Shown: positions 1 through 64,000 of the stretch, piece after piece
How positions within the stretch are numbered: position 1 is the stretch's first letter
How the letters are laid out: each line of letters starts with the position of its first letter
Assembly: GCA_945861465.1 (NCBI GenBank)
Contig: CAMAVB010000003.1
Span: 24,741-88,740, forward strand
Origin: Candidatus Kuenenia stuttgartensis
Lineage (GTDB): Bacteria > Planctomycetota > Planctomycetia > Planctomycetales > Planctomycetaceae
Direction of reading: 5' to 3'
Length of the DNA: 64,000 nucleotides
Notes under the pieces: generated by a model
The model's input: only the letters and a program-made list of their open reading frames with translations
Database searches by the model: none
What the model was told of the DNA's origin: nothing
Position numbers and translations under genes: made by a program

Positions 1-118
1 GGAAAGACCGGCAAGCAACTGATTGAAGAATCGGGCACCAGTGCAACAGACCCAAACCGTTATTACCATCTGCCGAGCTATGACAAGCTGTGACACGGAG
101 CTGTGACAAGCTGCGACG

Positions 119-262
119 CTAGTGCTTCGTCAAAACTTGATTTTCGGGTAGGACGGACCAAGCGAAGCGCAGTTCCGACAATTGGCCGACCTGCCGGAAC
201 TGCGCTCCGCTTGGTCCGGCCTACGGTTTTAACCCCAATTCGTTGGCTTGACGAGGCACTAG
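119..262. repeat. Nested inverted repeat: outer arms CTAGTGCTTCGTCAA/TTGACGAGGCACTAG, inner arms GTAGGACGGACCAAGCG.../...CGCTTGGTCCGGCCTAC
   Basis: Outer arms 119-133 and 248-262; inner arms about 148-176 and 196-224, read directly. Confidence 0.85.
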
Positions 263-266
263 ACCC

Positions 267-1232
267 TCACTTTGCCGTCAGCTTATCGATCAGATATTCG
301 TTCACGGTCTTGTGCTTCACGTCCGGAGCGTCCGGGTAGTTCAGTTCGCAGTCGACTTTGGCACTCAGGCAATGTTCCTGCAGCTTGACTCCGAAATTGG
401 AAGTGTGCGTCGGATCCTTCTGTTCCTGTCCCAGTGCGGGCGGAGCGGTGTAGTGCAGATACACAGGTGGATCGTCTGGCGTCACCAGTGCATACGGGGA
501 GTATTCCTGAATCCACGGCAGGATTTCTTCGCGGCGGGCAAGGAATGCGTCGAAGTCACGGGCCTTTTTGCCATTGACCTCTTTGAAGATGCCAAATGCG
601 TGGCTTCCGTAGTTGCTGTTGGGAGCCCATTCCTTCATTTGCTGCGGGTCAAGTGTTGTCTGGGCTCCGTTGACTGCAGCACACAACAGGCGAGTTGATT
701 CGTGTGAAATCGGATCGCTGCTGTTCGGGTCGGCCAGATCATCGTGAAATGCCAGCCACAGGCTTGAACAGGCACCGGCTGAACCTCCCGATGCGGCAAT
801 GCGGGTCTTGTCGATGTTCCACTCAGTCGCCTTACTGCGGACAAACTGCAGCGCTCGAGCGGCATCGTACAGACAGCCTTTGACCGGAGGTTCAACCTTG
901 TCTGCCATGGCTTCCTCGATGAATCGGTATTCAATTGAGACGACGGAAATGCCGGCCTTGTGCATTGCGGGCACCAGCGAATTCATGCCGCCCATGCGAT
1001 TACCCGCCTGCCATCCTCCTCCATGAATGAAGAACAACAGCGGCGTCGGCTTTTCCGATTCCACCTTCCAGAAACTCAGCACCTGCTTTGGATGGGAGCC
1101 GTAAGCGACCTCGGCTTCAGTCGGGGTTGGAGGTGGTTCGGGCGGCGTTTTCTTGTCCTGTGCGATGCCGTGGGAAGCGACACTGATCAACGCCATTGAA
1201 GTGGCGAACATGAGGATGAAAATGCGTTTCAT
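267..1232 (-). CDS. Secreted alpha/beta hydrolase (esterase/lipase-like)
   Basis: Signal peptide MKRIFILMFATSMALISVASHGIAQ; HGGGW oxyanion motif and GGSAGA nucleophile elbow. Start reassigned from the ORF start at 1403. Confidence 0.85.
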   Translation of the reverse strand: MKRIFILMFATSMALISVASHGIAQDKKTPPEPPPTPTEAEVAYGSHPKQVLSFWKVESEKPTPLLFFIHGGGWQAGNRMGGMNSLVPAMHKAGISVVSIEYRFIEEAMADKVEPPVKGCLYDAARALQFVRSKATEWNIDKTRIAASGGSAGACSSLWLAFHDDLADPNSSDPISHESTRLLCAAVNGAQTTLDPQQMKEWAPNSNYGSHAFGIFKEVNGKKARDFDAFLARREEILPWIQEYSPYALVTPDDPPVYLHYTAPPALGQEQKDPTHTSNFGVKLQEHCLSAKVDCELNYPDAPDVKHKTVNEYLIDKLTAK

Positions 1233-1453
1233 TGTTGAGCCTTTACTAAAACGGAGGCGGGTAGGGCAGGACTCGTTTGCGATTTTCGTCGCTCGGACAT
1301 TTATGTCCGAGGGGGGCTGTTTAAAAGGCGTCACAAATCCCGGCGTTGATTTCTTAATCTTAATCCTACTCTTAATCTTAATCCCTTGTTTCAGCGTCGG
1401 CAAACTATAGTCAGGCTATTCACGGCTGGCCGGTCATTGACGATGGGCGACTC

Positions 1454-1531
1454 GTAGCGTGTGACAAGCAACGCGCAGGCACACCGTATCACCGGTCTGG
1501 TGTGCCGGCGCTGCCGCTTGTCACACCCTAC
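1454..1531. repeat. Dispersed inverted repeat 'GTAGGGTGTGACAAGC..GCAGGCACACC - GGTGTGCC..GCTTGTCACACCCTAC' (family D), copy 1
   Basis: Similar copies at 40536-40612 and 45761-45840. Confidence 0.85.
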
Positions 1532-1711
1532 AAATTCACAAATCCGGCAGCCATGCAGTCGAAGCGGGCGGTGCGAACCGATTAAGATTATGATTAAGAT
1601 TATGATGAAGAGGGAGTTGATCACGACGGTGAATTGTGATCAGCATTATTTACTTCGATCGTGTTGTCTGGCGATGCGACGGACATGGATGTCCATCGTA
1701 CGTCACCAGGA

Positions 1712-3112
1712 TCAACCTTCCTGCAGCGCTTTCACAATGTCCACGATTGCTTTTTTGCCGTCGGCGTAAAGCATCAGAGAATGATCGAGTGCGAACAGCG
1801 GGTTGGCGATACCGGCGAAGCCGGGGCTGAGGCTGCGTTTGATGTTGATGACGGTGCGGGCTCGATCGACATCAATGATCGGCATGCCTGCGATCGGACT
1901 GTTGGGGTCCGTACGAGCCAGCGGATTCACCACATCGTTGGCTCCGAGGACGATTGCGACATCGACTTTGTCCATCGACGCATTGACTTCGTCCATTTCC
2001 TTCAGGCGTTCGTAGGCGATATCCGCTTCCGCCAGGAGCACGTTCATGTGACCCGGCATGCGCCCGGCCACGGGATGAATTCCGAATTCAACTTCAATTC
2101 CTTTCGCCAGCAGGAGGTTTGTCAGGTCACGGACGGCATGTTGTGCCTGAGCCACTGCCATGCCATAGCCGGGGACGATGAGGACTCTTTCGGCAACTTC
2201 CAGCATCATCGCGACTTCTTCCGGCGATGTGGATTTCACATTTGCATAAATGTCATCGCTGGTTGTCGATTTTCCTTTGGCCTGGAGCGTGCCGAACAGG
2301 ACCGCCCAGATCGAACGATTCATGGCAGTACACATGATGCGCGTGAGAATAATTCCGGAGGCACCAACGAGCGATCCCGCAATAATCAATAACGTGTTGT
2401 TCAACACAAAACCAGTCGCTGATGCCGCGAGGCCCGAATACGAATTGAGCAGTGCAATGACGACCGGCATGTCCGCTCCGCCGATCGAAATTACCAGCAA
2501 TACTCCCAGTCCCAGCGCGAGCAGAACCATGACCCAATACGCAACTTCTGCCCAGGCTGGCTCAACGACCATCAGGGCAGACAGTCCGATACAGGCCACT
2601 GCCAGCAGCAAATTGGCAAGCTTCTGCCATGGAGCGTCGAAGTCTTTCAAGAACTTGAACTCTTCAAGTTTTCCGTAAGCGACAAGACTTCCGGTCAGCG
2701 TGACGGCGCCGATCAGTCCCGAAGCTGCGGTCGCGATCAGGACGTCCATCCCTTCGTTTCCGGCACTGACAAGAGTCGTGTGTTCTTTACCGGCAAGGTA
2801 GGCTCCGGCGACAAGAAAGGACCCGCCGCCTCCAAGCCCGTTGAGGAGGGCGACCATTTGCGGCATCGTGGTCATCTGCACGCGCTTCGCCATCACGGTT
2901 CCAATCACAGAACCGATGGCGATGCTGATCAGGATTCCGGTCCATGTGACAACATCGCGATGCAGAAGTGTGGCCACGATAGCCAGCAACATTGCCAGCG
3001 AACCAATCCAGTTGCCGCGGACGGCAGTTCTGGGTTTGGTCATGCCTTTGAGGCCGATAATAAACAGGACGGCGGAAATCAGATAACAGAGATCGATAAG
3101 GGCCATGTTCAC
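1712..3112 (-). CDS. pntB: NAD(P) transhydrogenase subunit beta
   Basis: Full-length 466 aa; characteristic C-terminal domain (VPGYGMAVAQAQHAVRDL, FGIHPVAGRMPGHMNVLLAEA, GANDVVNPLART). Confidence 0.95.
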   Translation of the reverse strand: MNMALIDLCYLISAVLFIIGLKGMTKPRTAVRGNWIGSLAMLLAIVATLLHRDVVTWTGILISIAIGSVIGTVMAKRVQMTTMPQMVALLNGLGGGGSFLVAGAYLAGKEHTTLVSAGNEGMDVLIATAASGLIGAVTLTGSLVAYGKLEEFKFLKDFDAPWQKLANLLLAVACIGLSALMVVEPAWAEVAYWVMVLLALGLGVLLVISIGGADMPVVIALLNSYSGLAASATGFVLNNTLLIIAGSLVGASGIILTRIMCTAMNRSIWAVLFGTLQAKGKSTTSDDIYANVKSTSPEEVAMMLEVAERVLIVPGYGMAVAQAQHAVRDLTNLLLAKGIEVEFGIHPVAGRMPGHMNVLLAEADIAYERLKEMDEVNASMDKVDVAIVLGANDVVNPLARTDPNSPIAGMPIIDVDRARTVINIKRSLSPGFAGIANPLFALDHSLMLYADGKKAIVDIVKALQEG

Positions 3113-3124
3113 GGGAAATACTCT

Positions 3125-3490
3125 CTAATTCTTCGATTTTGGTTTGAACATGGACAGCATGCGATCGGTCACCACAAATCCGCCAACGACATTGATCGTG
3201 GCAAGGATCACCGCAATCAGTCCGAGCACAGTGGCGGTGGTGCCGCCATCTTTGCCGCTCTCAAGAATTGCACCGACGACTGTGATTCCCGAAATCGCAT
3301 TCGACCCGGACATCAGCGGCGTGTGCAGCGTCGGCGGAATTTTGACAATGATTTCGACGCCGACAAAGACCGCCACCACGAAGATCGTGACGAGCAACAT
3401 CAGCGTGCCAGTGTTGGCGGCTGCGGGAAGGGTTGCGGCAGGCGGCAGGACGTCCGCCAGCAGATAAGATTGATGAATGAATGGATTCAT
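3125..3490 (-). CDS. pntAB: NAD(P) transhydrogenase subunit alpha part 2 (membrane)
   Basis: PntA C-terminal membrane domain (HTPLMSGSNAISGITVVGAI); adjacent to pntB. Confidence 0.92.
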   Translation of the reverse strand: MNPFIHQSYLLADVLPPAATLPAAANTGTLMLLVTIFVVAVFVGVEIIVKIPPTLHTPLMSGSNAISGITVVGAILESGKDGGTTATVLGLIAVILATINVVGGFVVTDRMLSMFKPKSKN

Positions 3491-3550
3491 GGAGTGAAAA
3501 CTTTCGATTCAGATTTTTGGAGCGGAATGGCACCAGCGGCCACCGCTTGA

Positions 3551-3736
3551 AAGTAGGTCCAGCCTGCCGGGCTGGACTTTCGCCGCAAGGCGAACCGATG
3601 GGCGGATGTCCGCTCAACGGCGACAGGTTGTTGGGCAAACGACCTGCGATTAGTCGCGTGTCGCAACATGTTGCGAAGTCCTTTCCGGCAGAAAGGACCT
3701 ACCAAACACAGTCCTTTCCGGCAGAAAGGACCTACA
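3551..3736. repeat. Composite palindromic element (GTAGGTCC...GGACTTTCGC...GCGAAGTCC...GGACCTAC) with an extra copy of its terminal hairpin
   Basis: GTCCTTTCCGGCAGAAAGGACCTAC occurs twice at the right end; the left end is related to 5221-5375. Confidence 0.75.
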
Positions 3737-4898
3737 ATGAACACAGCAATTCCCGGACACGATCGTTGACGATTTCGCCGTTTTGAGCCACCAGAGTATC
3801 GCGAATAATTTCGTCGGTTGTATCAATCTTGACGGAACCTGATTTGATCATGGGCATCAGGAACGTCGTGATGTTTTTGCTGAACATTTCACTGGCATGA
3901 ACCGGGATCGAACTCGCCAGATTCACTGGGCCCAGAACCCTGACTCCGTTAAGTTCCACCGTTTCGCCTGCGACGGTAACTTCACAATTGCCGCCACGTT
4001 CGGCGGAGATATCGACGACAACCGATCCCGGTGCCATCGCTTCAACCATTTCGCGTGTCACCAGCACAGGAGCTTTTTTTCCCGGAATAGCGGCGGTCGT
4101 GATCACGACGTCGCAGCCAGCGATTACTTTTTTCAAGGCTTCACGCTGCTGACTGTAAAATTCATCGCTCATCTGTTTTGCATAACCGCCGACGGATTCC
4201 GCATTGTCCGCTTTCACATCCAGCACGACGAACTTACCACCGAGACTCTCGACTTGTTCCTTCACTGCCGGACGAATGTCGTACCCGAACACAACGGCTC
4301 CCATTCGCTTTGCAGACGCAATGGCCTGCAGTCCGGCGACTCCGGCACCGATCACCAGAACCCGCGCGGGTTTCACCGTGCCCGCGGCGGTCATCATCAT
4401 CGGGAACATACGGGGTGATTCGATCGCAGCCAACAGAACGGCGCGGTAACCTGCGATTGTCGCCATTGATGACAGGATGTCCATGCTCTGTGCGCGTGTG
4501 ATTCGCGGCACAAGTTCCAGTGAGAACACGGTCGCGCCGGTGGCTGCAGCCTTGCCAATGACATCCGGTCGCCAGAGCGGTTCACATCCTGCGATAAGGA
4601 CCTGATCTTTTCGCAAAAGACCAATGTCGGCATCGGCGAATTCGGCACAGGCTCCCAGACTGCGAACCTGAAGAATGATATTTGCTCGCGCGAAGAGTTC
4701 AGCGCGATCCACCACAATCGTGGCACCTTTGGAGACGTATTGCTCGTCGGGAAATCCTGCGGCTTGTCCGGCGTTTTTCTGGATCAGAACCTCCGCCACC
4801 GTCTTTTTCAATCCCGAAACTGCGGACGGGACCAGAGCCACACGGCGTTCGTCCGGATCTGCTTCACGGAGAACGCCCAAAATCAGCGACTGTGTCAT
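3732..4898 (-). CDS. pntAA: NAD(P) transhydrogenase subunit alpha part 1
   Basis: AlaDH/PNT fold (EADPDERRVALVPSAV; VLVIGAGVAGLQAIASAKRMGAVVFGYDIRP); syntenic with pntAB/pntB. Confidence 0.95.
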   Translation of the reverse strand: MTQSLILGVLREADPDERRVALVPSAVSGLKKTVAEVLIQKNAGQAAGFPDEQYVSKGATIVVDRAELFARANIILQVRSLGACAEFADADIGLLRKDQVLIAGCEPLWRPDVIGKAAATGATVFSLELVPRITRAQSMDILSSMATIAGYRAVLLAAIESPRMFPMMMTAAGTVKPARVLVIGAGVAGLQAIASAKRMGAVVFGYDIRPAVKEQVESLGGKFVVLDVKADNAESVGGYAKQMSDEFYSQQREALKKVIAGCDVVITTAAIPGKKAPVLVTREMVEAMAPGSVVVDISAERGGNCEVTVAGETVELNGVRVLGPVNLASSIPVHASEMFSKNITTFLMPMIKSGSVKIDTTDEIIRDTLVAQNGEIVNDRVRELLCSL

Positions 4899-5220
4899 AT
4901 CTCTTCAATCACTCCCGTCCAACAAATTCGTAGCTCAGTCGCTCCGCCGACTGAGATTCAGTCCGGAAATTGCAGCGATATTAACACTGGCGAGTTGTGG
5001 TAACCGGACTGTGCCGTTGTCTTCGCACAGGAATCAGCAGGAACACGAGTCGCGGAACGACATCGCCTACATGCGCGAACGAAATCATATGGCATCGCCG
5101 AAATTGACTCCAGGGACTCTGTGACAGCCATTTTTCTGTTCCCGATAGCGGCTAAATATCGGGGTGGCCTGATCGTTTATCAGCGTCTGACGCTGGGTGC
5201 AGTCGCGGAAGATTGTTAAA

Positions 5221-5375
5221 GTAGGTCCTTTTCTGCCGGAAAGGACTTTCGCTGTAAGGCGAACCGCCATGGGGCGCACATCCGCTCCACGTCGCCGCTT
5301 GGTCGTCAATTCGACCGTGATTCGTGGCTGGTCGCGGCTTGGCCGCGAAGTCCTGCTCGGCAAGCAGGACCTGCC
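5221..5375. repeat. Dispersed palindromic element related to 3551-3736
   Basis: GTAGGTCCTTTTCTGCCGGAAAGGACTTTCGCTGTAAGGCGAACCG ... GCGAAGTCCTGCTCGGCAAGCAGGACCTGC. Confidence 0.7.
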
Positions 5376-5409
5376 GAAATCGGTGACTGTAACCTCTGAC
5401 GCTGGATAA

Positions 5410-6579
5410 ATGATGACGGAGAATTTTGCGACGGTGCCTGCGGTCTGGGTGCTTATCTTTGATCAGTATCCGATAGATTTTGCGTTCGAAGAATTGCGGG
5501 AGCAGCAGGAGTCCCAGTGTTCCGAAGGGCCGACGTCCACCGCTCGCCAGGAAAGCGCTGGGCCGTTTGATCGGCTTGATCTGGAATCAACGTGCTTTGA
5601 ACAATTCCTGCTGCAGGATGTCCGCAGCAACATTTCGGTCGCCGAAGTTTTTGGGGGTGAGGCTGCGTTCAGGAAACTGGCGGACGCAATGACTGAGGCT
5701 GGTCAGACGGCATGTCTCGCGAGTTTGACGGTCGAGGATACATTATTCACCGTTCATGAGGGCAGCAGTGCGATGGAGTCGTCGCTACGCGGCTGTGGAA
5801 TTCCGCTGCACGCTGCCATTCGTCTGGACTGCAGCAATCATGATGCAGCATCTGCTGCCGACGGCTCGCACGACGCGGATCGTGCGTTTCTGGCGAATCT
5901 GGTTTGGATGGAAGCACCGATTGCGTCGTCTGCAAACGCGGCGAACGCGGCAAAAAGGGTACTCGATACTGTATTCAAACGTCTGCAGACTCGTTCCATG
6001 CACGAAGGCCATTGTCCCGTGCTGATGGTGACTTTCCGCGCGGGTGAAGATCGCGATGTGCGTGAACCTTTAAAGTCCGGGATGGCAGAAAATCGGGTGC
6101 ATGTGCCGTTATGGATACATCCCCACGCGGGCCATGCGTGCCGGGTTCAGGCGTTAGTCGGCAGTTTTGATCTGTTGTCGACGATTGAAACATTCCTTGG
6201 AAGTGCCAGTGCGTCTGATGAAGCCAGTCCGCCTGACGTGGCTCAGATTGCCGATTCGTCGGAACGTGTGGTCACCGCTGAACAGCAATTGTCATCAGGT
6301 CCACGGAGCCTCGCGTTCCTCTGCGGTGCGCCGCAGGTGTGTCCGGATCGCCTCCTGAAACTGCACGGCGACGAATGGGAGGGCGCAAGGACGGAAGAGT
6401 TTCTGCTGGTAATTCCCGATCGCAGTCCATCGAACATGGACAAGACCGAAAGCGACGGCGACGATTCTGAAGAACCGTCCCGTCGCCTGTATGTGAAACC
6501 TGAGGATCGATATAACGTCAACGATGTGAGCGGAACTTACGCGACCGCAGCGGATGAACTTGCTCGTCTGATCAGTTGA
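5410..6579 (+). CDS. Hypothetical protein, possibly a divergent sulfatase/alkaline-phosphatase-fold protein
   Basis: 389 aa ORF; weak resemblance HVPLWIHPHAGHACRVQALVGSFDLLSTIETFLG to the sulfatase C-terminal region. Confidence 0.6.
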   Translation: MMTENFATVPAVWVLIFDQYPIDFAFEELREQQESQCSEGPTSTARQESAGPFDRLDLESTCFEQFLLQDVRSNISVAEVFGGEAAFRKLADAMTEAGQTACLASLTVEDTLFTVHEGSSAMESSLRGCGIPLHAAIRLDCSNHDAASAADGSHDADRAFLANLVWMEAPIASSANAANAAKRVLDTVFKRLQTRSMHEGHCPVLMVTFRAGEDRDVREPLKSGMAENRVHVPLWIHPHAGHACRVQALVGSFDLLSTIETFLGSASASDEASPPDVAQIADSSERVVTAEQQLSSGPRSLAFLCGAPQVCPDRLLKLHGDEWEGARTEEFLLVIPDRSPSNMDKTESDGDDSEEPSRRLYVKPEDRYNVNDVSGTYATAADELARLIS

Positions 6580-6836
6580 CGTAGGACGGTTTATTGGCTG
6601 GCAGGAGCTGCATCATTGTCCGGGGTTTCACTTGTGCCTCACTCCAACTCTGGCCACCATGCCGCTTCTGTGCTCTGCGGCCGTGCAATCACGGGCGATT
6701 CCGGTTATCATTTTCCTCTGCGGCAAATGGGAGCATTTCTGAGCCGATGTCTTCCGACATGTGGAGGCACTCCGGCGTTCCGCAGAATTCTTTTGCCGCA
6801 CCAATTCTGGTTCAATTCTCCAACAGGATTTTATCG

Positions 6837-8207
6837 ATGTCAGTGTCTCGCCAAACAACGCGTCGTAATTTTCTCCAGGGGGTCGCCACTGCAGGGACCG
6901 CCGCTATTCTGAGCCCCTCAATTAACCGGGCTTTCGGCTATCAGTCACCGAACGAACGCCCGGTCTTTGCGACGATCGGCCTGCGAAACCAGGGCTGGGA
7001 GATTACCGGCAAATCATTTAAGTTTGCTGATTTTGCAGCACTTGCTGACGTCGATTCCAACGTCCTTGGAGCGAACGTCGAAAAGACGGAAAAGGCACAG
7101 AAAAAGAAACCGGACTCTTACAAGGACTACCGAAAGATCCTCGATCGAAAAGACATTGATGCCGTGATGATCGCCACACCGGACCATTGGCACACAAAGA
7201 TTGCGGTCGAAGCGATGTATGCCGGCAAAGATGTGTACTGCGAAAAACCGCTTACGCTGACGATTGCGGAAGGCAAGTTGATTGAGAAGGTCGTCAAGGA
7301 GACTGGTCGAGTTTTTCAGGTTGGCACGATGCAGCGAACGGAATCAGACCAGCGATTCCTGCAGGCAGTCGCTCTGGTCAAACATGGACGCATCGGCAAG
7401 GTTCAAAGAGTGACATGTGGCATTAACGGCATGGAGGCGTCGCCCGTGATTCCCGTTGCTTCCGTTCCTCAGGAACTTGACTGGGAATTCTGGCTCGGAC
7501 CTGCACCGAAAGTTGATTATCGAGCCCTCCCCGAAATGCGCGAGGGATACGGTGGCGGTGTGCCGCTCTTCAGCAATTGCCACTACGCCTTCAGAAACTG
7601 GCATGAATATTCCGGCGGAAAATTGACCGACTGGGGCGCTCACCACGTCGATATCGCCTGCTGGGCTCTCGGTGCCGGCGACACCGGGCCGAGCAAAGTG
7701 TCGCCGGTCGAATTCAAGTTGCCGGTCGAATACAAGGACGGAAATCCCGTGGTTCAGGATCAGTACAACGCCGCCACCAGCTTTAAGATCAAAGTCGACA
7801 TGCCGAACAACGTCGAAATGATTATCACGAGCGAGGGCGACAACGGCATTCTCTTCGAAGGGACCGAAGGTCGCTTTTTCGTCAACCGAGGCAAGATCGC
7901 CGGCAAGCCTGTGGAGGACCTGAAGGACAAACCACTGCCGGAAGGAGCCATCGAGGAAGTGTACGGTGGAAAAGTGAGCGAGAACCACACGGCCAATTTC
8001 ATCGAAGCGATGAAGTCTCGCAAGCAACCGATTTCCGACGTCTGGACCCACAACCGTATGCTGGAAATCTGCCACCTGAGCAACATCGCCATGCGCCTGA
8101 ACCGCGAACTCAACTGGGACGCAGCCAAGCGAGAAATCATCGGAGACGCCCAGGCAAACTCGTTCCTCGCGCGAGAAAATCGCAAGGGGTATGAGATTAA
8201 TATGTAG
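6837..8207 (+). CDS. Gfo/Idh/MocA family oxidoreductase with Tat signal
   Basis: RRNFLQG Tat-type signal; VMIATPDHWHTKIAVEAMYAGKDVYCEKPLTLT motif. Start at the internal ATG, 6837. Confidence 0.93.
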   Translation: MSVSRQTTRRNFLQGVATAGTAAILSPSINRAFGYQSPNERPVFATIGLRNQGWEITGKSFKFADFAALADVDSNVLGANVEKTEKAQKKKPDSYKDYRKILDRKDIDAVMIATPDHWHTKIAVEAMYAGKDVYCEKPLTLTIAEGKLIEKVVKETGRVFQVGTMQRTESDQRFLQAVALVKHGRIGKVQRVTCGINGMEASPVIPVASVPQELDWEFWLGPAPKVDYRALPEMREGYGGGVPLFSNCHYAFRNWHEYSGGKLTDWGAHHVDIACWALGAGDTGPSKVSPVEFKLPVEYKDGNPVVQDQYNAATSFKIKVDMPNNVEMIITSEGDNGILFEGTEGRFFVNRGKIAGKPVEDLKDKPLPEGAIEEVYGGKVSENHTANFIEAMKSRKQPISDVWTHNRMLEICHLSNIAMRLNRELNWDAAKREIIGDAQANSFLARENRKGYEINM

Positions 8208-8218
8208 CCGACCGCCGT

Positions 8219-10738
8219 TCATTCCTCATGAATCGCTTCCAGCGGTTTCAGGCGACCGGCGCGAATTGCGGGAAGTGCGGCTGCCGTGAGGCAGAGCAGT
8301 AATCCACCGAACAGATAACATCCCAACAGCATCGGATGTACGGTAAAAGCGACGCCGTGATCTGCAACGCCGCGAAATGAAATGGTGATCAAAAACGCCA
8401 CGAAAACTCCGACTATCGTTCCCGGCAAAAGTGCCAGCAGCCCCAGTACGAACGCCTGAAACAGAAACATGCGGAAGACCTGAAGCCGGGACATTCCGAC
8501 AACTCGCAGCACACCGAGATGCCGAGTTTGCTCGATCACGTTCATCGTCAGCGTATTGACGATCGCAAATCCCGCAATCACCAGTGCCAGAACCAGAATC
8601 ATCCAGAGTCGATTCGTCAGTCCTGTGATCATGCCGCGCACCAACTCTCGCAAATCAGATAAGGACTGAAATATCAGACCCTGCTCTCTTGAAATGGTAC
8701 GCAGTCGTGCGCCCACATCCTCCGTCGCGGCCTCAGCACAGCGAATTCCGAACACCTGGGCGGGCTGGATCGGATAGAGCTGCTGTGCTGCCGCCCGATC
8801 CATGATGATCATTAAACCGCCGGCAGTGTATTCTCTCGCGACGCCAGCAACTCTGACCGAATGGCTGATACCGGACACCTCGATGCGCACAGTTTCATTG
8901 GGCTCTGCCCCCAGCCTGTGTGTCAGCACGGAACCGATCACCGCGTCGCCGGCCAGCAGTGCTTTCCGGATCTCGACAGGATCGCCATCGACAATATCGA
9001 TCGGCAAATCCTCGTATTCTGTCAGCTGACGTACCAACAATGTCGCGGCGGTGCCATTGATGGACGCGAGAGAAAATGTCATCCGATCTATGCAGTCAAT
9101 GTTTGGGACCGTCGCCAGCTGCATCTCCAACTCATCAGGGAGCGCATTGGATTCCGACATATCGACACGAGGACGACTGGCCCGCAGCAGAAAATCCGCC
9201 GAGAGAGTGCGGTCCAGCCACGACTGAACGTCCTGAGTGATCAGGAGCGTCGTGTTGCCAATGCTGACACTGGTGGCAGACACCACGAACAGCACGGCCG
9301 CTGTCAGTGACGTGCGCCCAAAGTTGTCGAGCAACTGCTGTTGGCCGAGCTGGGCTTCCACCGGAAACGGTCGCCTGATGACTCCGTACACCATCGAAGA
9401 AAACGGTCTGATCAATGACGGCAGGCACAACGTGCCGGCAAACAGGATAAGGCCGAATCCGACGATGGTCGTCTCTTCAGCAAGAATGTCAAAATTCGCG
9501 CAACCAAACATCAGCATCGCAGCAAACAGAAATGTCATTCCCGTTCCGAACGAAACACGCAATGGCACTCCTCGACGCGGTGCGACGGCCGATCTCAATA
9601 CAGCCAGCGGTGGCGCGTCGCACGCTGTTCGAGCGGGATACCACACCGCCGCCAGTGTCACTAACGGACCGAAGAACAGACCGGCGAGAATCGCATGCGG
9701 TCGAATCGTCGGAACCGTCACGCTCCTGAAGCCAAAGACGTCCTCCATGCCCTGAGCCAGGAAGCGGCTCCCGAAGACTCCCAGCAAAATTCCGACTGCG
9801 GTCCCGATACCTCCGAGCAAAAACGCTTCCCGGTACATCGACATACGCACCTGATTGGTGGTGGCTCCCACGATTCTCAGCAGAGCCAGTTGCCGTTGTC
9901 TTTCAGCGACCGAAATCTGAAACGTATTAATCACGATAAAGATCGCGGCCACGACAGACAACGCGGCGGCAGCATTGAGTCCCACGTTGATAATATCCTC
10001 AGTCGGTCGGCTCAGGTCTGCCGCAGAAGCAGCATGCGTCAGGACCAGATGGCCTGGAAGCTGTGCTCTGATCCTCGTCGCAACACTGTCTGCATCCGCC
10101 TCCGGCTGCAACACGATCTGCAGAGCAGTCGCTTTCCTCGGGGCCTTTCCCAGCGTCGCCGCATCGGCAAGAGTCAGAAAAATCGATGCCGTTTCCTCCA
10201 CCGCTCCAATGCCCAGTGGTTTCAGAATCCCTACCACTTTTTTCCGCAGAAGCCACGGCAGTCCGCGAGCCCCCAGTCGCACTTCATCTCCCACAGAAAC
10301 GCCGAGACTCTCAGCGACGTTGGCTTCAATGCAGACTTCGCCATTTTCGGTACACATACGTCCTGACAGGAAACTGAAATCGCGGACCTCGCGGTATTGT
10401 TCCAGGTCCACGCCAATCGTGATCCCGCGTGCTTCTCCGCCATCTGCGACCATTTTGGAGAAGACACGAAAGATGGGAATCGCGGCCTGAACTCCCGGTT
10501 CACCAGCGACCGGCGGCAGGTCTTCCGGAGGAAAGGCAGAGGCATCTGCCGCCACAATTTCCATCGCCACGCGCGAAGCCAGTGTCTGATGCAGCGAGTC
10601 CAGTTCACTGCGCGTCACGGCCGTCGATTGCAACACCGCCACAACCGCCGCGACGCCTCCGGCTATACTCAGAATCGTAAGCAGGGTCCTGATCGGACGC
10701 AACCGGAGATTGTTCCAGAAAAATCTCCATGGGATCAT
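8219..10738 (-). CDS. ABC transporter permease (FtsX/MacB-like)
   Basis: Two FtsX-like domains; start [28 protein letters not shown] overlaps the ATPase stop by 4 bp. Confidence 0.92.
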   Translation of the reverse strand: MIPWRFFWNNLRLRPIRTLLTILSIAGGVAAVVAVLQSTAVTRSELDSLHQTLASRVAMEIVAADASAFPPEDLPPVAGEPGVQAAIPIFRVFSKMVADGGEARGITIGVDLEQYREVRDFSFLSGRMCTENGEVCIEANVAESLGVSVGDEVRLGARGLPWLLRKKVVGILKPLGIGAVEETASIFLTLADAATLGKAPRKATALQIVLQPEADADSVATRIRAQLPGHLVLTHAASAADLSRPTEDIINVGLNAAAALSVVAAIFIVINTFQISVAERQRQLALLRIVGATTNQVRMSMYREAFLLGGIGTAVGILLGVFGSRFLAQGMEDVFGFRSVTVPTIRPHAILAGLFFGPLVTLAAVWYPARTACDAPPLAVLRSAVAPRRGVPLRVSFGTGMTFLFAAMLMFGCANFDILAEETTIVGFGLILFAGTLCLPSLIRPFSSMVYGVIRRPFPVEAQLGQQQLLDNFGRTSLTAAVLFVVSATSVSIGNTTLLITQDVQSWLDRTLSADFLLRASRPRVDMSESNALPDELEMQLATVPNIDCIDRMTFSLASINGTAATLLVRQLTEYEDLPIDIVDGDPVEIRKALLAGDAVIGSVLTHRLGAEPNETVRIEVSGISHSVRVAGVAREYTAGGLMIIMDRAAAQQLYPIQPAQVFGIRCAEAATEDVGARLRTISREQGLIFQSLSDLRELVRGMITGLTNRLWMILVLALVIAGFAIVNTLTMNVIEQTRHLGVLRVVGMSRLQVFRMFLFQAFVLGLLALLPGTIVGVFVAFLITISFRGVADHGVAFTVHPMLLGCYLFGGLLLCLTAAALPAIRAGRLKPLEAIHEE

Positions 10739-11556
10739 CCCTCGATCTCCAGCTTGAGCGCCGCCATCCATTCGGCATCGGAACCGGGGCGACCGTCGAA
10801 GCGGACCTTGCCGTCGAGCAGGACAATCAATCGGTCGGCCTGTGATGCCACACGAATATCATGCGTCACAACAACCACCGTTTGCTGACTTTCGTGTGCG
10901 ACATCGCGCAGCAGCCGCGTGATATCGCGGCCGCGAACAGAATCCAGATTCCCTGTCGGTTCGTCTGCAAGTACGAGCGACGGCTTAATCACCAGCGCCC
11001 GAGCGATCGCGACCCGCTGCTGCTCGCCCCCGGAGAGCTGTGAAGGCAGGTGTTTCAGGCGGTGAGACATGTCCACCCGCTTCAGGGACTCCATCGCCCG
11101 AGGGATAGCCTCACGTTGTGAAATTCCATCCAGGATCAAAGGCAACGTGACATTGTCAGTCACATTCAACGTGGGGACCAGATTGAACGACTGAAAGATG
11201 AAACCAATTCTTCGCCGCCGCAGAATTGTCAGCTCAAAATCACTCAACCCGGAGAGCTTCTGACCGTCAACCCAGATCTCACCGGAGGTCGGCGGCTCGA
11301 TCCCGCCCATGATATGCAGCAGCGTGCTCTTGCCAGAACCGCTCGGCCCCATAATCGCAATCATCTGCCCCCGAGGAATATTCAGTGTGACATCGCAGAA
11401 CGCCTGCACTTCGAGTCCGTCATGGACGAAGATCTTCGAAAGACCGGCTGTCCGGATGACGTCTTCACGGGGAACATCCAGCGGCGAACCTTCTTTGATT
11501 GAATTCAATTGTTGAACCTCAGTATATGCATCAACTCTGATTCGATTGTTCCACAT
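10735..11556 (-). CDS. ABC transporter ATP-binding protein (LolD/MacB-like)
   Basis: Walker [10 protein letters not shown], signature [15 protein letters not shown], Walker [14 protein letters not shown]. Confidence 0.93.
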
Positions 11557-11732
11557 TCTTGATCGTTTAACAGCGCGGCGTGAGCAAAGAGCCACAGTGT
11601 CGTGGACAGTGGCCTCCAACGCAATTGTCAACGTCAATGTGTGACTTTTGGGTAGGCCGGACTCCTGACGACTCACTGGAGTTCAGACGACCATGCCGGT
11701 ACGATGCCGCGTGACTTACAGGGAATCTCGCC

Positions 11733-13217
11733 ATGCTTCGAATTTCGGGAAGTTCAAAACGGCTGTGTGACGGGATCACTCGTCGCGACCTGTTGCAGAT
11801 TGGTGGCATCAGCGCGCTGGGACTTGGAACCGGGAAAGGTTCGGCCAACGCGGGGCAGGGCGTGGACGGAAGTCGGGCGAAGGCATGCATCTTTGTGTTC
11901 CTGTTCGGATCGCCTCCACAGCACGAAACGTTTGATCCGAAACCTCTGGCTCCGGCAGAAATCCAGGGCGAGATGAAGGCCATCGACACGGTCGTCCCTG
12001 GTTTGCAGATCTGCGAAGGGCTTCCGCAGATTGCGCGCATCGCGGATCGATTGACGGTCGTCAGGTCGATGACGCACGAGTATCCGATTCACTGCTGTGC
12101 GTATGTGATGACCGGCATGCCAACCTACAGCATTCCCCTCGAAACAAGTCCCCGGGATCCGCAACAGTGGCCGTTTATGGGATCGGTCGTGGATTATCTG
12201 GACGGACGCCGATCGGGCACCAAATCCCCGCCGATGCCCCGTAACGTCGGGTTGCCCTGGCGATTTTGCTCAAAGGGCAGTTCGTCAGATCAGGCTGGCC
12301 CTTACGCGGCATTTCTGGGAAACAGTTACGATCCATTCTGGACCAGTTTCGAAGGGCAGGGCAAAGTCATTGTTCCGAAACTGAATGCCGACAGTCAGAC
12401 GGAGCAAGTCCTGGACCCACATGCCGGGATCGACGCTACAGGACGATTTCAACTTTCCGACGGTTGCCAGTTGCCACAGGAATTATCGGCTCATCGATTT
12501 GATGCGCGAGTCCACTTGCTGCAACAGTTCGATGCAACGCGTCCACTGATGGATCGTGCGGCGGAGATCGGCAGCTACGACGCCCAGCAGCAACGAGCCT
12601 TCTCACTGATTGGGTCAAACCGAATTCGTGAAGCCCTGGATGTGGGACGTGAATCCCACGCCATGCGAGAGCGTTACGGAATCTCGCTGTTTGGCCAGTC
12701 CTGTCTGGCGGCGCGACGACTGGTGGAAGCCGGCGCTCGATTTGTGTCGGTGTTCTGGGATCCGTTCGGTCCTCACGGAGCATCCGTGTGGGACACACAC
12801 TCGAATCATTTCCCGCGACTCAGGAATTATCTGCTGCCGGTGTTCGATCAGAGCTATTCGGCTTTGATTGCAGATCTGGATGATCGGGGACTGCTTGATG
12901 AAACGCTGGTCCTCTGCACCAGTGAACATGGACGCACGCCGCAAATTGATTCCAAACCCACCGGCGGTGCACGCCATCACTGGTCTCGTGCGTATTCGTC
13001 AGTGTTCGCCGGAGGCGGCATGGCGCGAGGTCGGGTTGTGGGTGAAACAGATTCGATCGGCGGCGACGTTGTTGATACTCCAATCTCCCCGAAAGACATG
13101 CAGGCCACGGCCTACCATCTTCTCGGTTACGACGAAGCCACCACGATTCCCGACCAACAGGGCCGACCACATCCAATTGCCGGTACTGGGCGAGTGCGAA
13201 AAGAACTGCTCGGTTGA
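11733..13217 (+). CDS. DUF1501 family protein
   Basis: TRRDLLQIGGISALGLG N-terminus; SEHGRTPQIDSKPTGGARHHWSRAYSSVFAGGGMARGRVVGETD. Confidence 0.93.
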   Translation: MLRISGSSKRLCDGITRRDLLQIGGISALGLGTGKGSANAGQGVDGSRAKACIFVFLFGSPPQHETFDPKPLAPAEIQGEMKAIDTVVPGLQICEGLPQIARIADRLTVVRSMTHEYPIHCCAYVMTGMPTYSIPLETSPRDPQQWPFMGSVVDYLDGRRSGTKSPPMPRNVGLPWRFCSKGSSSDQAGPYAAFLGNSYDPFWTSFEGQGKVIVPKLNADSQTEQVLDPHAGIDATGRFQLSDGCQLPQELSAHRFDARVHLLQQFDATRPLMDRAAEIGSYDAQQQRAFSLIGSNRIREALDVGRESHAMRERYGISLFGQSCLAARRLVEAGARFVSVFWDPFGPHGASVWDTHSNHFPRLRNYLLPVFDQSYSALIADLDDRGLLDETLVLCTSEHGRTPQIDSKPTGGARHHWSRAYSSVFAGGGMARGRVVGETDSIGGDVVDTPISPKDMQATAYHLLGYDEATTIPDQQGRPHPIAGTGRVRKELLG

Positions 13218-13457
13218 AGCGGGGAGATCGTATGCAGGATGGACATTCATGTCCGTCGAATGGCCACAATGATGCCGAAGCGAAGGTGATTGTGCCTCGA
13301 CATGCACTCGCCAAACCATCCCGCCATCGCGAATGAACAACAGGTTGGGCTGGCTCAGAAAATACCGAGCCGAAATTCTTTGCTGGAGTCAGTGCCAGAA
13401 AGTGGTTTCGACGCCGGTGACGTTTGCGAATGAGCAAGGCGTCTTTGCCGCGGTGCA

Positions 13458-13799
13458 TCAGAAATCTTCGAGGGCTCGTTCCAGCGTCGGGAACACTTCG
13501 CAATACTTTCTGAAGGTGGCATTGAATCTGGCAATCCTGACGAGTGATTCAAGATCGGTTTCCGAGTTGCACAGCCGGACTTTCCCGCCGCCAGGGCTTA
13601 TTCGTTTGTGAACCCCAATGATAAGCCCGACGACTTGGGTCGGAAAAGCCGATAATCCCGTAATGTCAATTACAATTTTCGGAGGCCGTTCATCCAACAC
13701 CGCCACTAGCTCAGTCCATGTCGGCACTGAAGTTCCTTCGATCAGGCTGACGACTGTCACATCGCCTTGTCGATTGGTATGGAATGATGGATTTGCCAT
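13458..13799 (-). CDS. STAS-domain protein (anti-sigma factor antagonist-like)
   Basis: VTVVSLIEGT...PPKIVIDITGLSAFPTQVVGLIIGVHKRISPGGGKVRLCN. Confidence 0.85.
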   Translation of the reverse strand: MANPSFHTNRQGDVTVVSLIEGTSVPTWTELVAVLDERPPKIVIDITGLSAFPTQVVGLIIGVHKRISPGGGKVRLCNSETDLESLVRIARFNATFRKYCEVFPTLERALEDF

Positions 13800-14012
13800 T
13801 TAATGTGATTCCCAGGATTTCGCCCATAATGCTGAAATTCAGTGATTGGAATGTGATCCTGAGCCTCGGTGGTATTGTATCGAATTGCGAGTGGCCATGT
13901 GATTGCCGAATCCCAGCGGTTTTTTTGGGTCAATACTTCATCCTGGCCGCCGCTTAGAATTCCCTTCATGCTCTTTGATTGTCGCTCTGGATTCCAGCCC
14001 AGACATCTTATT

Positions 14013-14150
14013 TTAACTGTCCGCGCGAAGGTAGCTGGCGTTTCAGCTGTTCTTTCAGCTCTGCCAATTGAGTCGCGTCCCGGGTCGCGAATTCGTCGGC
14101 CGTAAATTGAGGAAGATCAAGCATCTGCTGCAGCAAGAGTTGAGTCTAAT
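14013..14150 (-). pseudogene. Possible coding remnant (…TQLLLQQMLDLPQFTADEFATRDATQLAELKEQLKRQLPSRGQLK*)
   Basis: Protein-like minus-strand reading with an upstream in-frame TAG and no start; not in the ORF track. Confidence 0.35.
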
Positions 14151-14443
14151 TCCGCAGAATCTTCATTCGCGGCATTGCTGCCGATACCAAGTCGCGGATG
14201 AATGGATCGTAACGGAGTTATTCAACAGCGAAGACGTTTCGAATGTTCGGGATCTGACGGCGGCTGGCAGGTCGAAGAACACGTCTTGCCGCTATAGTCG
14301 GTACTGACTGCAGGGGTGAGGGAGGGAAATTCGATCTGGAAATCGTGGGGTACGCTTTCAGCGTGCCGTCGCAAGCTGGAAGCTCACGCCACGTTGGCAC
14401 CGAATCCCGCGTCGGAGACACGGGGCACAATGAAAGGAATCTC

Positions 14444-14659
14444 ATGCGCGCCTTCGTCTGTTTAATGCTGTGCTGTGCCAGCGTCTCTGCGTTGTCAGGC
14501 TGTCAGTGTTTCCGCTGCACTGACAGGGTCATGGATCACCTGGATGATCTGACGGACAAAAATGACTTTCATCACAGACTGGATCATGTCTATTGTGAAA
14601 AAATGGACGTGACCCGCTGGTGCATGAACGGGGCGTGCGTTCGAAGCAACCGCCGCTGA
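14444..14659 (+). CDS. Small putative lipoprotein, Cys-rich
   Basis: MRAFVCLMLCCASVSALSGCQCF lipobox-like. Confidence 0.55.
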   Translation: MRAFVCLMLCCASVSALSGCQCFRCTDRVMDHLDDLTDKNDFHHRLDHVYCEKMDVTRWCMNGACVRSNRR

Positions 14660-14969
14660 GTTTCGGCGAAATTGACTGATCGAATGGTGAACAGTCTTGC
14701 TGAGTCTCACATCTCTGCGTCGAAGTTCCCGGAAAGATCGTTGTAACCGATCGGACTTAACAATTGGCCTCAACGCGACGTTGCGACCATTCCGATAGTT
14801 CCAGTCAGGGGGATTGTGCGACGTCTGACTTCCGGGGGGCCGGTTCCAGTGTCGCATGAAACTGCAGGCTTCTGATTCCGTCGAACTGCGTCCGCAACAG
14901 ATTCTGTTGCAGGGGGGCCGCAGTTCGATCTGTATCCGGGATGCAGTTTTTCGCTGATTAGGGGGGAAT

Positions 14970-16349
14970 ATGCAATTCCGGATACGCAGCACTGCGCTGA
15001 CTGTACGACACGATTTATCAATCACACAGGGTGACACACATAAATTGTGGACGTCGAATCACGCAAATTCTGCCGTCGTATCCGCAGGCTCTGCGACTGT
15101 AGGCTGTTGTGCCAGATTGATGCGGTTTGCGGTCCTGGGAATCGCGGCGGTTGTGTTCTCAGCGTCGTCCTGCAGCTGCTCCGCCGACCAGTTGAAGGAA
15201 CTGGCGGAGAAAGCTGGCATTCGAATCCTTGCCGACGGTGAATCTTCAGCCGGAGCCGAAGACCAGGCACGCTCTTCCATGCCACTCGAAGGCATGACGC
15301 AGGAAAACCGCCAGCGTGCTGAGCAGATTATCAAGGAACACAGTCAGTTTCGACGTCTGCCAACGCTGCAATACACAATTGACGAACCGATGTATCGGTA
15401 TCTGCTCAAACATCCCGATGTGGCCGTCAGTACCTGGCGTGTGATGGGAATTTCGCGATTTGAAATGTGGCAGACAGGCGACATGGAGTACGAGGCGCAG
15501 GCGATTGATGGCTCGGAAGGCGTTGCCGACATACTGTATCGGGACGACAACCAGATGGTATTCGTGTGTCAGGGCCGCTATCACAATCCGCTGCTGCCAC
15601 GTCCGATGGAAGCATCCGCGCTGATCTGGTTTCGCGCGGTGTACACACCGAATGCGGAAGGGACACATGTTGTCACGCAGAAGGCTGACGTGTTTGTGCG
15701 ATTTCCGTCCAGCAGCGTGTCAGTGATCGCGAAAATTCTGACGCCTGTCCTGCATTCTCTGATGGACCGTAACCTGTTTGAAATCTCGCTCTACGGCAGC
15801 ATGATGTCTCGCGCTGTGCGAGACGAGCCCCAATGGGTTGTTCAGGTCGCGCAGCAGATGGAAGGCGTGCTTCCGCAGCGCAAGGGAGAATTGATTGAAG
15901 TCGCGCGGAAACCCAGAAACGTCAATCGTAATAGGAAGCTGGGGCGTTTCACGATGCCTGCGGCGGATCGCAGGATGATTCTGTCTCCTGAGCTGCTGTT
16001 TCTTGATCCACCGGAAGAAAGCGAAGTTGCTGTTGTGTCCGGAACTTCTGCATCACTCACGACAGGATGTGTCGCGTCAGGGCAAGTTGCCGAGACAGCA
16101 TCGGCAACAGGCAAAAGTCCGGTGCCTGTGCGCACAGTCTCCGCTTCTGCACCCGGAAACCTGATGTTGATTACGACAAAAAGTCCTTTGGCGCCCGACA
16201 TTTCGCAGCCCGCCGGGAAGGCTGGCCTGCTGAATGCACAAATCAAACGCTCCGACGGCGGTTTTATGCTGCAGTCCGTCGTCGTGCCCCCGACTGGATC
16301 GACCGCAACCGGTCCAGTCGGCAGCGAATCACCCGGCTCTGCAAAATAA
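14970..16349 (+). CDS. Hypothetical exported protein
   Basis: 459 aa ORF with internal signal-like MRFAVLGIAAVVFSASSCSC; start uncertain. Confidence 0.7.
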   Translation: MQFRIRSTALTVRHDLSITQGDTHKLWTSNHANSAVVSAGSATVGCCARLMRFAVLGIAAVVFSASSCSCSADQLKELAEKAGIRILADGESSAGAEDQARSSMPLEGMTQENRQRAEQIIKEHSQFRRLPTLQYTIDEPMYRYLLKHPDVAVSTWRVMGISRFEMWQTGDMEYEAQAIDGSEGVADILYRDDNQMVFVCQGRYHNPLLPRPMEASALIWFRAVYTPNAEGTHVVTQKADVFVRFPSSSVSVIAKILTPVLHSLMDRNLFEISLYGSMMSRAVRDEPQWVVQVAQQMEGVLPQRKGELIEVARKPRNVNRNRKLGRFTMPAADRRMILSPELLFLDPPEESEVAVVSGTSASLTTGCVASGQVAETASATGKSPVPVRTVSASAPGNLMLITTKSPLAPDISQPAGKAGLLNAQIKRSDGGFMLQSVVVPPTGSTATGPVGSESPGSAK

Positions 16350-16431
16350 ACAACGGCACGCTGCAAAGCTAAGCTGCGGAATTCGCGCGTCCGCCACCGT
16401 CAATGCGACGTTTTAGAAGCGAAAACGTTCG

Positions 16432-16492
16432 GGGCAAAAAATGCATGGGCAGAAAAATTGCAGCCATTTTTTTGCCCAACATTTTTTTGCCC
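16432..16492. repeat. Short inverted repeat GGGGCAAAAAATGCATGGGC ... CATTTTTTTGCCCAACATTTTTTTGCCC
   Basis: Inverted GGGCAAAAAATG / CATTTTTTTGCCC. Confidence 0.6.
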
Positions 16493-16559
16493 ATAATGTT
16501 GAGGCCAGATACATCTTAGCCCGGCGGCGGATCGTTGAAAATAAAGCCGCATGATTCTG

Positions 16560-16670
16560 TTGGAGTACGGGCCTGGAAAAGGGGGCAGGAACGAATTGCC
16601 AAATGGCCCAAAGCGTGCTCGCACTATTGGTTCCTGCCCCTTTTTCAAGCCTGTGAAGACTGTACTCCAA
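16560..16670. repeat. Imperfect inverted repeat with TTGGAGTAC/GTACTCCAA termini and AAAAGGGGGCAGGAAC/GTTCCTGCCCCTTTTT inner arms
   Basis: Read directly; MITE-like layout with no ORF. Confidence 0.7.
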
Positions 16671-16694
16671 CGGATCGCACCTGCCACACCGTGC

Positions 16695-17429
16695 TCAATC
16701 CTCAATCCTCAGGCTTCCGGCATCCTTGAAGGCATAGGGTGCTGTAACATCCGATGTGAAGCGATGTGAGGTCATCCACGCAAATCGAGTTTCTTCAGAA
16801 TTCGAGGGATCCGGATCTGGCAACGGAACCCCATCCGCTTCTGCGTAGAGTGTGCGAACAACGGCGACCCTGGCCGCAGCGCGGGGAATCAGGTCGTAGT
16901 CCGTGCCGCGTGTCTGCAGAATCCATGTGTTGTCTCGAAAACCGCCGATCAGTCGCTCGTGAGCCGCACGCACCAGATCCTCTTTCTGAGCGTCCTTCAG
17001 CGTGGTCTCCCCGCGCATCGTGTTCGTCAGCTTCTGCGTTTCCGACACATCGAAACTCACCCAACCGTACGGCGGCAGAAACACTTCGAGCTTGCAATGT
17101 GATGGCGATGCTTTGGGGAATGGATTAAGTCCGTAGGTCACGCGCGTGGGCAACGACATCACGCGCCCCATCGCCGCACAGAAACCGTGATAGTCGCTGC
17201 AGTGACCGGAGCGTTGTTCGAGCGCGTGCAGTGAACTTGCTTTCAGCGATGCACTATGGTGATCGTAGGTAAAGTTTTTATCGGCAAACGACATCACAGC
17301 ATCCAGATCCAGCAGCGGATTGCGTCGCTGCGGAAGTATCTCTTTCAATAGCGACTCGAACCGGGCATTCGTGACCACAGCCAACCACAACAGCGGTTTC
17401 AGCCTGCCTGATTTTGTCAAATTGTTCAT
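16695..17429 (-). CDS. Transglutaminase-like domain protein
   Basis: RSGHCSDYHGFCAAMGRVMSLPTRVTYG (Cys) ... GWVSFDVSETQK (D); start MNNLTKSGRLK. Confidence 0.85.
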   Translation of the reverse strand: MNNLTKSGRLKPLLWLAVVTNARFESLLKEILPQRRNPLLDLDAVMSFADKNFTYDHHSASLKASSLHALEQRSGHCSDYHGFCAAMGRVMSLPTRVTYGLNPFPKASPSHCKLEVFLPPYGWVSFDVSETQKLTNTMRGETTLKDAQKEDLVRAAHERLIGGFRDNTWILQTRGTDYDLIPRAAARVAVVRTLYAEADGVPLPDPDPSNSEETRFAWMTSHRFTSDVTAPYAFKDAGSLRIED

Positions 17430-17470
17430 TCGCAAGTCTTTCTGACCCTGGTGCTCTGTCACTCTTGCTT

Positions 17471-17568
17471 TGATGGATTGGTTGGCCGGGGCTGGGCGGA
17501 GCGGAGCGAAGGAAGCCCCGGGGTTTTGGGCAAGCGCCCTCCAAACCCGGCCACCCGTCAATCCATCA
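17471..17568. repeat. Dispersed inverted repeat (family B): TGATGGATTG-GTTGGCCGGGGCTGGGCGGAGCGGAGCGAAGGAAGCCCCGGGG...CCCGGCCACC-CGTCAATCCATCA
   Basis: Arms read directly; related copy inside valS at about 48835-48893. Confidence 0.8.
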
Positions 17569-17817
17569 GTGACAGATCATCAGGGCACAACCACAGCCAG
17601 ACCCTTCCCAACAGTCGATATACTCTGCCGAATGACAGAAGTAACGTCAAATCACCGGAGTAACGTCAAATCACCGGTGCGCAGGAGATTTTTTCAGGGT
17701 TGGCGTACAACGGGATTGAGTAAAAGCGGGGATTGCGTTAGATATCTGAGCGGAAAGTCGTCATAGTCCCTTTGTGAGCAGCTTTCAGTCGCTCTTCCAG
17801 GTTGCATTCAGGATTGC

Positions 17818-18840
17818 GTGATGTCCCATTTTTTGCCTGAAATTCGGACCACTGCTGTCGGCGTTCTGCTGGCGCTGTTGCTATCGAGTCCATTGGTTGC
17901 CCAGGGCCAGACGCCGATTAAGGCGGAAGAAGCACGAATGCAGATCATTCGTGAGGTCCCGATTTCCACAGAAGTCACAGGCAAGCTGGAGAGCGTAAGT
18001 CCGGGCAAGGAAGGGCTGTACGTAAAGCAGGGTGACCTGATGATTGAGGTCGCAGATGACTTGATTCGGAAGGAGGTGGCTGAGGCGCAAATGAAGTCCG
18101 ACTCGGTCGTGGAAATTGAGTTTGCCGTGGTCGCGCTCGACAAGGCGGAGATCGATCTGAAGACGCGTGTCGAGGCAAACCTGAAGTACGCATCATTCAG
18201 TGAAAACGAAATTCGGCAAACGGAGCTGGAAGTCAAGAAGACGAAGGCGTCGCTTGCGAAGGCTCGTGAAGACAAAGAGATTCTCGGCCTGACACTGGAA
18301 ACCAAGGCGGCTCAATTAGCTCAGTATCAGGTCTATGCACCGTTTGATGGGTTAGTCACAAAAATTCATCGCTGGCCGGGGCAAAGTGTTCGACCCGGCG
18401 ATCCGGTGATCACGATCACAGACATGTCGTTGCTCCGTGCAGTGTTGAAGGTCGATTATAAACGCCGCGAAGCAGTCTTCGTCGGCGATTCAGTCGAAAT
18501 CAGGATCGACACCACAGGAAAATCAATTAAGCCGGAAGCCACAGAATTTGAGCCGGACCGACGGACGTCGATCGACAAGGATAATCAGGCTGCGGATCTA
18601 TTCGAACGTGGTGGACCATTCGCCCCGGAACCAGTTTTCCCCGCACTGGCACAGGAAGAGGATGAAGTCTTCATCGGCACGATTGAATTGATACGTCCCC
18701 TGGTGGACCAGAAATCCAAAGTGCTTTATCTCAACGTGGATGTGAATGTGCCAAATCGTCAGGACAAGTACGGACGCTGGCTGCTGTTGCAAGGTCTGCC
18801 TGTTGAAGCCACGATCATACCTGAGAAGCGTGCAGAATGA
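17818..18840 (+). CDS. HlyD family membrane-fusion/efflux adaptor
   Basis: Biotinyl-lipoyl-like YVKQGDLMIEVADDLI, coiled coil, VYAPFDGLVTKIHRWPGQSVRPGDPVITI. Confidence 0.88.
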   Translation: MMSHFLPEIRTTAVGVLLALLLSSPLVAQGQTPIKAEEARMQIIREVPISTEVTGKLESVSPGKEGLYVKQGDLMIEVADDLIRKEVAEAQMKSDSVVEIEFAVVALDKAEIDLKTRVEANLKYASFSENEIRQTELEVKKTKASLAKAREDKEILGLTLETKAAQLAQYQVYAPFDGLVTKIHRWPGQSVRPGDPVITITDMSLLRAVLKVDYKRREAVFVGDSVEIRIDTTGKSIKPEATEFEPDRRTSIDKDNQAADLFERGGPFAPEPVFPALAQEEDEVFIGTIELIRPLVDQKSKVLYLNVDVNVPNRQDKYGRWLLLQGLPVEATIIPEKRAE

Positions 18841-21248
18841 GTTCCGGCAACATGGTCGCTTCCAATCAGCGACCCATTCCTTTACGAAAACGTGCGGACC
18901 TTGTCGTTGCCAAAATTGATTATCTTGGCGTTGGCTATCAGGTCATCAAGGACCCAATTGCGCTGAAGTATCATCGGCTGCAGATTGAGCAGTATCGGAT
19001 TCTGGAACTGCTCGACGGCGTACGCAGTCTGGAAGCAGTCCGGGACGATTTGAAGTTTGAATTTCCAACACTGCAGATCACGCTCAGCGACATTCAACAA
19101 CTGATCACCGACCTGCATCGCAAGGGACTGGTGGTCAGCAATCGCGTAGGGCAGGGGGCCGCAGTCGTCCGGGAACGCCAGAAGACGCGCAAGGAAAAAA
19201 TCAAGCAGACGATGATGAGTCTGCTTTCCCTGCGGCTGCCGGGCTGGGATCCGGAACGGACGCTGCGTGGAATGCTTCCGTTTGTAAGCTGGTTGTTTCA
19301 TCCGTTCGTTGCCACGTTGTGCATCATGTTTGTGATATCATCGTGGCTGGTTCTGGGTGCGAATCTGGAAGTGTTTCGCAGTAAACTCCCAGAATTTCAA
19401 AGCTTCTTCGGCTGGCCCAACCTGATGTATTTGTGGGTCACACTGGGCGTGGCCAAGATCATCCATGAATTCGGCCACGGCATCAGTTGCGTGTATTACG
19501 GCAGCGAATGCCACGAAATGGGAGTCATGCTGCTGGTGTTCAGTCCGTGCCTGTATTGTGATGTCACAGATTCGTGGATGATGCGGAACAAGTGGCATCG
19601 AATTATCATCGGTGCCGCCGGGATGTATATCGAAGTGATCCTGTCGGGTGTCGCCATCTACGTCTGGTGGCTGACGGAATCCGGGATGTTGCATTACCTG
19701 GCGCTCAACACGTTTTTTGTGACGACAATTACAACGGTCATCTTTAACCTGAACCCACTGATGCGGTTCGACGGTTATTACATGATGAGTGACTTTCTGG
19801 AGATTCCGAATCTCCGTCAGAAGTCGGAAAAACTGCTCCGCGAAGCGTTTTCCTGGTACTGCCTTGGAATCGAATCAAAGCCCGATCCGTTCATGCCGGA
19901 AACCGGTCGAGCCTGGTTCGTCACCTACGCGATTGCGGCTTGGTTGTATCGCTGGGTGATTCTGGTTTCGATCAGTATGTTTCTGTATACGGTGCTCAAA
20001 CCTTATGATCTGCAGAGCATCGGGATTTCGGTCATGATCTTTTCCATGGCCGGGATTGTCTTCAGCATGTTTCGCAGTATTTACCAAATCATTGCCACAC
20101 CTCGGATGGAACCCATGAGCAAAACAAAAATTGCCATTTCATCGCTGCTTTTTGGTGGTGTCGTCTACGTGGCTTTCAGCACACCGATTCCCTGGTATCA
20201 CGAAGCCCCTTGCTTTCTGGAACCTCAGGACGTCGTGATGGTTCCGGCACCTGTGAACGGCATGATTCTGGATCCTGACGAATACCGCAAACAGTACGAT
20301 GAATTGCTCAAATTCCAGGTGAACGCGAGAAAATCGGCGGTTGAAATTGCAGTTCCATTGGAACCGGACAAGCTCATGATCGACCCTGCAAAACTGGATC
20401 TACTGAAGGGGCTTCCGACCCCCGCTGAGTATGATCGCATTCCCCGCAATGGTGAAACTGTCGCGGTCGATGATGTCATCGTGATCCTCGAAAGTCCAGA
20501 CGATCTGAGAAGACATGATGAACTCCTCCAGCACGTATTCAACTGGGTCTTCCGCACTCAGGAAATTCGTCAATACATCATCAACGAAGATCCTGCGAGT
20601 GAAGGCGTAGCGATTGCAGAAGCGCTGGAACTGGAACAACAGATTCAGAAAACCGTGCGTCTGAACCTGCAACGTGTGGTCCGCGCGACAACGGCAGGAA
20701 CACTCGTTGCCGCCAGGCGTGTGCCGGAACCACCGCGGAATGAAGTCGATGCGATGAAACTGGGGCGCTGGACGGGAACGCCGCTGGATCCTGAGAACGG
20801 CGGGTGCCTGATTGAAGCCGGGCAGGAAATAGCAAGCATCGCGCCTTCAGAAAGACTGCACGCAGTGATGTACATCGATCAGGGTGACCGGGATGATCTG
20901 CAGGACGAAATGCCGCTGGAAATTAAGTTGGATCACCTGGCGAATATCACCTTTCTGACGCGCGTGGACTTGATTTCCCCGAAGGGTGAAGTCATGGCTC
21001 CGGAATCTCTGACGACCCGCTTTCACGGGCCCCTGGCAACGAAGGCCAATCAGCAAGGGCAGGAACAACTGGCCAGCACGGCCTATCGTGCAATCGCTGA
21101 ACTCTACTTTGCCGAAGGAAGTACTCAGCCCGAATCTCAACTCCTGAAGCCGGGGATGAGGGGGAATGGGCGTTTTATCATTTCCAACCGCACAGCGGCG
21201 TACTGGATGTGGCGTTATGTCTGCGAAACGTTCCGTTTTCGTGTCTAA
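18837..21248 (+). CDS. M50 (site-2 protease-like) membrane protein with HlyD-like C-terminal region
   Basis: HEFGHGISCVYYG (HExxH), NLNPLMRFDGYYMMSDFLEIPN; overlaps the upstream HlyD gene by 4 bp. Confidence 0.88.
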   Translation: MSSGNMVASNQRPIPLRKRADLVVAKIDYLGVGYQVIKDPIALKYHRLQIEQYRILELLDGVRSLEAVRDDLKFEFPTLQITLSDIQQLITDLHRKGLVVSNRVGQGAAVVRERQKTRKEKIKQTMMSLLSLRLPGWDPERTLRGMLPFVSWLFHPFVATLCIMFVISSWLVLGANLEVFRSKLPEFQSFFGWPNLMYLWVTLGVAKIIHEFGHGISCVYYGSECHEMGVMLLVFSPCLYCDVTDSWMMRNKWHRIIIGAAGMYIEVILSGVAIYVWWLTESGMLHYLALNTFFVTTITTVIFNLNPLMRFDGYYMMSDFLEIPNLRQKSEKLLREAFSWYCLGIESKPDPFMPETGRAWFVTYAIAAWLYRWVILVSISMFLYTVLKPYDLQSIGISVMIFSMAGIVFSMFRSIYQIIATPRMEPMSKTKIAISSLLFGGVVYVAFSTPIPWYHEAPCFLEPQDVVMVPAPVNGMILDPDEYRKQYDELLKFQVNARKSAVEIAVPLEPDKLMIDPAKLDLLKGLPTPAEYDRIPRNGETVAVDDVIVILESPDDLRRHDELLQHVFNWVFRTQEIRQYIINEDPASEGVAIAEALELEQQIQKTVRLNLQRVVRATTAGTLVAARRVPEPPRNEVDAMKLGRWTGTPLDPENGGCLIEAGQEIASIAPSERLHAVMYIDQGDRDDLQDEMPLEIKLDHLANITFLTRVDLISPKGEVMAPESLTTRFHGPLATKANQQGQEQLASTAYRAIAELYFAEGSTQPESQLLKPGMRGNGRFIISNRTAAYWMWRYVCETFRFRV

Positions 21249-21417
21249 TGCCCCCCAAAAAAGGCGTCGGACTTCCGGATTGCAGAAAAGTCCGGGGATT
21301 GCACGCTTCTGAAGATCCGGGAATACACGACGGGCTTTCGTTTGGGTATCCTGCCGGGCTCGTTTTGGCCGGATGATGTGTCGAGCGGATTGAATTCGCG
21401 GCATCTAGGTTTGAGTT

Positions 21418-23586
21418 TTGACTGATACCACGCTTGTTTCGTGGCTGGATTCTATGGAAAACCGTCGCCTCTTTACGTTTCTGATGACGTCGTTGCTGTT
21501 CATGATTCTCTGGGGGCAGTACCTCCAGCCGAAGTTCTTTCCGGAGAAGAAGAAGCCCAAAGTTGCAGATCAACAGATCGCGGACGCGGCGAAGGCGGAT
21601 CTTCAGCAGGCAATCGTCGCAGAAGTCAGCGATCCTGCCAATCCGCATGCGTCGGCTGACGCCGATCCTGTTCAGCCCGTCGCTGAGCTGATAATTCTGG
21701 ACTATCCGAGTCAGGAATTCACCCTCGGATCCATCGACCCGAAAAGCGGTTACGCTCTGGCCGTTGATCTGACTTCCACTGGAGCGGCGATCGAGAGTGT
21801 GCGGTTGACTTCGCCACAGTTTCGAGATCTGCGGGACGAAACTTTGCAGGCCCGGATCGTGGGAAATACCCCGACACCGGATCGCACGTTTTCAACAGCC
21901 TTCGCCGTCATCGACAAGCAACTTGAAAAGGCCGGACAGACGCTGGAGACGACGAACTGGAAACTGGCGGGAACCGACGAAAACGAAGAAGGCTGCTCAG
22001 CAACGTTTGAATACGAGGCACCGGACAAGTCACTGCGAATTCGCAAGTCGTACACGCTGCCGAAACTCAACCTCACCGGCAAGGCGCTTGAAAAAGCGTG
22101 GCGTGATGATCCCTCATTTTACACACTGCAAGTCGCGATTGAGATGACGAATCTGTCGGACAAGCAGCAGTCAATCGAATACGAAATGCAGGGGCCGGTC
22201 GGTGTCCTGCTGGAGAATCAGGAACATACATCGAAGTACCGCGATATCCACATCGAATTTATTGACGGCACAAAAGGTGCCACGACGACTGCTGATACGG
22301 TCAGAAAGTACGTTAATGATGTCGAGGAAGAAAAAGGTCAAACGCTGCCCCAAAAAGAACAGTTTGATTTCCTGCGGGAAGAAAAAGAATGGACGTCCGC
22401 GTTTCGCTACGCCGGAGTGGACGTGCAATTTTTTGCAGCCCTGATTTCGCCGCTGGATGATCGTCCCGATGAAATTCGGTCAGATGTTTCAACCAAATGG
22501 ATTGAACGCACGTTTCCTGTACTGATCCTGCCCGATCCTGTGGAACCCCGAATGTCCGACGTCAGTATTCGCATGGCGTCCAATCCGGTTGTGCTGCAAC
22601 CGAAAGGTGATGGAGACTCGATCACTCACAAGTTTGCCTTCTTTGTGGGGCCGAAGCGGCGTGAACTTCTCGACCCGGCACCGATGTCGGCCGGTCAGGT
22701 GCTGAATTACGGCTGGTTCGGATTTGTGGCACGGGGCATGCACTATCTGCTGGATACGTTTTATACGTTTGGACTTCCATATTTCCTGGCGATCATTTCG
22801 TTGACGATCCTTGTGCGTGGCCTCATGTTTCCGATTTCCCGCAAGCAGGCCATCAGCGCGGCGCGCATGAAGGAACTGCAGCCAAAGCTGACCGAGCTAA
22901 AAGCAAAATATGCGGACGATCGCGAAAAACTTGCGAAGGCTCAAATGGAATTGTGGCGGAAGCATAAAATCAATCCGATTGGCGGCTGTTTGCCGCTGTT
23001 CCTGCAGATGCCGATTTTCATCGGCCTGTACACAGCGCTCAATTCGGCAGTCGACCTTCGGCAACAGAAGCTGCTGTGGATTAATAACCTTGCCGGGCCT
23101 GATGCTCTGTTTCGCCTGCCGTTTAATGTGCCATTTCTGGGGTATGACTTTAGTGTGCTGCCGCTGTGTACTGTCGGTCTGTTTCTGACACAGCAAAAGA
23201 TGTTCATGCCGCCCGCAACTGATGAGCAGCAGGAAGCTCAGTACAAGATGATGAACATCATGACTTTGTTCATGGGTGTGATGTTCTGGCATCAGCCAGC
23301 CGGGCTGTGTATCTATTTTATCGCGTCGAGTCTGTGGAGTATTGCGGAACGCAAGCTGCTTGGGGCTGGCTCCATGACACCCACGTCCGGTGCTTCGGTC
23401 GAAGTGATTGAACCTGACAACAACTCGAAGCCAGCCGCAAAACCGAAAGCGAATCAGGTTGTCTCACCGGCAGAAGGTCGCAAGGTCCCCGGCTTTCTCA
23501 AGAAGTTGCTCGATGCAGCCCAGAATGCCCGCGATCAGGCCGATCAACAGCGCGAAAAAGAAAGCCGCAAAGGCAAGAAACGCTGA
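21418..23586 (+). CDS. yidC: Membrane protein insertase YidC
   Basis: LTILVRGLMFPISRKQAISAARMKELQPKLTELKAKYADDREKLAKAQMELWRKHKINPIGGCLPLFLQMPIFIGLY; TTG start in track. Confidence 0.96.
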   Translation: MTDTTLVSWLDSMENRRLFTFLMTSLLFMILWGQYLQPKFFPEKKKPKVADQQIADAAKADLQQAIVAEVSDPANPHASADADPVQPVAELIILDYPSQEFTLGSIDPKSGYALAVDLTSTGAAIESVRLTSPQFRDLRDETLQARIVGNTPTPDRTFSTAFAVIDKQLEKAGQTLETTNWKLAGTDENEEGCSATFEYEAPDKSLRIRKSYTLPKLNLTGKALEKAWRDDPSFYTLQVAIEMTNLSDKQQSIEYEMQGPVGVLLENQEHTSKYRDIHIEFIDGTKGATTTADTVRKYVNDVEEEKGQTLPQKEQFDFLREEKEWTSAFRYAGVDVQFFAALISPLDDRPDEIRSDVSTKWIERTFPVLILPDPVEPRMSDVSIRMASNPVVLQPKGDGDSITHKFAFFVGPKRRELLDPAPMSAGQVLNYGWFGFVARGMHYLLDTFYTFGLPYFLAIISLTILVRGLMFPISRKQAISAARMKELQPKLTELKAKYADDREKLAKAQMELWRKHKINPIGGCLPLFLQMPIFIGLYTALNSAVDLRQQKLLWINNLAGPDALFRLPFNVPFLGYDFSVLPLCTVGLFLTQQKMFMPPATDEQQEAQYKMMNIMTLFMGVMFWHQPAGLCIYFIASSLWSIAERKLLGAGSMTPTSGASVEVIEPDNNSKPAAKPKANQVVSPAEGRKVPGFLKKLLDAAQNARDQADQQREKESRKGKKR

Positions 23587-23593
23587 GATTGAT

Positions 23594-24802
23594 ATGCAGC
23601 CGGAATCGATCACCCTCCACAGCGGCAAACTCACTGCGTCCGTTCGTACCGACAGTGTAAAGCTCCTGGTGGCGTGCCGCGAACCATCACAATCAGTCGC
23701 CGAACAATGTCGCGGCGCGCTCCTCGCGCCGCTGGGATTGCCGGAACTTGCACGCTGCGTCGTGCCGGGGGATTCTGTTTCGATTGTCATCGATCCGGAA
23801 ACTCCGCATGTGGTTGAACTGCTGGTCGCCGTGTGCGGACAGTTGCTGTCGGTGTCGGACAATGGAACGGCACTCTCTTTGCTGCTGCCGCCTGATCCGG
23901 CAGGGGCGGGCTGGAATCGACTTATCGCACAAGTGCCACGTCATTTGCAACAGCAACTGACGGTCCATGTCCATGATCCGTCGGCGACAGATCAGTTGAG
24001 TTATCTGGCCAGTTCGGTCGCCGGTGACCGAGTGTATCTGAATCGCAGAATCTCCGACGCTGACTTGTTGGTTACGATCGGGATTGTGTGCTTCGACAGC
24101 CTGCTCGGATATCGGGGAACAACCAGCGGCATCTTTCCATGGTTTTCAGATACGGAGGCGATTCAGCAGGCAAGGACTCAACGACATCCGGAACTCACTC
24201 CGGAACAGCCGCGCCCGTACCGACAACTGGTCGATGAAGTTGGCTGGCTGCTGGGTACTCAGTTTTCCGTCCAGATCGTTCCCAGCCCGGGCGACGCACC
24301 TCTCGCGGTTCTGGCGGGATTGCCGGAAGACGTGATGACTGCCGGCAAAGCCCTGGTCGATCGCGTCTGGCGCGTAAAGCCACATCAGGAAGTCGATGCC
24401 GTTGTGCTGTCAGTGCCGTGCGATGCGTCATCCGGATGGAGACAATTTGGAAATGCCATCGAACTGGCCACCAGACTTGTGCAACCCGATGGACGAATCA
24501 TTGTCGTCGCCGATCTGCCCGTTCCGGAAGGTCCCGGCGCGACCATGCTGCGACGCTGCCAGGATGCTGATGAATTGCTGAAGCCACTGCGCCGGGAACC
24601 TGGTCAGGATGCGGTTGAAATTACACAGCTGATCAACACGCTTCGCCACGCTCGCGTCTATCTCTACAGCAACATGCCGTCGGACATCGTGGAAGAACTT
24701 GGCATCATCGCGATTGAAGACTCCGCCGAACTGCAACGACTTACGACGGCAGCAAAGTCCTGCGTTGCGTTGCCCCATGCTAATTATGCATGGATCGGAT
24801 GA
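23594..24802 (+). CDS. LarA-like (DUF2088/lactate racemase N-terminal) protein
   Basis: VPGDSVSIVIDPETPHVVELL and the general LarA layout; start MQPESITLHSG just after yidC. Confidence 0.65.
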   Translation: MQPESITLHSGKLTASVRTDSVKLLVACREPSQSVAEQCRGALLAPLGLPELARCVVPGDSVSIVIDPETPHVVELLVAVCGQLLSVSDNGTALSLLLPPDPAGAGWNRLIAQVPRHLQQQLTVHVHDPSATDQLSYLASSVAGDRVYLNRRISDADLLVTIGIVCFDSLLGYRGTTSGIFPWFSDTEAIQQARTQRHPELTPEQPRPYRQLVDEVGWLLGTQFSVQIVPSPGDAPLAVLAGLPEDVMTAGKALVDRVWRVKPHQEVDAVVLSVPCDASSGWRQFGNAIELATRLVQPDGRIIVVADLPVPEGPGATMLRRCQDADELLKPLRREPGQDAVEITQLINTLRHARVYLYSNMPSDIVEELGIIAIEDSAELQRLTTAAKSCVALPHANYAWIG

Positions 24803-24841
24803 GTCTGTTTATTATCCGTCACGGCCCAAGGCGGCGATTCC

Positions 24842-24975
24842 TGTAGCTTGGACATTCATGTCCGAGGCCTTGCCAGAAAGCGTTCCGCTGACGCAGAGTT
24901 TTTGAGGCACGAAATAATCAGACCAGAGAAAGTCGCACCCAAAAACGACGGACATGAATGTCCATCGTACAGCCG
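24842..24975. repeat. Pair of divergent GGACATTCATGTCC palindromic sequences (family E)
   Basis: GTAGCTTGGACATTCATGTCCGAGG ... CGACGGACATGAATGTCCATCGTAC; similar at 1294-1310, 1679-1700 and 13238-13257. Confidence 0.65.
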
Positions 24976-24983
24976 CCATGAAC

Positions 24984-25799
24984 TTACACCAGTGCTTCTC
25001 GGTTGATGCAGTTCATAATCCAGTGATCGAGTATCCGGACTTCGCTGCCGGATGGATCGACGGGCTGTTCGGTAAGTTCGAGGTCCACGATTCCTCCGGC
25101 TGACCTGAGAATTCGCACGGATTCCACGCTGCGAGCCAGCATCTCGCCGGGGCAGCTTCGCGAGACGCTCATCAGTACTGGTTTGCCACGCAGGCCCGTC
25201 AGACGCACTGCCTTCATGCAGTCACTTTTGCAGACTGGGTCCAGCAGGATGCCGCCCGCAAACCATTCCGGTCGCTGAGCAAGCATTTGCAGAGCGGCGT
25301 CGGCCCCATACCCGGAACCTGCCAGAAAAATGCGTTCGCTGTGGATGTGAAACGCCTGTCGCAGGCGACATGTTGTGACGTGCAGCAGATCCTGCAAGGG
25401 TACTGACCCAAACTGCAGCGACGATACGTCCCACCGAAATCCGCCCGCAGTTTCATGCATCCGGTTGCCGCGCAACGCCAGCCCGATGTAGTTCTGCGAA
25501 CTGACGGCCGACATCACTTCTTCGAGTTGATCTTCGTCCGTCGCATCGCTGTGAAACCAGACGACGAGCGGATAGGCGTATCCTTCTTCGTAACGTTCGG
25601 GAACGTAGATCGAAACTGGCCAGTCTGATTCTGCAACTGAACCCGAGTACTGTGACGGACAATCAGCAGATTGGCTCCATGATTCGTAAACTTCCCGCAG
25701 CTCTGTCGGAAGCATTTCGAGATCTATGTCCGGCAATAAAGAATCCAGTTCACCTGACGAGAACGACATGCTTCGAACGCGATTAATCATGTGAAACAC
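24984..25799 (-). CDS. Alpha/beta hydrolase / esterase-like protein
   Basis: YPLVVWFHSDATDEDQLEEVM, IFLAGSGYGADAALQMLAQRPEWFAGGILLDP. Confidence 0.75.
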   Translation of the reverse strand: MFHMINRVRSMSFSSGELDSLLPDIDLEMLPTELREVYESWSQSADCPSQYSGSVAESDWPVSIYVPERYEEGYAYPLVVWFHSDATDEDQLEEVMSAVSSQNYIGLALRGNRMHETAGGFRWDVSSLQFGSVPLQDLLHVTTCRLRQAFHIHSERIFLAGSGYGADAALQMLAQRPEWFAGGILLDPVCKSDCMKAVRLTGLRGKPVLMSVSRSCPGEMLARSVESVRILRSAGGIVDLELTEQPVDPSGSEVRILDHWIMNCINREALV

Positions 25800-25910
25800 T
25801 TCCGTGATTTAGAAAAAAGTATGAGTAGGGGGAGGACACATCAAAACCAGGTACTTGAAGTTCATCCTGAACTTCTCTTGAGCTAACTACTTGATCAACC
25901 CCTGGGCCGA

Positions 25911-26609
25911 TCAGTATTCCGTTCTGGAAATCCCCTGTCTGATTTTGTGCAGAGGAAAGTGCTTTCCAGGACAGGCTGTCGCTTTCACCGAATCATGTCC
26001 CATGAGCCTTTCCGGACTGATCCGATGGCGAGCCGTAAGAACTCTTACCAATGACTTAAGTGAATTCATCTGGGCCTTCGAGGGGTGTGTTTCTTCAAAG
26101 TTGCCGATGAGGCAGATCCCGATTCCGCGAGCGTTAAACAGTTCATTGCCGGAATGAGCCCCATGAATCTGCTCCTTCCAGCGAAACGTCGCCTGCACGG
26201 TACCATCCGGCATTCCCTGACCGTTGCCGATCACAAAATGATAACCAATCCCCAGCCATGGGTTTCCTGCTGCGTCCCTGCGATTCAAGTGTTCCGCGTG
26301 AATCGTCGCTGCACTGCCGGATTCTGTGGCAGAGTGATGAATCACGATGTACTCCCATTCCGTTTCTTCAACTTCTGCCATCCATGTCAGTTTCGAATCC
26401 GTTGGTTTCGTTTTCGTACGTCCTCCGGACAGACCTCGCATGGCCGAACCGGAAATCATCCATGATCGATTTTCCTGAGCCACAACGTGATCCGGAATGC
26501 TCCCGACAATGACCAGCACACAACAGACACCAATCACCACAATCAACCGATGGAAGAGTTTTCGAAAACTGTTCCCGATTTTATGATCGTGATTGATTCT
26601 CTTCGCCAC
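25911..26609 (-). CDS. N-acetylmuramoyl-L-alanine amidase / PGRP-like protein
   Basis: EYIVIHHSATESGSAATIHAEHLNRRDAAGNPWLGIGYHFVIGNGQGMPDG; HDSVKATACPGKHFP. Confidence 0.92.
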   Translation of the reverse strand: MAKRINHDHKIGNSFRKLFHRLIVVIGVCCVLVIVGSIPDHVVAQENRSWMISGSAMRGLSGGRTKTKPTDSKLTWMAEVEETEWEYIVIHHSATESGSAATIHAEHLNRRDAAGNPWLGIGYHFVIGNGQGMPDGTVQATFRWKEQIHGAHSGNELFNARGIGICLIGNFEETHPSKAQMNSLKSLVRVLTARHRISPERLMGHDSVKATACPGKHFPLHKIRQGISRTEY

Positions 26610-27066
26610 AGTTCAAAGCGCCCGTCCAAAACCTCATCCTCCGTGTTGCTGCCGTCGATGATTTTTTGCAAAGCAGCACCGCAAAGTTGTGAATCCCGCA
26701 CGCGACTCTACAAGGCTCCTGCAAACGTGTCAATGTCCTGTGTTTTCAAGGCATTCAGGTGCGACTTTTGATGGTTTAAGCAGGTTGATTTCACGCGGTC
26801 TGCGCTGACTTTAACGGCGTCTGAAAGGGCCTATAAACTGCCTGAATCGCCTTGATCACCCCAATCGTTACAACCTCAGCGATTTCAGCGTTTTCAGTAC
26901 CCGGCATTTCAATTCCCCTTCAGTTTTGCGACCGGCGGGAACTGACTCGGTGACCGGAATGGCGCTGGCACAGGTCACTGTGCTGAAACTGGCAGAGGGC
27001 AGGAAAACTGCGGGCAGGAAAATGAATGCCGGAAGATTCAGAATGAGATCCGGAGTTTTCGCACGT

Positions 27067-27166
27067 AGGGTGGGACAAGCGGCAGACAAGCCGCGCCGGC
27101 CCATCGTTCTTGAGTTGCACACATGGTGGGCCGACGTTCGCGTTGCTCGCTGGTCCCGCCCTGCAA
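27067..27166. repeat. Inverted repeat GTAGGGTGGGACAAGCGGC ... GCTGGTCCCGCCCTGC
   Basis: Read directly. Confidence 0.5.
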
Positions 27167-27409
27167 GACCTCCGCTTCTCAAAGGGAGCCCGGTCGAAAA
27201 ATAAGAAACACTCTCCCAATCGATCTTGAAATTCACGTTGGAAATGGCGACGATCTCGCCCGCGTTGCAGGTGAGGGTTCCAAATCCTGGCGATTCGTCC
27301 ATGAATCGTCCACAACGGGGTTAAGCCATGTCACACAGTATGCTGCCGTCCGGCTCTCCGGCTTCCTGCGATCGTTGTTTTCGCATCTTCCCGGTCTATG
27401 GCTGAAGGC

Positions 27410-27596
27410 GTTGCTGCTGATGAAACCAAAACTCGCAAAGCAGGAGTTGACGGTCTGCGACTTCTTCCGCGAACTGGCGAAACCAGACGGCTTCCTCGGG
27501 CGAAAACACGACGGCGAACCCGGCTGGCAATCCATCTGGGCTGGCTACAAAAAACTCCATGGAAGAATCGAAGGTATGAAATTATTGATGTCCTGA
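27410..27596 (+). pseudogene. IS4/Tn5-type transposase C-terminal remnant
   Basis: LAKQELTVCDFFRELAKPDGFLGRKHDGEPGWQSIWAGYKKLHGRIEGMKLL matches the conserved Tn5/IS4 C-terminal segment (G-F-L-x-R-K-x-D-G-E-P-G-x-x-x-x-W-x-G-x-x-x-L). Confidence 0.85.
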
Positions 27597-27865
27597 ATTC
27601 AACTTTTCGTGGGTAATGACAAGGCCCAGTGGTCTGGCAACAGCTCGGTCAGGGCTTCACGTGGCAGTTGACTGGCCAGTGTCATTCCGAGTTCACGAAA
27701 CTCGGTTGCTGTGAGATCTGATGCCTCCGTGAAGTCCGGCCTTCGACTTCGCATTCCGCGCACAAAGATGACATCGTCACCAGGAGATCGCACACGCTCC
27801 CATTCGGCGTAGGATCGGAACGGATTCGGCCTGACGCAGTGCCAAACGATCTTTACTCGACATTA

Positions 27866-27983
27866 CTCGTTCCGAGGCTCCAGCCTCGGAACGCAGTGGA
27901 GGGAGGCTCCTGCCTTCTCAGGCCAACAAACGAGGCGGGAGCCTCGGAGGCAGTGCGTTCCTGGGCTGGAGCCCTGGAACGAG
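27866..27983. repeat. Dispersed inverted repeat CTCGTTCCGAGGCTCCAGCCTCGGAACG...CGTTCCTGGGCTGGAGCCCTGGAACGAG
   Basis: Multiple internal arms read directly. Confidence 0.8.
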
Positions 27984-28099
27984 AACATGGGCTGTGTGAC
28001 CAGGCCAGATGAGTGATACCCTGCTGAAATGCGAACCTGCGTGATTCTACACGGAGGGCTGACGCCCAGCCGCTCGCCTTTTTGTTGAGTGACTTGATC

Positions 28100-28874
28100 A
28101 TGAATCCTGTCGATTTCGATGGACCACTGGGAATCCCAAATCGGATTCAATCCTGCGACCAGTCTCCCAGTCGTTGTGCAGTGCTGGTGCCGTTTCAGGG
28201 GCGGATTGTGTCGCAGTGTCAGGCGGCTCTGCTGGATCTGGAGCGGCGTGGTTACGTTGTGCGGCGGGTGGAAGGTTATTCGGCGATTGATCCGGCTTCG
28301 CAACCAGATCGGCAGTGATGCTCTGGCGGATGGGTTTCAGGAGACACTGTGGATTGATTCGGATGTGGGCTTCAATCCGGATGACATCGAAAAAGTGCGA
28401 AGGCACGGGTTGCCGATCGTGTGTGGCATCTATCCCAGGAAAGGCAAGCGGGAACTCGCCATTCATATTCTGTGGGGTACGCCGAGCTTGCGATTTGGCG
28501 TGAACGGAGGGCTGCACGAACTTCTGTTCGGCGGCACCGGATTTCTGCACGTTCGCCGTAACGTCTACGAAACGATGATCGAAAAACTGTCACTTCCGGT
28601 ATGCAGCCAACACGCGAACCGACCGATGTGGCCGTTCTTCCAGCCACTGATTCGAACGGCTCCCGCTCGAACTGCTGACAAGACGGAGCCGCGAAAAGGG
28701 CATTGGTATCTGGCAGAAGACTATGCGTTCTGTCACAGAGCCCGACTGTGCGGAATTCCCATCATCGCCGACACCACCATCCGCCTGTGGCACGTCGGAG
28801 ACTACAGCTACAGCTGGGAAGACGCGGGAATTGATCGCCAGCGTTTCGGCGATTTCGATTTTCAGTTCAGTTGA
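28100..28874 (+). pseudogene. Glycosyltransferase-like protein interrupted by a +1 frameshift
   Basis: CAVLVPFQGRIVSQCQAALLDLERRGYVVRRVEGYSAID in frame 28082; RLRNQIGSDALADGFQETLWIDSDVGFNPDDIEKVRRHGLPIVCGIYPRKG in frame 28119. Confidence 0.8.
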
Positions 28875-29073
28875 GTCATTGGCGGATGGACAAACGGGGG
28901 ATCGTCCCGTTTTTCTCCACAATCATCCGCCGATCACGAGCCATCTCAGCCCCAATGAGTCGGTGCGTCTGGTCAGCCGTTTGTTGGAGGACAGACTTGA
29001 GGCTTGCAGTGGGCAAGATGTCGCCTGTATTCCACTGGATTTCTGGTGCCCCAGCGAGCATCGTCTGTTTCGG

Positions 29074-29883
29074 ATGAACCACATGCCTTGTCCTTTCCCC
29101 GGAATGGATCCGTACCTTGAACGTTCGGCAATCTGGCCGGATTTTCATGACAGTTTAATCGCCTACCTGCGAGAGGCTCTGCAGCCGCACCTGCGGCCTC
29201 GCTACGCCGCGTTGACTCAGGATCGACTCTATGTTGTCGAACATGATCGGCCCATTCGCTCGGACGTCTCGATCATTCGCACGCGAGATAATCGCGATTT
29301 CTCTCATGGTTCAACCACAGCAAACACAACGGAAGTCATGGTCGCAGATCGACCGCTCGTCGTGGATCTGTCACGAGAAGAGATTCATCAGCCTTATTTG
29401 CAGATCATTGAACCGGCAGCAGGCAACCGTGTGGTGACGGCGATCGAAGTGCTGAGTCCCGACAACAAGATGCCGGGGCCAGGGCGAGTTTCATATCTGG
29501 CGAAGCAGGAAGAACTCTGGGCGGGACATACGAATCTGGTCGAAATCGACTTGCTGCGTGTCGGGCAGAGCGTTGTTCGCATTGAACATGAACGGCTGCA
29601 GAAATTGGAGCATCGACGATATCTCGTGTCTGTGACTCGCAGTTTTCCAACGCGTTGCGAGCTTTATGGCGTACCGATGCAGCAACGGCTGCCTCATATC
29701 TCACTGCCGCTCGCCAGTGATGACAACGACATTCTGCTCAATCTGCAGGACGTGTTTACGCGATGCTGGAACACGGGACCGTACCCGGAATTGCTCAACT
29801 ATAACGCCGACCCACCGGGCGAAATGAGCGGCGAGGAACTGGACTATTGCCGTAAGGCAATGGCGGGGACAACGCCAGGATGA
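29074..29883 (+). CDS. DUF4058 family protein
   Basis: MPCPFPGMDPYLERSAIWPDFHDSLIAYLREALQPHLRPRYAALTQDRLYV. Confidence 0.9.
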   Translation: MNHMPCPFPGMDPYLERSAIWPDFHDSLIAYLREALQPHLRPRYAALTQDRLYVVEHDRPIRSDVSIIRTRDNRDFSHGSTTANTTEVMVADRPLVVDLSREEIHQPYLQIIEPAAGNRVVTAIEVLSPDNKMPGPGRVSYLAKQEELWAGHTNLVEIDLLRVGQSVVRIEHERLQKLEHRRYLVSVTRSFPTRCELYGVPMQQRLPHISLPLASDDNDILLNLQDVFTRCWNTGPYPELLNYNADPPGEMSGEELDYCRKAMAGTTPG

Positions 29884-29983
29884 AGCTGCCCTGATGCGCA
29901 AAAAGCGAGGTTGCCTCGGAATTCTCGTCTGATTGGCTCATGACTGAACTGAAAGCAGTTTTCAGTTTCGCCAGGCAATTGTT

Positions 29984-30586
29984 TCATGGTGCCAGCCGCT
30001 GAATCGACCAGGTATTGTCAGTCTCTGGCTCATAGACAAATCGGTCGTGCAGACGGTCGTCACCGGCTTGCCAGAATTCGAACCGGGTTGGCACGACTCG
30101 GAAGCCGCCCCAGAACGACGGCAGAGGCACTTCACCGCCCTGAAATTTCTGTTTGATCTCGTCCAGTTTTGCCTGCAGGATCGCGCGCGAAGAAATCGTG
30201 GAACTCTGTGCCGAACACCACGCCCCGAGCTGGCTGCCGCGAGGCCGCGTGACGAAATATTTCAGCGATTCCATCGTCGATACCTTCTGTGCTGTACCTT
30301 CAATCCGGATTTGCCGGTGCAGCGGTGCCCAGTAGAAGAGCAGGGCCACATTGGGATTCGCGGCAATGTCCCGTGCCTTGCGGCTTCCGTGGTTTGTAAA
30401 GAACACGAATCCCTGCTCGTCCCAGATCTTAAGCAATACCGTTCGGAGTGACGGTGCTCCCTTGTCGGAAACCGTCGCCAGGCTCATGGCATTCGGTTCA
30501 TGCAACCCGGCATCTGTGGCTGTCTGGAACCAGTTTCCAAACTGACGAAACGGGCTTGGGTGGAGATCCTGTTCTCGCAGTTCCAT
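29984..30586 (-). CDS. pdxH: Pyridoxamine 5'-phosphate oxidase
   Basis: FVFFTNHGSRKARDIAANPNVALLFYWAPLHRQIRIEG; C-terminal HDRFVYE...WSIQRLAP. Confidence 0.96.
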   Translation of the reverse strand: MELREQDLHPSPFRQFGNWFQTATDAGLHEPNAMSLATVSDKGAPSLRTVLLKIWDEQGFVFFTNHGSRKARDIAANPNVALLFYWAPLHRQIRIEGTAQKVSTMESLKYFVTRPRGSQLGAWCSAQSSTISSRAILQAKLDEIKQKFQGGEVPLPSFWGGFRVVPTRFEFWQAGDDRLHDRFVYEPETDNTWSIQRLAP

Positions 30587-30756
30587 CGATTATTGATCCG
30601 GAAAAGATAACATTCAGACTTGTTTTCGCGACGTGGAACCTGCATTGTCTCCGAAACTGCCGCGTCTGACAAATATCCAGAATTCGTTTAGACAAATCTC
30701 ACAGGTATGGGACTCAATTCGACTCTACGCTGCAAAATTGAGGGAGAACAGGGCCG

Positions 30757-32724
30757 GTGACGAAAACGGGGCGAAAACTTGTCACGATTCTCGCCATGCT
30801 GTGCATGGTTGCCTTAACGGCGACCGGTGGACGGGCTGATGATCCTTTGCCACTTGCTCCGACCGAGTTTGAATCAACTCCGGCGGTCATTTTGCATGGT
30901 TCGGCTGACGTTCTAAGCGTTGCCGTCCAGCAGCACGGCGAGCACATTTTTGCCGCGTTGTACGACGGTTCTGTGATGATGCTTGACCGGACAACGCGAA
31001 AACCCGTCCGGATTGTGAAGTGTCACGATGGGCCGGTCAGCGATCTGGTGGTCTCGAATTCTGGCGATGTGCTTGTTACTGCGGGGTACGACGGGACTGT
31101 TAAAACGTGGCGACTGCCGAGCTTTGAGTCTGCCGGGGCAATGTTTGGCCACTCAGGTCGAATTGTCACGGTCGCGATTTCGCCTGATGGCCACACCATT
31201 GCATCGTGTGGGTACGACAAGGCCGTGCGAATCTGGAGTGTGGGCGAAGCAATCGAGCGGGGGACACTGACCGGTCATGCAGCGACCGTCCGTGCCGTGG
31301 CCTTCTCGCCGGACGGGACCATCCTCGCGTCCGCCGGTGACGATGGACTCGTGCGGCTGTGGAGCGTCGGAGACTTGCACGAGATTGGTACGCGCAGCGG
31401 TCATGCCGGGCTAATTCGTGACGTTGCTTTCTCACCGGACGGGAAGACTCTGGCCGGTGCCGGTGAAGACGGAACCGTGCAGTTGTGGAGTGTGGCAGAC
31501 GCCGCCGCCGCACCAAAATCATTCACGCACAATGCCATGATGTGGAGCATCGCATTTTCGCCGCGAGGGTCGCTGCTTGCGATTGGCGACTCCGATGGCA
31601 TGATTCATGTCTGGAGTCTTGAAACAGGCCGGATCACATCGACCCTCGAAGGTCATACAGACACCGTGACGTCGTTGCACTTCGCAGCGGATTCGCAGAC
31701 GCTGTTCAGCAGCAGCCACGACGGTTCGATTAATTCCTGGCGTGCGAAGCAGCCTCCGCATCCGGCGTTGGCAACGATCAACATCGATGCTGGCAAGGTC
31801 TGGGCCATGGCAGTTTCGCCGGAAGGTTCCCGAATCGCGGTCGGAGGACAACGTGGATTCTTCAGAGTTCTCGACCTGGCCACAGGCAAGCAGATTGGCG
31901 AGCTGCACGGGAATCACCCCGCGACTGTCGATTGTCTGGAGTATTCACCTGACGGGCAGTTCATAGCCACGGGGAGTTGGCGGAACAACGAAGTCATTGT
32001 GTGGCGTGCCGATGATGGTGCCATGCAAAAATCATGCAAAGCAGAGGGGCACGTCCGAGCGATCGCCTTCTCGCCGGACGGAAAGAGAATCGCTGCCGGA
32101 TGCGAAGACAAGCTGCTCTTTGTCTGGAACACGGAATCCGGTGAGTTGATCAGCAAGGTTAACGCCCATGCACTGCCGGTCTACGATGTGTCGTTTTCGC
32201 CGGACGGACAGACAATTGCGACGTGTTCCGGAGACTGGACAGAAGCGAAGCCTGGAGAAATCAAGTTGTGGAATGCTGATTCACTTGCTGAGATCGCAAG
32301 GCTGGAGGGACATCAGGTTGCCGTCCGTTCGGCGGTGTTTAGTCCAGGCGGCAACCGCCTGGCCTCGGTCAGCGAAGACGGGGTGATCCGGATCTGGGAT
32401 GTCGCCACGAAGTCGCAACAGGCCGTGTTGCAGAATTCCTGCGGCGCGCGGTCGCTGGACTGGTCGCCGGACGGGAAACTTCTGGCAGCCGGACTTCACG
32501 ACGGAACCACGAATGTGTGGAACCTGGAAAGCGGATTGGTAGTGCGTCGATTTGGCGGCGGTGATGATACTTTTTCTGTCCGTTTCGTGGCAGACGGGTC
32601 CGTGTTGTGCGGCGTCGGAGGTGAGGCGAAGGTTATACTCTGGGACACGTCGGACCTGACAGGAAATGGCACCGCCGGGTGCGTCGTCGAATCGGTTCGC
32701 AGTTGGGAGAAAGGCGCGCAATGA
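30757..32724 (+). CDS. WD40 repeat protein (exported)
   Basis: Many repeats of GH...V..VAFSPDG..LASAGDDG.VRLWSV; GTG start. Confidence 0.95.
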   Translation: MTKTGRKLVTILAMLCMVALTATGGRADDPLPLAPTEFESTPAVILHGSADVLSVAVQQHGEHIFAALYDGSVMMLDRTTRKPVRIVKCHDGPVSDLVVSNSGDVLVTAGYDGTVKTWRLPSFESAGAMFGHSGRIVTVAISPDGHTIASCGYDKAVRIWSVGEAIERGTLTGHAATVRAVAFSPDGTILASAGDDGLVRLWSVGDLHEIGTRSGHAGLIRDVAFSPDGKTLAGAGEDGTVQLWSVADAAAAPKSFTHNAMMWSIAFSPRGSLLAIGDSDGMIHVWSLETGRITSTLEGHTDTVTSLHFAADSQTLFSSSHDGSINSWRAKQPPHPALATINIDAGKVWAMAVSPEGSRIAVGGQRGFFRVLDLATGKQIGELHGNHPATVDCLEYSPDGQFIATGSWRNNEVIVWRADDGAMQKSCKAEGHVRAIAFSPDGKRIAAGCEDKLLFVWNTESGELISKVNAHALPVYDVSFSPDGQTIATCSGDWTEAKPGEIKLWNADSLAEIARLEGHQVAVRSAVFSPGGNRLASVSEDGVIRIWDVATKSQQAVLQNSCGARSLDWSPDGKLLAAGLHDGTTNVWNLESGLVVRRFGGGDDTFSVRFVADGSVLCGVGGEAKVILWDTSDLTGNGTAGCVVESVRSWEKGAQ

Positions 32725-34409
32725 ACAGCATAAGGATTGAGACAGAAATAGGTGGGGCACGATTCCATCGTGCCTGGCACGTTATAAATGTGCCCCAAGT
32801 CCAGAAGGCGACAGTTATTTTTGCGCCGATCCTAAGCCGAATTCTCTTCGTTTTGTGCATCATTTCGCGGCTGGCGTTCTGTGGGGATCAGGTCATTGCG
32901 CAGGACGACGTTCAAAAACTGGCTGACAGGATCGACGAACTGATTGCCAGGAAGTGGGCGAAGAACAGGGTCGTCCCAGCCAGTGCGTCGGACGACTCCG
33001 AGTATCTGGGGCGTGTGTGGCTGGATATCGCCGGAAAGATTCCCACTGCGGCGGAAGCGCAGGATTTTCTTGACGACACAGCAATCGACAAAAGACGACG
33101 CATTGTCGATGAGTTACTGGATGGTCCGAACTATGTCGTCAACTGGTCAAACGTCTGGCGGAGAGTCCTCATTCCGGAAGCAGACAGCGATGTCAATATT
33201 CGCTTCATGCTGCCCGGCTTTGAAGGTTGGCTCCGGCAGCAATTGGACGAAAACAAGTCCTATGACGACTTTGTCAGAGAGATCCTGACGACCCCGGTCT
33301 CAGGCGTGAATCCGTATCAGGACCAGAACGGCCTCAGCCCGTTTGCCTATTATCAGTCAAAAGAGATCAAGCCCGAGAACCTCGCCGCCTCGACGTCGCG
33401 CATGTTTCTGGGGATTCGAATCGAGTGTGCTCAGTGCCACGATCATCCCTTCGACACCTGGAAACGAAAAGACTTCTGGGGCTACGCCACGTTCTTTGCT
33501 GCCATGCAGCGACAGCCGGGCGGCAACGGATTCCTCGGACAGCTTCAGGAATTATTCGTCCAACAGACGCTGACGGTTCCGGATACGAACGAAGTGGTGA
33601 ACGCCACCTATCTGACTGGCGTGTCGCCGCAAATCCCCTCCGGCAGCAGCGCCCGCCTGACGCTGGCGGACTGGGTGACTTCAGGTGACAACCCGTATTT
33701 TGCCCGCACGGCGGCCAATCGGGTCTGGGGTCACTTTTTCGGGACGGGGATCGTTGACCCGGTCGATGATTTTTCAGAGTCCAATCCGCCGAGTCATCCG
33801 GAGTTGCTCGACCTGCTGGCAAGGGAACTCGTCGAGCACGACTTCGATCTGAAGTTCCTCATGCGGGCCATTACAGCCAGCCGGACGTACCAGTTGACGA
33901 GTTCCGTTCGTAGTGCAGACACCGCCGCCGAACCATGGCTTTTTTCGCGAATGGCGGTGAAAGGCATGACGGCTGAGCAACTTTATGACAGCATTGCCCA
34001 AGCAGTCGGAACTCATGAAACGTTTGACACAACGCTGCAGGCACGCTTCGCGGTGACGGGGAGAAGTCAGTTTGTCGAACAGTTTTCCGACAGTCGCAGC
34101 GGACCCACCGAACGGCAGACCTCCGTGCTGCAGGCGCTGGCGATGATGAACGGCGGCATGATCACGAGAGCAACAGATCTCGAGTCAAGCCGAACATTTG
34201 CCGGAATCATCGCTTACCCTGGTTTCGACACGGCCCGACGCATCGAAGCGCTGTTCTTGTCCACATTACATCGGCGGCCACTCCCGGATGAATTGGACCG
34301 CTTTGTAAAATATGTGGAATCCAATGAAGAAGAAAGTACAACAAAGACGGCGCTCAGCGACGTCTTCTGGGTGTTGCTGAACAGCAGCGAGTTTTCGTTG
34401 AATCACTGA
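32721..34409 (+). CDS. DUF1549/DUF1553 family protein
   Basis: RRRIVDELLDGPNYVVNWSNVWRRVLIP; RMFLGIRIECAQCHDHPFDTWKRKDFWGYATFFA; 4-bp overlap with WD40 gene. Confidence 0.93.
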   Translation: MNSIRIETEIGGARFHRAWHVINVPQVQKATVIFAPILSRILFVLCIISRLAFCGDQVIAQDDVQKLADRIDELIARKWAKNRVVPASASDDSEYLGRVWLDIAGKIPTAAEAQDFLDDTAIDKRRRIVDELLDGPNYVVNWSNVWRRVLIPEADSDVNIRFMLPGFEGWLRQQLDENKSYDDFVREILTTPVSGVNPYQDQNGLSPFAYYQSKEIKPENLAASTSRMFLGIRIECAQCHDHPFDTWKRKDFWGYATFFAAMQRQPGGNGFLGQLQELFVQQTLTVPDTNEVVNATYLTGVSPQIPSGSSARLTLADWVTSGDNPYFARTAANRVWGHFFGTGIVDPVDDFSESNPPSHPELLDLLARELVEHDFDLKFLMRAITASRTYQLTSSVRSADTAAEPWLFSRMAVKGMTAEQLYDSIAQAVGTHETFDTTLQARFAVTGRSQFVEQFSDSRSGPTERQTSVLQALAMMNGGMITRATDLESSRTFAGIIAYPGFDTARRIEALFLSTLHRRPLPDELDRFVKYVESNEEESTTKTALSDVFWVLLNSSEFSLNH

Positions 34410-34672
34410 TCCAGTTCAGTAAACGTTTAGAGTTTTGTTTTCGTGAGAAGATTGTCGCAAAGCGACAGATGTCCGCCGACGGAGCGGCGGACCTACGTGG
34501 GCGAGCCGCTCCGTCGGCTCGTACCAGAAACGGCGGCGAGGCCAGGTATGCGACACCGTGAGGTTGGGTGGCGGGCGAAGCCCGCGCCAAGAACTTTTTA
34601 GATTCAAAAAGGCGAGCGAGGGATGTAAATCCACTGATGCTGTGTCCTGGGCGATCCGTGTGTTGTGGCGGT

Positions 34673-34793
34673 CTGTTGATTTAATCGCAGGGTGCGTGAA
34701 ACGGAGCGTAACGCACCACTTTGGGACAGCGTGAGAAAACTGGTGTGTTCCGCTGGCGCTGCACACACCCTACTGGAATCACTAAATCAACAG
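34673..34793. repeat. Nested inverted repeat: outer CTGTTGATTTA/TAAATCAACAG, inner GCAGGGTGCGTG.../...GCACACACCCTAC
   Basis: Arms 34673-34683 and 34783-34793. Confidence 0.75.
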
Positions 34794-34871
34794 AACGCTG
34801 GCTCACTCCGGCTGATACCTCGATCTCAGCGGCGTGAAGAATGTTTTTCCGATCGACAGAGGATCTGAACT

Positions 34872-36248
34872 ATGACGACACACATCAAATCGAAATCTCA
34901 GTTGGACCTGTGTTCGATCCGACGACGCGATTGGATGCATCTCATGGCGGCGGGAGTCACCGGAACATCGATGTCCGGCTGGATACAGCAACTCGCGGCG
35001 CAGACAGCAACTGACACCAACCGGCGGCGGTCTGTGATTCTGCTATGGATGAGCGGAGGACCAAGTCAGCTCGACACATTTGATGTCAAGCCTGATCACG
35101 GCAATGGCGGGCCGCTCAAGCCGATTGACACGTCCGTGCCGGGAATGCGGATCTGCGAGACGATGCCGAAACTGGCGCGGATGATGGAACACGTCGTCCC
35201 GATCCGTTCCATGTCGACTAAAGAAGGTGATCACTCACGGGCTACGTACCATTTGCGGACGGGATATCTGCCTCAGGGACCCGTTGATTATCCGACGCTC
35301 GGGGCGCTGATCAGCAATGAGCTTGGTGCCGACGATTCAGAGTTGCCGAATTTCGTGAGCATTGCCCCGTTCCGCGCCTTCAGCCCGGCAGCCTACAGTC
35401 CTGGCTTTCTCGGACCACAAAGGTCACCGCTGGTGGTCGGTGAAGGCGGCCGCGTCCTGTCGGTCGATGACCAAGCCAGTTACGGCCAGTCTCTGAAGGT
35501 CGAAAACCTCAAGCAGCCGGACAGCGTGACTTTGAGCCGGGCGGATCGCCGCCTGGCATTACTCAGGGATTTTGACGCTGGATTTCGTGACGTGCATCCG
35601 GGGCTGCCAGCCGGAAGTCACGAATCCGCGTACGCGCAAGCGGTGCGTATGATGCGGTCGTCGGCTGTTAAGGCGTTTGAACTGGACGAGGAAGACGACA
35701 CGCTTCGCGAAGCATATGGGAAAAACCAGTTCGGTCAGGGCTGTCTGCTTGCGCGGCGACTTGTGGAGCGTGGAGTGCCGTTTGTTGAGGTCTCCCTCAA
35801 TGGAGTGCAGGCGAATCAAAATTTTGGCTGGGACACACATGCGAACAATTTCGAGGCGGTCAAGCAGCTCACGTCGGTACTTGACCCTGCATGGGCGACA
35901 CTGCTTGAAGACTTACGGCTTCGTGGCCTGCTCGATTCGACGCTGGTCGTGTGGATGGGCGAGTTTGGCCGCACGCCGCGTATCAACGGCAGCAGCGGAC
36001 GCGATCACTGGGCCGTCTCGTGGACGACCGTGTTGTGCGGAGGCGGGATCAAGGGCGGCCAGTTCTTCGGCGAAACTACTGAGGACGGCATGGCGGTCAA
36101 GGATCGGCCAGTTTCAGTCGCAGATCTACTGGCCACGATCTGTCTTTCCGCAGGTGTTGATCCCATGAAGCAAAACATGTCAAATGTCGGTCGTCCAATC
36201 CGAATTGCCGATCCCGACGCGAAGCCCATCGCGGAGATCCTGTCATGA
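34872..36248 (+). CDS. DUF1501 family protein
   Basis: RRRDWMHLMAAGVTGTSMSGW; LLWMSGGPSQLDTFDVKPDHGNGGPLKPIDTSVPG. Confidence 0.95.
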   Translation: MTTHIKSKSQLDLCSIRRRDWMHLMAAGVTGTSMSGWIQQLAAQTATDTNRRRSVILLWMSGGPSQLDTFDVKPDHGNGGPLKPIDTSVPGMRICETMPKLARMMEHVVPIRSMSTKEGDHSRATYHLRTGYLPQGPVDYPTLGALISNELGADDSELPNFVSIAPFRAFSPAAYSPGFLGPQRSPLVVGEGGRVLSVDDQASYGQSLKVENLKQPDSVTLSRADRRLALLRDFDAGFRDVHPGLPAGSHESAYAQAVRMMRSSAVKAFELDEEDDTLREAYGKNQFGQGCLLARRLVERGVPFVEVSLNGVQANQNFGWDTHANNFEAVKQLTSVLDPAWATLLEDLRLRGLLDSTLVVWMGEFGRTPRINGSSGRDHWAVSWTTVLCGGGIKGGQFFGETTEDGMAVKDRPVSVADLLATICLSAGVDPMKQNMSNVGRPIRIADPDAKPIAEILS

Positions 36249-37927
36249 TGGGACGTTTGCTGTCTTTTACGAGTATCGTCTTTCTCACGGCAGGCGTTCT
36301 GTTTCCGGACGAGCCACAGCAGGAGGCGTCGGCCTCAGATTCTGCCGCAGCCACCCGCGACATCATTTATTTCCACCGTGAACACCCGATCTTCATTCGC
36401 GTGCGAATCGAGATCGACCAGACTCCCTTTGAACTTCCATGGATTGCGTACGTTCAAGCGTTGTTCGGTGAACTCGACCTGGACAGAGACGGCAGTCTGG
36501 GGCCGGAAGAGCTCTCCGTGACGGCAAACGTTGGCAGCGACGAACCTTCACCCGAAGCTGTGCGGCTGGCGCGGGACCCCGATCTCTGGTCTGCAGACAG
36601 AAGTCCGTTTGACCAGGCGATCACAATGGACGAGCTGACGGCGTTTCTTGTCTCCGCTGGTCGCGGGCCGTTTCATACTGTGGACGCGGCATCCGCACCC
36701 GTCAGTAATGATTCAGTCGGCATGACCCTGTTCGGGCTGCTGGATCTAAACTCAGATCGCATCCTTTCCAGAGAAGAGCTGGAGTCGGCGCTAACGACGC
36801 TGCGTCGCAGAGATCTTGATGACGACGGGACGTTTGGTCCGCTGGAATTGGGAGCCTCAGGAAATTCGTATGTCGCGCCGCTTGCTGGCACACCGGGCGA
36901 AACTCCTCGACCTTTCGCCGCGTTGACTCCTGGCTCAGCACCGATTGCGATCCTGCGAGAACTCGAACGCCGTTACGCAAAAATACCGTCGGCAACATCC
37001 GCAGGTCGCAGCACTTTGAGCCGCGCCCTTGGGAGCGAGGAACTGGGACTGGAATCCGAAGTATTCGATCGATACGATTTCGACTCGGACGGTCGTCTGG
37101 ATCTCGATGAGTTACGAGAATTGGTTCGACGTCCGCCGCCCACTATGGAACTGGTCGTGCGACTTGGCATCCGGGCAGAAGGTGCTCCTGTCGTGGAAAT
37201 GATCAGCTCCGCGAAAGGGCAGAACATCGCCGTGCGACGCTCAGCAGATGGACTGGCGAGCATCGTCATCAACGATGTGCAGATCGAAATCGCCCCGGCC
37301 ACGAGCGGGCCGGACGTCGCGAAGCAATACCTGCTCGGGCAGTTTGCGGCAGCCGATCTCGATAAGAACAACTATCTTGACGACAAAGAAGCTGGTCGCA
37401 GCGGCACATTCAGGGAATCGTTCGCTGAATTTGATAAGGACGCTGACGGTAAACTGTTTGAAAACGAGATGACGGTCGTTGTGGATGGCCGCATGAAGGC
37501 TGCTCGCAGCCGCACGCGGATGGACATCAACAGCCGTGGTCGCAATCTGTTCGGAATTCTCGATCTGGATCGGAATCGCAGTCTCAGCCGCCGAGAACTC
37601 GCTCAGGCGGTCAAACGAATCGCACTTTGGGATACCGACAGTGATCGTGCCATTTCGGAAGCTGAGATCCCGCAACTTTATCAGATCTCATTCGGACCGG
37701 GGCAGCCTGAGTTTCAAGGCGTCCAGATACCCGGCCAGGTCCAACGTTCAATCGGGGATACGACATCTCCGCTTTCAGCCGCGCCCGTTTGGTTCGAAAA
37801 GTTGGATCGAAACCGTGATAGCGAACTGACACGGCGAGAGTTTCCTGGTACGATTGCAGAGTTTCAAAAGCTTGATCAGAACTCCGATGGTGTCGTGGAT
37901 ACCGCAGAGGCCACTTTGGTGAAATAG
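36245..37927 (+). CDS. EF-hand domain protein
   Basis: Multiple DxDxDG loops (DLDRDGSLGPEEL, DFDSDGRLDLDEL, DKDADGKLFENEM, DRNRDSELTRREF). Confidence 0.93.
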   Translation: MMGRLLSFTSIVFLTAGVLFPDEPQQEASASDSAAATRDIIYFHREHPIFIRVRIEIDQTPFELPWIAYVQALFGELDLDRDGSLGPEELSVTANVGSDEPSPEAVRLARDPDLWSADRSPFDQAITMDELTAFLVSAGRGPFHTVDAASAPVSNDSVGMTLFGLLDLNSDRILSREELESALTTLRRRDLDDDGTFGPLELGASGNSYVAPLAGTPGETPRPFAALTPGSAPIAILRELERRYAKIPSATSAGRSTLSRALGSEELGLESEVFDRYDFDSDGRLDLDELRELVRRPPPTMELVVRLGIRAEGAPVVEMISSAKGQNIAVRRSADGLASIVINDVQIEIAPATSGPDVAKQYLLGQFAAADLDKNNYLDDKEAGRSGTFRESFAEFDKDADGKLFENEMTVVVDGRMKAARSRTRMDINSRGRNLFGILDLDRNRSLSRRELAQAVKRIALWDTDSDRAISEAEIPQLYQISFGPGQPEFQGVQIPGQVQRSIGDTTSPLSAAPVWFEKLDRNRDSELTRREFPGTIAEFQKLDQNSDGVVDTAEATLVK

Positions 37928-37940
37928 GGAGTGCATTATC

Positions 37941-40460
37941 ATGTCATCGCAACGGTCACAACTTTTTCTGGGACTGCTTGCCGGAGCTTTCGGCATTGGC
38001 CTGACACTCACGCTTGCCGCGACCTCCACGCAGGACGACAAGCCGCGACCGGTGGAGGAGTTGATTCCAGCCGGTACCGTGCTCTTCGTGGGGCAGGACG
38101 GAATGGAGAAGCATAAGGCCGCATGGGAAGATACGGCAGCGTATGAATCCATGTACGAATCCGGCATGGTTCGCGTTGTGGAAAAAGTCTTTGAATGGGT
38201 TGGGCAGGTGTCCGGATCGCAGCAAAACCCGGAAGTCGAAGAAGCCATGAAGCACCTGGAAGCTCATGGTTTGACGATTGCCGTTTCGATGCCGGTCGCA
38301 CAGGGTCCGCCGATTCCACAGGTGACGATTGTCCTGCATAGAGCGGCGAAATACGAACCGATGCTCAGCGGTCTGGTGCGCAGCTTCGGTGGCGCTTTTG
38401 GTTTACAGTTTGACCAGAAAGAAGTTCAGGACAGAGGCGTCACTCGCGCAATGATTCCCAACTCGCCCGGCATCGAAGTCGGCATGTGGGCAGAAGGCGA
38501 ACACCTTGTCGTTATCGCTGGCCGGGACGCGGTCAGCGCCGGGATATCGGTGGCCCAAGGCGATGCACCGAATCTAACAACAAACAAGCTGTGGGCGAAA
38601 TACAATTATGACACGAAAGGATTCGAAACTACTGCAGTAGGCTGGCTCGATTTCAAGTCGCTGCGGAACACATTCGGCCAGATGCCCATTCCGGAATCTT
38701 CCGGCAAGACAATCAATGACGTATTGAAAACCGTCGGGCTGCATAATGTCGATACGATTGCCGGACAATATGGATACAAGGGCAAAGCACTCTGGTCGGA
38801 AACGGCGGTCGATGTCGACGGCCCGCGATCTGGTTTGCTGGCCCTGTCCGATCAGAAGCCAATGACGCTGTCCGATCTGCCGCCGCTGCCAGTGAACACA
38901 AACGGCTTCAACGCAATGCGGGTCGAACCGTCGGTGATGTGGGATACGCTGACTCAGCTTGTGAGAGATGGAATGGCGTTCGCACCGCCTGAAGCGGCTG
39001 ATCAGACCGCAGGGGTGCTGGACAATCTGCCGCAGATCGTTGGCTTCGATCCAAAGACGGATTTGTTCGCCGCACTTGGCGATATCACCTGCGTGTTCGC
39101 CGATCCGGATCAGGGTTTCTTTGGCACAGGTATGGGAGCCATGATCAAGGTCGTGGATGCAGAGAAGGTCAAGACATCCGTCAACAAACTACTGTTGATG
39201 GCAGAACAGGCATCCCGCGGCGAATTCCGGGTCCACCGGTCGCAAAAGCATGGCCGGGAACTGATGGTCTTCCAATTCGGCCCTGTTCAGGCGGGAGCCT
39301 TGACGATCGACAATGGCTGGCTCATCGCCGGTCTGATGCCGCAGTCCGTCGAAGCGACTCTGTTGAGGATCGATGGCAAGCTGGACTCCTGGAAACCAAC
39401 ACAACTTCAGAACGAGGCATTCGACGCGCTACCGAAGTCATTTACGTCAATCACCGTCGGCGACCCGCAGGGAAGTTGGCAGGCTTTGATCAAGTTGGCA
39501 CCCATCATCCTGTCGGGCGGTCATGTCGCTCTAAGAGAACAACGAATCATTCCGCCGGGCATGGATTTGCCCATCACGATTGCCGATATTCCGCCGGCGG
39601 AACTTGTCGTCCGGCCACTGTTTCCGAACGTGGCAGTCACGACATCGGACGGAGTTGGAATTCACATCACGTCGCGACAGTCACTTCCGGGCATCCCGAT
39701 CATTGGTGGGCTCAGCGAAGGTAACGGAGTGGTGACCGTGGCCATCGGGACGGCATTACTTCTACCTGCCATTCAACAGGCTCGCGAAGCCGCCCGTCGG
39801 ACGCAATCGAAGAATAACCTGAAGCAGATCGCACTGGCTCTGCACAACTTCCACGATGTTTATCAAAGTTTTCCCGCCGGAACGCATGCGAACGAAAAGC
39901 TGAAACCTGAGGAACGACTCAGCTGGCAGGCTGCGATCCTGCCGTTCATTGAGCAGTCTAACTTGCATCAGACGATCAATTTTGAAGAGGCTTGGGATGA
40001 CGAATCCAACAAGAAAGCGGCAGAGGTCAGAGTTCCGGTTTACCTGAATCCTGGCTATCCGGCAGCTTCGGTCGGGGCGGCTGAAACTCACTATGTGGGG
40101 ATTGCCGGACTCGGCAAAGACGCGCCGATGCTTCCTGCAAACAGCAACCGCGCCGGAGTGTTCGCGTTCAATCGCAAGACCGGTATCCGGGACATCACTG
40201 ATGGAACGTCCAACACAATGATGACCAGTGAGGCATCCGGGCAGTTTGGTTCATGGATTGCGGGCGGCAACGCAACGATTCGACCGCTGACGAAGAAACC
40301 GTATATCAACGGCCCGGACGGAATCGGTGGACCATTCCGAGGCGGAGTCAACGTGGGCATGGCCGATGGTTCTGTGCGATTTGTCTCGGAGAACATCGAC
40401 CCGGTTGTCTTTGAGCGGCTGTCCACGATGGCTGATGGTCAGGTGATTGGAGAATTCTGA
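37941..40460 (+). CDS. Large exported protein with C-terminal DUF1559 (H-X9-DG) domain
   Basis: [39 protein letters not shown] ... GVNVGMADGSVRFVSENIDPVVFERLSTMADGQVIGEF. Confidence 0.9.
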   Translation: MSSQRSQLFLGLLAGAFGIGLTLTLAATSTQDDKPRPVEELIPAGTVLFVGQDGMEKHKAAWEDTAAYESMYESGMVRVVEKVFEWVGQVSGSQQNPEVEEAMKHLEAHGLTIAVSMPVAQGPPIPQVTIVLHRAAKYEPMLSGLVRSFGGAFGLQFDQKEVQDRGVTRAMIPNSPGIEVGMWAEGEHLVVIAGRDAVSAGISVAQGDAPNLTTNKLWAKYNYDTKGFETTAVGWLDFKSLRNTFGQMPIPESSGKTINDVLKTVGLHNVDTIAGQYGYKGKALWSETAVDVDGPRSGLLALSDQKPMTLSDLPPLPVNTNGFNAMRVEPSVMWDTLTQLVRDGMAFAPPEAADQTAGVLDNLPQIVGFDPKTDLFAALGDITCVFADPDQGFFGTGMGAMIKVVDAEKVKTSVNKLLLMAEQASRGEFRVHRSQKHGRELMVFQFGPVQAGALTIDNGWLIAGLMPQSVEATLLRIDGKLDSWKPTQLQNEAFDALPKSFTSITVGDPQGSWQALIKLAPIILSGGHVALREQRIIPPGMDLPITIADIPPAELVVRPLFPNVAVTTSDGVGIHITSRQSLPGIPIIGGLSEGNGVVTVAIGTALLLPAIQQAREAARRTQSKNNLKQIALALHNFHDVYQSFPAGTHANEKLKPEERLSWQAAILPFIEQSNLHQTINFEEAWDDESNKKAAEVRVPVYLNPGYPAASVGAAETHYVGIAGLGKDAPMLPANSNRAGVFAFNRKTGIRDITDGTSNTMMTSEASGQFGSWIAGGNATIRPLTKKPYINGPDGIGGPFRGGVNVGMADGSVRFVSENIDPVVFERLSTMADGQVIGEF

Positions 40461-40535
40461 GGTTCTGACTCCATCAAATGCTTCACGAGGTTGCCCTTCG
40501 TCCCTGCCTGAAGTGGCTGGCCAGTTGTTGAATTT

Positions 40536-40612
40536 GTAGGGTGTGACAAGCGCCAGCGCAGGCACACCATGTCTGTGATTAGGTGTGCCTGGCGATGCTT
40601 GTCACACCCTGC
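40536..40612. repeat. Family D dispersed inverted repeat, copy 2
   Basis: GTAGGGTGTGACAAGCGCCAGCGCAGGCACACC...GGTGTGCCTGGCGATGCTTGTCACACCCTGC. Confidence 0.85.
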
Positions 40613-40773
40613 GTCGCTGATCATGCGTGACGAAGTGAGATAAACGTCGACGAATTCCAGGCGGAATCGTCGCGTTGTGACAGGCAACCGCGAGCGATCG
40701 GGATTCCGTGTTTGCGAGCGTGGGTAACTGGCGGAAAGGCGGATGAACAAGTACCTTGCGGTGGCGTTGATTC

Positions 40774-40841
40774 GTTCAACCGCGTGGGCATGGCCCCGCG
40801 CTGTGCAGCACAAGCGCGGCCCGATGGGCACGCGGTTAAAC
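40774..40841. repeat. Hairpin repeat upstream of DUF1559 gene: GTTCAACCGCGTGGGCATGGCCCCGCGC...GCGCGGCCCGATGGGCACGCGGTTAAAC
   Basis: Copies at 41731-41798 and, expanded, 55977-56155. Confidence 0.85.
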
Positions 40842-40874
40842 TTATTACCTCTTACATCTGAAGGAATCGCTGAG

Positions 40875-41711
40875 ATGCTCAAACATCAGACGCAGGCAAT
40901 TCAATCGCTGCTTCATCGTCGTGGTCAGATGAGTACCACAGCGATCGTGTTTCTGGTCCTTGGGATTGTGTTTTTCGTGATGGTTGTTGTGGGTGCCGTT
41001 CTGCTTGCTCTATTGCTGCCAGCCGTCCAGCAGGCACGCGCAGCCGCCCGCCGGACTCAATCGAGGAACAACCTGAAGCAGATTGCACTGGCTTTGCACA
41101 ATTACGAATCCGTGTATCACGGTCTTCCCCTCGGAACGTACTCGAATGAAAAGCTGAAACCTGAGGAACGACTCAGTTGGCAGGCTGCAATCCTGCCGTT
41201 CATGGATCAGTCCGCATTGCATCAGTCGATCAATTCTGAAGAAGCATGGGATGACGAATCCAACAGGAATGCTTCAGAGACCAGGATCCAGGTCTACTTG
41301 AATCCTGGCTATCCTGTTCCTGTCAGCGTGGCTGAAACTCACTATGTGGGGATTGCGGGACTTGGCAAAGACGCACCGATGCTTCCGGCAAACAGCAATC
41401 GCGCGGGAGTGTTTGCATTCAATCGAAAGACGGGTTTCCGGGACATCACAGACGGATTGTCCAATACGATGATGACCAGCGAGGCGTCCGGGCAGTTTGG
41501 TTCCTGGATTGCGGGCGGCAACGCGACGATTCGATCTCTGACGACGAAGCCGTATATCAACGGCCCGGATGGAATCGGCGGTCCATATACCGGAGGCTGT
41601 CAAATCGGTCTCGCCGATGGTTCAGTACGTTTCGTATCGGAGAACATCGACCCGGTCGTCTTTGAACGCCTTGCCACAATGGCTGACGGTCAGGTGATCG
41701 GAGAGTTTTAA
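40875..41711 (+). CDS. DUF1559 domain protein
   Basis: [78 protein letters not shown]. Confidence 0.92.
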   Translation: MLKHQTQAIQSLLHRRGQMSTTAIVFLVLGIVFFVMVVVGAVLLALLLPAVQQARAAARRTQSRNNLKQIALALHNYESVYHGLPLGTYSNEKLKPEERLSWQAAILPFMDQSALHQSINSEEAWDDESNRNASETRIQVYLNPGYPVPVSVAETHYVGIAGLGKDAPMLPANSNRAGVFAFNRKTGFRDITDGLSNTMMTSEASGQFGSWIAGGNATIRSLTTKPYINGPDGIGGPYTGGCQIGLADGSVRFVSENIDPVVFERLATMADGQVIGEF

Positions 41712-41730
41712 GGTTAAACGTCATTATCTC

Positions 41731-41798
41731 GTTTAACCGCGTGGGCATCGCCCCGCGCTTTGCTGCACAAACGCGGCCCGATGGGCACGCGGTTAAAC
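41731..41798. repeat. Hairpin repeat GTTTAACCGCGTGGGCATCGCCCCGCG...CGCGGCCCGATGGGCACGCGGTTAAAC
   Basis: 68 bp, same length as 40774-40841. Confidence 0.85.
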
Positions 41799-41860
41799 GA
41801 ATTACCACTTACATCATGTTACATCATGAAGGAATCCGTCCCTTGATTGGAGATCCGCAA

Positions 41861-43003
41861 ATGCCTCGCCAACACTGTGTTGTTTCCGGAATTGCTCGTT
41901 CCATACTTCTGACCAACATGGCTTCACTGTTGATTGGCTGCAGTGAATCAAATGAAGCCTTAAATTCGCGGACTGCGACTGATCCGTCGATCGTCGAATC
42001 ATCTTCGCCCGTTACGACCCCGGTTGACGTCAAGGTGACGGAACCTCCAGCCGAAGCCATCCCCGAAATCGTAACGGTCCCGGCTACACCCGGCAACGTG
42101 AAGGTCGCAACCACAACCCAAGTCCCAGCGCCTGTCGTGACTGAACCCTCAAAGCCCAAACGGGAACCGATCTATGTGGAAGAAGCCAACGGAAAAGAGC
42201 TGATTGCTGCGGCATTGAAAAAAGCTCAGCGCGATCATAAACATGTGCTCATTGAATGGGGCGGCAACTGGTGTGGATGGTGTTACAAGCTGCATGATGT
42301 TTTCCACAACGATACTGATGTGCGTCCGATCGTGCATGAAGAGTTCGAACTGGTATTGATTGACTCAGGCAAAAACGAAGATCTGATGCGTGAGTATGGC
42401 GGACAAGAACATCAGTACAGTTTCCCGCATCTGACGGTGCTGGACGAACAGGGCGCGGTGCTGACAAATCAGGAAACGGGTTCGCTCGAAGAAGGCCCGA
42501 AGCACGATCCAAAGCTTGTCTCTCAGTTCCTCCGTACATGGATTCCTGAAAAAGTCGATGCTGAACAGCTGCTGGCGGACTCACTGATGAAGGCGGCGGC
42601 GGAAGACAAATGCGTACTGGTTCGAGTCGGAACGCCGTACTGTGCCTGGTGCAATGTATTGGCACAGTTCGTCCAGGACCATGAATCACTCATTGCAGCC
42701 GACTATGTGGACATCAAGATCGACACGATGCGGATGACGAATGGCGAACAGACAGCGGCACGATTGGCCCCAGCGGAATCCGGTGGTGTTCCATGGATGG
42801 TGGTTCTCGATGCATCGGGAAAGGAACTTGCGTCATCACACGGTCCGGATGGCAACATCGGATATCCCTTTCAGCCGAATGAGATCGCTCATTTCATGAC
42901 GATGCTCCGTGACACGCGCACGCGACTGACGGATGCTGACCTGGACGTTATCGCCGCCGATTTGAATTCCTACCGGGACAAACGTGAGGCGAAGGGGAAG
43001 TAG
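41861..43003 (+). CDS. Thioredoxin-fold lipoprotein with two CxWC-containing regions
   Basis: Lipobox-like ASLLIGCSES; LIEWGGNWCGWCYKLHDVF and VRVGTPYCAWCNVLAQFV. Confidence 0.88.
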   Translation: MPRQHCVVSGIARSILLTNMASLLIGCSESNEALNSRTATDPSIVESSSPVTTPVDVKVTEPPAEAIPEIVTVPATPGNVKVATTTQVPAPVVTEPSKPKREPIYVEEANGKELIAAALKKAQRDHKHVLIEWGGNWCGWCYKLHDVFHNDTDVRPIVHEEFELVLIDSGKNEDLMREYGGQEHQYSFPHLTVLDEQGAVLTNQETGSLEEGPKHDPKLVSQFLRTWIPEKVDAEQLLADSLMKAAAEDKCVLVRVGTPYCAWCNVLAQFVQDHESLIAADYVDIKIDTMRMTNGEQTAARLAPAESGGVPWMVVLDASGKELASSHGPDGNIGYPFQPNEIAHFMTMLRDTRTRLTDADLDVIAADLNSYRDKREAKGK

Positions 43004-43033
43004 CCTTTACGCGGCCAGGAATGAGGCAGCGGC

Positions 43034-43106
43034 GGCGAGCGGCTGGGCGTCAGCCCTCCGAGTGTTCATGCGCGGGCCACGGAGGGCTCACGCCCAGCCG
43101 CTCGCC
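43034..43106. repeat. Family A palindrome, intergenic copy (73 bp): 27-bp arms, 19-bp loop
   Basis: GGCGAGCGGCTGGGCGTCAGCCCTCCG / CGGAGGGCTCACGCCCAGCCGCTCGCC. Confidence 0.92.
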
Positions 43107-43138
43107 ATTGTCAATTCGCACCGCGCGAAGAATAGCCA

Positions 43139-45526
43139 TCATGGAAACACGATTGTCAGCGGTGTCGTATAAATCGGCTGAGCGATGCCAGTGTTAATTC
43201 CTGGCAGGCTGATGTTGGCGGCCTCGGTGCTGTCGAACAGGCTTTCGATTTTGAGAACGCCAAATTTCGGGATCAGAGAGTTCAGTGCGGCCGGGATATT
43301 CTCAATCAGAATCGCGGCCGGAGCCTGAGAGTCGATGAGATTCGTTGTCGTGCTGTTGATGGTTCCTGTTACGTTGTTCAGATGGATGCCGTGATTCGCT
43401 CCAGGACTGTTTTCCGACTTCAGCGATAAAAAGTTCAATGCGGACTTCATGTTGCTCAGGTCGAGTACTGGACCAATCTGAGATTCCATCGAGCTCAGCG
43501 TTGTGCTGCTGACAGTCAGGTTTGGAGAAGTCGCCACATACAGACCGGGACCATTATTGTTGAAGATCCTCGCCACACCGAGATTCAGGTCACCCGTGGA
43601 ATTCTGAATTGAGACACCGGCACCCTTCACATCGGCGGCTCGGACACCAACGCTGAGTATGCCAGCGGTAACCGGCTCAATGGTGGCAGGCGTCAAAGGG
43701 TTGGAGTCGAATGTCACAGTGTTGAACAACACGCCCCCGGTTGTTGCTTTCGTGACCGAGTTGCCGGCGAATCCGCTCACCCACATCGTCCCGGCTCCGG
43801 CACTGCCGTCAACAACGATTCCCGCACCGGAAGTCGAAGAAACAGCCAGCGTGTTGAGCAGCACGACCGCATTGCCGGTTGACCCGGCGCCGGTCGAGAC
43901 ATTGACGGCATCCTGTTGGACACTGATCGAGTTCGTGGCTATTGCGGCACCCGGGATCGCGGAAATACCAAGCAGCAGATTGCCAGCCCCGGTCACGTTC
44001 GCATCAATACCCCTGATGCTTCCCACGGTATTTGTGATTTTGAGGCCCGATGCCGCGACAATCCCGCCGATGGCAGTCGTATTAATCTCAAGTGCGGTAT
44101 TGCCCGAATTTTCAATTGTGACCGAAGACAGAATTGCCGACGAATCATTCAGCAGGATCCCTCGTTGCAACGGATTCGCGATCAACAGGTTATTCATGCT
44201 CACGCCAATGGACGATGTCAGGCTGATCGCATCAGTCGGAGACGACGCAATCCGATTGTTTGCAAGCGAAACTCCCAGAACATTCGTCCCGGTGACTCCT
44301 CCCTGGACGTCAAACCCGTTCAGGACCGTGATGTCTGCCAGCGTGACATCACCCACAATCGTTGACGGCAGCGCCGTCAGGGAACTGTTGACACCCGAGA
44401 GCGGAACTTTGACAGAACCGGCATTCGTGGTCACGAACTGAGTCGGACCATTGGAAAACAAACTCGAACCCGCTTTCATGGTCACGTTTTCTGCAAACGT
44501 TCCGCCGTGTGGCGTGTAGACCACTCCCGATGCGGCAAGCGGATTGAGCATTGCGTTCGAAATTGATCCATAGGGATTCTCGATCGTGCCGGTCCCGGCA
44601 CCGCCTGGGACAACATGCAGGAAGTTGAGCGGAGTCCCGCCAGGTGCTGTGAGTCGAGCACTCTCGTCCTGCAGCACGATGTTCTGCCGACGGTACACAG
44701 GATCCGCGAGACGGTGCCGCACTGTTTCGCCGTCGCCGGATCCGTCGGCCTGACGAAACTTGTGCCGCATGGAACGTCGTGCAGGAGTCGTGTTGTGGAA
44801 AACTGTGTGGCGCAGTTCGATCATTCCATTCACGGTCTGGCCGAACAGGTCGTCATCCTGAACCGAAACGCCAACGACGACACAGTTTCGAAACGCGGCT
44901 TCAGCCCGTACGCGCCACCCGGCGGCTGCACTCGAATGGTTCGAGTCGTAGTAGTAGCCACCGCCAAACAGACTGGTTGAGATCTGATAGAACGTCGGAA
45001 AATTGATACCGGTTTCTGCATCCACACCTGATAGCGCGGCGGTGGAGGGCAGGATGAGACCGTTGCCCTGGAAGTAGGCGTTCCCCTGTTGATACGCATC
45101 GTTGACGGCTGGCGTGTAAGCGTTGGCCCGGAAGTCAACGATCTGACCGAGCGATTCCACGCCAATTCCCGCCTGATTGAACAGCAGTGAATTGCTGTTG
45201 CGCGTATCCCAGTAACCATTGATGCCGTAGATGCGATTTTGATCTTCTACGAACCAGCGGTAACCTGTGCCCACATTGCTGCCGAATTCTGCGTCGTTGA
45301 AAATCAATCCGCGAAAGTCGCCGAACCACATCGTGGAATCGGATTCGGCCGACAGTGGAAGAAACCAGTCAAGAGAACTGTAGCCCATCGTGTGTCCAAC
45401 GCCCGCCCCCGACACATGCCGCGCTGACAATCGCGTCATGTACGGTGCTGGTGCATCCTGCGCTTCGGCAGTTTTCGCCGCTGCGAGCGTTGCGACAATG
45501 AAGAAGATAAGGAACCAGCGATTCAT
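43139..45526 (-). CDS. Inverse-autotransporter-like beta-barrel plus parallel beta-helix surface protein
   Basis: Signal MNRWFLIFFIVATLAAAKTAEAQ; GYRWFVEDQNRIYGINGYWDTRNSNSLLFNQAGIGVESLGQIVDFRANAY; long Asn/Ser/Val-rich repetitive tail. Start reassigned from 45832. Confidence 0.8.
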   Translation of the reverse strand: MNRWFLIFFIVATLAAAKTAEAQDAPAPYMTRLSARHVSGAGVGHTMGYSSLDWFLPLSAESDSTMWFGDFRGLIFNDAEFGSNVGTGYRWFVEDQNRIYGINGYWDTRNSNSLLFNQAGIGVESLGQIVDFRANAYTPAVNDAYQQGNAYFQGNGLILPSTAALSGVDAETGINFPTFYQISTSLFGGGYYYDSNHSSAAAGWRVRAEAAFRNCVVVGVSVQDDDLFGQTVNGMIELRHTVFHNTTPARRSMRHKFRQADGSGDGETVRHRLADPVYRRQNIVLQDESARLTAPGGTPLNFLHVVPGGAGTGTIENPYGSISNAMLNPLAASGVVYTPHGGTFAENVTMKAGSSLFSNGPTQFVTTNAGSVKVPLSGVNSSLTALPSTIVGDVTLADITVLNGFDVQGGVTGTNVLGVSLANNRIASSPTDAISLTSSIGVSMNNLLIANPLQRGILLNDSSAILSSVTIENSGNTALEINTTAIGGIVAASGLKITNTVGSIRGIDANVTGAGNLLLGISAIPGAAIATNSISVQQDAVNVSTGAGSTGNAVVLLNTLAVSSTSGAGIVVDGSAGAGTMWVSGFAGNSVTKATTGGVLFNTVTFDSNPLTPATIEPVTAGILSVGVRAADVKGAGVSIQNSTGDLNLGVARIFNNNGPGLYVATSPNLTVSSTTLSSMESQIGPVLDLSNMKSALNFLSLKSENSPGANHGIHLNNVTGTINSTTTNLIDSQAPAAILIENIPAALNSLIPKFGVLKIESLFDSTEAANISLPGINTGIAQPIYTTPLTIVFP

Positions 45527-45760
45527 GTAGATCCGCAGCTGCGCATAGGCAAAAAAAACGGAGTTGTTCCTGTTGTATCGGCTATGACAATCGTTCCGAA
45601 CAAATAGAATTTTCGGCCTGAAGGATCTCCCGAAAAAAATCCTGCAAGGATTCCATTTTGGAGAGCAGGCCAGAAATTCAATGAATCCACAGGACAGGGG
45701 GTGTCGGCAATCTGTACGGCGCTCGCGGCACGGTCTGCCATTTAACGACAATGCCAAACG

Positions 45761-45840
45761 TGTAGGGTGTGACAAGCAACGCGCAGGCACACCGAATGAC
45801 AGACATGGTGTGCCTGCGCTGTCGCTTGTCACACCCTACA
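45761..45840. repeat. Family D dispersed inverted repeat, copy 3
   Basis: TGTAGGGTGTGACAAGCAACGCGCAGGCACACC...GGTGTGCCTGCGCTGTCGCTTGTCACACCCTACA. Confidence 0.88.
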
Positions 45841-45991
45841 AAGTCATAAACTGGCCAGCCGTGACGCTCGCAATCGTACCGAACGTGTATCGGCACAGGC
45901 GTGTCTCAAAGGATCTGAAGGCGTGCATTCGACGAATCACCGCGATTTGACTAGATTGCCGCTTCTACACGCGGGCATGAACGTGAGAAAT

Positions 45992-46061
45992 GGCGAACGG
46001 CATGCGTCAGCTTGCCGGTACAAAAACGAGGTACCGGAGGGCTCACGCCACTCCGCTCGCC
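45992..46061. repeat. Degenerate family A palindrome upstream of valS
   Basis: GGCGAACGGCATGCGTCAGCTTGCCG...CGGAGGGCTCACGCCACTCCGCTCGCC. Confidence 0.65.
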
Positions 46062-46144
46062 GGACTCATTTCTGGCCGCGCGGAGTGTACACCTCGCCTT
46101 CACGGCACGGCTTGATTCCCCTACATGCAAGTTTCCTCGTTCCC

Positions 46145-49100
46145 ATGACCACAGAACTTCCCAAGACGTACGAACCCGCGGCCGCACAGAATCGCTGGGT
46201 TGAACACTGGCTGAGCCACGGCTACTGCAACGCTGATCCGACTCCGGGCAAGGAACCGCATACGATCATGATCCCGCTGCCGAACGTGACGGGAGCCCTG
46301 CATATGGGGCATTGTCTGAACGGCACGATTCAGGATCTGCTGACTCGCTGGCGTCGCATGCAGGGCAGGGCGGCGTTGTGGATGCCGGGCACTGATCACG
46401 CTGGCATTGCGACTCAGGCGGTGGTTGAACGCCGGATGCTGGAAGAGGAAGGCCTGACTCGTCACGACATCGGCCGCGATGCTCTGGTCGAACGCATCTG
46501 GAAGTGGAAGGACGAGTACGAAGCTCGCATTCTGAATCAGCTCAAACAGATCGGTTCCAGCTGTGACTGGCGCCGAGTCCGCTTTACGCTGGACGAAGTC
46601 TGCAGTAAAGCCGTGCGCCGGACCTTCTTCAAAATGTTCAGTGACGGACTGATCTATCGCGGCAAACGCCTCGTGAACTGGGACACGTATCTTCAGACGG
46701 CTGTGTCCGACGATGAAGTGTTTCACGAAGACATCGCCGGGCACTTCTGGACGATGAATTATCCGGTTGTTGAAAGGCGAGCGGGGGGCGTTAGCCCTCC
46801 GAGTGATCTGACGGACAATTACCTCGGAGGGCTAACACCCTCCGCTCGCCAGGACTGGGTTCCCACCGGTCAGCGCATCAGTTTCTCCACGACTCGTCCC
46901 GAAACGATGCTCGGCGACACGGCCATCTGTGTTCATCCCACCGACGAACGCTACACCGACCTGATCGGTAAGCACGTTCAGATCCCTGCCAACGGTCGCA
47001 TCATTCCGATCATCGCCGATGCGTTGCTGGCCGACAAAACTCTGGGTACTGGTGCCGTTAAGGTCACGCCGGCACACGACCCGAACGACTACGCCTGCGG
47101 TCTGCGCAACAACCTCGAAATGATCAACATCCTGAACACGGATGGCACGATCAATGAAAACGGCGGCGAATACCAAGGCCTCGATCGCTTTGAGGCTCGC
47201 AAGAAGATTGTGGCTCGGATGGAGAGTCTTGGACACTTCGAGAAGGTCGAAGACCGTGTTATCCCGATGATGTACAGCGATCGTTCCAAGACGGTGATTG
47301 AACCGTTTCTGAGCGATCAGTGGTTCGTGAAAATGGACACGCTGGCTCAAAGCGCGATGGATGCCGTGGAAGATGGTCGAGTTCGCTTCTTCCCGCAGCG
47401 GTATGCCAAGACGTATCTCGACTGGCTGGGTGAGAAACGCGACTGGTGCATCAGTCGGCAATTGTGGTGGGGGCATCGGATTCCGATTTGGTCGAAGAGG
47501 GTTGAAAGATCTCACGATCCACTGCCTGAGTATGCCATTGAACGGTATCAGGCAGAGTTGTTTCCGTATGCAGGTACAGTGACTCCGGACGGGCTCATTG
47601 AGGTTCATGATAGTTTTCGCGACAAAGTCTTTGCGACGTTCGCACCTAACGACCCGACGTTGCTGCTGATCTGTGTTGCAGACGGAAATCCTGAGATTGA
47701 GCAGCAGCTGGAGAAAGCCGGGTGCACTCAGGATCCCGACGTCCTCGACACCTGGTTCAGCTCCGCGTTGTGGCCACACGCCACGCTGGGCTGGCCGGAT
47801 CGGGAACACGATCCACCAATGCAGCCAGCCGCTGGCGCGGCATCTCAAATTTCAAATTTGAAATCTCAAATTGACGGCATACGGAGGGCTGACGCCCTGC
47901 CGCTCGCCGGAATATCCGAAAACCGAAAACCGAAAACCGAAAACACGGCGAATGAAGTCCTCGACTTCTTCTACCCCGGTTCCGTCCTCGTCACTTCCCG
48001 GGACATCATCACGCTGTGGGTCGCGCGCATGGTGCTCACGGGACTTTACAACATGGGCGACGTGCCATTTAAACACGTCTACATCCATCCGAAGATTCTG
48101 GATGGGCTCGGACAGACCATGTCCAAGTCCAAAGGCAACGGCGTCGATCCGCTGGAACTGATTGAGAAGTACGGAACCGATGCGGTTCGCTTTACGATTT
48201 CCTCGCTCGCCGGGGAAACACAGGACGTGCGGTTGCCGGTTGGTTACGAGTGTCCGCATTGCCAGGCCATCACACCGCAGACCAGAGAGCATCAGGAAAT
48301 GCGGCCGATGGGCGGAGCGACTCCGTCACTCAAATGTGCCAAGTGCAAGAAGTCATTCCAGTTCCCAAGCCCGTGGTTCACGCCGGACGAAGGTGCTCCG
48401 GTCGCCCGTATCGTCAGCGAACGTTTTGAGTACGGCCGCAACTTCTGCAACAAGCTTTGGAACGCCTGCCGTTTCGCGTTCATGAATCTGGAAGGTTTTT
48501 CACCAGCGTCGGTCGCAGTGGCCGACCTGCAGGTGGAGGACCGTTGGGTGCTCAGCCGACTGGCGACAACGGTCCGCGAAGTCACCACGATGCTGGATCG
48601 CTATCAGTTCGACCAGGCGACTCGCGCTGTTCGCGAATTCACATGGAACGAATTTTGTGACTGGTACCTCGAGATGCTGAAGCCTCGCTTCCGCAACGAG
48701 GCCACTCGTCCGGTGGCTCAGCGATGTCTGGTCGTGGTGGTCGATACGCTGCTGCGACTGCTGCATCCATTCGCACCGTTTATCACGGAAGAACTGTGGC
48801 ACCTGTTCGCCCAGTTTGCACCCGTTCGGCCATCAAACGGGGTGGCCGGGGCTGGACCGAGCGCAGCGAAGGAAGCCCCGGGCGTGTTTGGTGAATCAAT
48901 CCAGGCCACCGAAAGTGTCATGGTCGCTCCATGGCCGGACATGTCGCTGAGCATGATCGATGCGGCATTGGAAAAACGTTTCGAACGCCTTCAGGAAACG
49001 ATCGTGGCCGTGCGCAACGTGCGATCATCGTACGGGATCGCTCCCTCGGCTCAACTGAAACTGTTCATGCGCTGTGCTCCGGATGTGGCGGAACAACTTC

Positions 49101-49447
49101 AGGCGGTTGCAAGCCAGTTTGACTTCCTGTCAAAGACCATGCTGGAAGCGGCCGGTCTGGATGTGACTGCGCCGAAAGGCTCAGTCAGCTTTTCACTGGG
49201 TGACGCAGACGGCTACCTACCGGTGGCAGACCTCGTCGATCTCAACGCCGAGCTGGTTCGTAAGAATAAGGAAGCGGAGAAACTCCGCGGCTTCATCAAG
49301 AGTCAGGAGGCGAAGCTCTCCAATCAAGGCTTTATGGCAAAAGCTCCGGCGGATGTCGTCGAAGGCATCCGTACGACAAAGGCCGAGCAGGAAGCTCAAC
49401 TGGAGAGCATCGAAAGGATCGTTCGGGAGCTGGGTGGATCGACGTAA
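46145..49447 (+). CDS. valS: Valine--tRNA ligase containing in-frame repeat insertions
   Basis: PNVTGALHMGHCLNGTIQDLLTRWRRMQG; STTRPETMLGDTAICVHP; MSKSKGNGVDPLELIEKYGTDAVRF. Start MTTELPKTYEP. Confidence 0.97.
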   Translation: MTTELPKTYEPAAAQNRWVEHWLSHGYCNADPTPGKEPHTIMIPLPNVTGALHMGHCLNGTIQDLLTRWRRMQGRAALWMPGTDHAGIATQAVVERRMLEEEGLTRHDIGRDALVERIWKWKDEYEARILNQLKQIGSSCDWRRVRFTLDEVCSKAVRRTFFKMFSDGLIYRGKRLVNWDTYLQTAVSDDEVFHEDIAGHFWTMNYPVVERRAGGVSPPSDLTDNYLGGLTPSARQDWVPTGQRISFSTTRPETMLGDTAICVHPTDERYTDLIGKHVQIPANGRIIPIIADALLADKTLGTGAVKVTPAHDPNDYACGLRNNLEMINILNTDGTINENGGEYQGLDRFEARKKIVARMESLGHFEKVEDRVIPMMYSDRSKTVIEPFLSDQWFVKMDTLAQSAMDAVEDGRVRFFPQRYAKTYLDWLGEKRDWCISRQLWWGHRIPIWSKRVERSHDPLPEYAIERYQAELFPYAGTVTPDGLIEVHDSFRDKVFATFAPNDPTLLLICVADGNPEIEQQLEKAGCTQDPDVLDTWFSSALWPHATLGWPDREHDPPMQPAAGAASQISNLKSQIDGIRRADALPLAGISENRKPKTENTANEVLDFFYPGSVLVTSRDIITLWVARMVLTGLYNMGDVPFKHVYIHPKILDGLGQTMSKSKGNGVDPLELIEKYGTDAVRFTISSLAGETQDVRLPVGYECPHCQAITPQTREHQEMRPMGGATPSLKCAKCKKSFQFPSPWFTPDEGAPVARIVSERFEYGRNFCNKLWNACRFAFMNLEGFSPASVAVADLQVEDRWVLSRLATTVREVTTMLDRYQFDQATRAVREFTWNEFCDWYLEMLKPRFRNEATRPVAQRCLVVVVDTLLRLLHPFAPFITEELWHLFAQFAPVRPSNGVAGAGPSAAKEAPGVFGESIQATESVMVAPWPDMSLSMIDAALEKRFERLQETIVAVRNVRSSYGIAPSAQLKLFMRCAPDVAEQLQAVASQFDFLSKTMLEAAGLDVTAPKGSVSFSLGDADGYLPVADLVDLNAELVRKNKEAEKLRGFIKSQEAKLSNQGFMAKAPADVVEGIRTTKAEQEAQLESIERIVRELGGST
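46776..46850. repeat. Family A palindrome inside valS (75 bp, in frame)
   Basis: Arms 46776-46801 and 46825-46850; encodes about RRAGGVSPPSDLTDNYLGGLTPSAR. Confidence 0.92.
47840..47956. repeat. Composite in-frame insertion in valS: AAATTTCAAATTTGAAAT palindrome, half family A arm and (CCGAAAA)n direct repeat
   Basis: CTCAAATTTCAAATTTGAAATCTCAAATT; CGGAGGGCTGACGCCCTGCCGCTCGCC (47882-47908); CCGAAAACCGAAAACCGAAAACCGAAAA. Confidence 0.8.
48835..48893. repeat. Family B (partial) insertion inside valS
   Basis: GGTGGCCGGGGCTGGACCGAGCGCAGCGAAGGAAGCCCCGGGCGTGTTTGG vs 17481-17528. Confidence 0.8.
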
Positions 49448-49462
49448 TGCTGTTTCAATCGT

Positions 49463-49540
49463 AGGCCGGACCAAGCGCAGCGCCGTTCCGGCACATGCCA
49501 TGTAAATGCCGGAACGGCGCTGCGCTTGGTCCGGCCTACT
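49463..49540. repeat. Family C palindrome GTAGGCCGGACCAAGCGCAGCGCCGTTCCGGCA...TGCCGGAACGGCGCTGCGCTTGGTCCGGCCTAC
   Basis: Near-perfect arms; inner element at 148-224 is a second copy. Confidence 0.92.
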
Positions 49541-49542
49541 TC

Positions 49543-50118
49543 TTATCGAACAGCCAACTTTGAATTCCCCAGCGTCAGACACAGCGCGAGCAATTGGGAC
49601 TGCATTTCAAGTCGATCTCCGATTGCTTTTGCAGTCATCACGGGCGGGGCGGGATTTTCCGGAAGAAACGGATCATGCGACGCGGGGTCGATAAGTCGCT
49701 GTATGTCCGCGTCATCGGACCTGCGACCGGACGACTGTTTCATGTGAATCAATTCGTCTCGTGAAACGACGCAGCAACGTTGATCATCAACGTTGAACCA
49801 TGTTCGCGAGTCCCATGCCGACTGAATCATTGGTGTGACTTCCAGAAAGTGCAGGGTGGTTCTCTCTGAGTTGCAACCTTTTGACATGGACAAAACTGCG
49901 ATCGCTGGTCGTCGTTTTTCATTGGACTGCAGAAATCCAAGATTGGAAACCACGTTACCGGCAGCTTCGATTGCGCTCAATGGCATCAGGAGATCAACTC
50001 CCGGCGTCGCTCGAACGAATCCATGAATTGCCAACGCTACCGCCCCACAAACCGAATAGTCGATGTGCTGCTGTTGAAGTGCGTTCGTGACAGCCAGCAT
50101 GTCGTCTTTGAAGATCAT
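49543..50118 (-). CDS. Nucleotidyltransferase-like protein
   Basis: LQQQHIDYSVCGAVALAIHGFVRATPGVDLLMPLSAIEAAGNVVSNLGF, resembling the DUF6036/AbiEii nucleotidyltransferase N-terminus. Confidence 0.65.
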   Translation of the reverse strand: MIFKDDMLAVTNALQQQHIDYSVCGAVALAIHGFVRATPGVDLLMPLSAIEAAGNVVSNLGFLQSNEKRRPAIAVLSMSKGCNSERTTLHFLEVTPMIQSAWDSRTWFNVDDQRCCVVSRDELIHMKQSSGRRSDDADIQRLIDPASHDPFLPENPAPPVMTAKAIGDRLEMQSQLLALCLTLGNSKLAVR

Positions 50119-50211
50119 CGCTATGCTTCCTCAGATCTGTCGGTGTGCTTCAGACCTCGAACAACTCGCGAAACCAACGAACAAACGGCTCCGCAGCAGG
50201 CGAGTTTGGAT

Positions 50212-50832
50212 TCAGGATCGTCTCAGAAACAGCCTGATGCAACTGCCGTCCCGGTCATCCTGCCATGCCAGCCATGTATGAATCTCGGCCTTTCGGACAT
50301 GGGTGTCTTTGTACGGTGCGTCCAGGTTCGCTTTGGCGTGCTGGCATGACTGCCTTGCGTAGATCAGCATCGGATCGGCTTCGCCACCCGGAACCAATTG
50401 CAGAAGAAATGCTTCGAGCATTCCGTGCGATTGATTGTCGGGCATGATCCAGATCCCCAGTTTTTGGTTATCGCTGTTGGAGACGATCAGGCCGTCAGGA
50501 GTTGGTACTTCTGGAAGTCCTGGAAAGTACGGGAGGCAGCAATTTCGAATGTCGATCCATCGTTCTGTGAATGCCTGATCTGCATCTAGAATGATACCGG
50601 TAATTCGCCGGGAAGTTTCCCGGATCGCTGCTTCGATGACTGCACGATCAACGATATTCTGAAATCCATCTTTGTCTCGAATCTGGACTGACGCATTGGC
50701 CTTGTCGTCGGGCCATGCCACGCCGTTTGCTTCCATGAGAAATGGAATCAGACGAACTTCAGTGGCTCCTTCGACGAGCAGTACTTTCTCACGCGGTGGG
50801 TACGACATTTTCCTTCGGGACGCCGCAGTCAT
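50212..50832 (-). CDS. DUF3226/TOPRIM-like protein
   Basis: KVLLVEGATEVRLIPFLM (Glu motif); ITGIILDADQAFTERW (DxD); LGIWIMPDNQSHGMLEAFL. Confidence 0.8.
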   Translation of the reverse strand: MTAASRRKMSYPPREKVLLVEGATEVRLIPFLMEANGVAWPDDKANASVQIRDKDGFQNIVDRAVIEAAIRETSRRITGIILDADQAFTERWIDIRNCCLPYFPGLPEVPTPDGLIVSNSDNQKLGIWIMPDNQSHGMLEAFLLQLVPGGEADPMLIYARQSCQHAKANLDAPYKDTHVRKAEIHTWLAWQDDRDGSCIRLFLRRS

Positions 50833-51911
50833 CGGACTTCGTTCCCGAACTCAGCGACCGCTTTGATGGTTGCCTCAGAATACGAAATCGATTTGGATTT
50901 ACCGGCTTCAATCCGGTGAATCATGACTTCGCTGTCTTCAAAGACGCCCTCACGAGAAATTGAATCGAGAGCATCGACACAATCACGACTGTGGGTTGTG
51001 GCGAACACCTGGACGTTATTCGCCTTCGCTGCTTCGAGTACGAGCTTCCACATCTTTTCCATGACGGTATAGTGAAGACCGCTGTCAATTTCATCAACAA
51101 ACAGAAATCCGCCGCGTGATTCAACGACTGACAAAGCAAGTCCAAGCAATCGCCGCATTCCATCGCCATATGACCCAATTGGTATGCGTGCCGCGACTCC
51201 TCGCTGCCCGACCAGGATTGTTCTTCCGTGCGAGCCGATCGTGCGCAGATCCATAATTGAATCCTCGATACTGCGCATCGCGTCGATTACAAATCCCTCT
51301 TCATTTGGATTCCGCAAAACTCGCTCTAACTCGTCGACGATATCATTTTCGCCTAATCCCGCTGCTGGAATGAAAACAGCGGATCGTTGTCGGCGAGGCG
51401 TTCTCGGACGATAGGCCAGCTGAAAGCCCCCGGAATATCGACTCAGCGTCGTGTCGGAAACATTCCGCCCTCTCCACGAGATTCGGACATGAAATGGCCA
51501 TTCAGATGATTCCAATGGAGTACTGCTGTCAGGATCGTCTAAATTTACTACTGTGCTACGTTCTACGTATGCAGCGAATAGGTGAGTCGAGAATTCTCCC
51601 GTCTCGTCAATTCCTGAAATCTTAAGTTCAGCACCGTCGTCAATCTGATGACCTGAAAAAATGTGACTGAGGTCATGCAGGGTCATTGCAGGCCGATCTG
51701 TCTTCGGCGGAATTTCTATCATTTCGTTGCGGCGGCGAGTGATCTCATAAAGTGGGGCAAGAGTGTCCTGCTCGACGAATACCTGAATGGCTTCAAGGAC
51801 GGAAGTCTTTCCGCTGTTGTTATTTCCAACGATCAAATTGATTCGGCCAAGTGGCTCAAGCGAGAAATCCCGAAGCCCTCGGTAACCCTGAATGTGGACC
51901 GCGCTTAGCAT
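50829..51911 (-). CDS. AAA/OLD-type ATPase
   Basis: INLIVGNNNSGKTSVLEAI Walker A; YGDGMRRLLGLALSVV; GGFLFVDEIDSGLHYTVMEKMWKLVLEAAKANNVQVFATTHSRD. Confidence 0.92.
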   Translation of the reverse strand: MLSAVHIQGYRGLRDFSLEPLGRINLIVGNNNSGKTSVLEAIQVFVEQDTLAPLYEITRRRNEMIEIPPKTDRPAMTLHDLSHIFSGHQIDDGAELKISGIDETGEFSTHLFAAYVERSTVVNLDDPDSSTPLESSEWPFHVRISWRGRNVSDTTLSRYSGGFQLAYRPRTPRRQRSAVFIPAAGLGENDIVDELERVLRNPNEEGFVIDAMRSIEDSIMDLRTIGSHGRTILVGQRGVAARIPIGSYGDGMRRLLGLALSVVESRGGFLFVDEIDSGLHYTVMEKMWKLVLEAAKANNVQVFATTHSRDCVDALDSISREGVFEDSEVMIHRIEAGKSKSISYSEATIKAVAEFGNEVR

Positions 51912-51972
51912 CTTCGTACCTCTGTCATTTTTTTCTCGCCTTGTGATTCCAGTCGGAATTCTTCAATTGAGT

Positions 51973-54900
51973 TCATGCCAACAGAATAATCCAGATAGAC
52001 ACATCGACATCGCCAACGGATACTTCCTTGACTCCAACTCCGGCAGACGGTGAAAAATCAATGGAATCCGCCAGGGTTTCACGGCAGATATAATCGCCCC
52101 ATTCAGCAACCATCACCTGAACTGCATTGTCAGCCGAGTGGTACTGAACTCGAATGCGATCCTGAATGTTGAGGTTCGCGTCTTTTCGAAGCTGCTGCAC
52201 CTGACGAACGAAGTCGCGGGACATGCCTTCGCGGATAAGTTCCGGAGTGAGGACCGTGCTGATCGCGACCTGAATGCCGGAGTCGTCAGAACAGACCCAT
52301 TCTGCGGCCTGGACGGTGCTGATGAGCACGTCATCCGGTGTGAGATCGACGCTGCTGCCTTCAAGTTCAACCGTTAGGTTTTCGCCTCGCCGAAGCGGCG
52401 ACAGGACTGCGTCGCCCAGTTCAGGAAGTCTGGTCCGCAGAGCGTTCAGCAGCTTGCCGTATTTTGGACCGAGCGTTTTCAGGTTCGGCTTGTAGGCGTA
52501 GCTGACGAGTGCATCGAGGTTGTCCTGACGCACGACGCGGTGGATGTTGAGTTCTTCGCCGATGACATCGGCGAGTCGTTCGATGGCTTCGGCGGTGCCG
52601 ACATTCGACGATGCAAAGCGGAGTTCCGCCAGCGGCTGACGGACTCGAAGGTTGGACTCTTCCCGCAGCTTGTGCGCCAGTCGAACAACCTTTTGAGCGG
52701 CGGACATGCTCAGATTGAGACCCGCGTCGAGCAGGGCAGTGTCAGCAGTGGGATAGTCGCAGAGGTGAACGGAGGGCGGGAGTGAGTGTTCAGTGTTCAG
52801 TGTTCGGTGTTCAGTAAGAGCAACTTCACCGCGATTTTCTGAAAACTGAACACTTTCAACTGAACACTCCTGGCCAAGTACCAGGTTCTGGTACATGCGT
52901 TCTGTAATGAACGGGATGCACGGAGCCAGCAGTCGGCAGAGCGTGACGAGAACCTCGTAAAGCGTTTCGTACGCGGCATTCTTGTCGGTGTCGGTGGCGT
53001 CTTTTGAACGCCAGAAGCGGCGGCGGTTTCGGCGGATGTACCAGTTGCTGAGGTCGTCAATGAAACCGGCTGCCGCAGCGCAGAACGCCGGCGCGTTGTA
53101 CTGCGTCATCTCCCGATGAGCGACTTCAATGAGCGACTGCAGATTGGAAAGGATCCAGCGATCGATTTCCTGGCAATTATTCAGGCGAGCGGCAGGGCGT
53201 AAGCCCTCCGAGTTCGCGCCGGCCGTTTCCACGGAGGGCTCACGCCCAGCCGCTCGCCGCCGCAAGTCATCACTCGGCACAAAACCGTCCGCGATCGCGT
53301 AGTCCACGAAGAATTTGTAGCAGTTCCACAATGGAATCAGGATCTGCCGACGAGTTTCATCCGCTGGTCCGCTGGTGACCATACACGTTGTAACACCCTC
53401 CAGCGTCTTTTCGATCGGCCCATCCGGCGTTTGCAGCGTGACGGGTTTGTCGTTGTGGCGCGTTCCGAAGCGAAGATCCATCGCCGGATTGTGAGCCAGA
53501 TACATCCAGCGCATTGTGTCCACGCCGAGCTGTTCGGCGGCCTCTTCGAACCAGATCGCCGTGCCGTCGGACTTGTGCATCGGCTTGCCCTGTTCGTTTT
53601 GCACAAGACGATGACCGAGCAATGTGCGGAACGGTTTCTTGTCCTCGGCGTTATCCGCTTCGTCGTAACGCATCATGGTGGACAGCGACAGCATGGAATA
53701 AAACCAGTTGCGGAACTGCCCAGGGAAACATTCGGTCACGAGATCTGCCGGATACCACTTCTGCCATTCTTCCCGGTTGGTGTTGTAGCCCATCGTGCTG
53801 AACGGCACGATGCCCGCGTCGAGCCACGGATTGCCGACATCAGGGACGCGCCGCATCCGCTGGCCTTCTTTGCCGGGCGTCTGGCTTTCGATGATGACGC
53901 CGTCGATCCACGGTCGGTGCGGCGTGTTGCCTTCGAAATCTCCCCAGCCTTCGATCGATCGTTCTTTCAGTTCAGCAAGTGAGCCCATCACTTCGAAGTC
54001 CGACGGATCTTCTTCGTTAACCCAGATGGGCAGGGCGAGCCCCCAGAAACGTTTCTTGCTGATCATCCAGTCGCTCATGTTGGACAACCATTCGATCTCC
54101 CGTTCCTGTCCGTCAATGCTGTCCGGCAGCCATTTGATTTGCCGCGTGACATCCTTGATCTCGTCCCGCCAGTCCATGTTGATGAACCATTCATCGACGA
54201 GTCGGAAAACGAGTTCGTCACCAGTTCGCCAGCAATGCGGATAAATGTGCGGATACGTTTCGACAGCAACGAGCATGCCTTTGGCCTTGAGCTTTTCGAA
54301 GACGAGTTCAGCCGTGGCCGGAGCGATGGCTTCCAGGCCGGCAAAGTCTCCGAACTCTTCGGAGTACGTGCCTTCGTCTTTCAGAGGCGCGATGATCGGC
54401 AATCCAAGCGCGACTCCCATTTTGTGGTCGATGTCACCGCAACCGGGCGCGATGTGGACGATGCCTGTACCTTCCCCTGCGACGACATTGGCACTGCCTC
54501 GTGAATCCCGGCCGCCATCGATGACGCGATGACTGTTCACGCCGCAACGGCTAAGATTGTTTTCATCGACAGGCACACCGCCTGGCTGCCGCTGAGCTGG
54601 CAAGTCGTCAAAGGGACCTTCGTAGTCCCAGCCAATCATCTCGGCACCTTTGATCGTGCCGAGTTCTTCGAAGCCGCCTTGTTCTTTGAAGATCTGGGCC
54701 AGGGTTTTCAGCTTGCCGACTCCTTCTGGCCATTTCCATTCCGGGCGTCCAAAGCCATCACGGAATTCGGTCGCCAGTCGCTGGTAATTCAGATTGTCCT
54801 TTGCGAAGTAGTAGATGGCGTTGTCGCGTTTAGCCTGAATCCTGATGTAGTCCAGATCGGGGTTGACGGCGCAAGCGACGTTGCTGGTGAGCGTCCACGG

Positions 54901-55797
54901 GGTTGTGGTCCAGACGAGGAGGTACTCCTGGGCTTGTGATTCTGGCGAGCGGCTGGGCGTCAGCCCTCCGTGTTCTTCGCGGTCATTTCCTCGGAGGGCT
55001 GACGCCCTGCCGCTCGCCGAGTCGCGAATGATCGGAAAACGCACGAACACGCTCTTATGCGTCGTCAGTTTTCGGCCTTCGGCGATTTCCATCTGTGAAT
55101 ACGCACTGCCGCCGCGGCCGGACCAGGGCATGACGTCGTGGCCCTGGTAGATCTTGCCGCGTTCGAAACATTTTTTCAGGAACGTCCAGATGGTTTCGTT
55201 GTTCTCGGTACTGAACGTGAAATAGCTTCCGCCCCACTCCGAATTTCCAAGTCGCTCGACAAGCTGATGTGCCCTGGCGGTTTCGGTCTTGCCAGTCGGA
55301 GTCGTGATCGTGACCTCTTCGTCAGTGCCAAGTTGTTCCGCCAACTGGCGAAGTTGATCGGGGTTGTCCCAGTCCATCCAGTAACCGAGTCGCTGCGATT
55401 GTTCGGTCTGTCGAGCCGCAAACCTGAGGACTCGACGTTTGCATTCGTTGACAAAGTTGTCGATGCCGAATTCATGGACGGCGGTTTTCGTGCCGAGCCC
55501 CAATTGCTTTTCGACTTCAACCTCGACCCACAGCCCCTGGCAGTCGAAACCATTCTGGAATCGCTGATCATGGCCGGTCATCGCAAAGAAGCGTTGATAT
55601 GTGTCTTTGTACGTGCGGCCCCAGGCGTGATGGACTCCCATAGGGTTATTGGCAGTTATGGGACCGTCGAGAAAGCTCCAACGCTTGCGGCCCGCGTTCT
55701 TTCGTCGCAGTTGCTGAAACGTCTGCTGCTGAAGCCAGAGTTTCAAAACGGAATGTTCGCCGGTGACAAAATTGCTGTCGGTGACAGGTTGAAACAT
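51973..55797 (-). CDS. ileS: Isoleucine--tRNA ligase containing in-frame repeat insertions
   Basis: [76 protein letters not shown]. Start [10 protein letters not shown]. Confidence 0.97.
52784..52869. repeat. GTGTTCAGTGTTCAGTGTTCGGTGTTCAG / CTGAACAC inverted repeat inside ileS (family H)
   Basis: GAGTGTTCAGTGTTCAG... and ...CTGAACACTTTCAACTGAACACTC; encodes about [29 protein letters not shown]. Confidence 0.85.
53184..53258. repeat. Family A palindrome inside ileS (75 bp, in frame), copy 2
   Basis: Arms 53184-53210 and 53232-53258; encodes [25 protein letters not shown]. Confidence 0.92.
54944..55018. repeat. Family A palindrome inside ileS (75 bp, in frame), copy 1
   Basis: Arms 54944-54970 and 54992-55018; encodes [26 protein letters not shown]. 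Confidence 0.92.
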
Positions 55798-55976
55798 GAG
55801 AATGAGGAACCAGAATCTGCGATGGAACAAAACCTTGTGAAAACTACCAGTCGCATATTCTAGGAGGAATCGCCGCCTCGTGACAGGCAACCGTGAGTGA
55901 TTGAAATTCCGCGTTTGTGAGCTGGGGCAACTGGCGGAACGGCGGATAAACATGTACTTTATATCGGAATTATGAT

Positions 55977-56155
55977 GTTTAACCGCGTGGGCATCGCCCA
56001 GCGCAAGCGCGGGGACTGTCGTCTTCATCGTTTAACGGCAAGCCGCAGGCGTCGGTGCCAGGTTCGTCTACGCCTGCGGCTCGCCGTTAAACGAAAATGC
56101 CGGTGTTGAAGACAAAAACGACAGTCCTGGCGGCCCGCTGGGCACGCGGTTAAAC
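55977..56155. repeat. Nested hairpin upstream of DUF1559 gene, three levels of inverted arms
   Basis: Outer GTTTAACCGCGTG.../...CACGCGGTTAAAC; middle GGACTGTCGT..CTTC/GAAGAC..ACGACAGTCC; inner 56029-56093 CGTTTAACGGCAAGCCGCAGGCG/CGCCTGCGGCTCGCCGTTAAACG. Confidence 0.88.
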
Positions 56156-56189
56156 GAATCACCTTTTGCATCATGAAGGAATCCGTCCC

Positions 56190-56984
56190 ATGCTCAAACA
56201 TCCGACCTCCGCCATTCAATCCCTGCTTCATCGTCGTGGTCAGATGAGTACCACAGCGATTGTGTTCCTAGTTCTTGGCATCGTCTTTTTCGTGATGGTT
56301 GTGGTGATTGGCGTGTTGGTCGCGTTGCTGTTGCCCGCCGTTCAGCAGGCACGCACGGCGGCCAGAAGTACGCAGTCGAAAAACAACCTCAAGCAGATCG
56401 GCCTGGCGATGCACAATTACCATGACGTCTACAGCATGTTTCCGCCAGGTGGGATCTACACGAAAAACGATGAACCGTACAACGCCTGGATGACGAGCCT
56501 TCTGCCTTTTGTGGAGCAGGCAAACCTTTACAGCATGATTGACTTCAATCAGCCCTGGACTGCTCCAAAGAATCAGCCCGTTTTCCAGTCGGTAATACCA
56601 GCCTTCCTCAACCCGAATCTTGGACCGGAGGTTTCTTTGGTCGGCGGAGGGTTCGGGGCATCTCATTATGCCGGTAACTCACAGGTCCTGAAGAAAAACG
56701 GAAGTACGAAGATCTTCGACATGGTGGATGGCACGTCAAACACCATTCTCGCCGGAGAAGTTTCAGGTGGTTTTATGGCCTGGGGGGATCCCGAAAATCG
56801 GCGTGATCCCGCCAATGGTCTTGGCACAGCACCGAATCAATTTGGCGGTCCGGCAAGCGGACGTGGTGGCGTGAATATGCTCCTGGCGGATGGATCTGTC
56901 CGATTCATTTCGGAAAACACTAACCCTCAGACTCTGAAGGCACTGGCCAGCCCCGACGGCAACGAACAGGTCGGGGATTTCTGA
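56190..56984 (+). CDS. DUF1559 domain protein
   Basis: [88 protein letters not shown] ... [27 protein letters not shown]. Confidence 0.92.
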
Positions 56985-57032
56985 ATGTTCCGACTTTGCG
57001 CATGTATTCACACGCCTTGAAAGAACTGCTCA

Positions 57033-57335
57033 GTGCTTAAACATCCGGCTTCATCCATTCAATCCCTGCTGCATAGGCGCGGCCAGATGAGTACCAAGGC
57101 CATTGTGTTATTGGTGCTTGGAGTGGCGTTTGCGATTTTCTCAATGTTCGCACTGATTGGCATCGCTCTCGTGCTCCCGGCAGTTCAGCAGGCACGTGAG
57201 GCGGCTCGGCGAGCTGAGATGAAGAATAATCTCAAGCAAATTGGGCTTGCACTGCAGAACTACCACGAAGTCCACAATCTTTACCCGTTGCCCCGCATTG
57301 AAACTGACAGCAAACCAGTTGAGACTACTGAATAA
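57033..57335 (+). CDS. Short DUF1559-like paralog (N-terminal portion only)
   Basis: [88 protein letters not shown] start; lacks the C-terminal DGSVRF block. Confidence 0.75.
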
Positions 57336-57359
57336 TTCTGAATGGAAATGCAACCACGC

Positions 57360-57424
57360 CGTAGCTTGACTCTCCAGAGTCGAGCATGTTCGGGGATTGC
57401 TCGACTCTGGAGAGTCAAGCTACG
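57360..57424. repeat. Perfect 27-bp-arm inverted repeat CGTAGCTTGACTCTCCAGAGTCGAGCA/TGCTCGACTCTGGAGAGTCAAGCTACG
   Basis: Arms read directly; overlaps the xth stop codon. Confidence 0.95.
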
Positions 57425-58200
57425 GTCTCCTGAAGGTCAATATCCACCGACACTGGTGCGTGGTCACTGATCTCCAGCGCGGCTTCGCGATGCACGATCG
57501 CGGACCGAAACATCGGACGCGCGGCGGCGTTGCAGAGCAGGTAATCGATTCGCCAGCCGCGATCCAGTTCTCGGGCGCGACCGCGATTGGACCACCACGA
57601 ATACGGTCCCTGCACATCGCCGTGGTGTTCACGGACCAGGTCGTGCCAGCCGGACTTCAGCATTTTTCCGAACCACTGGCGTTCGTGCGGCAGAAACCCA
57701 GAAGTTTTCTCGTTGGCCTTTGCGTAAAAAATGTCTTTTTCCGTGTGAGCCACGTTGATGTCGCCACCGAAGAACATTGGTATGTCACTCGGACGACTAT
57801 TGGTCCAGCGGCGGAATTTCTTCATCCAGGATTCTTTGACGGTCTGCCGTTCCGGGCTGGAAGAACCTGACGGAAGATAAACGCATGCCAGCCGAATACC
57901 CTGAACTTCCGCCTCAATAATGCGTCCTTCATCGTCCTGATCCGAATCTGACAGGGCCAGTTTGACCAAGTTGATGGGAGTTCGAGACCAGATCGCCGTT
58001 CCGGAATACCCTGGACGCTGAGCCGGATTCCAGACAACATGCCATCCGTCGGGCTGCTGAAATTCCTCCGGCAGCTGTTCGGGGCGGGCACGGACTTCCT
58101 GAAGCAGCAGAATATCCGGCTGAATCGCGTCAATGTGCTTTTTGAATCCTTTGCGGATCGCGGCTCGCATGCCATTCACGTTCCATGTTACAATTCGCAT
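57415..58200 (-). CDS. xth: Exodeoxyribonuclease III
   Basis: MRIVTWNVNGMRAAIRKGF; PDILLLQEVRA; WRIDYLLCNAAA; ISDHAPVSVDID. Confidence 0.96.
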   Translation of the reverse strand: MRIVTWNVNGMRAAIRKGFKKHIDAIQPDILLLQEVRARPEQLPEEFQQPDGWHVVWNPAQRPGYSGTAIWSRTPINLVKLALSDSDQDDEGRIIEAEVQGIRLACVYLPSGSSSPERQTVKESWMKKFRRWTNSRPSDIPMFFGGDINVAHTEKDIFYAKANEKTSGFLPHERQWFGKMLKSGWHDLVREHHGDVQGPYSWWSNRGRARELDRGWRIDYLLCNAAARPMFRSAIVHREAALEISDHAPVSVDIDLQETVA

Positions 58201-58491
58201 CAGGAATCTCGGTTCTGGGGAATTTTGTGGTCGCCCACAGTTTTTGGGCGATTGGATGAAATCGGCAAAATACGCATTATGGAAGAAAACTCAAGAAATC
58301 TGCGTAATCCATTGGACTTGACTCATCTTGTCGAATTATCCTGATTCCTCGGCTGGATTGAAGTGATTGGGTCCAGCAGCTGTCCACAGGGGTTTCCTCC
58401 TGTAATATCAGTATGGCTGCAGGTCATTCTTGGCGTTCCGGACATCCTCCGCTATTTTCAACGCGCGGCCAATTCTAAGGGGTTTAGTTAT

Positions 58492-59829
58492 ATGAAAACT
58501 CTTCGTTTCATCTCAACTTTTGCAATGTTGGCTTTGGCTACCGTTGTAACGGCAGGTTCCATGTATGTAACGGTGGTGGCTGCGGCCCAGCAGGAATCCA
58601 CTGATTCCGCTGTTGTGCTACCGTCGGCGGCAACGGTCCATGATATTCCAGTCGTTACGGACGTCGCTGACGGTCCCGGTCTAGACGCCGCGATTGAGGG
58701 TCTTGAGCCTGCTCTAGATAAGACACAGATTTTGCGAGACCAGCAGAGCCACGTGATCCTTGATGACAAGGGTGGTTTCAAAGGTAGGCTTTCATCACTG
58801 CGAAAAGCAGACGGCGAGCCTGTTCCAGCGGCTAATTTGAACGTCACGCTTGCACAACATGGTGCGATAATCGGTTCCACAACGACCGATGTGAACGGGC
58901 GATTCTCTTTCACCGGCCTTCCGGACGGTGTTGTTGCAATCTGGGCCGAGGGCAAAGACGCTTTGATGCTGTCGAGTTTTGTCCTGTTTGGAAAAGACAC
59001 GGCAATCGAAGAAAATGCCGGTCTGGTGGCAGCTCAGGTCGAGCTGGATGTGGACTCTGCGGTCGTTTTTGGAGCTGACATTGCAACCGTGAAGGAGCTG
59101 ATGTCTCCGTACTTGAACATTCAGGACAAACGGTTCGCGAATGAGCTCGCTGCCGAGGATCAGGAGTTCAATTTTGGCTCGGGCGAAGTATCGGCGACGC
59201 TTCGAAATCACAGTGTCAGCCTCCAGGCCGATGGAAGTCTGAACGGCGAGTTAAGCATTCTCGATGACCGTACGGGCCGTGTTCGCGAAGTCCTTGACAT
59301 GACCGTGCATTTTGTGCGAAATGGCGTTAAAGCGGCATCTTCGGAAGTCTCCAATGATGGAAGTTTCATTGCGAACGGATTGACTCCAGGCGTCTATAGT
59401 GTCGTTACAGTCGGCCAGGACGGCATTCTGGTCTGCTCTGTCAATGTTGTTGGCACGGCCTTGGCAAACAACCGTGTTCAGGATGTTGGTTTGGGCGAGT
59501 TTACTCCCGCCAGCACTGTTTCGGCATCGTTGATGCTTGGCGGATTTGGTGGTTCACCGGTTGGGGCAGGAAATCTGGGAGCGTTTTCCGGGGCGTCAGG
59601 CGGTGGTGGTCTCGGTCTGGCGGGCATGAATTCAGCTCCGCCTGCCAACGGTGCAGGCGGACAATCTGGCGGAGGAAGTGGTGGCGGAACAGGTGGCGGC
59701 GGTGCTGGTGCCGGCGGTGCTGGTGGCGGCGGCCTTTTGGGTGCATTGCTGGCAGGCGGCATCGGTGGGGCAATTGGCTATGCCGCAGGAGACAACAACA
59801 ACGGCAATCCAGCAAGCCCAGGGAACTAG
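58492..59829 (+). CDS. Exported protein with Gly-rich C-terminus
   Basis: MKTLRFISTFAMLALATVVTAGSM signal; carboxypeptidase-regulatory-like DVNGRFSFTGLPDGVVAIWAEG; GGGSGGGTGGGGAGAGGAGGGG tail. Confidence 0.8.
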   Translation: MKTLRFISTFAMLALATVVTAGSMYVTVVAAAQQESTDSAVVLPSAATVHDIPVVTDVADGPGLDAAIEGLEPALDKTQILRDQQSHVILDDKGGFKGRLSSLRKADGEPVPAANLNVTLAQHGAIIGSTTTDVNGRFSFTGLPDGVVAIWAEGKDALMLSSFVLFGKDTAIEENAGLVAAQVELDVDSAVVFGADIATVKELMSPYLNIQDKRFANELAAEDQEFNFGSGEVSATLRNHSVSLQADGSLNGELSILDDRTGRVREVLDMTVHFVRNGVKAASSEVSNDGSFIANGLTPGVYSVVTVGQDGILVCSVNVVGTALANNRVQDVGLGEFTPASTVSASLMLGGFGGSPVGAGNLGAFSGASGGGGLGLAGMNSAPPANGAGGQSGGGSGGGTGGGGAGAGGAGGGGLLGALLAGGIGGAIGYAAGDNNNGNPASPGN

Positions 59830-59856
59830 TTGTCGGATCGTATTGAAATCTGATTC

Positions 59857-59891
59857 AAAGCCCCGGATCCTCAGGTCCGGGGCTTTTTTTT
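59857..59891 (+). terminator. Rho-independent terminator
   Basis: AAAGCCCCGGATCCTCAGGTCCGGGGCTTTTTTTT, strong GC stem plus T-run, downstream of the 59829 stop. Confidence 0.9.
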
Positions 59892-59910
59892 GGGACGGTT
59901 GGCGATTCCC

Positions 59911-60987
59911 TTACAAGTACTCCTGGCGATCCTGCTTTACTAACTGACTCAGAATCTCCTTGATACGTTCGGACTGTGCCGCGTCGGCAACCAGAGTGGC
60001 GTCTCCCGTATGCACGATAATCACGTTACGTAGTCCCAGGGTTGCGATCAGATGATCGTCGGTCGTGCGGATGATGCATCCCTGAGTATCGACGCCGCAA
60101 AATGGTCCGTCGGTCGTATTGCCTTCCGCATCGCATCCATTCAGGCGTGGCAATGAAAGCCAGCTGCCAACATCGTCCCATTGAAACGGAGCTTCGATCA
60201 CAACCACGTTTTGAGCCCGTTCCAGCACGGCATAGTCGATGGAAATGCTCTTGAGTGTTGGGAATTCGTGAGCGATGACATCCTTGCCGCGACCGCGATG
60301 AACTCCGTCGGCAATCCGCATCAGGCCGGCATGAAGTTCAGGCTCATGCTGTCTCAGCAGATCGACAATCGTCTGTGCTTTCCAGCAGAAGATCCCACAG
60401 TTCCAGAAGAATCTGCCGTCGCGAATGTATTCTTCCGCGAGTCCTTGATGGGGTTTTTCCCGGAATGCAGTTACTCGATACAAGCGAGGCGCGACGCTTG
60501 AAACCAGTTCTCCCCGTTCAATATAGCCATAGCCTGTCGCAGGAAACGTGGGAATCACACCGAAGAGAACCAGCCTGGAAGCATCGTTTTCGACAGTTTG
60601 TACAGCATTTCGGGCAGCGGCGGCGAAAGCCTGTTCGGTGTGAATCACATGGTCCGCAGGCATCACAAACATGATGCCATCCGGATCCTGCTCAAGAATC
60701 TGTATGGCGGCCAGTCCGACACACGGAGCCGTGTTGCGGGCGGCGGGTTCCATCAGCACGTTCTGGCGTGGAACTTCAGGCAACTGCGCGATTGTCGCTT
60801 CGGCCTGAACTTCGTTAGTGACAATCCACAGGCGAGATTGATCCACCCAGCCTCGACAACGATCCGCTGTCTGCTGAATCATCGTGCGACTACCAGCCAG
60901 TCGCAACAACTGCTTTGGCGTTCGTTTTCGGCTTTGAGGCCAGAATCGAGTCCCACTGCCACCTGCCATGATGACGGCATGTAACAT
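59911..60987 (-). CDS. Mannose-1-phosphate guanylyltransferase
   Basis: MLHAVIMAGGSGTRFWPQSRKRTPKQLLRL; MFVMPADHVI; ATGYGYIERGE; FREKPHQGLAEEYI; FFWNCGIFCW. Confidence 0.94.
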   Translation of the reverse strand: MLHAVIMAGGSGTRFWPQSRKRTPKQLLRLAGSRTMIQQTADRCRGWVDQSRLWIVTNEVQAEATIAQLPEVPRQNVLMEPAARNTAPCVGLAAIQILEQDPDGIMFVMPADHVIHTEQAFAAAARNAVQTVENDASRLVLFGVIPTFPATGYGYIERGELVSSVAPRLYRVTAFREKPHQGLAEEYIRDGRFFWNCGIFCWKAQTIVDLLRQHEPELHAGLMRIADGVHRGRGKDVIAHEFPTLKSISIDYAVLERAQNVVVIEAPFQWDDVGSWLSLPRLNGCDAEGNTTDGPFCGVDTQGCIIRTTDDHLIATLGLRNVIIVHTGDATLVADAAQSERIKEILSQLVKQDRQEYL

Positions 60988-61003
60988 CTGCAAATCCCTG
61001 AAC

Positions 61004-61387
61004 TTATGAAGGTTGTTTGCCAGCAATTGCCCGTGCGACGGATTCGAGCATCACTTCCATAGCGAACGGTTTTCGCAGGTAATCGACGACACCCAGCATT
61101 TCGGCGTACGCCTTATGTCGGCTGCCTTCGTTTGCCGTCATCATGATCACGGGCGGCGCGTCGGGCATTTCCGCCAGAAATTCCAGCACAGGGAATCCAC
61201 CCATGCGAGGCATCATCATGTCCGTGAGTACCAAGTCTGGTTTTTGCGCCTGAATAATGCGACGACCATCCTGACCGTTATTCGCGGAAAACACGCGATA
61301 TCCGACCGCAGTCAGAACGCTCTGAATGGTTGCCGAGATATCTCGATCGTCTTCGATCAAAACGATCGTCTTTTGATTCTCTGACAT
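61004..61387 (-). CDS. Response regulator receiver domain protein
   Basis: [39 protein letters not shown]. Confidence 0.93.
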
Positions 61388-61464
61388 AACTCAGTATCAT
61401 CCTGAAGGCATGAAAGTTCAGATTCAACTCAATGACCCGCTTCGACTGCAACACGAATTGTCCA

Positions 61465-62199
61465 TCACTCCTGCTCGAAAAGCAACGGTTTCCCGATCCG
61501 TACATTGTGAATCAAGCGGCCGGAATCGGAAGCCGCAGCGCGAGCGGCATTGACAAATTCGTAAACACGAGCCGGGTCCTTGATCCCTGGAGACGATTCA
61601 ACACCGCTGGCTGTATCGATGCCCCACACCGTTCGGTAGTTCACAACGCATGCTACGTTTTTCGGTGTCAGCCCACCAGCAAGAATTAAAGGCGGCCTTT
61701 GCTGCAATGTGTAACTCTCCAGAATGCTGAGATCGACGGTGGTGCCCGTACCGCCGAATTCTCCTGGAACAAATGCGTCAAGGAGAATCGCGGCCAATGG
61801 TACCTGCGCGGACAGCCGATCAATATCGATCAAAGTGTGCTTGGCGTTTCCAGGATCAACTCGAAACGCGCGAACGATTGGAACATCGGGGCAAAGTCGG
61901 TGTATCTCGGTGACGTGTTCAACTGACTCGTCACCATGAACCTGAATCACACTCAATCCCACTTCCTGAACCGCTGTTCGGATGGCGTCGGCTTCCGCAT
62001 TCACAAACACGCCAACCAGATCGACAAGCGGCAGATGGACGGCCGATCGTCGTACGGTTTCTGCCATGGCACAAGCGATCGGGATGGAAACAAATCGTCG
62101 GGAATCAGGAAAGAAATTGAATCCAATTGCGTCCGCCCCGGAATGAATAACGGTCGCGGCATCTTCGGCACGCATTACACCACAGATTTTGATCCACAC
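61465..62199 (-). CDS. trpF: Phosphoribosylanthranilate isomerase
   Basis: MWIKICGVMRAEDAATVIHSGADAIGFNFFPDSRRFV; VQVHGDE; LAGGLTPKNV; GIDTASGVESSPGIKDPARVYEFV. Confidence 0.96.
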   Translation of the reverse strand: MWIKICGVMRAEDAATVIHSGADAIGFNFFPDSRRFVSIPIACAMAETVRRSAVHLPLVDLVGVFVNAEADAIRTAVQEVGLSVIQVHGDESVEHVTEIHRLCPDVPIVRAFRVDPGNAKHTLIDIDRLSAQVPLAAILLDAFVPGEFGGTGTTVDLSILESYTLQQRPPLILAGGLTPKNVACVVNYRTVWGIDTASGVESSPGIKDPARVYEFVNAARAAASDSGRLIHNVRIGKPLLFEQE

Positions 62200-62316
62200 T
62201 GTTCAGTCCTCCACTTCCGGAATCGGCGATCCGGGAAGAATATCCTCACCCTCCCAGTTCACAAGTCAATACGCCGCGTCGCAAAGGAGAATCCAATCTT
62301 GCTGCCGGGGACAGGT

Positions 62317-62925
62317 TTAAGGCTTTTGGCGGGCAACATGAGGAAATGTGCCCCATTCAACCAACGCAAGGTGGCTCTGCTTCTTGACCAGCGGCGATGC
62401 AGGTCTCGGACCAACCTCGGCGGGAGGCCCGATGATGTCAAATTCATTGCCGGTTGATTTGCGACCGTAAGCACCGTGATAAATCTTCCCGGCCTTCAGG
62501 GTCTCGTAACTATGATTCCGAACGTGCTGGGGAAGGGTGGTCGCGGATTTAAGACATTCGACAGCTCGTAGAGTCGGAGCCAGACCGTAGACGCCGGTCG
62601 ATGACGGTCGCAACCCCGTCAGGACGCTCGTACGAGAAGGATTGCAGAGTCGCGACTGGCAACGTGCGTTTTGAAACAGTATGCCGCGACTCGCCAGATG
62701 ATCAATGTGCGGAGTCATGGCTTGCGGATGTCCGTTGAGACAACCCAGCCAATCGTTCTGATCGTCAATGATAATCATGACAACATTCTGAGCACGCTGA
62801 GGCGAAGTTGATGGCTGATTCGCGGCGGCTTTCTGGCAGAGGAGCAGGCTATTCGCTAGCGGGACCAATACGCCAATTACCCCCTGGATCGCACAAAACA
62901 AGACCGCACGCGACTTCAATTCCAT
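62317..62925 (-). pseudogene. Truncated sulfatase (N-terminal half)
   Basis: NVVMIIIDDQNDWLGCLNGHPQAMTPHIDHLASRGILFQNARCQSRLCNPSRTSVLTGLRPSSTGVYG (CxPSR); stops after WGTFPH-VARQKP*, no C-terminal half. Confidence 0.8.
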
Positions 62926-63309
62926 GGTTCTATTACTCCCAATTCCTGACGTCGTGATCCCGCCGTGGTCTTTCCGGACAGGCGAAAAAATCACGCTGAC
63001 GCACGTTTTCGTGGCAAGTCGCAGAACTTGCCAGCGAACCGACGTCAAAAGTGTGTGCTATTTCGCAAAACCAGCAGGAACAGCAAAATTTCGCTCAACC
63101 TGTTAGAACTGGCTCCCGATCATTGGTTGTCCTGCGGATGAAATTGGAACGGGCCAAAGAAACGCCTGAAAGGCAATAATGCGGAGAAATCTGATGTCCA
63201 TCACTGATTGGCTCTCAAAGGATGGGAAATCCGCAAGTATAAACGTGATCGCTGGACATCTTGCTCAGGTGATGCCACAATGACCGACCCCGAAAACATC
63301 TAGAATTCG

Positions 63310-63383
<74 letters not shown>

Positions 63384-63427
63384 CTCCGGTGAGAATACCG
63401 GTGAATTTACAGTGAAATGATGATGAA

Positions 63428-63500
63428 GGGGACGTAGCTCAACTGGGAGAGCGCTGCCCTTGCAAGGCAGAGGTTGTCGGTTCGATCCCGATCGTCTCCA
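63428..63500 (+). tRNA. tRNA-Ala (TGC)
   Basis: Acceptor GGGGACG/CGTCTCC; anticodon loop CCTTGCAAGG; GGTTCGATCCC T-arm. Confidence 0.97.
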
Positions 63501-63660
63501 TTGGTGACAGTGGCAAAACGTCTTTTGACGACAAGCAATTGTTCCAAATGGGAAGGATCAGAAAGAATAAAAACTTTCTGAGCCACAGGGTTGACGGCAT
63601 CGAATGTTGCCGCTAAACTCCCCCGCTCGCAATTCGGTGCCTCGCGGCAACGAAGGGCGA

Positions 63661-63676
63661 TGTTCTTTGACAATTT
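63661..63676 (+). promoter_or_regulatory. boxA-like rRNA antitermination element
   Basis: TGTTCTTTGACAATTT resembles TGCTCTTTAACAATTT; lies between tRNA-Ala and 23S. Confidence 0.6.
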
Positions 63677-63799
63677 GATGAAGTCTAAGTGGCATCTGAA
63701 AATGTTTTTCCGAGACGCACGGTTGGTCGAAAGGCTGACTGCGTGTTTCAAAAGTGTTGGCACATTTCAGTTCAGAAGAAATTCTGGCTGTTGATCATG

Positions 63800-64000
63800 G
63801 TGGCCAAGCACATAAGGGCGTGTGGGGGATGTCTTGGCGTCAGAAGGCGAAGAAGGGCGTAGAAGGCTGCGATAAGCCCGGGGAAGCTGTCAAACGAGCA
63901 TTGATCCCGGGATTCCCGAATTACCGTACACTGAATACATAGGTGTGCGGAGCGAACGTGGGGAACTGAAACATCTCAGTACCCATAGGAAAAGAAAGCA
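63800..64000 (+). rRNA. rrl: 23S rRNA, 5' end (truncated by window end)
   Basis: GGGGGATGTCTTGGCGTCAGAAGGCGAAGAAGGGCGTAGAAGGCTGCGATAAGCCCGGGGAAGCTG ... GGGGAACTGAAACATCTCAGTACCCATAGGAAAAGAAAGCA. Confidence 0.95.

Follow-up and report, generated by a model that had tools for sequence, protein, structure and literature searches.

An ATPase-DUF3226 gene pair resembling the candidate defence system PDC-M38, apparently inserted between ileS and a degenerate resident nucleotidyltransferase gene

ATPase-gated TOPRIM nucleases include the OLD, Gabija, retron-associated and PARIS systems. OLD, Gabija and PARIS form the basis of the mechanistic analogy used here (PMC10568477, PMC12409363). In OLD of B. 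pseudomallei the two-metal site is composed of E400, E404, D455, D457, E508 and K562 (PMC6755086). A guilt-by-embedding survey (Payne et al. 2024 preprint) put forward the PDC systems as candidates, most of which await validation (PMC12988326). One of these, PDC-M38 in PADLOC-DB 2.0, has two components encoded adjacently on one strand with the ATPase first: an ATPase, M38A, and a DUF3226 protein, M38B. The literature searched yielded no mention of DUF3226 or PDC-M38 and no experimental study of the family.

A gene pair with the same components and order lies in the window, the stretch of 64,000 nucleotides from Candidatus Kuenenia stuttgartensis that was analysed. The top PADLOC match of the first protein is PDC-M38A (1.8e-71, residues 1-360 on profile positions 1-383 of 383) and that of the second is PDC-M38B (7.6e-45). 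By these profile matches the pair is an already catalogued candidate defence system, a listing that the first-pass annotation of this DNA did not contain. That annotation had described three ORFs on the minus strand between valS and ileS, with the stop of the ATPase gene overlapping the TOPRIM gene by 4 bp. The ORF check and the sequence agree on the coordinates, the location and the overlap (Table 1). Transcription runs from ileS through the ATPase, TOPRIM and nucleotidyltransferase genes, and about 31 bp separate the original DUF3226 stop from the nucleotidyltransferase start. The pair has a GC content of 0.50-0.53, slightly below the 0.55 of the window. Promoter-like sites do not exceed chance. 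Six terminator-like sites were found where 2.9 ± 1.7 are expected, none of them convincingly placed. Between valS and the nucleotidyltransferase gene there is a perfect 33-bp inverted repeat (49461-49539), whose 30-bp core GGCCGGACCAAGCGNAGCGCCGTTCCGGCA has 72 exact copies in the genome against 0 in the control; the copies are often paired in inverted orientation at a distance of about 42 bp. It is a REP/BIME-like dispersed element.

Table 1. Genes and remnants at the locus, in window coordinates
Feature	Coordinates	Strand	Remarks
ATPase gene, ABC-type, PDC-M38A-like, AAA_15/AAA_21	50829..51911	-	360 aa; PADLOC, Pfam, motifs, predicted fold
TOPRIM-like DUF3226 gene, PDC-M38B-like	50212..50832	-	206-aa ORF; Pfam, PADLOC, residue conservation, fold
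Frameshifted remnant of DUF3226	50150..50254	-	Last ~34 residues of the family plus stop codon, out of frame with the 50212-50832 ORF
Nucleotidyltransferase-fold gene, resident, degenerate, outside the two-gene unit	49543..50118	-	Position after ileS in relatives
ileS, upstream housekeeping flank	51973..56028	-	61 bp before the ATPase start
valS, convergent flank	45923..49447	+	

The ATPase also matches Pfam AAA_15 (4.7e-25) and AAA_21. The Walker A sequence GNNNSGKTS and the VDEIDSGLH block reported earlier are both present, the former at residues 29-37 and the latter within a Walker B/D-loop segment, FVDEIDSGLH, at residues 271-280. A signature-like SYGDGMRR (residues ~247-254) and an H-loop histidine (H307) complete the ATP-site motifs, which are near invariant among 77 relatives. 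The protein ends in E358-x-R360 (window 50829-50840). E358 is kept in 74/77 relatives and R360 in 76/77, and E-x-R forms the exact end of the ORF in 72/80 ATPase ORFs. This near-invariant terminus suggests a docking or gating tail. The ATPase model has a pLDDT of 76, and its nearest folds are the PtuA, SMC, Rad50 and GajA ATPases (Z 16-18; PtuA 17-18).

The second protein had been assigned to DUF3226 rather than DUF4435, and Pfam agrees (PF11536, 3e-47). Its other Pfam and PADLOC matches, to OLD-like_TOPRIM, Old and JetA, are all weak. Neither AriB nor DUF4435 was matched at E<=1 in the Pfam and PADLOC searches, and AbiLii was not matched at E<=1 in PADLOC. The Glu motif LLVEGATEVRLI and the acidic motif ILDADQ noted before are both found in the sequence. 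E21, E25, D83, D85, E140 and K181 fit the OLD two-metal site, forming the pattern of the OLD-type TOPRIM nucleases: Glu, an acidic residue at +4, DxD, a Glu in the first helix of the helical domain, and Lys. These residues would correspond to those of the OLD site, as mapped by motif order and spacing rather than by superposition. The TOPRIM catalytic residues that the first-pass annotation had proposed to look for are thus present in the window protein and conserved in nearly all of 66 near-full-length relatives. Four residues (E21, G22, D83 and G137) do not vary, D or E occupies position 25 in 66/66, and E140 and K181 are kept in 64/66 and 65/66. Position 85 is D in 48/66 and N in 18/66.

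For an AlphaFold2 model of the DUF3226 protein (pLDDT 79, 17 sequences) the closest structures are OLD C-termini (Z 8.4, 131 aligned, 5.7 A; Z 8.1, 104 aligned, 3.2 A), and PH0156 comes next (2p62; Z 8.0, 174 aligned, 6.1 A), although taken alone a Z of about 8 lies in the range where a merely common arrangement is possible. DnaG primase scores a Z near 6. Retron Eco2 and OLD are the top Foldseek matches, at E about 4e-3. A single-sequence search of the PDB returned nothing at E<=1. The profile search found PH0156 (2p62, 4e-4), which is taken as a real match, and gave weak pointers to 1t6t (0.07) and RNase M5 (0.55). TAL-effector matches to the profile (up to 1e-12) were discarded, being sums of many sub-threshold repeat matches with no single repeat passing.

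The 206-aa ORF has the coordinates given in the first-pass annotation; it is not the whole gene, as the C-terminus sits in another frame. Up to about residue 193 the ORF agrees with the family; its last ~13 residues are off-frame. Frame translation places the family C-terminus PGRQLHQAVSETILNPNSPAAEPFVRWFRELFEV and a stop codon in the other frame. This peptide matches PF11536 positions 167-208 (1.0e-5) and is close to the tail of the relative of highest identity (L072, ...AWQDPPGRQLHNAVMENIFSTNHPLLSAFTGWFRRLYQL). Since the family C-terminus is found in another frame, the window gene is frameshifted near codon 193, with the family's C-terminal ~34 residues removed by a true mutation or by an assembly error. 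The assembly consists of 474 contigs, and a single-base error in it may be the source. The window copy of the pair may be functionally impaired. Split or partial DUF3226 frames also occur in four other PDC-M38 copies (L125, L157, L158 and L159) and a split ATPase in a fifth (L143), which suggests that decay is frequent. In the ATPase tree the window protein has a long branch (1.43; its sister L099 has 0.42), as relaxed constraint might produce. The locus may be a decaying remnant with no present function, a reading that is compatible with the one preferred below for the family. The frameshift, the long branch, the split frames elsewhere and the degenerate nucleotidyltransferase described below all point that way. 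On the other hand, the ATPase has an unbroken frame with intact motifs, every catalytic residue of the TOPRIM protein precedes the frameshift, and the frameshift may itself be a base error in this fragmented assembly. We regard a functionless locus as possible rather than probable. A second, diverged PDC-M38 pair is present in the same genome next to a GAPDH gene (C106; L065 7123-8881); both of its frames are open and its ATPase Walker A is altered (GKNNTAKT versus GxNNxGKT).

Bacterial and archaeal genomes were scanned with the ATPase alignment alone, since the DUF3226 alignment is short of conserved stretches. Co-occurrence with DUF3226 is therefore an independent test. Out of at least 525 loci the 80 best-scoring were taken, so that the figures hold for the closer relatives. 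DUF3226 is encoded directly downstream on the same strand in 78/80 of these best-scoring loci, and the nucleotidyltransferase in 0/80 of them within the stretch examined per locus. The co-occurrence check proposed in the first-pass annotation thus yields a pair, and its grouping of all three genes into one cassette does not stand.

In seven genomes of the same genus (G003, G004, G005, G011, G012, G014 and G017) the nucleotidyltransferase gene begins 10-24 bp after the ileS stop with no pair between, and in the three contigs of relatives that reach far enough a convergent valS follows, as in the window. The window pair sits between ileS and the nucleotidyltransferase gene. Because seven congeners have ileS directly followed by the nucleotidyltransferase gene, the pair was most probably inserted into a pre-existing ileS-nucleotidyltransferase-valS arrangement. 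No target-site repeat was found at its junctions. DUF3226 was found in 0/17 other genomes of the genus and in 25/392 genomes of the phylum. Core synteny of the cassette across planctomycetes, which had been named as an observation that would count against it, is therefore not seen, and the patchy occurrence agrees with the earlier view of the pair as accessory. Loss of the pair from the seven genomes was considered and rejected; it needs more events and leaves the wider absence unexplained. A PDC-M38 pair of another planctomycete (L078, G291:C72) also neighbours a valS gene, which it immediately precedes, whether by coincidence or through an insertion preference.

The third gene had been likened to AbiEii/DUF6036 nucleotidyltransferases. 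This holds for its relatives, which match AbiEii, DUF6036 and NTP_transf_5, and not for the window protein itself, which has no Pfam match. Where relatives have TQDIDLL and LDL, the window protein has TPGVDLL and LHF. Its DxD has become GVD and its third Asp is His, so that two of the three catalytic aspartates are lost and the AbiE/AbiEii-type set of DxD plus a third Asp is absent. Matches of the window protein to the PDB were to eS25 only and were rejected as spurious. The nucleotidyltransferase gene of relatives has a small neighbour of ~75 codons, which overlaps it or comes next; in the window, residues ~147-191 of the nucleotidyltransferase are an in-frame fusion with this small partner. 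The nucleotidyltransferase and small gene (~75 aa, motif VDMSxEAIxxRL, without a family) recur after ileS and elsewhere in the genus (L050, L051, L054 and L068) and are possibly an unnamed toxin-antitoxin-like pair. The frameshift in DUF3226, the lost aspartates and the partner fusion are new here. In a three-gene defence cassette, the ATPase, a TOPRIM effector and a nucleotidyltransferase acting as toxin, antitoxin or signal maker would cooperate. Such an arrangement accords with the shared strand, the 31-93 bp spacing and the AbiEii/DUF6036 matches of the third gene's relatives, but it is made very improbable by the absence of the third gene from the 80 ATPase loci, by its position after ileS in seven relatives that lack the pair and by its degenerate active site. 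The nucleotidyltransferase is an older, decayed resident beside which the ATPase-DUF3226 pair landed. The locus is an example of a resident neighbour that is easily mistaken for a member of a defence cassette.

The 80 loci span Cyanobacteriota, Planctomycetota, Pseudomonadota, Acidobacteriota, Gemmatimonadota, Chloroflexota and other phyla. Their immediate neighbours are mostly not defence genes and include housekeeping genes. The 122 immediate neighbours give few PADLOC matches, mainly to Uma2/PDC-S03. Uma2/PDC-S03 is abundant in cyanobacteria, and therefore no defence island is claimed from the neighbours. The mostly non-defence neighbourhood, the Asn at position 85 in 18/66 relatives and, for the window copy, the frameshift and the long ATPase branch speak against the reading preferred below. 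The pair could instead be a nuclease for genome maintenance or the cell cycle, as has been proposed for the archaeal OLD-family ATPase Cran1 (PMC12796447). Besides this precedent, the SMC/Rad50-like ATPase fold, the housekeeping neighbours and the presence of DUF3226 in M. jannaschii favour such a role. In the ATPase tree the cyanobacterial proteins are nearly a single clade, as would likewise be expected if the pair had a non-defence role and were stably inherited. Against this, the pair is patchy in the phylum and missing from the congeners, and it travels on small mobilizable plasmids and in temperate phages. A maintenance role is therefore unlikely.

DUF3226 genes occur on nine plasmids, of which several are small and mobilizable; Acinetobacter, Citrobacter, Klebsiella and Plesiomonas are among the hosts. 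Examples of intact pairs are those of the Citrobacter plasmid NZ_CP055541 and of a Gemmataceae locus (L101). A Plesiomonas copy is preceded by P2-like tail genes (phage tail protein, tail X and D-like genes). The pair is present in 17/39 matching IMG/VR contigs. In two of these (L186 and L203) O-like/P-like replication genes precede the pair and a Q-like antiterminator follows it. The region between P and Q carries accessory genes in lambdoid phages. DUF3226 had no match in GenBank phage genomes, and two prophage copies had no near match in E. coli genomes. Carriage on plasmids and prophages, and two tightly linked genes whose ends often overlap, are also what would be expected of an addiction or toxin-antitoxin-like unit that mainly stabilises these elements, with phage defence secondary. 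This is less likely still than a maintenance role, because the first gene encodes a 360-aa ABC ATPase, unlike the usual antitoxins, and because similar ATPase-TOPRIM two-gene units, as in PARIS, are defence systems.

The reading we prefer, with a probability of about two in three, is that the ATPase and DUF3226 genes form a mobile two-gene unit, PDC-M38, encoding a phage-defence nuclease that resembles OLD/PARIS and is gated by its ATPase partner. The strict pairing, the ATPase and TOPRIM motifs, the patchy distribution and the presence on plasmids and in prophages are observed; how the unit would sense, gate, cut and protect is inferred by analogy. Probably assembled as a dimer or higher oligomer, the ATPase would keep the TOPRIM nuclease inactive and sense a change caused by the phage. 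ATP binding or hydrolysis would then license or release the nuclease, which would cut nucleic acid by two-metal chemistry, with phage DNA (as for OLD/Gabija) or tRNA (as for AriB of PARIS) as the target. Phage growth would be stopped, probably via abortive infection. More tentatively, PDC-M38 may represent split OLD nucleases that form a very widespread type of immunity separate from PARIS. The E-x-R tail would then engage or gate the TOPRIM site of DUF3226, and the cargo slots (lambdoid P-Q, P2-like tail genes, small mobilizable plasmids) would reflect phage-phage conflict. The family merits testing, given its occurrence in many phyla, near-absolute linkage, mostly conserved nuclease-like site and plasmid and prophage cargo positions.

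The first-pass annotation had pointed to the ATPase + TOPRIM layout of split OLD-type and PARIS systems, and this likeness is borne out by the OLD-type motifs, the OLD-like fold and the two-gene pairing. In PARIS an OLD-type ABC ATPase gene (AriA) is likewise followed by a TOPRIM gene (AriB), with a probable ATPase-gated effector. The window partner is DUF3226 instead of AriB/DUF4435, and the AriA models match the window ATPase at 1.4e-27, far below M38A, which may reflect no more than a shared superfamily. OLD proteins of class 1 and 2 (Old, GajA) have the same metal ligands and lysine and the nearest TOPRIM fold (Z 8.4), but they are single polypeptides, whereas the window pair is two separate ORFs. 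In class 2 (Gabija) a UvrD-like helicase gene, gajB, lies downstream, where the window has the nucleotidyltransferase gene and then convergent valS. AbiLi of the AbiL system matches the window ATPase over its full length (1.2e-49), a score below that of M38A, and the window partner does not match AbiLii. The PtuA-PtuB systems of the Septu and retron Ec78 type share the ATPase fold (Z 17-18), but PtuB is an HNH nuclease, whereas the window partner is TOPRIM and no reverse transcriptase gene is adjacent. PDC-M38 has both components in the same arrangement, and the window copy differs from it in the frameshift near the C-terminus of M38B. The locus is a copy, probably damaged, of a catalogued candidate; the family would extend the ATPase-gated TOPRIM nucleases by one more class.

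Follow-up and report, generated by a model that had tools for sequence, protein, structure and literature searches.

RAYT transposases, REPINs, MITEs and the insertion of IS elements into REPs are all known (PMC3116915, PMC3733652, PMC6006769, PMC1525189), and several described systems come close to the nested palindrome analyzed here. In the REPIN/RAYT systems with GTAG-tagged REPs (PMC3116915, PMC2817692, PMC3733652), pairs of inverted tagged arms occur in high copy number, the Y1 gene is flanked by its own repeat, and repeat and transposase vary in sequence in concert. Long inverted repeats on either side of RAYT-like genes, and double inverted repeats, are described for TIRtrons and for REP units coupled to unrelated stem-loops (PMC3733652); the same paper names a planctomycete, R. 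baltica, as rich in RAYT-like genes and repeats. The REP-targeting insertion sequences ISPpu9, ISPpu10 and ISPa11 are mobile elements inserted inside a REP (PMC1525189); bacterial MITEs (listed in PMC3733652) are non-coding, 70-300 bp long, bounded by terminal inverted repeats and present in many copies; and the Class 3 TnpA-Y1 proteins of Planctomycetes are flanked by atypical high-copy hairpins (PMC6006769). Each of these features has a counterpart in the material described below. On nested REP/MITE elements in Planctomycetes, our literature search found only PMC3733652 and PMC6006769 to be relevant.

The locus belongs to the window, by which we mean the whole stretch of 64,000 nucleotides that was analyzed, from an 8.2-Mb planctomycete draft assembly of 474 contigs. 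Three layers of inverted repeats were confirmed at 55977-56155, with outer arms at 55977-55996 and 56136-56155, middle arms at 56008-56025 and 56115-56132, and inner arms, 96% complementary, at 56028-56052 and 56070-56094. Folded as single-stranded DNA, these 179 nt reach -68.7 kcal/mol, where shuffled sequences average -35.4 (z = -10.2), and 0 of 200 shuffles folded as well as the native strand; the motif GTTTAACVGC occurs 8 times in the window, where 0.18 occurrences are expected. Comparison with unfilled copies places the middle and inner layers inside the right arm of the outer repeat, at AAGCGCGG^CCCG, and rules out the apex of the outer loop as their seat. The features are the following.

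55977..56012, + strand: outer REPIN, left REP arm and first 8 bases of the right arm (AAGCGCGG)
55977-55983: GTTTAAC tag of the left outer arm, followed by the arm's own hairpin CGCGTGGGC-ATC-GCCC..
56013..56129, + strand: inserted composite, shell A with the inner REPIN as its core; 117 bp, non-coding
56013-56022 and 56118-56127: shell A ends in the composite, GGACTGTCGT and ACGACAGTCC
56028..56094, + strand: inner REPIN TCGTTTAACGGC...GCCGTTAAACGA, the core of shell A
56130..56155, + strand: remainder of the right REP arm of the outer REPIN (GCGGCCCGCTGGGCACGCGGTTAAAC)
56009..56012 (left) and 56130-56133 (right): possible 4-bp target duplication GCGG, weak as a 4-bp match in GC-rich sequence
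40774..40841, + strand: plain outer REPIN in the paralogous leader of a DUF1559 gene, the natural unfilled counterpart
41731..41798, + strand: third outer REPIN copy, unfilled, ahead of similar leader sequence

The outer 68-bp repeat is REPIN-like, an inverted pair of arms each beginning with GTTTAAC, and is present in roughly 100-200 copies; its arm matched the genome 125 times forward and 126 times in reverse, against 3 and 1 matches for a reversed control pattern. Its middle is highly variable and often carries AAATTTC-type tandem units; 7-bp units (AAATTTC, AAATACG) in variable number were seen in the loops of many copies (loci L011-L018 and L261-L289). As in a REP, the 5' tag of each outer arm is followed by a hairpin of the arm's own, which is kept in 84 of 96 arms (48 copies) despite a GGG..CCC to CCC..GGG swap in about half of them. 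One arm of each swap type is found in 36 of the 48 copies, and by direct reading such arms mismatch at the swapped bases if paired together. In the covariation count for the arm hairpin, 94.1% of cells were paired and 45 double changes were scored against 20.7 in shuffles, while slid registers scored much worse than the true one. Since each arm has a self-hairpin with compensatory changes, the 68-bp hairpin is best described as an inverted REP pair (REPIN).

The inner repeat (65-67 bp) forms a second, distinct REPIN-like family, again with inverted arms starting with GTTTAAC and roughly 100-200 copies; its arms matched the genome 184 and 188 times (control, 0 and 1), and both families are high-copy repeats of two inverted tagged arms. 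The self-hairpin of the inner arm is weak (z = 0.84), unlike that of canonical REPs. In named genomes, exact inner-arm matches fall almost exclusively in planctomycete MAGs and isolates; one of these MAGs bears the label Candidatus Kuenenia.

What forms the middle layer is the end of shell A, a TIR element with no coding capacity whose ends read GGACTGTCGTTTTAG. The inner repeat was also seen in shell A2 (ends TGTTGATTTAGT), shell B (ends ACCGGATTCTATGTG, 157-169 bp) and shell C (ends GTAAGCACTGGTGCAGAAG). In a census where every copy was assigned to its best-matching shell, nearly every complete copy of shell A with the inner core spanned 108 bp, counted from TGTCG through CGACA, and such copies recur at many unrelated loci; because the two recur as a constant unit, they represent one element and not two insertions at 55977-56155. 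Thus the nested insertions of the original prediction are supported as two events rather than three. That prediction would have failed had the inner layers never occurred independently; the inner repeat does occur where the middle layer is missing, both in shells B and C and at a RAYT gene, where it has no visible shell.

Cores are exchangeable. Shells A and A2 hold five kinds of core and are mostly 107-108 bp long; A2 has this length with inner, AACCCGAAGCG or GTTTAACCCGA cores, and measures 118-123 bp with two further cores, one of which begins with the canonical GTAG tag. The core of shell C is either inner or outer. Another composite in the window, at 34674-34792, joins an A2 shell (TGTTGATTTA ends) to a core of the GTAG type (GCAGGGTGCGTG...CACACCCTAC), not of the GTTTAAC type. 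In shell B (L107, L111, L113, L118) the inner-core loop was seen in both orientations relative to the shell, as if the hairpin flips. Several cores recur at Y1 genes of the host genome: nine copies of the GTAGGGTG motif surround one of them (L094), a second Y1 locus (L099) has two, and a third (L097) is surrounded by a repeat resembling the GCCGCAGGGCGCTAGC core. Around these genes and one further Y1 gene (L101) different long hairpin families were observed, some as tandem arrays.

Shells A and A2 are short, non-coding, multi-copy and bounded by TIRs, as MITEs are. The possible target duplications are small, GCGG in the window and 4-7 bp (CCGCTGG) at a second locus, L285. No shell wholly without a core was found among 304 loci (about 1.1 Mb). 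One shell A copy (L124, C205:14200-14670) has its inner hairpin shrunk to TCGTTAAACGA, the product that a deletion between CGTT repeats would leave, and on that account was rejected as a core-free shell. Exact end matches in the host genome, from which diverged parents could escape, included no parent or autonomous transposon with shell A/A2 ends, and no long-range shell pairs enclosing a transposase were apparent among them.

The window itself contains the outer repeat in filled and unfilled form, in two paralogous leaders. The genes in ORF 40743-41711 and ORF 56166-56984 both encode DUF1559 proteins (PF07596); the flanks on both sides of the outer repeat align between their leaders, of which the former contains the plain 68-bp repeat and the latter the 68-bp repeat with the composite. 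Judged from this alignment, the plain repeat at 40774 represents a natural empty site for the composite. The original prediction had proposed a search for empty sites in relatives, and it is this paralogue within the window that supplies one; the syntenic site in G053, a genome of the same genus, matches on the tRNA-ligase side alone and gives no clean comparison. L285 provides an independent case of a shell in an outer arm: there the right arm of a different outer repeat contains an A2 shell with a core other than the inner one, bordered on each side by CCGCTGG. At L110 and L115, remnants of outer repeats adjoin or enclose shell B with an inner core. We do not claim a target preference of the shells for REP arms, because the nested cases are too few.

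A search for a REP-associated Y1 transposase, also proposed in the original prediction, was successful. The genome has 19 Y1_Tnp matches, one of which (C94:10350-10985) has inner-type repeats on both sides. Its product scores below the curated cut-offs of both NCBIfam REP_Tyr_transpos (NF047646; E = 2e-10, 40.7 bits, cut-off 80) and Pfam Y1_Tnp (PF01797; E = 2.4e-4, 21.7 bits, cut-off 23), and with these matches and the HUH and catalytic Tyr motifs it is a divergent RAYT member. The clade of this protein, with invariant HxH and YVxxNP, was found in 35 of the 171 genomes searched in the order. An AlphaFold model built from two sequences had a pLDDT of 36.7 and no usable fold. At the C94 locus (L106, C94:7000-13500), apparent type I restriction-modification genes (an HsdR-like frame; names by inspection) adjoin or enclose the RAYT gene and three inner-type REPINs, and at one gene start a REPIN arm contributes 11 in-frame residues.

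In the host genome, in G053 and at L229 the RAYT gene stands between inner-type repeats, and the tagged hairpins change with the protein: TCGTTTAACCCGCAGCCG in G042, CGTTTAGCGGTGAGGCG in G057, and inner-type in G053 and in G067/L229 (probably one species). At L229 (5676-6896) and L323, inner-type repeats near related RAYTs are themselves stacked (GTTTAACGGC... then GTTTAGCGGC...), forming another nested palindrome. In G071, a genome of another genus, two repeats with outer-type arms (GTTTAACCGCGTGCCCATCTGGCCGCGC) lie directly beside a RAYT of the C94 clade (L335); in the host genome none of the 19 Y1 loci is flanked by a pair of outer-type (GTTTAACCGCG) repeats. In an automatic test, tagged hairpins were detected near 11 of 33 clade loci (any hairpin, 16) and near 0 of the 17 other Y1 loci of the host genome (any hairpin, 7); among the hairpin-bearing loci, 11/16 against 0/7 has a hypergeometric chance of about 0.003, ignoring relatedness. 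The hairpin foot is GTTTAAC or GTTTAGC in the inner and outer families and in relatives, not GT[AG]G. By these comparisons, both REPIN families are linked to one divergent RAYT clade.

The view that the nest consists of separately mobile repeats is upheld by the abundance of its outer and inner families, each with more than 100 copies, by the RAYT gene with inner repeats and by the unfilled paralogous site. Another suggestion, that the inner and outer elements target each other's loop or end, found no sign in its favor; the common GTTTAAC is a 5' tag that marks the REPs of a single RAYT clade.

We consider it probable that a composite of shell A and a REPIN landed in an older REPIN, the REPINs having been spread by RAYTs and the shell being a MITE moved in trans. 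At first, a REPIN of the GTTTAACGGC family would have become enclosed by shell A, a short TIR element, and the two would then have multiplied as a single composite. Later, one copy would have inserted in the right REP arm of an older GTTTAACCGCG-family REPIN within a duplicated DUF1559 leader, possibly duplicating GCGG. RAYTs of the divergent clade, which are Y1/HUH single-strand transposases, would have cut and spread both GTTTAAC-tagged families, and the shell would have been moved by another transposase acting on its ends. The separate families, the composite unit, the unfilled paralogue, the linkage to RAYTs and the different cores in one shell are observations; RAYT catalysis, transposition of the shell and the route of cores into shells are what the model presumes. 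Counted against it are the lack of an autonomous shell partner, of a core-free shell and of an outer-flanked RAYT in the host genome, the near-constant shell length, the weak inner self-hairpin and the small size of the possible target duplications.

The near-constant shell length, irrespective of core, is what would be expected under the main rival reading, that the shell is no MITE but makes up, together with its core, a single long "double palindromic" repeat, which RAYT-type enzymes would move in single-stranded form in the style of TIRYTs or TIRtrons, with no separate double-strand history. The identity of several cores with repeats flanking Y1 genes speaks for it too, as do the described precedents of TIR-flanked RAYT-like genes and of REP units joined to unrelated stem-loops (PMC3733652). 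However, the occurrence of differently tagged cores (GTTTAAC, GTAG) in one shell argues against a single RAYT recognizing the whole, and shell ends lie on both sides of none of the Y1 genes examined; we regard this reading as unlikely.

Formation of the layers in place, by mispriming, template switching or gene conversion between palindromes and without transposition, would suit the proneness of long inverted repeats to such events, the apparent hairpin deletion at L124 and the two core orientations in shell B, but is largely refuted by the constant structure and boundaries of shell A with its inner core at so many unrelated loci, and is very improbable. We give just as little credence to a host regulatory RNA element of DUF1559 leaders in place of nested mobile DNA. 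A start codon does follow the outer repeats at 40774 and 55977 at a distance of about 35 bp, and the remaining window copy precedes a similar leader; yet most outer copies are elsewhere, in different shells, there is no terminator-like site at the repeat, and no Rfam family matches at its gathering score, the matches far under gathering scores being to miRNAs only, because of the hairpin shape. The common leader itself results from gene duplication.

A tentative generalization beyond the window, for which we see somewhat less than an even chance, is that Planctomycetota may carry modular miniature elements in which a TIR shell of near-fixed length holds a central REPIN exchangeable among GTTTARC- and GTAG-tagged RAYT systems; the cassettes would come from RAYT enzymes, while a different transposase would mobilize the shells. 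Neither a GTTTARC-tagged REP class paired with its RAYT clade nor shells whose REPIN cores can be exchanged turned up in our literature search, which covered neither preprints nor most subscription journals. A repeat class so tagged and tied to its transposase clade is of interest in a phylum whose REP biology is little studied. In contrast to the GTAG-tagged REPIN/RAYT systems, the tag here is GTTTARC rather than GT[AG]G, the RAYT is divergent, and most inner copies lie inside TIR shells. The C94 RAYT, with Y motif YVERNP and foot GTTTAAC, falls outside Class 3 TnpA-Y1: that class has NHVH, YV..EQ and a CnGA foot (PMC6006769), and the C94 clade has EH[TV]H, YVxxNP and a GTTTARC foot. Unlike ISPpu9, ISPpu10 and ISPa11, the inserted element is a non-coding 117 bp, found nested in too few cases for a target preference to be claimed, and unlike bacterial MITEs it has a REPIN core at its centre, with no parent transposon among exact end matches. 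Finally, the TIRtrons differ from one shell family with several exchangeable cores and one core in several shells; together with the filled and unfilled paralogues, this provides a natural series for asking how REPINs move and palindromes nest, in which the nest in the window represents one nesting step beside a paralogue that lacks it.
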